Origin: Microcaldota archaeon
Lineage (GTDB): Archaea; Micrarchaeota; Micrarchaeia; Norongarragalinales; UBA8480
Direction: 5' to 3'
Assembly: GCA_023247085.1 (NCBI GenBank)
Contig: JAHFHC010000018.1
Span: 1-18,031 of the forward strand
Length of the DNA: 18,031 nt
Positions within the stretch are counted from its first letter, which is position 1. Each line of letters starts with the position of its first letter. Under the pieces are notes generated by a model that saw nothing but the letters and a program-made list of their open reading frames with translations, was not told where the DNA came from and ran no database searches. Both the position numbers and the translations under genes were made by a program. Below, in pieces: positions 1 to 18,031 of the stretch.

Positions 1-2073
1 GCTTGGCTTAATGTGAATAGATGCTGGTGTGCCTGAGTCTATTGTAATGACTCCAGTTGCTGTGAGTGAATTGTTTGTAAGCGAAACTGCGTATACTGTT
101 ACGTAACCGATTTTTGTAGCAGTTAATAGGCGTCCATTGATGTTTGCTTGGCCGGTTCCATTTAGAATCGTCCATGTTGCGTCAGTGTCTGCAATGCGGT
201 TGCCGTATTTGTCAATTAGTATTGCGGTTAATGCGCCTGTTGAACCTGCGGTTATTGTTGCGCCGCTTTCAGCAATTGCAAGCCCGAATACATTTGTGGG
301 TGTAACTAGTATAGTTATGTTTCCGTAAACGTTGTTGTTTTGTGCTAATCTTACGGTTACTGTAACTTGACCTGCTTGAGTTGCTACGAGTGTGCCATTT
401 GGATAAACTGTGCCACTTGAAGTAGTCCAAACGAATGCTGGAGTTTCGCCGCTAGCAGTTGTTAGTATGTTTCCGCCAACATCGTGTAGTGAAGTGTTGA
501 ATTGAATTTGTTCTCCGGCAACTACGCTCATTGCGCCGGTTGCACTAGTGACATTGATGTAGTTAGGTTCTCCAATTACGATTGTTACATTTGAACTATC
601 ATTTTTATCATCAAATACTCCGATGACTTGTACGTCGCCAAGTTGGTTTGATGTAAATGTTCCGTTTGAATCAATTGAACCGCTTCCAGTATAGTTTACG
701 GTTGTCCAACTATCGGCTGGAAATTCAAATTCGTTTCCTCTAGTGTCTATTCCAATTAATTTAAATTGAGTGGTTGATTTTGGTGTAACGTTTATATTTC
801 CCGGTTCAATCTTGACGTTTACAACATCTTGTTTGCGTATTGTAACTGTAAAGTTAAAATTGAATTCAGTGTCTTTGTGCCTGATTTTTGCGAATATTGT
901 GTCTGGTGCATCAGTTGTCAACATGCTTACCGTGTATGTGCCATTGTTTGGAGAACAAGGTGGGTGTTGTAAACATGAAGTAAGTTCAGCATAAGTGCCG
1001 TTAGCAGTTGTAACGTCAAAAGTAACTTCGTCAAAATCAGCAGGATAAATTGGCACGCTATTTCCACCTGCGTCAAAAGAAGTAATTTCTAAAACTTGGG
1101 TTGAACTGTCGTATGGAACGGTGTCATTTGAATATAGTTTTCTTACGTTAATGTGGTCAAATCCGCTTACTGCACTGTTTATGACAATAAGCTTAACCGT
1201 GCTGCCGATAGTTGCTCTAATTACTGCATTTCCGCGTTTGAAGGCGGTTAAATTAGCTTGAGTTGAATTAAACGATGTTAAAGCGACGATTGAAGCATTG
1301 CTAGTTGTCCAAACCGTTGAGCTTGGGATAATGGAGTCTCCAAATTCGTTGACAGCGGCTAGTGTAAGTGTAGCGTTTCCTCCTGCAGGCATAGCCAAAA
1401 ACAAAGTTGAGTTGGTTGAGTTAGCTATTGAAAAATTTACGAGTGAAGGAGTAAAGTCTGAATTTGGGGTAAATGCGCCTGAACCGCCATTTGTTCCATT
1501 AACTAAAACTGTAGAATTTCCACAGCTTGCAGGTATGACTCCGCCTATTCCGCTTGAAACATTAACTATGCCTAGTTGGGTTACAGATGCGCCTACAACT
1601 GTTTGAATAACTACGTTGCCGCCTGTTCCACCGTTTCCTGCAATGCAGCTAGCAACTTGTCCTCTTGCTCCACGGGCATTTAATGCGCTGTTGATTCCGA
1701 GAAATAAACGATCTTTGCTAATTAAAGTGATGAATCCACCGTTACCGCCATTAAGCGTCCAGCTTGGGTCACTTAATGCACCATCTGCGGTTATTGTTCC
1801 GCCTATGCTTATTTGCTTTGCACGAATAGTGATGTTGCCGCCATTTTGGGCGACTGTTGGAATTGGTTGAACTGTTACGGTTACACTTGGGTTAATTGTA
1901 AATGTTTTATAGAAAAATACTGAGTTGTGTAACGCAGGGGTTATGATTTGATTTGCGGAAACAGTACAGTCGACGCTAGTTGAACTCTCTGCACAGCCTG
2001 GAAAAGCAATTCCATGAACTGGCAAAGCTATTGTTGATAGTGCGAATAAAAGTAAAGCTAGTATCTTCTTCAT
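1..2073 (-). CDS. Large secreted adhesin-like protein, beta-helix plus Ig-like (Big_2) repeats; C-terminus beyond left edge
   Basis: Reverse-strand reading from the ATG at 2073 is open for all 691 codons to base 1, so the C-terminus is missing. Residues 1 to about 21 form a signal peptide: MKK, then a hydrophobic core (ILALLLFAL), then a small-residue region. Residues about 70-205 are glycine-rich, with recurring short strands (GGNITIRA, GGTITADG, GGNVVIQT) typical of a right-handed parallel beta-helix. From about residue 225 there are four or more Ig-like units of Big_2 type, each with a Trp-Thr strand (VWTTSN, SWTTVN, VWTTSS, TWTILN) and a later turn such as NGTLVATQAGQVTVTV. N-x-S/T sequons are very frequent, which fits a glycosylated surface protein. 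The start is supported by a TATA box 30 nt upstream. A role in adhesion or cell-surface structure is inference; no catalytic motif is visible. The gene is set apart from map by 66 nt. Confidence 0.85.
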   Translation of the reverse strand, partial: MKKILALLLFALSTIALPVHGIAFPGCAESSTSVDCTVSANQIITPALHNSVFFYKTFTINPSVTVTVQPIPTVAQNGGNITIRAKQISIGGTITADGALSDPSWTLNGGNGGFITLISKDRLFLGINSALNARGARGQVASCIAGNGGTGGNVVIQTVVGASVTQLGIVNVSSGIGGVIPASCGNSTVLVNGTNGGSGAFTPNSDFTPSLVNFSIANSTNSTLFLAMPAGGNATLTLAAVNEFGDSIIPSSTVWTTSNASIVALTSFNSTQANLTAFKRGNAVIRATIGSTVKLIVINSAVSGFDHINVRKLYSNDTVPYDSSTQVLEITSFDAGGNSVPIYPADFDEVTFDVTTANGTYAELTSCLQHPPCSPNNGTYTVSMLTTDAPDTIFAKIRHKDTEFNFNFTVTIRKQDVVNVKIEPGNINVTPKSTTQFKLIGIDTRGNEFEFPADSWTTVNYTGSGSIDSNGTFTSNQLGDVQVIGVFDDKNDSSNVTIVIGEPNYINVTSATGAMSVVAGEQIQFNTSLHDVGGNILTTASGETPAFVWTTSSGTVYPNGTLVATQAGQVTVTVRLAQNNNVYGNITILVTPTNVFGLAIAESGATITAGSTGALTAILIDKYGNRIADTDATWTILNGTGQANINGRLLTATKIGYVTVYAVSLTNNSLTATGVITIDSGTPASIHIKPS

Positions 2074-2097
2074 TGTGATAATCAGTAGAAAAACGCC

Positions 2098-2108
2098 TAT
2101 ATATAAGC
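2098..2108 (-). promoter_or_regulatory. TATA box of the left-edge surface protein
   Basis: CTTATATATAG on the minus strand is centred about 30 nt before the ATG at 2073. At the usual archaeal TATA-to-start distance (about 26 nt) the transcript would begin within a few bases of the start codon. This position is inference; no start site was measured. Confidence 0.6.
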
Positions 2109-2139
2109 GTTGTCCCTGATAGGTAGTTACTTAGCTATT

Positions 2140-3060
2140 TCAAGTGCGGTGAATCGGGGTAGTGTTGATGCATCCGTCTTTTGTTACAATTATGGTTGTT
2201 TCAGCTTGTGAAACAAGCCCTTTTCCTTTTTCCATTAGCACGGGGTAGGGGTGTAAGAAGTTTAGCAATTGTAATTCTCGTAGTGCAACGTTAATTGAAA
2301 ATGGCTGTAATTCAGGTAAATCGCGGTGTAGCCACCGTTGTGCAAATGGCAATTCCGCGTATTTTTCAACTATTAGTTCGCCGACTTTTTTAGTTGCAGG
2401 TAACCGACCACGCACGGGTTCGCCAGTGTACAAAAATATTTCCGTTTGGTCGCCGTCAACTACTTCGCCTTTGCCGTTAGTTGCAAATGGTTCAATTGCA
2501 AATGTATCGCCTTCTTCTAGCACATAATTGCCGCTTTCGACATTCGGGATGCTAGTGCCTGCATGTAAGTGAAATTGGTCGACCCTGTGCCCGCATAAAT
2601 TCGAAACGGGTTTTAAACCATTGCCCCGTTTTTCTATTTCAGTTTGAATTGTTTTGCCAATCTCGCGCACGTTTACGCCTGGCTTAGCTAATGTAACTGC
2701 GGCTTCTAATGCCGCGCTACTAGCTTCAATTAGTTTTGAGTTTTCTCCAGAAAAATCAATTGTAAACGCACAATCACACACGTATCCGTCAATGTGCACT
2801 CCAATGTCAATTTTTAACACATCTTTTTCGCCAATAACTGTTTCATCATCAAAACTAGGCGTATAATGCGCTGCTTGTGTGTTAATGGATAGATTGACAG
2901 GAAAAGCAATTTCGCCGCCTAATTCAATTGTCTTTCCTTCAATTTCATTTGCAAGTTCAAGCAACTTCTTGCCTGGCTTTGCATTTTTTCTTGCTAGTTC
3001 TTGTACTTTTGTAGCTATTTCTCCAGCTTTAATATATTTTTCAAAAATTTCTTTTTCCAT
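2140..3060 (-). CDS. map: Methionine aminopeptidase, type II
   Basis: Removes the initiator methionine from nascent proteins in the cytoplasm, using a two-metal site. All expected ligands are visible in the 308-residue reading from 3066: D87 (KIDIGVHIDG), D98 (CDCAFT), H168 (FHLHAG), E192 (AIEPF) and E289 (SQAETT). The conserved H67 (AAHYTP) and H160 (LCGHRV) are also present. Length is normal for the archaeal enzyme of about 300 residues. Two in-frame ATGs lie 6 nt apart. The second (3060) has GAGGT seven nt upstream, while the first (3066) is only 1 nt from it, so I choose 3060, giving 306 residues starting MEKEIF. A TATA-like box sits at 3118-3130. The flippase-like gene lies upstream on the same strand, 99 nt away, but map has its own promoter. 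The assignment is secure. Confidence 0.96.
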   Translation of the reverse strand: MEKEIFEKYIKAGEIATKVQELARKNAKPGKKLLELANEIEGKTIELGGEIAFPVNLSINTQAAHYTPSFDDETVIGEKDVLKIDIGVHIDGYVCDCAFTIDFSGENSKLIEASSAALEAAVTLAKPGVNVREIGKTIQTEIEKRGNGLKPVSNLCGHRVDQFHLHAGTSIPNVESGNYVLEEGDTFAIEPFATNGKGEVVDGDQTEIFLYTGEPVRGRLPATKKVGELIVEKYAELPFAQRWLHRDLPELQPFSINVALRELQLLNFLHPYPVLMEKGKGLVSQAETTIIVTKDGCINTTPIHRT

Positions 3061-3117
3061 TGTCATAACCTCGTAATACTAGTAAATATCAAACCCATGT
3101 TTTTGAGGGAGTTAAAC

Positions 3118-3130
3118 AAATATATATAGG
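3118..3130 (-). promoter_or_regulatory. TATA box of map
   Basis: CCTATATATATTT on the minus strand is the strongest TATA-like element upstream of map. It predicts a start near 3098 and a leader of about 38 nt. That leader holds the GAGGT Shine-Dalgarno at 3068-3072, so this gene appears to use a leader plus SD, unlike many of its neighbours. Confidence 0.55.
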
Positions 3131-3165
3131 AAATATAACCGAAAACCTAATGATTTTTATTAGAT

Positions 3166-4053
3166 TTAGCTTTGCTTTTTCAATGTCATTGCTGCAACTG
3201 CGCCGATTATGAAAATTACTCCAATTGTAACAATGCGAGCAGCGACAAAAGCAGCTGCAAACACCACAATTGGATATGGCGTGCTAGTTCCGTTTAGTAG
3301 CAAGTAAAGTGTTGCTTCCATTGATCCAAGCCCGCCTGGAATAGTTGATAAAATGCCCACAACAAGGCTAATTGCAGAAGCGCCAATTATTTGTACGATA
3401 TTTAGTTTTACTCCAGCCGCATGGAATGCAATTGCAATTGCTAAGAAGTCAAAAAACCAAGCGAATAAAGTTACAAAAAAGCTTTTCGACAGTGTTGCCT
3501 TGCTGAACTTATGCATAGCGAATTCGCCGAGAAAAGACAAGCGCTTGATTCGTGAAATTAACTTAATTAGTTTGTCTATGTGGTAAGTAATGAGTGCGAG
3601 CACAGCAACGAACGCGAGGGCTAATAGCATTAGCCCGCCATAGCTAGAGACTATAAGTGTAGAGAAAATAATTATGGCAAAGAAGTCAAGTAGTCGTTCC
3701 CATAAAATTGTTAGCAAGGTAAAACGTTTTTTCAACCCGTGTTTTTCAAGGTAAAGTGACTTAGATGTTTCGCCAATGCGTGCGGGTGTCAAATTACTGA
3801 TTGCAGTTCCAGCAACTTGTATTTTAAACAACTCAAAAATACCTACCTTGCTATTGACTTCTTTAAGCAAAATGTCCCACCTGAGTGTTTTCAAACCAAG
3901 TGAAATCACTTCAAGAAAAACCGCGAGTAGCAAAAGAGCCAAATCTGCTTTTATCAGCACGTTCCATGTCTCATTTAAGTCAACTACTCGCGAAGCTGCG
4001 AATAGTAAAACTGCGACTACGATTAGAGAGAATAATATGCGTTTGTTTTCCAT
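3166..4053 (-). CDS. Flippase-like integral membrane protein (UPF0104 / LPG-synthase TM-like family)
   Basis: A 295-residue polytopic membrane protein with about seven or eight hydrophobic segments, for example residues 6-21, 38-56, 112-135, 139-156, 191-211, 221-237 and 262-288. Family landmarks are visible: R58-W59 after the second helix, NLTPARIGE at 87-95, and IPGGLGSMEA at 238-247. These match the UPF0104/COG0392 group related to the membrane domain of lysylphosphatidylglycerol synthase. Members are predicted to act in lipid or glycolipid translocation; the substrate here cannot be read from sequence. No soluble transferase domain is attached. The ATG at 4053 has GGGG six nt upstream. 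The gene is divergent from the Trm9-like gene with only 46 nt between the start codons. Confidence 0.85.
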   Translation of the reverse strand: MENKRILFSLIVVAVLLFAASRVVDLNETWNVLIKADLALLLLAVFLEVISLGLKTLRWDILLKEVNSKVGIFELFKIQVAGTAISNLTPARIGETSKSLYLEKHGLKKRFTLLTILWERLLDFFAIIIFSTLIVSSYGGLMLLALAFVAVLALITYHIDKLIKLISRIKRLSFLGEFAMHKFSKATLSKSFFVTLFAWFFDFLAIAIAFHAAGVKLNIVQIIGASAISLVVGILSTIPGGLGSMEATLYLLLNGTSTPYPIVVFAAAFVAARIVTIGVIFIIGAVAAMTLKKQS

Positions 4054-4061
4054 AAAACCCC

Positions 4062-4070
4062 AATTTTATA
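4062..4070 (+). promoter_or_regulatory. TATA box of the Trm9-like gene, in a compact divergent promoter
   Basis: TTTTATATC on the plus strand is centred about 34 nt before the ATG at 4100, so a transcript would start just before that codon. It is too close (7 nt) to serve the earlier ATG at 4073. On the minus strand the same bases read GATATAAAA but lie only 13 nt from the flippase ATG. A better minus-strand candidate is GTTAAAAGG at about 4088-4096. The two promoters therefore appear to overlap. Confidence 0.5.
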
Positions 4071-4099
4071 TCATGAAGTGTTTCTACCTTTTAACCCCT

Positions 4100-4747
4100 A
4101 TGGAAAATGCATATGATGAATTAAGCCAAGAATGGAACGAATACAAACAACGGCCATTGCCTGCGTTTAATCTACTATTGCCTTTGGGTCACGACGGAAT
4201 CTGCCTTGATGCTGGAACCGGCAATGGCCGTCACTTGTCATTACTTTCGCAAAAATATAGTGAAGTTTATGCAATTGACAATTCCCAAAAGCTTCTTTCA
4301 ATAGCTGCAACGAATAACGCTGCCTTGAAAAATGTCCACTTTGACTTTTCGGACATTACGCTTCTTCCTTTTGAAAACAAAATGTTTGACGATGTTTATT
4401 GCGTTGCTGTATTGCATCATTTGCCAACTCAAACGATTCAGGTGGCGTTTAAAGAGATTCATCGTGTGCTTAAAACAAATGGGTTGTTGATCGCAAGTGT
4501 GTGGAATAAGGAACAAGCTAAGTTTACAAATTTACAAAAAGAAGACTACGTTTCATGGAAAATGAAAACCGGAAAAACCGTGAAGCGGTTTATACACTTT
4601 TTTGAAGAAGAGGAAATCAAACAATTAGCAAAAGAAAATGACTTTAATATTGTTGAAATCTTCTACGAGAAAAACGGTAAGAAGACAACGGAAAAAAGTG
4701 AAGCTGGAAATCTGTGCTTTGTCTTGCAAAAAAAAGAAGCGGCTTAG
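4100..4747 (+). CDS. Trm9/ALKBH8-like tRNA wobble-uridine methyltransferase (predicted)
   Basis: A 215-residue class I SAM-dependent methyltransferase. Motif I is LDAGTGNGRH at residues 36-45, the acidic end of strand 2 is D60 (YAIDNS), and the post-motif III segment is VLHHLP at 104-109 followed by EIHRVLKTNGLL. The N-terminal ENAYDELSQEW, the block VSWKM...KRFIHFF at about 151-168 and the ending NLCFVLQKK match Trm9/ALKBH8-type enzymes, which methylate the carboxymethyl group on wobble U34. Those eukaryotic enzymes need the partner Trm112, which is not in this window. The frame stays open upstream to 3776, but that stretch is antisense to the flippase gene. The TATA box at 4062-4070 favours 4100 over 4073 (nine residues longer). 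The gene converges on flpA with 12 nt between stop codons. Confidence 0.8.
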   Translation: MENAYDELSQEWNEYKQRPLPAFNLLLPLGHDGICLDAGTGNGRHLSLLSQKYSEVYAIDNSQKLLSIAATNNAALKNVHFDFSDITLLPFENKMFDDVYCVAVLHHLPTQTIQVAFKEIHRVLKTNGLLIASVWNKEQAKFTNLQKEDYVSWKMKTGKTVKRFIHFFEEEEIKQLAKENDFNIVEIFYEKNGKKTTEKSEAGNLCFVLQKKEAA

Positions 4748-4759
4748 GCTAATTATATT

Positions 4760-5413
4760 TTATTTGACGTCTCCAGTTATCAAGCAGTGGTCGATTTCAA
4801 ACGGGTCAAGCACTATCATTTCGTTCACTTTGGCTTTCGTGCTTATTTTGGCTTTTTCATCGCTGTATATTTTTTTCGGTGCTGCACTAGAATCAATGCA
4901 ACGTGCTTTTATTGCAATTAAGAAACTTTTCGCTTTGAAAGCAGCTATGTTTTTCAATAAAATATCGGTTTGACTCTTGTCAGCAACATCTTCAAAAACA
5001 ACATCAACTTTTCCAACTTCGCTATACCTATCTGGCAAACGCGCGTCTGCTAATACTGGATAAAGGTTGTGTCGTTGTTCGCATAATAAAAGTAAGTCTC
5101 GCATTGACTGTGCTGAAAATTCAACGCAATACACTTTACCTTTTTCACCAACTATGTCACTTACATGGCTAGCGGTTGTGCCATTAGCAGATCCAAGGTA
5201 AAGTACGCTTGAACCTGGCTTAATTGTTAAGTGTTTTAATCCCTTGACAATAGCTGCGCCGAGTTTACTCCTCTTTGGATCCCATAACCGGTATTCATCT
5301 TTACCGCTTTTAACAAGTTGCTCGCGGTACACTTTTACCCCTGGAACTAAGTTCTTGGTTGCTACTTTGCCGTCAATTTTGTAAACGCCAGGAAAAATTT
5401 CTCTTATGTTCAT
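4760..5413 (-). CDS. flpA: Fibrillarin-like rRNA/tRNA 2'-O-methyltransferase
   Basis: Catalytic subunit of the archaeal box C/D guide RNP, which 2'-O-methylates rRNA and tRNA. It has 217 residues, normal for the short archaeal form without a Gly-Arg tail. Characteristic blocks are REIFPGVYKI at 4-13, RLWDPKRSKLGAAI at 42-55, the SAM site VLYLGSANGTTASHVSD at 70-86, the acidic VYCVEFS at 94-100, and VVFEDVADKSQTDIL at 138-152, where most homologues have VYQDVAQ. The start codon overlaps the nop5 stop in ATGA (5410-5413), so the two are translationally coupled and co-expressed. Identification is secure. Confidence 0.96.
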   Translation of the reverse strand: MNIREIFPGVYKIDGKVATKNLVPGVKVYREQLVKSGKDEYRLWDPKRSKLGAAIVKGLKHLTIKPGSSVLYLGSANGTTASHVSDIVGEKGKVYCVEFSAQSMRDLLLLCEQRHNLYPVLADARLPDRYSEVGKVDVVFEDVADKSQTDILLKNIAAFKAKSFLIAIKARCIDSSAAPKKIYSDEKAKISTKAKVNEMIVLDPFEIDHCLITGDVK

Positions 5414-6189
5414 TTCAATTCACTTATCCTCTTGTCCAAATCTTTCTTTAATTTCTCTGCAATGAAATTGCCAGTGTAAAAGTCAGCCCGTGCAGCCAAA
5501 GCTAGTTTGCTGGCTAAAGTACGTGCAATTTGGCCACGGTGTTCATCTTTTGCGCCCCGCACAAGTGTACATTGGAATAGAATACCGTGTTTTGGTGGTT
5601 TGCTTCCACGGTGTAAATGTTTAAACAATGCTTTTTCTGCTCCAAGCAATTGAATTGTACTCCCAGGCATCTTTGCCATTCGCTCTAAGCCACCTGACAT
5701 AGTCACTAACCGCGCGGCTAGTAAAGGGTCAAGTAAATGGCACAAGTTTGGAAACGCTTCTTTAGCTGTTGTTGTAACGAACTTTTCCATTACGCTTCTA
5801 GATGCAAATAAATTAACTGCAGCGCCTGCAAGTTGCCTGATTCCCTCTGCGTCTCCTTCACTTAACTCTGCTCCAAAACTATGTTCAACTGATTCAATTA
5901 ATTCCGCTGCTTTTACTTCGCCGCAGATTTCGGCAAGTGTTGAGTATTCTAAGTTTTCTTTTCTACCAAAAACAGCTGCTACTTTGCAAAGGGTCTCTTC
6001 GTTTTGCACTTGTGCTTCTGGGAAGCTGAGTTTAAACCATTCTAATACGCGCATGTATAGCAAGTTTTTCGCTTGATCCATGTCGTCGATGCTGCGCACA
6101 GCTTGCATTACGATTAAGTCGCGTTTTCCAAACGCTTTTTTAACTTCTTGCTTTGTTTTTTTCAAAAACGCTTCTCGTTCACTAACCAC
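5410..6189 (-). CDS. nop5: Nop5 (Nop56/58) C/D RNP scaffold protein, short form
   Basis: Scaffold of the box C/D RNP that links fibrillarin to L7Ae-bound guide RNA. It has 259 residues. Residues about 22-60 (RDLIVMQAVRSIDD...VLEWFKLSFPE) begin the coiled-coil domain. The Nop RNA-binding domain runs from about 144 to 245 (AFPNLCHLLDPLLAARL, LLGAEKALFKHL, PPKHGILFQ, RGQIARTLASKLALAARADF). The extra N-terminal domain of the roughly 400-residue homologues, which contacts fibrillarin, is missing or reduced to about 20 residues. An in-frame TGA at 6202-6204 rules out a longer reading. The start is GTG at 6189 with GAGGT about 9 nt upstream. There is no lysine-rich tail. The gene overlaps flpA by 4 nt. 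Confidence 0.94.
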   Translation of the reverse strand: MVSEREAFLKKTKQEVKKAFGKRDLIVMQAVRSIDDMDQAKNLLYMRVLEWFKLSFPEAQVQNEETLCKVAAVFGRKENLEYSTLAEICGEVKAAELIESVEHSFGAELSEGDAEGIRQLAGAAVNLFASRSVMEKFVTTTAKEAFPNLCHLLDPLLAARLVTMSGGLERMAKMPGSTIQLLGAEKALFKHLHRGSKPPKHGILFQCTLVRGAKDEHRGQIARTLASKLALAARADFYTGNFIAEKLKKDLDKRISELK

Positions 6190-6261
6190 TTGTAATAAAC
6201 CTCAAAATTGTAATTCCAAAGATTTTGAAATTACGTTTGCTTTTGCAGATAAATTAGGTGC

Positions 6262-6286
6262 ATTCAGTTATTAAAAACCACTGAAT
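6262..6286. repeat. Inverted repeat between the nop5 and PLDc_N divergent promoters
   Basis: ATTCAGT (6262-6268) and ACTGAAT (6280-6286) are perfect 7-bp arms around an 11-nt AT-rich centre. They lie in the 143-nt divergent spacer upstream of both genes. This could be an operator or chance in AT-rich DNA. A second, weaker pair, GTAATT (6210-6215) and AATTAC (6229-6234), lies in the nop5 leader. Confidence 0.3.
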
Positions 6287-6299
6287 TGAGGTCCGATAA

Positions 6300-6307
6300 C
6301 TTTTTAA
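6300..6307 (+). promoter_or_regulatory. TATA box of the 98-residue membrane protein gene
   Basis: CTTTTTAA is centred about 29 nt before the ATG at 6333, the expected distance for a leaderless archaeal transcript. No Shine-Dalgarno is present before the start, which agrees. Confidence 0.5.
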
Positions 6308-6332
6308 CCATCGATACGCTTAGGTCTATAAT

Positions 6333-6629
6333 ATGTTCTTGTTTGCTGCATCTGCTGCGAATGCCACTTCAACTGAAGCCGCGTCAACAGTTTTTTCCGC
6401 TTTATTTGGAGGCATGGCTGCGTTTATGGTGCTTTTTGGAATAATTTGGATCGCTATTTTTCTACTTGTTGTGGTGAACTTAGCAATCACAGTCTGGGCG
6501 CTTTATGATATTCTCACTTCTAAAAATGATTCAAATTGGAAGTTGCTCTGGGCAGTTGTAATCTTATTTGCGTCTTTGCTTGGCGTGTTATTTTACTATT
6601 TCATGGGACGCAAAGAAAGAAAAGCATAG
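6333..6629 (+). CDS. Small PLDc_N-type membrane protein
   Basis: 98 residues with two membrane segments, about residues 24-56 (a long hydrophobic stretch, MAAFMVLFGIIWIAIFLLVV and onward) and about 70-91. The second half, WALYDILTSKNDSNWKLLWAV followed by LLGVLFYYFMGRK, matches the PLDc_N domain (phospholipase D/cardiolipin synthase N-terminal type) that also occurs as stand-alone small proteins of unknown function. There is no catalytic HKD motif. The start is supported by the TATA box at 6300-6307. It converges on the RNR gene with 17 nt between them. The function is unknown beyond membrane location. Confidence 0.75.
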   Translation: MFLFAASAANATSTEAASTVFSALFGGMAAFMVLFGIIWIAIFLLVVVNLAITVWALYDILTSKNDSNWKLLWAVVILFASLLGVLFYYFMGRKERKA

Positions 6630-6646
6630 AATCGGTGTTATGCATT

Positions 6647-6733
6647 TTAGCTACAGCCTGTTGTTTCGCCACAGTCCATGCACACGCTGCATGACCCGTT
6701 TTGTTTGACTTTCATGCTGCCGCATTTACCGCA
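6647..6733 (-). other. C-terminal cysteine ribbon of the RNR
   Basis: CGKC at residues 1130-1133 and CMDC at 1147-1150 form a probable zinc ribbon, with further cysteines at 1144 and 1156. In class II enzymes of this type the C-terminal cysteines are thought to pass electrons from a thioredoxin-like donor to the active site, which fits the neighbouring redoxin gene. Confidence 0.7.
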
Positions 6734-9700
6734 TTGTTCTCCAGTGAACCCTAGTCTTTTTACATCTGGTTTTTCAGCTTTTTGAACAACTGCGTTGGCG
6801 ATGTTGATTATCCCTTTTTCGGTTGGTACAACAGGGTTAGCGGTTTGTCCACTTGAAATTAATAGCGTGGTTTGCTTTGTTGCACTGCGTTTTTGTACGT
6901 ACTCGCGTTCCAAAACGCGGAACACGTAGTCGACCATGCTAGTTGCATTGTTTATTTCTTCGTCGCCTGCAACTACCCCGCTTGGTTCAAAGCGCGTAAA
7001 TGCAAATGTATCCACATATTCTTGCAACGGTACACCGTATTGTAATCCTTTACTAACTGCAATTGCAAAGCAGTTGAGAATAGACCTGTAACCTGCCCCT
7101 TCTTTGTACATGTCTATGAAAATTTCACCTAAGCCGCCGTCGGGGTATTCTCCTGTCCGCAAGTGTATTTTATGCCCGCCGATTCGTGCCTCTTGTACGA
7201 ATCCGGTGCGTTTTGTTGGCAAGCGTTTCTTTTGACCTCGCAAGAGAATCTCTTCATGTAATTGCTTTGCGTCAACTTTTTCATTTATGTCATTTTCATC
7301 TTTTCCAATAAGTTTTGTTAATTCATCTTCTTCGCTGGCGGTACTGTTCAATGGCTGTGATAATTTGCTCCCGTCGCGGTAAAGCGCAATAGCTTTTAAC
7401 ATATAATTCCAGCTTTTATTGTAAGCACTTTTCACATCTTGAATCGTTGCCTCGTTTGGCATGTTAATTGTCTTGCTAATTGCCCCGCTTATAAACGGCT
7501 GGACAACTGACATCATTTTGAGATGTGCATCGTATTGGATGAATCGCTTGCCGTACTTTCCACACTTGTTAGCGCAGTCGAATATCTCATAATGTTCTTG
7601 TTTTAAGTGAGGCGCGCCTTCGATTGTCATTGTACCGCATACGTAGTTATTAGCATCTTGGATTTCCTTGTCGGTATAATTCAATGCTTTTAGCATGTTG
7701 AAGTCACTGTTGGCAAGTTGTTGTTTTGTGAACCCAATTTTTTGGCAAAACTCTTCGCCTAAAGTAAATTTGTTGAATACAAAAGTCAAGTCAAATGCAG
7801 TTGCAATTTGTTTTTCTATTTCTGCGATTTTGTCGTCAGTGAATCCTTTTTGCTTGAGGGATTCAACATTAATGTGTGGGCAACCGTTTAGCGTTGATTT
7901 TCCTTTGCAATAGTCTTCAATATCGCGTATTTGTACTTCAGTGTAGCCGAGGCGCTTAAGTGATTTTTTCACGCTTTGATTAACGATCTTTAAGTAACCG
8001 CCCCCTGCTAACTTCTTGTACTTTACAATTGCAAAGTCAGGTTCAACTCCAGTTGTGTCACAATCCATCTGTAAACCTATAGTTCCAGTTGGTGCAATTA
8101 CTGTAACTTGTCCATTGCGATAGCCGTATTGTTCGCCGAGTTCAAGTGCATTGTCCCAACATTCGCGCGCTGCTTTTAACATGTACGCGGGGCATTGCGT
8201 TGCGTTTATTCCAACTGGTCTAATTGTTAATTTTTCATATTCTTCTGCAGGCGCATTGTAAGCTGCTCGCCTGTGGTTTCGAATAACTTTTAGCATGTGT
8301 TCTTTGTTGCGCTGATAAGCCGGAAACGAGCCAAGACACTGTGCCATTTCTGCGCTAGTTGCATATGCTTGTCCGCATAGCATTGCGGAAATTGAACCTG
8401 CAATTGCCCTTCCTTTGTCGCTGTCGTAAGGGATGCCCAGTACCATTAGTAGTGTTCCTAAATTAGCAAACCCTAAGCCCAAGTTTCTATAATTGTGCGT
8501 TCCCATTGCGATTTCTTTACTTGGAAAGTGCGCCATTAACACGCTGATTTCAAGCACTATTGTCCATAGTCGAGTAGCATGGATAAATTCATTTACTTTG
8601 AATTCGCCTGTATCTTCGTTTAAAAATTTCATTAAATTTATACTAGCTAAATTGCAAGAAGTGTCATCTAAGTGCACGTATTCGCTGCATGGGTTAGTTG
8701 CATTTATTTTTCCATCAACTGGACAAGTGTGCCATTCTTGAATAGTGTCATCATATTGTAACCCTGGATCCGCGCATGCCCAAGCCGCGTAAGCGATTTT
8801 ATCGTATAATTCACTTGCTTTTACCCTGCGCATTGTTTGTCCATTTGTGCGACTAGTTAAATTCCAATAACCGTCACTTGCAACTGTATTGAGAAACTCG
8901 TTTGTAACCCGCACGCTATTGTTACTGTTTTGCCCGCTTACAGTCTCGTATGCTTTACCTTCATAATGCATGTCGAACACATCTGCTGCTTCGAATCTCT
9001 CCACGCCTTGTTCAACTAATTGCAATGCCCGAGTTACAACTGAAAAAGGCACTTGCTCGGTTAATGCATCTACAATAACTGCTTTCAATTTTTCACTGTT
9101 CTTCCAATTAGTTGTATTCTCTTGTTTTGCAGTGCGCATGATTGCTGCTACATGCCCGCTTATAATCCGGCTACCGGTGTACATGTCTGCCACTTTGGCT
9201 TCTTCTTGCGTTTTCCACATCACAAATTCTTCAATTTCCGGGTGGTCAACATTAAGAATAACCATTTTTGCCGCTCGCCGTGTTGTTCCACCGCTTTTAA
9301 CAGCTCCAGCTGCCCTGTCAAAAATTTTTAAGAAACTCATTAAACCAGAACTAGTTCCGCCACCGCTGAGTTTCTCGCCGCGTCCGCGAATGTTAGAGAA
9401 ATTCGAGCCAGTTCCGCTTCCATATTTAAACACTCGCGCTTCACGCAGCACAAGGTCAAATATCCCGCCATCGTTTAACAAGTCATCTTTAACGCTTTGA
9501 ATAAAGCACGCTTGCGCTTGTGGTCTACTGTACGCATCTTCACTTGCTTTTAACTCCCCGGTTTTTACATCAACGTAATAGTGGCCTTGCCCGTTTCCGC
9601 GAATGCCATAAGCATATGCTAATCCGGTGTTGAACCATTGTGGGCTGTTCGGTGAAGCCATTTGGTGAACTAACATGAATTGTAATTCGTCTTCAAAAGC

Positions 9701-10120
9701 TTGAGCGTCATCTGCACTTGCAAAATAATTATACTTCTCTCCCCAGCTGCGCCAACAACCAGCTAATCGCCTAACTACTTGCTTTACGCTCCTTTCCCCG
9801 CCTAAAATTTGTTTGCCGTTCTCATCGAGCAACGGTGTTCCATCTACATTAAACTGTGGAACGCCCGTTTTGCGAAAATACTTCTGTGCTACAATGTCCG
9901 TTGCAACTTGAGTCCAATTCTTCGGGATCTCTAAATTTTTCAATTCAAAAACAACGCTGCCATCTTTATTGCGAATAATACTGGTGCGGTACTCGTACTC
10001 TGTTGAATTAAGTGGGTCTTCACCTGCTTTTGTAAATAGCCTATTTATTTTCATTCCGCCAACTGGAACTTGAAGTACAATTGTTTTTTCCTTGTCAAAA
10101 TTCGCGTTATCAGCTACCAT
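6647..10120 (-). CDS. nrdJ: Adenosylcobalamin-dependent (class II) ribonucleotide reductase
   Basis: Reduces ribonucleotides to deoxyribonucleotides using a B12-derived thiyl radical. It has 1157 residues, close to the bacterial-type NrdJ length of about 1200. Active-site residues are visible: redox cysteines C205 (QAQACFIQ) and C489 (DDTSCNLAS), and N476, C478 and E480 in NPCSE. PTGTIG lies at 677-682. Residues 721-825 form an insertion of short helical repeats. A TSCPD-type domain starts near 965 (KRLPTKRTGF, GGHKIHL). The C-terminus is a cysteine-rich ribbon with C1130, C1133, C1147 and C1150. No N-terminal ATP-cone is seen; the catalytic part begins by about residue 17. The ATG at 10120 is the first usual start. 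The frame is open back to a TGA at 10214-10216 but holds no ATG, GTG or TTG. The redoxin gene lies 111 nt upstream on the same strand. Confidence 0.95.
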   Translation of the reverse strand: MVADNANFDKEKTIVLQVPVGGMKINRLFTKAGEDPLNSTEYEYRTSIIRNKDGSVVFELKNLEIPKNWTQVATDIVAQKYFRKTGVPQFNVDGTPLLDENGKQILGGERSVKQVVRRLAGCWRSWGEKYNYFASADDAQAFEDELQFMLVHQMASPNSPQWFNTGLAYAYGIRGNGQGHYYVDVKTGELKASEDAYSRPQAQACFIQSVKDDLLNDGGIFDLVLREARVFKYGSGTGSNFSNIRGRGEKLSGGGTSSGLMSFLKIFDRAAGAVKSGGTTRRAAKMVILNVDHPEIEEFVMWKTQEEAKVADMYTGSRIISGHVAAIMRTAKQENTTNWKNSEKLKAVIVDALTEQVPFSVVTRALQLVEQGVERFEAADVFDMHYEGKAYETVSGQNSNNSVRVTNEFLNTVASDGYWNLTSRTNGQTMRRVKASELYDKIAYAAWACADPGLQYDDTIQEWHTCPVDGKINATNPCSEYVHLDDTSCNLASINLMKFLNEDTGEFKVNEFIHATRLWTIVLEISVLMAHFPSKEIAMGTHNYRNLGLGFANLGTLLMVLGIPYDSDKGRAIAGSISAMLCGQAYATSAEMAQCLGSFPAYQRNKEHMLKVIRNHRRAAYNAPAEEYEKLTIRPVGINATQCPAYMLKAARECWDNALELGEQYGYRNGQVTVIAPTGTIGLQMDCDTTGVEPDFAIVKYKKLAGGGYLKIVNQSVKKSLKRLGYTEVQIRDIEDYCKGKSTLNGCPHINVESLKQKGFTDDKIAEIEKQIATAFDLTFVFNKFTLGEEFCQKIGFTKQQLANSDFNMLKALNYTDKEIQDANNYVCGTMTIEGAPHLKQEHYEIFDCANKCGKYGKRFIQYDAHLKMMSVVQPFISGAISKTINMPNEATIQDVKSAYNKSWNYMLKAIALYRDGSKLSQPLNSTASEEDELTKLIGKDENDINEKVDAKQLHEEILLRGQKKRLPTKRTGFVQEARIGGHKIHLRTGEYPDGGLGEIFIDMYKEGAGYRSILNCFAIAVSKGLQYGVPLQEYVDTFAFTRFEPSGVVAGDEEINNATSMVDYVFRVLEREYVQKRSATKQTTLLISSGQTANPVVPTEKGIINIANAVVQKAEKPDVKRLGFTGEQCGKCGSMKVKQNGSCSVCMDCGETTGCS
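7646..7960 (-). other. Helical-repeat insertion inside the RNR
   Basis: RNR residues 721-825 hold four related units: LGYTEVQIRDIEDYC, KGFTDDKIAEIEKQ, IGFTKQQLANSDF and LNYTDKEIQDANNYV. Each is a Gly/Asn-Tyr/Phe-Thr turn followed by a helix. The insertion is known in long bacterial-type NrdJ proteins; its role is not clear from sequence. It reads straight through with flanking sequence intact, so it is not an intein. Confidence 0.6.
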
Positions 10121-10231
10121 ATTGAACTCTCTACCCCCTTCCCCATCTTCTAACTTTTCTCGCTCTTCTACAGCAAAATCGTGTGCTTTTCCTATCTCTC
10201 TTCTTCTAACTATTCAAATTTTTATTTGTTT
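10121..10231 (-). promoter_or_regulatory. Purine-rich RNR leader with an AT-rich hairpin
   Basis: On the sense (minus) strand, about 88 nt before the RNR ATG are strongly purine-rich, ending in GGGGAAGGGGGTAGAGAG, which may serve as ribosome binding site. AGAAGA-type units repeat, and TCTTCTAAC occurs on the plus strand at both 10146-10154 and 10202-10210. At 10209-10239 nested arms, ACTATT/AATAGT and CAAAT/ATTTG, form an AT-rich hairpin that covers the redoxin stop codon. AATAAAAATT inside it could be a separate TATA box for the RNR. Co-transcription with the redoxin and an internal promoter are both possible. Confidence 0.4.
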
Positions 10232-10489
10232 TTAATAGTCAAAAATAATGCTCTTGATTTCCCCAATACTATTAGCGCGTCCGATCTCTTGCTTCTTTTC
10301 GTCAAAAAACACAACAGTAGGTGCTTTTGACACATTAAATACAATTGCTTGCTCGTAACCATCATTTTTAGTAACGTCAAAAACTGTACCTGCAACTTCA
10401 CCGCGTTGCTCTAACTCATTCAAAAATGACTTAACCGGCGGACACGATGGACACGTAGGTGTTGTAAACAAAAAGTAATTTTTCACCAT
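10232..10489 (-). CDS. Glutaredoxin/NrdH-like redoxin, probable RNR electron donor
   Basis: An 85-residue thioredoxin-fold protein. Strand 1 is KNYFLFTT, followed by the redox motif CPSC at residues 13-16 and a helix (PPVKSFLNELEQ). The cis-proline is P57 in KAPTVVFF, and the last strand/helix is EIGRANSIGEIKSIIF. The size and the CxxC suit a small dithiol donor like NrdH or a glutaredoxin. Its place just upstream of the RNR on the same strand suggests it re-reduces that enzyme; this is inference. The frame could extend to a GTG at 10564, adding 25 residues, but the fold begins at MVKNYFLF and GGGAGG lies 12 nt before 10489, so I choose 10489. The upstream region carries the paired palindromes at 10530-10576. 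Confidence 0.85.
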   Translation of the reverse strand: MVKNYFLFTTPTCPSCPPVKSFLNELEQRGEVAGTVFDVTKNDGYEQAIVFNVSKAPTVVFFDEKKQEIGRANSIGEIKSIIFDY

Positions 10490-10529
10490 AATTCCCACAA
10501 ACCTCCCAATATCCCGCCAGCTCCAACGT

Positions 10530-10545
10530 ACACCATATATGGTGG
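10530..10545. promoter_or_regulatory. NrdR-box-like palindrome 1, overlapping the likely TATA box
   Basis: ACACCATATATGGTGG matches the bacterial NrdR-box consensus acaCwAtATaTwGtgt at 13 of 16 positions by direct comparison. The core CCATATATGG is a perfect palindrome and is also the best TATA element for the redoxin gene. It predicts a start near 10512 and a leader of about 23 nt holding GGGAGG. A repressor bound here would block TBP. Confidence 0.6.
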
Positions 10546-10560
10546 ACTGACCTGCGCTTA

Positions 10561-10576
10561 ACACAACCTGTTGTGT
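10561..10576. promoter_or_regulatory. NrdR-box-like palindrome 2
   Basis: ACACAACCTGTTGTGT matches the NrdR-box consensus at 13 of 16 positions. It sits in a longer perfect inverted repeat, TAACACAAC/GTTGTGTTA with a 2-nt centre (10559-10578). It starts exactly 31 bp from palindrome 1, so the two boxes lie on the same helix face with a 15-bp gap, the arrangement known for NrdR operators of RNR genes. Confidence 0.6.
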
Positions 10577-10578
10577 TA

Positions 10579-10860
10579 TGTGTTGGACTATTATACAAGT
10601 GCTGGTGGTTTATAAACGTATTTTTTTGAGACGTAAGCGCGGCGTTTTTTACGCGTGCATTTGTATTTCTCCTCTTAAAATGCGTGCTCGCGAGATCCTT
10701 AGACAAGAAGCGTTCGCTTTTGTTCTAATTTATTGCGTAATTTTTTGTCGTTCAGCCAAAAAGTTGATTTAGTTTAACTTAAATTACTAAAACTCTATGT
10801 TGGTAGTTACACTTCGTATAATAAAGCAGAAAACCCCGAGGCTTTTTTTGAATTCAAAAC
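10579..10860. other. Non-coding spacer between the redoxin operator and the next gene
   Basis: I see no convincing gene here. An open stretch at 10578-10772 (+) has no start signal, no domain and odd composition. Visible items are a TATA-like GTTTATAAACG near 10608-10618, a TATA-like GTATAATAG on the minus strand near 10588-10596, small inverted repeats such as AAGCGTTCGCTT near 10710, and CCCCGAGGC followed by seven T near 10836-10850, which resembles an RNA 3' end on the plus strand. None is strong enough to call an RNA gene. Confidence 0.4.
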
Positions 10861-10870
10861 CTTTATATTG
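10861..10870 (+). promoter_or_regulatory. TATA box of the 136-residue membrane protein gene
   Basis: CTTTATATTG is centred about 28 nt before the ATG at 10893, which supports a leaderless transcript and argues against the longer reading from 10797, whose start would lie upstream of this promoter. Confidence 0.55.
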
Positions 10871-10892
10871 GCAATTTGTTTTGTTTTTGTTT

Positions 10893-11303
10893 ATGAAACT
10901 TTTACCGTTATTTGTCATTCTTTCGCTTTTGTTAGTAACTGCATCAGCGGCGGAAGTGTCATCTGAATCTGGAGTGCCACTGGGCGCTGAAAATACATTT
11001 GGCCAGAACCTTGCTTCTAGTGCTGTGGTAGGAAACCAGTTACAAACCCAAATTGGATCTCTTTTAACTGCGGTTGTCCAATTTGTAGTCTTAGTCACTA
11101 CGGCGATTACAATTGTTTTTCTAGTTTGGGTCATTTTAATGCTTGTTGTACTTCGCAATATAATGAAGCGCGATGACTTAACTGACGGAGAAAAAGTAGG
11201 TTGGGTGCTAATAGTGTTCGGTGCCGGGTTTATCCCCTTCTCTATTTTCGGTTTACTTCTATACGCCTTGGCAAGCGGAAAGAAAAAACCAGTTGGAAAG
11301 TAA
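10893..11303 (+). CDS. Small membrane protein with signal peptide, PLDc_N-like C-terminal half
   Basis: 136 residues from the ATG at 10893. Residues 1 to about 19 are a signal peptide (MKLLPLFVILSLLLVTASA), followed by a short polar exported region. Two membrane segments follow, at about 58-86 (VVQFVVLVTTAITIVFLVWV) and 100-128. The end of the protein, KVGWVLIVFGAGFIPFSIFG then LLLYALASGKKK, resembles the PLDc_N pattern of the 98-residue protein at 6333-6629, so the two may be distant relatives. No catalytic residues are seen; the function is unknown. The frame is open upstream to 10797, but TATA placement and the signal peptide favour 10893. Confidence 0.7.
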   Translation: MKLLPLFVILSLLLVTASAAEVSSESGVPLGAENTFGQNLASSAVVGNQLQTQIGSLLTAVVQFVVLVTTAITIVFLVWVILMLVVLRNIMKRDDLTDGEKVGWVLIVFGAGFIPFSIFGLLLYALASGKKKPVGK

Positions 11304-11350
11304 ATTTTGGGATTGTGAAGGTAGAAAAGACTAGCGCATTCAGAAAAATC

Positions 11351-11358
11351 TTTTATAA
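11351..11358 (+). promoter_or_regulatory. TATA box of the phosphotransferase-like gene
   Basis: TTTTATAA is centred about 28 nt before the ATG at 11382. No Shine-Dalgarno is visible in between, which suggests a leaderless transcript. Confidence 0.55.
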
Positions 11359-11381
11359 CTTATCTAACCTCTTATTTTGAT

Positions 11382-12317
11382 ATGAAACAAAAATTTGTAG
11401 AAAAAATTTTTGCGGAACATAGTTTAGGCAAAGTTGAGTCCGTTGTAAATATTGAAATTGGCTTCACAAACAAAGTCTATTTGGTGAATGACGCTTTTAT
11501 TTTCAAAGTTTGTGAAGATGAGAGCAACGAACAAAAGTTTGAAATTGAGGTTTTTTTCTACAATTTTTTCAAGGATAAAATTCCTGTTCCTAAAATCAGC
11601 GTTTTCGACAAATCCAAAAAGATTTATGGCAAATTTTTCATGATTTATCCCAAGATTGAGGGCGATAATCTGTATTCAAAATGGCATTTGCTGAACAATG
11701 ACCAGAGAAAAATCATCATCTCACAGCTTTGCGATATTTTGAAAGTAATCAACAAATCACCATACGATGAATTTCGGCAAAAGTTTGATATAAATTTTTC
11801 GGACAATTGGCACGACAAAATACTCAATCAAATCCAAAACTCATTAAAGAAAATCGAGGCAAGGAAACTTCTGTCCCCTGAGTTTATCAAAGTCATTAAA
11901 AAATTCGTGGACGACAATCATCACGTTCTCAAAGAACAAAAACTTGCATTACTTTATTGGGATGCTCACTTTGATAATATTCTCGTTCAAGATACAAAGA
12001 TTGTCGGAATTTTGGATTTTGAAAGGACAGACGTTTCTTCAATCGATTTCGTTTTGGATACTGTCAAAAGAATCGTTGAGTATCCGAAAAAGTACATGTC
12101 CGAAAAATTTGAAAAGTTTGCCAAAAAAGAAGACTACGCTCACCTTTTGGATTGGTTTCTAGAATTTTATCCAGAACTTTTTGAATTTGAAAATTTGGAT
12201 AAGAGGTTAGATCTATATGCGGTTGAACACGATTTAGATACTCTTATTTGGTATCCAGATTCTGTGGAAGTTAAACAGATAATAGCGAAAACCGTAAAAT
12301 ATGATGGTTCACTTTAG
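11382..12317 (+). CDS. Aminoglycoside phosphotransferase (APH)-fold kinase-like protein
   Basis: 311 residues with the layout of small-molecule kinases of the APH/choline kinase group. It has a nucleotide-binding turn (IGFTNKVYLV, 26-35), a candidate ATP lysine K42 (AFIFKV), the hinge FFMIYPKIEG at 85-94, the catalytic loop LLYWDAHFDNIL at 190-201 with D194 and N199, and the metal-binding ILDFE at 210-214 with D212. The usual catalytic-loop start is HGD; here it is YWD, so the first His is replaced while Asp and Asn remain. The substrate cannot be told: family members phosphorylate antibiotics, sugars, choline or amino acids, and resistance should not be assumed. The gene is visibly more AT-rich than its neighbours, which hints at recent transfer. 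It converges on the 632-residue surface protein gene with 7 nt between them. Confidence 0.8.
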   Translation: MKQKFVEKIFAEHSLGKVESVVNIEIGFTNKVYLVNDAFIFKVCEDESNEQKFEIEVFFYNFFKDKIPVPKISVFDKSKKIYGKFFMIYPKIEGDNLYSKWHLLNNDQRKIIISQLCDILKVINKSPYDEFRQKFDINFSDNWHDKILNQIQNSLKKIEARKLLSPEFIKVIKKFVDDNHHVLKEQKLALLYWDAHFDNILVQDTKIVGILDFERTDVSSIDFVLDTVKRIVEYPKKYMSEKFEKFAKKEDYAHLLDWFLEFYPELFEFENLDKRLDLYAVEHDLDTLIWYPDSVEVKQIIAKTVKYDGSL

Positions 12318-12324
12318 CTTGTTT

Positions 12325-14223
12325 TTAAGCTCTAGATTCCATTATCTTTTGGTAAATTAGATACAATAAATAAAGCAATAACAGTCCCGCTGTACCAACA
12401 ACAATGTAAGTAAGTAGCTGGTCGTCGTTGCGGTTTACTTCTATTGACGCCGTTTCTCCAGGCACTAATGGAACAATTGCGGTTTTGATTCTTCCGTTTT
12501 GAGCTGTAAATGTGATTTCGTAATTTCCTTTTACTGGTGGCTGTACGCTGCATTCAACAACCGGATTGGGTAAACTTGGTTTTAATATTGTGCAACTACA
12601 TGGGTTGTTTCCATTTGTTTGCCTGCATGATGCATTTGCCAGTACTTCTGAACTATTCGCTATAATCGTCATTTTAGCAGGTGTATTTTCAGAAATCGTT
12701 GCAGGCGTGGTAACAAACGTGTCTATTTGTAGTTGCATGTCGTTGCCCAAACTAATTATTGTGTTAAGATCTTCAAGTGAAAGCGGCTTAGCTGATGCGC
12801 TTGTTACGTTTACTGTTTTAACCCCGCATGTTGCTCCGCTTATAGCTGCTGTTGGGGTGAATCTACCCGCTAAATCGTAAATGCACACTCCACTGCACTC
12901 TCCTTCTCCAGTGACATTTGCAGAACAACCCGACGCTAGCGTTGTTCTCCCATTTCCACAAACGATGTTTATCAAACCCGGCGGAGTCCTAACGTTGCTA
13001 TACTTAGCCGTTACAACAAGATGTTGCCCAGTGTTTACTGTTAAAACTGAAGTTAAGTTGCAAACTGGCGGTTTTAGCGTTGTTGAATTAGCCGCATTAG
13101 TGACTGCAAGAGTGCTGGGGTTACTTGTTGTTGCGCTTGGCGCGACAGTTACGCTGTTCGTAGCGCAAGTGATTCCAGCTATTGTAACGCGCGGTGTAAC
13201 TGCGCCAGTTTGATTATAAAAACAATTTGTAGCGCATGTTCCAGTTGCACCGCTGCAAGTAACTGGGTTAGTGACACCATTGCCGCAGTTTACATTAATT
13301 GTTCCAACTGGCACAGCAAAATTTTGATAATTAACAGTTACTGCCGTAGATGCATTAAATGCGGTTTGGCGAGACACATTAACTTGACACGCTGCACCGA
13401 ACCCACATTGGTTAATCACTTGCACTCCAGTTGCATAAACGCACTGGTTACTAGCACTGCATGTCGGCGCTCGGTATTGTGTGCCTGTGCATGTATTTGT
13501 ACAATCTGAAGCATCGCAACACTCTACTGCTTGTTGTTGACTTCCCGGACAAGAAACCCTAATTTTATTAAAACAACTCGCTGTGCAAGCTACTGGTTGA
13601 GTTTCAGTAGTAGTATTAGCGTTATTGACAGTGCTACTAGTTGACACGGTTACGATTGCCTCGCTGCTGTCAGTTCCGCCGTTGTCCCTTGACCTTGCTT
13701 TTATTTGACACCCTGTTTTGCCACTTGGTGCAGTCCAACTATAACTCCAAGAAGTTGTTCCAGTAGCTGGCCTCCATTGCCCATCACCACAACCATTAAC
13801 CGAAGCAATTTGCACCTCTACGCTTTGAACAGTTCCGTCAGAATCACTCGCCGAACCAGAAATAGAAACCGGAGACGAAACAGTCGGATTACCAGCTCCC
13901 GGACTAGTAATAGAGACACTTGGAGGCGAATTAGACGCAGAAGAAATAACAGAAGAAAAAGAACAAGAAGATATTCCGTCAGGATTGCTTGCTGAAGCAG
14001 TTATTGTCTTTGAACCAGCTGAAGTGTACAAGCAAGTAAATGTGTTGCTTGTTTGTTTTACTCCATTTTCGCATGAAATCGTTGATAGTATTTCATTTCC
14101 AAGTGTTACTGTAAAGCTTAATTGTTGTCCAACTGTTCCAGTTGTTGGTCCATTAATTGTGCAAGAATGCGCTAAACCAACAAAAACAAGTACAACTAAC
14201 AACGCCAATAGCTGGTTATCCAT
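12325..14223 (-). CDS. Cysteine-rich secreted protein with Ig-like domains and C-terminal membrane anchor
   Basis: 632 residues. Residues 1-20 are a signal peptide (DNQLLALLVVLVFVGLAHS). An Ig-like unit with paired cysteines follows (22-95), then a typical bacterial-Ig unit with SVSITSPG...SASDSDG (102-194), a cysteine-dense linker (211-280, about 13 Cys), and two tandem related domains at about 295-362 and 403-474. A further Ig-like region is at about 500-590, and one membrane helix at about 603-625 (LLTYIVVGTAGLLLLYLLYL) is followed by a short basic tail. The protein is thus anchored with its bulk outside the cell; N-x-S/T sequons and probable disulfides fit that. The start is supported by a TATA box. 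No enzymatic motif is seen, and a structural or binding role is inference. Confidence 0.85.
   Translation of the reverse strand: MDNQLLALLVVLVFVGLAHSCTINGPTTGTVGQQLSFTVTLGNEILSTISCENGVKQTSNTFTCLYTSAGSKTITASASNPDGISSCSFSSVISSASNSPPSVSITSPGAGNPTVSSPVSISGSASDSDGTVQSVEVQIASVNGCGDGQWRPATGTTSWSYSWTAPSGKTGCQIKARSRDNGGTDSSEAIVTVSTSSTVNNANTTTETQPVACTASCFNKIRVSCPGSQQQAVECCDASDCTNTCTGTQYRAPTCSASNQCVYATGVQVINQCGFGAACQVNVSRQTAFNASTAVTVNYQNFAVPVGTINVNCGNGVTNPVTCSGATGTCATNCFYNQTGAVTPRVTIAGITCATNSVTVAPSATTSNPSTLAVTNAANSTTLKPPVCNLTSVLTVNTGQHLVVTAKYSNVRTPPGLINIVCGNGRTTLASGCSANVTGEGECSGVCIYDLAGRFTPTAAISGATCGVKTVNVTSASAKPLSLEDLNTIISLGNDMQLQIDTFVTTPATISENTPAKMTIIANSSEVLANASCRQTNGNNPCSCTILKPSLPNPVVECSVQPPVKGNYEITFTAQNGRIKTAIVPLVPGETASIEVNRNDDQLLTYIVVGTAGLLLLYLLYLIYQKIMESRA
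12802..13017 (-). repeat. Second copy of the tandem Cys domain in the surface protein
   Basis: Residues 403-474 share the pattern of the other copy (13138-13341): VT.kY.N...P.G.IN..CGNG, two central Cys, C.YD..G..TP...I.G.TC, then a VTV-type strand. Divergence is high at DNA level, so this is an old duplication. Confidence 0.65.
13138..13341 (-). repeat. First copy of the tandem Cys domain in the surface protein
   Basis: Residues 295-362 contain VTVNYQNFAVPVGTINVNCG, CATNCFYNQTGAVTP and IAGITC, aligning end to end with residues 403-474. The N-terminal unit (residues 48-87, CENG...CLYTSAG...SSC) looks like a more distant third copy. Confidence 0.65.
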
Positions 14224-14257
14224 TATAGCAAATTATCACATTCCTTTCACAGTCCAC

Positions 14258-14267
14258 ATTTAAATGG
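14258..14267 (-). promoter_or_regulatory. TATA-like box of the 632-residue surface protein gene
   Basis: CATTTAAATG, palindromic, is centred about 39 nt before the ATG at 14223 and implies a leader of about 12 nt without a clear Shine-Dalgarno. Confidence 0.4.
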
Positions 14268-14351
14268 ATTATCCCTTGATTAGTGATTCTTTTACGTTGT
14301 TTGCAAAAAAGAATATGATGAGCGCGGCGTCTGGAAGCGGTGTGCTAATCT

Positions 14352-14365
14352 AAAAGTCTACTTTT
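14352..14365. repeat. Short perfect inverted repeat in the divergent spacer
   Basis: AAAAGT-CT-ACTTTT followed by T-rich DNA, upstream of the MazG-like gene. It could be an operator or only part of the AT-rich promoter region. The 211-nt spacer 14224-14434 holds nothing else that I can call beyond the two promoters. Confidence 0.25.
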
Positions 14366-14386
14366 TTGTGGATTTTTTTCTACGTT

Positions 14387-14397
14387 CTTTATATTAA
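14387..14397 (+). promoter_or_regulatory. TATA box of the MazG-like gene
   Basis: CTTTATATTAA predicts a start near 14418, leaving a leader of roughly 16 nt that contains GGTGAT at 14424-14429. This complements the archaeal 16S 3' end and sits 5 nt before the GTG at 14435. Confidence 0.55.
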
Positions 14398-14434
14398 GCA
14401 TTTTCGCTTTTTTTCTTAATATGGGTGATTTAAA

Positions 14435-14809
14435 GTGGTTACAAAATGGAGTAGTTCAACGCGGTTAGATGAATATTATACTGTAAAAGGACTTCGCCGT
14501 GAAATTGCTTTAGTTGATGAGAATAGTGACTTATATAAAAAGCCAATTCATCAGCTTAACAAAGAATTAGTATGTACTTTATCTCATGATGTTGATATGT
14601 TGAACAAAACGTTGAAAGCGTTTGGAATGTTTTCGGATAATTCTCGTGATTTAAGAAAACGGGTAGATATAATGAAGCGAGTTAGAGAAGAATTAGGCAG
14701 TGTTTTTTTATCTTCTTTGCGTGTAGCTAATTCTATGGATATTGACGTGAGCCAATCAGTAAAAGAAAAAATTTATCCCGCATTACAAGCGTTGGAAAAA
14801 ATAAATTAA
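14435..14809 (+). CDS. Small all-helical protein, distantly MazG-like
   Basis: 124 residues, predicted all helical and cytoplasmic. The start is GTG, chosen because GGTGAT lies 5 nt upstream; the nearby ATG at 14421 is in another frame that stops after about 15 codons. The segment REELGSVFLSSLRVANSMDI to about 103, then DVSQSVKEKI, resembles the second half of MazG-type NTP pyrophosphatases (EELGDVLxxLxxLAxxxGIDLxxAVxxK), and KELVCTLSHDVDML at 43-56 could be the first helix. The Asp of the metal-binding ExxD motif is Ser here (S89) and the EExxE motif is not clear. If it belongs to this fold it may be inactive or changed in function. It stands alone, followed by a strong hairpin and T run. 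Confidence 0.55.
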   Translation: MVTKWSSSTRLDEYYTVKGLRREIALVDENSDLYKKPIHQLNKELVCTLSHDVDMLNKTLKAFGMFSDNSRDLRKRVDIMKRVREELGSVFLSSLRVANSMDIDVSQSVKEKIYPALQALEKIN

Positions 14810-14817
14810 TATAATCA

Positions 14818-14871
14818 GCTAAGAAATCCCGCGAGTTTACTCGCTTGGATGAATTAGCCCTCCCGTTTTTT
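14818..14871 (+). terminator. Nested GC-rich hairpin with T run after the MazG-like gene
   Basis: Stems GCTAA/TTAGC (14818-14822/14854-14858), ATCC/GGAT (14826-14829/14847-14850) and GCGAG/CTCGC (14831-14835/14840-14844) nest around a TTTA loop. A symmetric GAA/GAA internal loop lies between the outer two, able to form sheared G-A pairs. Six T follow at 14866-14871. It starts 8 nt after the stop codon at 14809. A terminator or stable mRNA 3' end is the simplest reading; a separate small RNA is possible. Confidence 0.5.
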
Positions 14872-14895
14872 CTAGTGTAAATTTATGATACCTAC

Positions 14896-14925
14896 CCGCA
14901 GCGCGTGTTAACGCGCCACTAGCGG
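14896..14925. other. Second GC-rich hairpin in the convergent spacer
   Basis: GCGCGT (14901-14906) and ACGCGC (14911-14916) enclose GTTA, and CCGC (14896-14899) pairs with GCGG (14922-14925) outside with an asymmetric internal loop. It lies 28 nt past the mvaD stop on that strand but has no T run there. Strikingly GC-rich for this spacer. Confidence 0.4.
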
Positions 14926-14952
14926 ACTTATCTCTATAACTAGAAATATTTA

Positions 14953-16035
14953 TTACTCCACAATTATTTCGTTAGTTTTCTCGTCATGTGAATATTTATT
15001 TACTTTGCCAGTTGTTTCATCAATTAAATGTCCTGAATTAATGTGTTTTGGCCCGGATCCAATCCCGCAGGTTATGGTTTGTTTTATTCCTTCCATTACT
15101 TCAAATTCGTTTTTAATCATTTTTTCGTATTTTTTAGTAGTAAATATATGCGCATTTGGCCCAGCGTCAAATGTATAAGCCGCAATTAGTTCACCATACT
15201 GTGCATTTATTTCATGAATTTTGTAGATGATTTCGCGCGATTTGTCATTCAAATATATTATAGGTGGCCAAGTATCAAGCATAACTGAGTGCATATTGGA
15301 GCTTTCTTTCATTATAATTTCTCCAAATTTAGCAAAATCTCGATTTATTACTGTTTGTTTTATTTCTTCTATAGCTCTTGATAAATATTTAATTCTTGCC
15401 GAGTAAAGGGTGCTTGTTTCTATAGTTCGTTTCATTCCTGCGCGTGAAGATATTTTCTTTTTTTCACTGTTAGTAATTACTACTACGTCTTTCAGTTCTG
15501 GCCAATGAGTATGTGGAGCTATTTGAATTGCGAAGGAATCGCTGCCATCCGGTTTTTCGCCTTTAGTCCACTCCACAAAACCGCCAAGAATTGACCGTGT
15601 GGCTGAACCGCTGCCTAATCTAGCCAAGATTGAAAGTTCAGTTGGAGTTAAATTTAACCCCGCGGCTTTGCTTGCCGCACAAGCTAAAGCCGCCAATCCG
15701 GAAGCACTTGAAGCAAATCCCGCAGCAGTTGGAAAACAATTTAGTGATGCTATTTTGGCTTTTTCTTTAATTTTTGCTCTATTTCTTATTGCATTTAGCT
15801 GCTCTATTCGTTCTGACATTTCGTTAGTTGTCAGATCCATTTTTTGTCCATTAATCCATAATTCATCTTCTAAAAATTTATCAGAGAAAATTACAGTAGT
15901 GCGAGTTTTTAGTTTATTATCGAGTGTAAAACTTAAGCTACTGTTAGTCGGTAATATAAGTTTTTCATCTCGTTTTCCCCAATATTTGATAACTGCTATA
16001 TTTGGCGTGGCTTCAACGGTTGATATGCTTGTCAT
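14953..16035 (-). CDS. mvaD: Diphosphomevalonate decarboxylase
   Basis: Converts diphosphomevalonate to isopentenyl diphosphate with ATP, the last step of the classical mevalonate pathway that feeds archaeal lipid synthesis. It has 360 residues of the GHMP kinase superfamily. Visible landmarks are ATPNIAVIKYWGKRD at 9-23, NSSLSFTLD at 31-39, the ATP loop PTAAGFASSASGLAAL at 102-117, RLGSGSATRS at 139-148 with R147, MHSVMLDTWPP at 248-258, and TFDAGPNAHIF at 288-298 with catalytic D290. All active-site residues of a true decarboxylase are kept, which separates it from phosphomevalonate decarboxylase-like relatives. About 25 residues extend past the usual end. It starts 5 nt after the regulator stop and is surely co-transcribed with it. 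Confidence 0.94.
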   Translation of the reverse strand: MTSISTVEATPNIAVIKYWGKRDEKLILPTNSSLSFTLDNKLKTRTTVIFSDKFLEDELWINGQKMDLTTNEMSERIEQLNAIRNRAKIKEKAKIASLNCFPTAAGFASSASGLAALACAASKAAGLNLTPTELSILARLGSGSATRSILGGFVEWTKGEKPDGSDSFAIQIAPHTHWPELKDVVVITNSEKKKISSRAGMKRTIETSTLYSARIKYLSRAIEEIKQTVINRDFAKFGEIIMKESSNMHSVMLDTWPPIIYLNDKSREIIYKIHEINAQYGELIAAYTFDAGPNAHIFTTKKYEKMIKNEFEVMEGIKQTITCGIGSGPKHINSGHLIDETTGKVNKYSHDEKTNEIIVE

Positions 16036-16040
16036 TTGTT

Positions 16041-16838
16041 TTACCTTTTTTTATTTTTTATATTTTGTATAAAATCATTAATATTATACGCATTTGCGAA
16101 TATTAGGTCATATAACTGTTCTATTTCATCCAGCTTTGGTCCATCTATTTTTATGAAACCTACCAATCCTGCGTTTGTAGAAGATCCTAGCCCAATTAAC
16201 GCTGTATTTTTAGTTATGGCTAGAGCAAGCACCGCGGATAGCGGAGCATGTCTAATTTGTAAATTATTGTATTTTTCTAGTTCTTTTAATTTTTCTATTG
16301 CCGTTTTATCTTTTTGTTCTTTTATTAGTTTTGCAGCTATTTCTGTTGAAAACAAATAATAAATTTTTTTATTACTTTCTATTTGTTTTCTTAGTGTGTT
16401 ATAATATTGTTGGCGTAAAAACGATGAAATTCCTTCATTTCTTATGAATAATGCGGGGGTTTTTGCAGCTAATCGTATTTCTCCAGGACTTTGTAACATA
16501 ATAGTTAGAATTCTGTAGAATTCATCAGAAAATTTATAGCCAGTAATATTTGCACTGATTTGAATTTGATTATATTTTGCATTATACCCGTATAATATTT
16601 CTAATGCAGTATTGGCGGTTGTTTTAAGCCATTCTTCACTAATTTTATATCCTTCTTGTGTTTTTTCTAATTTTTTATCTTTAAGTAATTCATTGAGTGC
16701 TTTGAAAACTGCCTTATACGTTATTTTTTGATTCTTTTTTTCCATGGCGTGCCAGACCCTTATTGCTGACATTGGCCAAGAAACGCTAAGTACTCTAATT
16801 ATATTTTCTTTTGTTGAATTTTCTAGTGGAAAAAGCAT
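16041..16838 (-). CDS. Predicted winged-helix transcriptional regulator with TrmB-like effector half
   Basis: 265 residues. The N-terminal part, about 8-70, predicts a winged helix: KENIIRVLSVSWPMSAIRVW, then YKAVFKALNELLKDKKLEKT and a short hairpin GYKISEEW. The C-terminal part (about 115-255) begins GEIRLAAKTPALF, contains YYLFSTEIAAKLIKEQ and IRHAPLSAVLALAI, and ends LIGLGSSTNAGLVGFIKIDG followed by LYDLIFANAY. This pattern resembles the PLD-like sensory half of TrmB-family archaeal regulators, without catalytic HKD motifs. Ligand and targets are unknown. It is the first gene of an operon with mvaD (5-nt gap), which suggests isoprenoid control or autoregulation, as inference. A TATA-like TAATTAATAA lies about 20-25 nt before the ATG. 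The gene is very AT-rich. Confidence 0.65.
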   Translation of the reverse strand: MLFPLENSTKENIIRVLSVSWPMSAIRVWHAMEKKNQKITYKAVFKALNELLKDKKLEKTQEGYKISEEWLKTTANTALEILYGYNAKYNQIQISANITGYKFSDEFYRILTIMLQSPGEIRLAAKTPALFIRNEGISSFLRQQYYNTLRKQIESNKKIYYLFSTEIAAKLIKEQKDKTAIEKLKELEKYNNLQIRHAPLSAVLALAITKNTALIGLGSSTNAGLVGFIKIDGPKLDEIEQLYDLIFANAYNINDFIQNIKNKKR

Positions 16839-16892
16839 TTGATAGTCCTTTATTAATTATTAGTAATTTCTAGTTCCAAGAAAGATTAACTT

Positions 16893-18031
16893 TTAATTAG
16901 TCAGTTTGTACAAGTATCCCCAGCGGTTGGTGTTTGTTGAGCCGTCTGGGTTTGTGGCTGAGCCAATGCGGTCAATTACGCTGACATACTTGCGATTTTT
17001 AAACTCAATGATTTCTGTGGCTCTGTCTTTTGGTGAGAAGTCAGCAACAAGTTCGTTGGTTTCTGTTGGTGTTCTACGCCAAAGCTTTGCGGAGTCGAGT
17101 TTAGTTGTAGGTATGTACATGTTGCCGTCGGACAGAGTTCTTAAGTTTGGTATTGTTAGACTATTAGGTAAGCTTTCATTTTCCCAGGTTGTTGGGTTAG
17201 TTGATTTTAGCAATGTATTGCCCTCCGGGTCGGCGCTACCTATGTAAAGTTTACCATTAAGTGATTTCATTGAGTATCCAACTGCAAAAGAGTTTAATGC
17301 TCCTGTTTCTTCTCTTCCGAATTGGTAGATTCCTGCCCATTGGGTTGTGTAGTAAATGTTGTCGTTGTATTTTTCAATTGCTAGTACGTCGCTTACTAAG
17401 TTTTTCATTTCTGGTCCCCAGTTGTTTGTTGAGTTGAACCAAAGCACGTGTCCGCCTCCTGTTTGCGTCGCGCGTGTAGTTGCGTATAACGTTGAATCAA
17501 TTTGCGTTATTCTTCTTACAATTTGGCTATCTCCATGGTATACTCTTTGCCAGTTAACGCCGTCTGTTGTTCTGAAAATGTCGCCGTCAGTTGCACCTTC
17601 GTTATTTGAGCCTGTTCCAATGTAAAGCGCGCCTGTTCCGCCTGTGCCAAACCCGTTATAAACGCCCATTGAGTATACGCCGTTTACGCTGGTTGTAACT
17701 CCGTCAAGCCAATTTGACTGCGCGGCTGTAAATGAACTCGCCCAATTTACTCCGTCAGTTGACTTGTACACGTGGCCGTTACCTGGTGTAGTGTCATTAA
17801 AAGTACCTATAAATAAGGTTTCTTGACCGCCAATAGTGAACGTGGCCATTGAAGCAATGCCTTCGCCTGGAAATGTAGATACTAAATAAGCAATTGGAAC
17901 TGTTACGTTTCGTGTTTCTGTTGTGTCTGTGTCTCCGTAATTATTAGCTACTTGCACTGTGAATGAATTTGTTCCGTTTACTAAATCTTGAACTGTAGCA
18001 ATATATTGTAATTGTGGAGTTGCAAATACAG
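16893..18031 (-). CDS. Secreted Asp-box beta-propeller protein, N-terminus beyond right edge
   Basis: The frame is open from the right edge to the TAA at 16893-16895, so the true N-terminus is outside; a GTG at 17957 is internal to an Ig-like strand (GTNSFTVQVANNYGD) and is not the start. After that Ig-like end come repeated blades with LFIGT/LYIGT strands and Asp-box turns: YKSTDGVNWASS, FRTTDGVNWQRV and LKSTNPTTWENE. This is the S/T-x-D-x-G-x-x-W pattern of sialidase-type and related propellers. No sialidase arginine triad or catalytic motif is evident in the visible part, so enzymatic activity should not be assumed. It is likely extracellular, judging from composition and sequons. The C-terminus ends in a propeller strand (GYLYKLTN) without a membrane anchor. 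Confidence 0.8.
   Translation of the reverse strand, partial: VFATPQLQYIATVQDLVNGTNSFTVQVANNYGDTDTTETRNVTVPIAYLVSTFPGEGIASMATFTIGGQETLFIGTFNDTTPGNGHVYKSTDGVNWASSFTAAQSNWLDGVTTSVNGVYSMGVYNGFGTGGTGALYIGTGSNNEGATDGDIFRTTDGVNWQRVYHGDSQIVRRITQIDSTLYATTRATQTGGGHVLWFNSTNNWGPEMKNLVSDVLAIEKYNDNIYYTTQWAGIYQFGREETGALNSFAVGYSMKSLNGKLYIGSADPEGNTLLKSTNPTTWENESLPNSLTIPNLRTLSDGNMYIPTTKLDSAKLWRRTPTETNELVADFSPKDRATEIIEFKNRKYVSVIDRIGSATNPDGSTNTNRWGYLYKLTN

Follow-up and report, generated by a model that had tools for sequence, protein, structure and literature searches.

A probable NrdR operator on the promoter of a redoxin and class II ribonucleotide reductase operon in a micrarchaeal genome

The window analyzed here, a stretch of DNA of 18,031 nucleotides, is contig C18 of a 0.89-Mb micrarchaeal genome (36 contigs, 92% complete). 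It carries a leftward-reading operon whose first gene (10232-10489, minus strand) encodes a redoxin of 85 amino acids from its ATG, with a glutaredoxin/thioredoxin fold (PF00462, E=3e-6; TIGR00411-like). The second gene, nrdJ (6647-10120, minus strand), encodes a class II adenosylcobalamin-dependent ribonucleotide reductase (RNR) of 1157 amino acids that matches PF02867, PF08471, TSCPD and, with 592 bits, NrdJ_Z TIGR02504, and that lacks an ATP-cone. This gene order agrees with the sequence-only reading, which had placed the site discussed below directly before a redoxin and a class II RNR. A Shine-Dalgarno-like GGGAGG (10502-10507, minus strand) upstream of the redoxin ATG is kept in the sister species. 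The redoxin is the probable reductant of the RNR, and the partnership is supported by the relative G033, in which a single ORF (L194:4433-7060, plus strand) combines NrdJ with an N-terminal redoxin domain and an ATP-cone-like segment. The host is archaeal, as had been supposed: its RNR shares 97% identity with the enzyme of 'Candidatus Micrarchaeota archaeon nzgw34', and fibrillarin and Nop5-type genes are present in the window.

Other features of the window and of related loci deserve mention. An APH-type phosphotransferase gene (11382-12317, plus strand) has the element TTTATAAC approximately 28 bp before its ATG, which suggests a leaderless transcript. The gene at 16041-16838 (minus strand), which adjoins a diphosphomevalonate decarboxylase-like gene, gives a weak FilR1_middle match and may encode an archaeal transcription regulator. 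The class II RNR genes of three relatives (L155 in G001, L166 in G012 and L180 in G022) contain large in-frame insertions, giving ORFs of 1515-1707 amino acids, that are probably inteins; in G001 the matches are split by approximately 1.1 kb.

A distance of 41 bp separates the redoxin ATG (10489, minus strand) from the putative operator upstream, which is formed by two 16-bp palindromes, box 1 (ACACCATATATGGTGG, 10530-10545, minus strand) and box 2 (ACACAACCTGTTGTGT, 10561-10576, minus strand), separated by a 15-bp spacer (10546-10560) that gives a period of 31 bp. Sequences and coordinates are exactly as first described, and rescoring against the consensus acaCwAtATaTwGtgt returned the same 13 of 16 matches for each box, with the critical C4 and G13 present in both. 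The 31-bp repeat had been recognized as NrdR operator geometry, and the spacer does fit the known systems, where 15-16 bp is common and the rule is an integral number of helix turns (PMC12051234). The summed score of the pair is 26 of 32; among 400 first-order Markov copies of the window, no simulated pair scored 24 or higher, and pairs scoring at least 21 arose at 0.15 per window. When the whole 0.89-Mb genome was scanned for the paired box, the strict pattern ACACN8GTG-N14-18-ACACN8GTG occurred once, at 10530-10576, and its reversed control not at all. With ACACN8GTGT-N15-ACACN8GTGT and up to three mismatches allowed, the operator has one mismatch and the sole other genomic site has three. 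Sites with three mismatches in the same genome (two at period 32, one at period 31) were dismissed as being at the control level.

A candidate third box, box 0 (ATACAAGTGCTGGTGG, 10593-10608, minus strand), stands in phase a further 32 bp upstream of box 2 and abuts the predicted TATA element. Its C4 and G13 are present, and its position parallels that of TATA-abutting boxes in the relatives G034, G033 and G015. Because it matches the consensus at only 9 of 16 positions we keep it as tentative; if counted, it would set the first box of the operon directly against the TATA element, as in G034 and G033.

An NrdR homologue was expected to accompany such a site, and the genome encodes a single one, of 145 amino acids, on contig C35 (19177-19614, minus strand). 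It scores 184 bits against the NCBIfam equivalog TIGR00244 (cut-off 125) and has a zinc ribbon (PF22811, 66 bits, above the cut-off) with the two CxxC motifs CPFC and CEKC, followed by an ATP-cone (PF03477, 79-80 bits) that is the sole ATP-cone detected in the genome; its length lies within the 140-220 residues set for the family. The DNA-contact residues R12, D15, R17, RRRR and R37 (Streptomyces coelicolor numbering) are all present when the proteins are aligned, and the CxxC ligands and the equivalents of D15, R17, RRRR and R37 are kept in 61-63 of 63 Micrarchaeota NrdRs. Among solved structures, its best matches are NrdR chains (E about 1e-39). Contamination as the source of the nrdR contig was rejected because the neighboring genes are archaeal (threonyl-tRNA synthetase editing domain, RFC and NurA) and an identical NrdR is encoded by the sister genome. 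By homology, the C35 protein would be a DNA-binding tetramer dependent on dATP plus ATP.

The paired palindromes are conserved in related genomes, so that neither observation set out beforehand as refuting the reading, a genome lacking NrdR or relatives lacking the palindromes, was made. A first set, comprising 592 kb around the RNR and nrdR genes of 58 genomes, yielded 29 box pairs, three-box sites being counted more than once, against a chance expectation of 2.7 over the entire 592 kb. All but two of them (27/29) lie no more than 400 bp upstream of an RNR, redoxin or nrdR gene (binomial p=3e-29, uncorrected for shared ancestry). A pair was found in 22 of 39 genomes with NrdR and in 1 of 19 without detected NrdR (Fisher p=1e-4, likewise uncorrected for shared ancestry); the single exception is G024, an 82% complete genome whose congeners carry NrdR. 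With the score fixed beforehand, a later set of 30 RNR loci from Micrarchaeota that have NrdR gave a pair at 19. Approximately 40% of the genomes with NrdR have no pair at the threshold used, in some cases because contigs end or boxes have diverged. The period among 38 pairs is 32 bp (n=28), 31 bp (n=5) or 33 bp (n=5), and conservation of A6 and T11, two positions left free in the search, is 95-100% in these pairs; together with C4 and G13 these bases agree with the NrdR logo. The segment ACACAACCTGTTGTG of box 2 is also found upstream of nrdJ in the relative G044. One pair in G035 (L198:3793-3840), containing ACACAACCTGTTGTGT, is located away from any RNR, between an unidentified ORF and genes whose ORFs, on visual inspection, resemble those of topoisomerase VI subunits.

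The nrdR gene of the archaeon has no box pair upstream, nor does any of 24 later nrdR loci in the broader sample. Autoregulation as a general trait was accordingly dropped, and the target in the broader-sample group is the RNR rather than nrdR itself.

The site at 10530-10576 unites a box match that includes C4 and G13, a spacer giving an integral number of helix turns, a position near the promoter and upstream of an RNR operon, and conservation alongside NrdR in relatives. We put the probability at roughly 0.87 that it is a true NrdR operator on the TATA promoter (10609-10616) of the redoxin-nrdJ operon, probably extended by box 0 to 10608, and that it works as in the model set out below.

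The part of the sequence-only reading that did not hold concerns the promoter. It had placed the probable TATA element within one of the boxes and deduced repression through blocking of TBP, and the TATATA of box 1, at 41-56 bp upstream of the start codon, would indeed give a short leader. A promoter model trained on 59 of the genome's own genes favors instead the predicted TATA element TTTATAAA (10609-10616, minus strand), 32 bp upstream of the pair, which scores 7.1, whereas box 1, the TATA-distal box, scores -0.3 or less; an A-rich site further upstream, at 10623-10634, scores 7.7. From general archaeal promoter geometry, transcription would start at 10584-10588 (minus strand), approximately 22-25 nt downstream of the TATA element. 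In the sister species, the 51-bp block 10577-10627, comprising TTTATAAA, its flanks and box 0, is without substitution, while box 1 has four differences and box 2 has one. One of the changes in box 1 interrupts the TATATA (TATATG on the plus strand); a symmetric change of C5/G12 to T5/A12 keeps the palindrome and brings it nearer to the consensus. The TATATA core is in any case the normal center of an NrdR box. By a simple consensus score, the sequence immediately upstream of the first box is enriched in TATA-like elements across relatives (p=2e-5 and 7e-7 in the first and later sets, respectively), so that the boxes straddle or follow the start site; the TATA-to-box distance across Micrarchaeota is mostly 0-30 bp with the boxes downstream, and the 32-bp gap of the operon is at the long end of this range. 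An NrdR operator that represses by covering a TATA element inside box 1 is consequently improbable.

Less probable still is that the palindromes serve some other dimeric regulator, for example the FilR1-like protein of the window, and that their likeness to NrdR boxes is coincidental. Archaeal operators are often palindromic and a candidate regulator is at hand, but pairs alike in sequence and period accompany NrdR, and RNR or nrdR genes, across the class, and the positions C4/G13/A6/T11 fit the NrdR logo. The remaining possibility, that the boxes are decaying relics inherited with a horizontally acquired bacterial RNR, draws on the closest named relatives of the RNR, which include many Ignavibacteria/Kapabacteria and CPR bacteria at approximately 60% identity, but is the least credible of all, as a sample of 10 non-CPR bacterial genomes (almost all with the label Bacteroidota/Chlorobiota/Kapabacteria) contained no NrdR, the archaeon retains an intact NrdR, a compensatory change is seen in box 1 and hardly any change in box 2, and the boxes are found before RNRs of very different kinds, among them other NrdJ types and NrdR-NrdD fusions.

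Published accounts call NrdR abundant among bacteria but rare among archaea (PMC9110341, PMC12176259), and the circuit had been viewed as a bacterial regulator, reported from few archaea, grafted onto an archaeal promoter. Of 146 genomes sampled from the phylum, however, 68 have an NrdR above the family cut-off, so here it is a widespread clade trait and both "grafted" and "few archaea" need rewording. In a tree of 77 rows the Micrarchaeota NrdRs need three changes, with weak deep support, and one transfer is therefore indistinguishable from several; haloarchaeal NrdR forms a separate clade with support of 100/100. Some relatives encode a protein of 830-876 amino acids in which the NrdR zinc ribbon and two ATP-cones are fused to an anaerobic RNR (NRDD): L158:3846-6476 (plus strand), L160:4731-7355 (minus strand) and L177:1778-4273 (minus strand), with partial versions in L162, L182 and L184. 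The G008 version (L162:3941-5377 onwards) is interrupted by a single in-frame stop and then continues in the same frame as NRDD. The fusion is the only NrdR found in these genomes, and NrdR-box pairs are present upstream in several; such an RNR may act as the repressor of its own gene.

The closest parallel among characterized systems is the nrdRJ operator of S. coelicolor (PDB 7p37, 7p3f, 7p3q; PMC9110341), which shares with the archaeon a class II RNR target, a 31-bp period and C4/G13, and whose NrdR has the same zinc ribbon and ATP-cone with D15/R17 and RRRR contacts. The bacterium differs in having a sigma promoter and nrdR within the RNR operon (PMC9110341), whereas the archaeal nrdR is on another contig and is without boxes of its own. 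The best sequence match among solved structures is Escherichia coli NrdR (9gex, 9fvr; PMC12176259). There, each RNR promoter has two boxes and nrdAB is reported to have a further one, a parallel to the weak third box of the archaeon, although the promoters are bacterial and the targets are class I and III RNRs (PMC12176259). The NrdRs of Listeria and Streptococcus likewise obey the helix-phase rule with 15-16 bp spacers, and S. pneumoniae nrdHEF has three boxes, but these act on sigma promoters outside an archaeal TATA context (PMC12051234). Archaeal NrdR has been reported before, including the haloarchaeal nrdR-nrdB-nrdA operons (Natronomonas plasmid PL131 etc.; PMC3019208), where NrdR adjoins the RNR; unlike the situation in this archaeon, the RNR is class I, nrdR is part of the operon and NrdR belongs to the separate clade. 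Conserved NrdR-box-type palindrome pairs occur approximately 76 bp upstream of nrdR in haloarchaeal plasmid nrdR-RNR operons (L261-L264), downstream of a TTTTAT-like element and with a period of approximately 29 rather than the usual 31-32. Our literature search found nothing on NrdR promoters in haloarchaea and no mention of NrdR with DPANN. We regard the circuit as a new archaeal case of a known system; neither its breadth in Micrarchaeota nor its TATA-proximal geometry appears to be described in the searchable literature.

We propose a model in which, as dATP rises, the C35 NrdR would take up dATP plus ATP in its ATP-cone and, by homology with bacterial NrdR (PMC9110341, PMC12051234), form a DNA-binding tetramer. 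Using paired zinc ribbons, the tetramer would clamp two boxes separated by three helical turns and bend the DNA. The boxes lie just downstream of the predicted TATA element, around and after the predicted start site, and the kinked and covered start-site and early transcribed DNA would block the loading, melting or escape of RNA polymerase. Given the position of the boxes, repression is most likely exerted on polymerase at the start site or leader and leaves the TBP site uncovered. The binding of NrdR to the boxes, its sensing of nucleotides, the repression itself, the position of the start site and a role for box 0 are inferences. Most likely this is an ordinary dATP/ATP-sensing NrdR circuit set on archaeal promoters and widespread in the phylum. 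We rate as slightly better than an even chance the bolder proposal of a clade-wide Micrarchaeota NrdR regulon with boxes downstream of TATA over the start site, in which polymerase would be blocked with TBP possibly still in place, together with NrdR-NrdD fusions in some lineages, where an RNR with an NrdR-box promoter would include a repressor domain of its own.

With about half of the sampled Micrarchaeota genomes carrying NrdR and with operators that can be located, there are now concrete promoters for asking how a bacterial-type repressor controls TBP/TFB-dependent transcription. As the NrdJ of the archaeon has no ATP-cone, NrdR may be the main dATP feedback on deoxynucleotide synthesis in this cell, and the data suggest that such feedback operates mainly at transcription.
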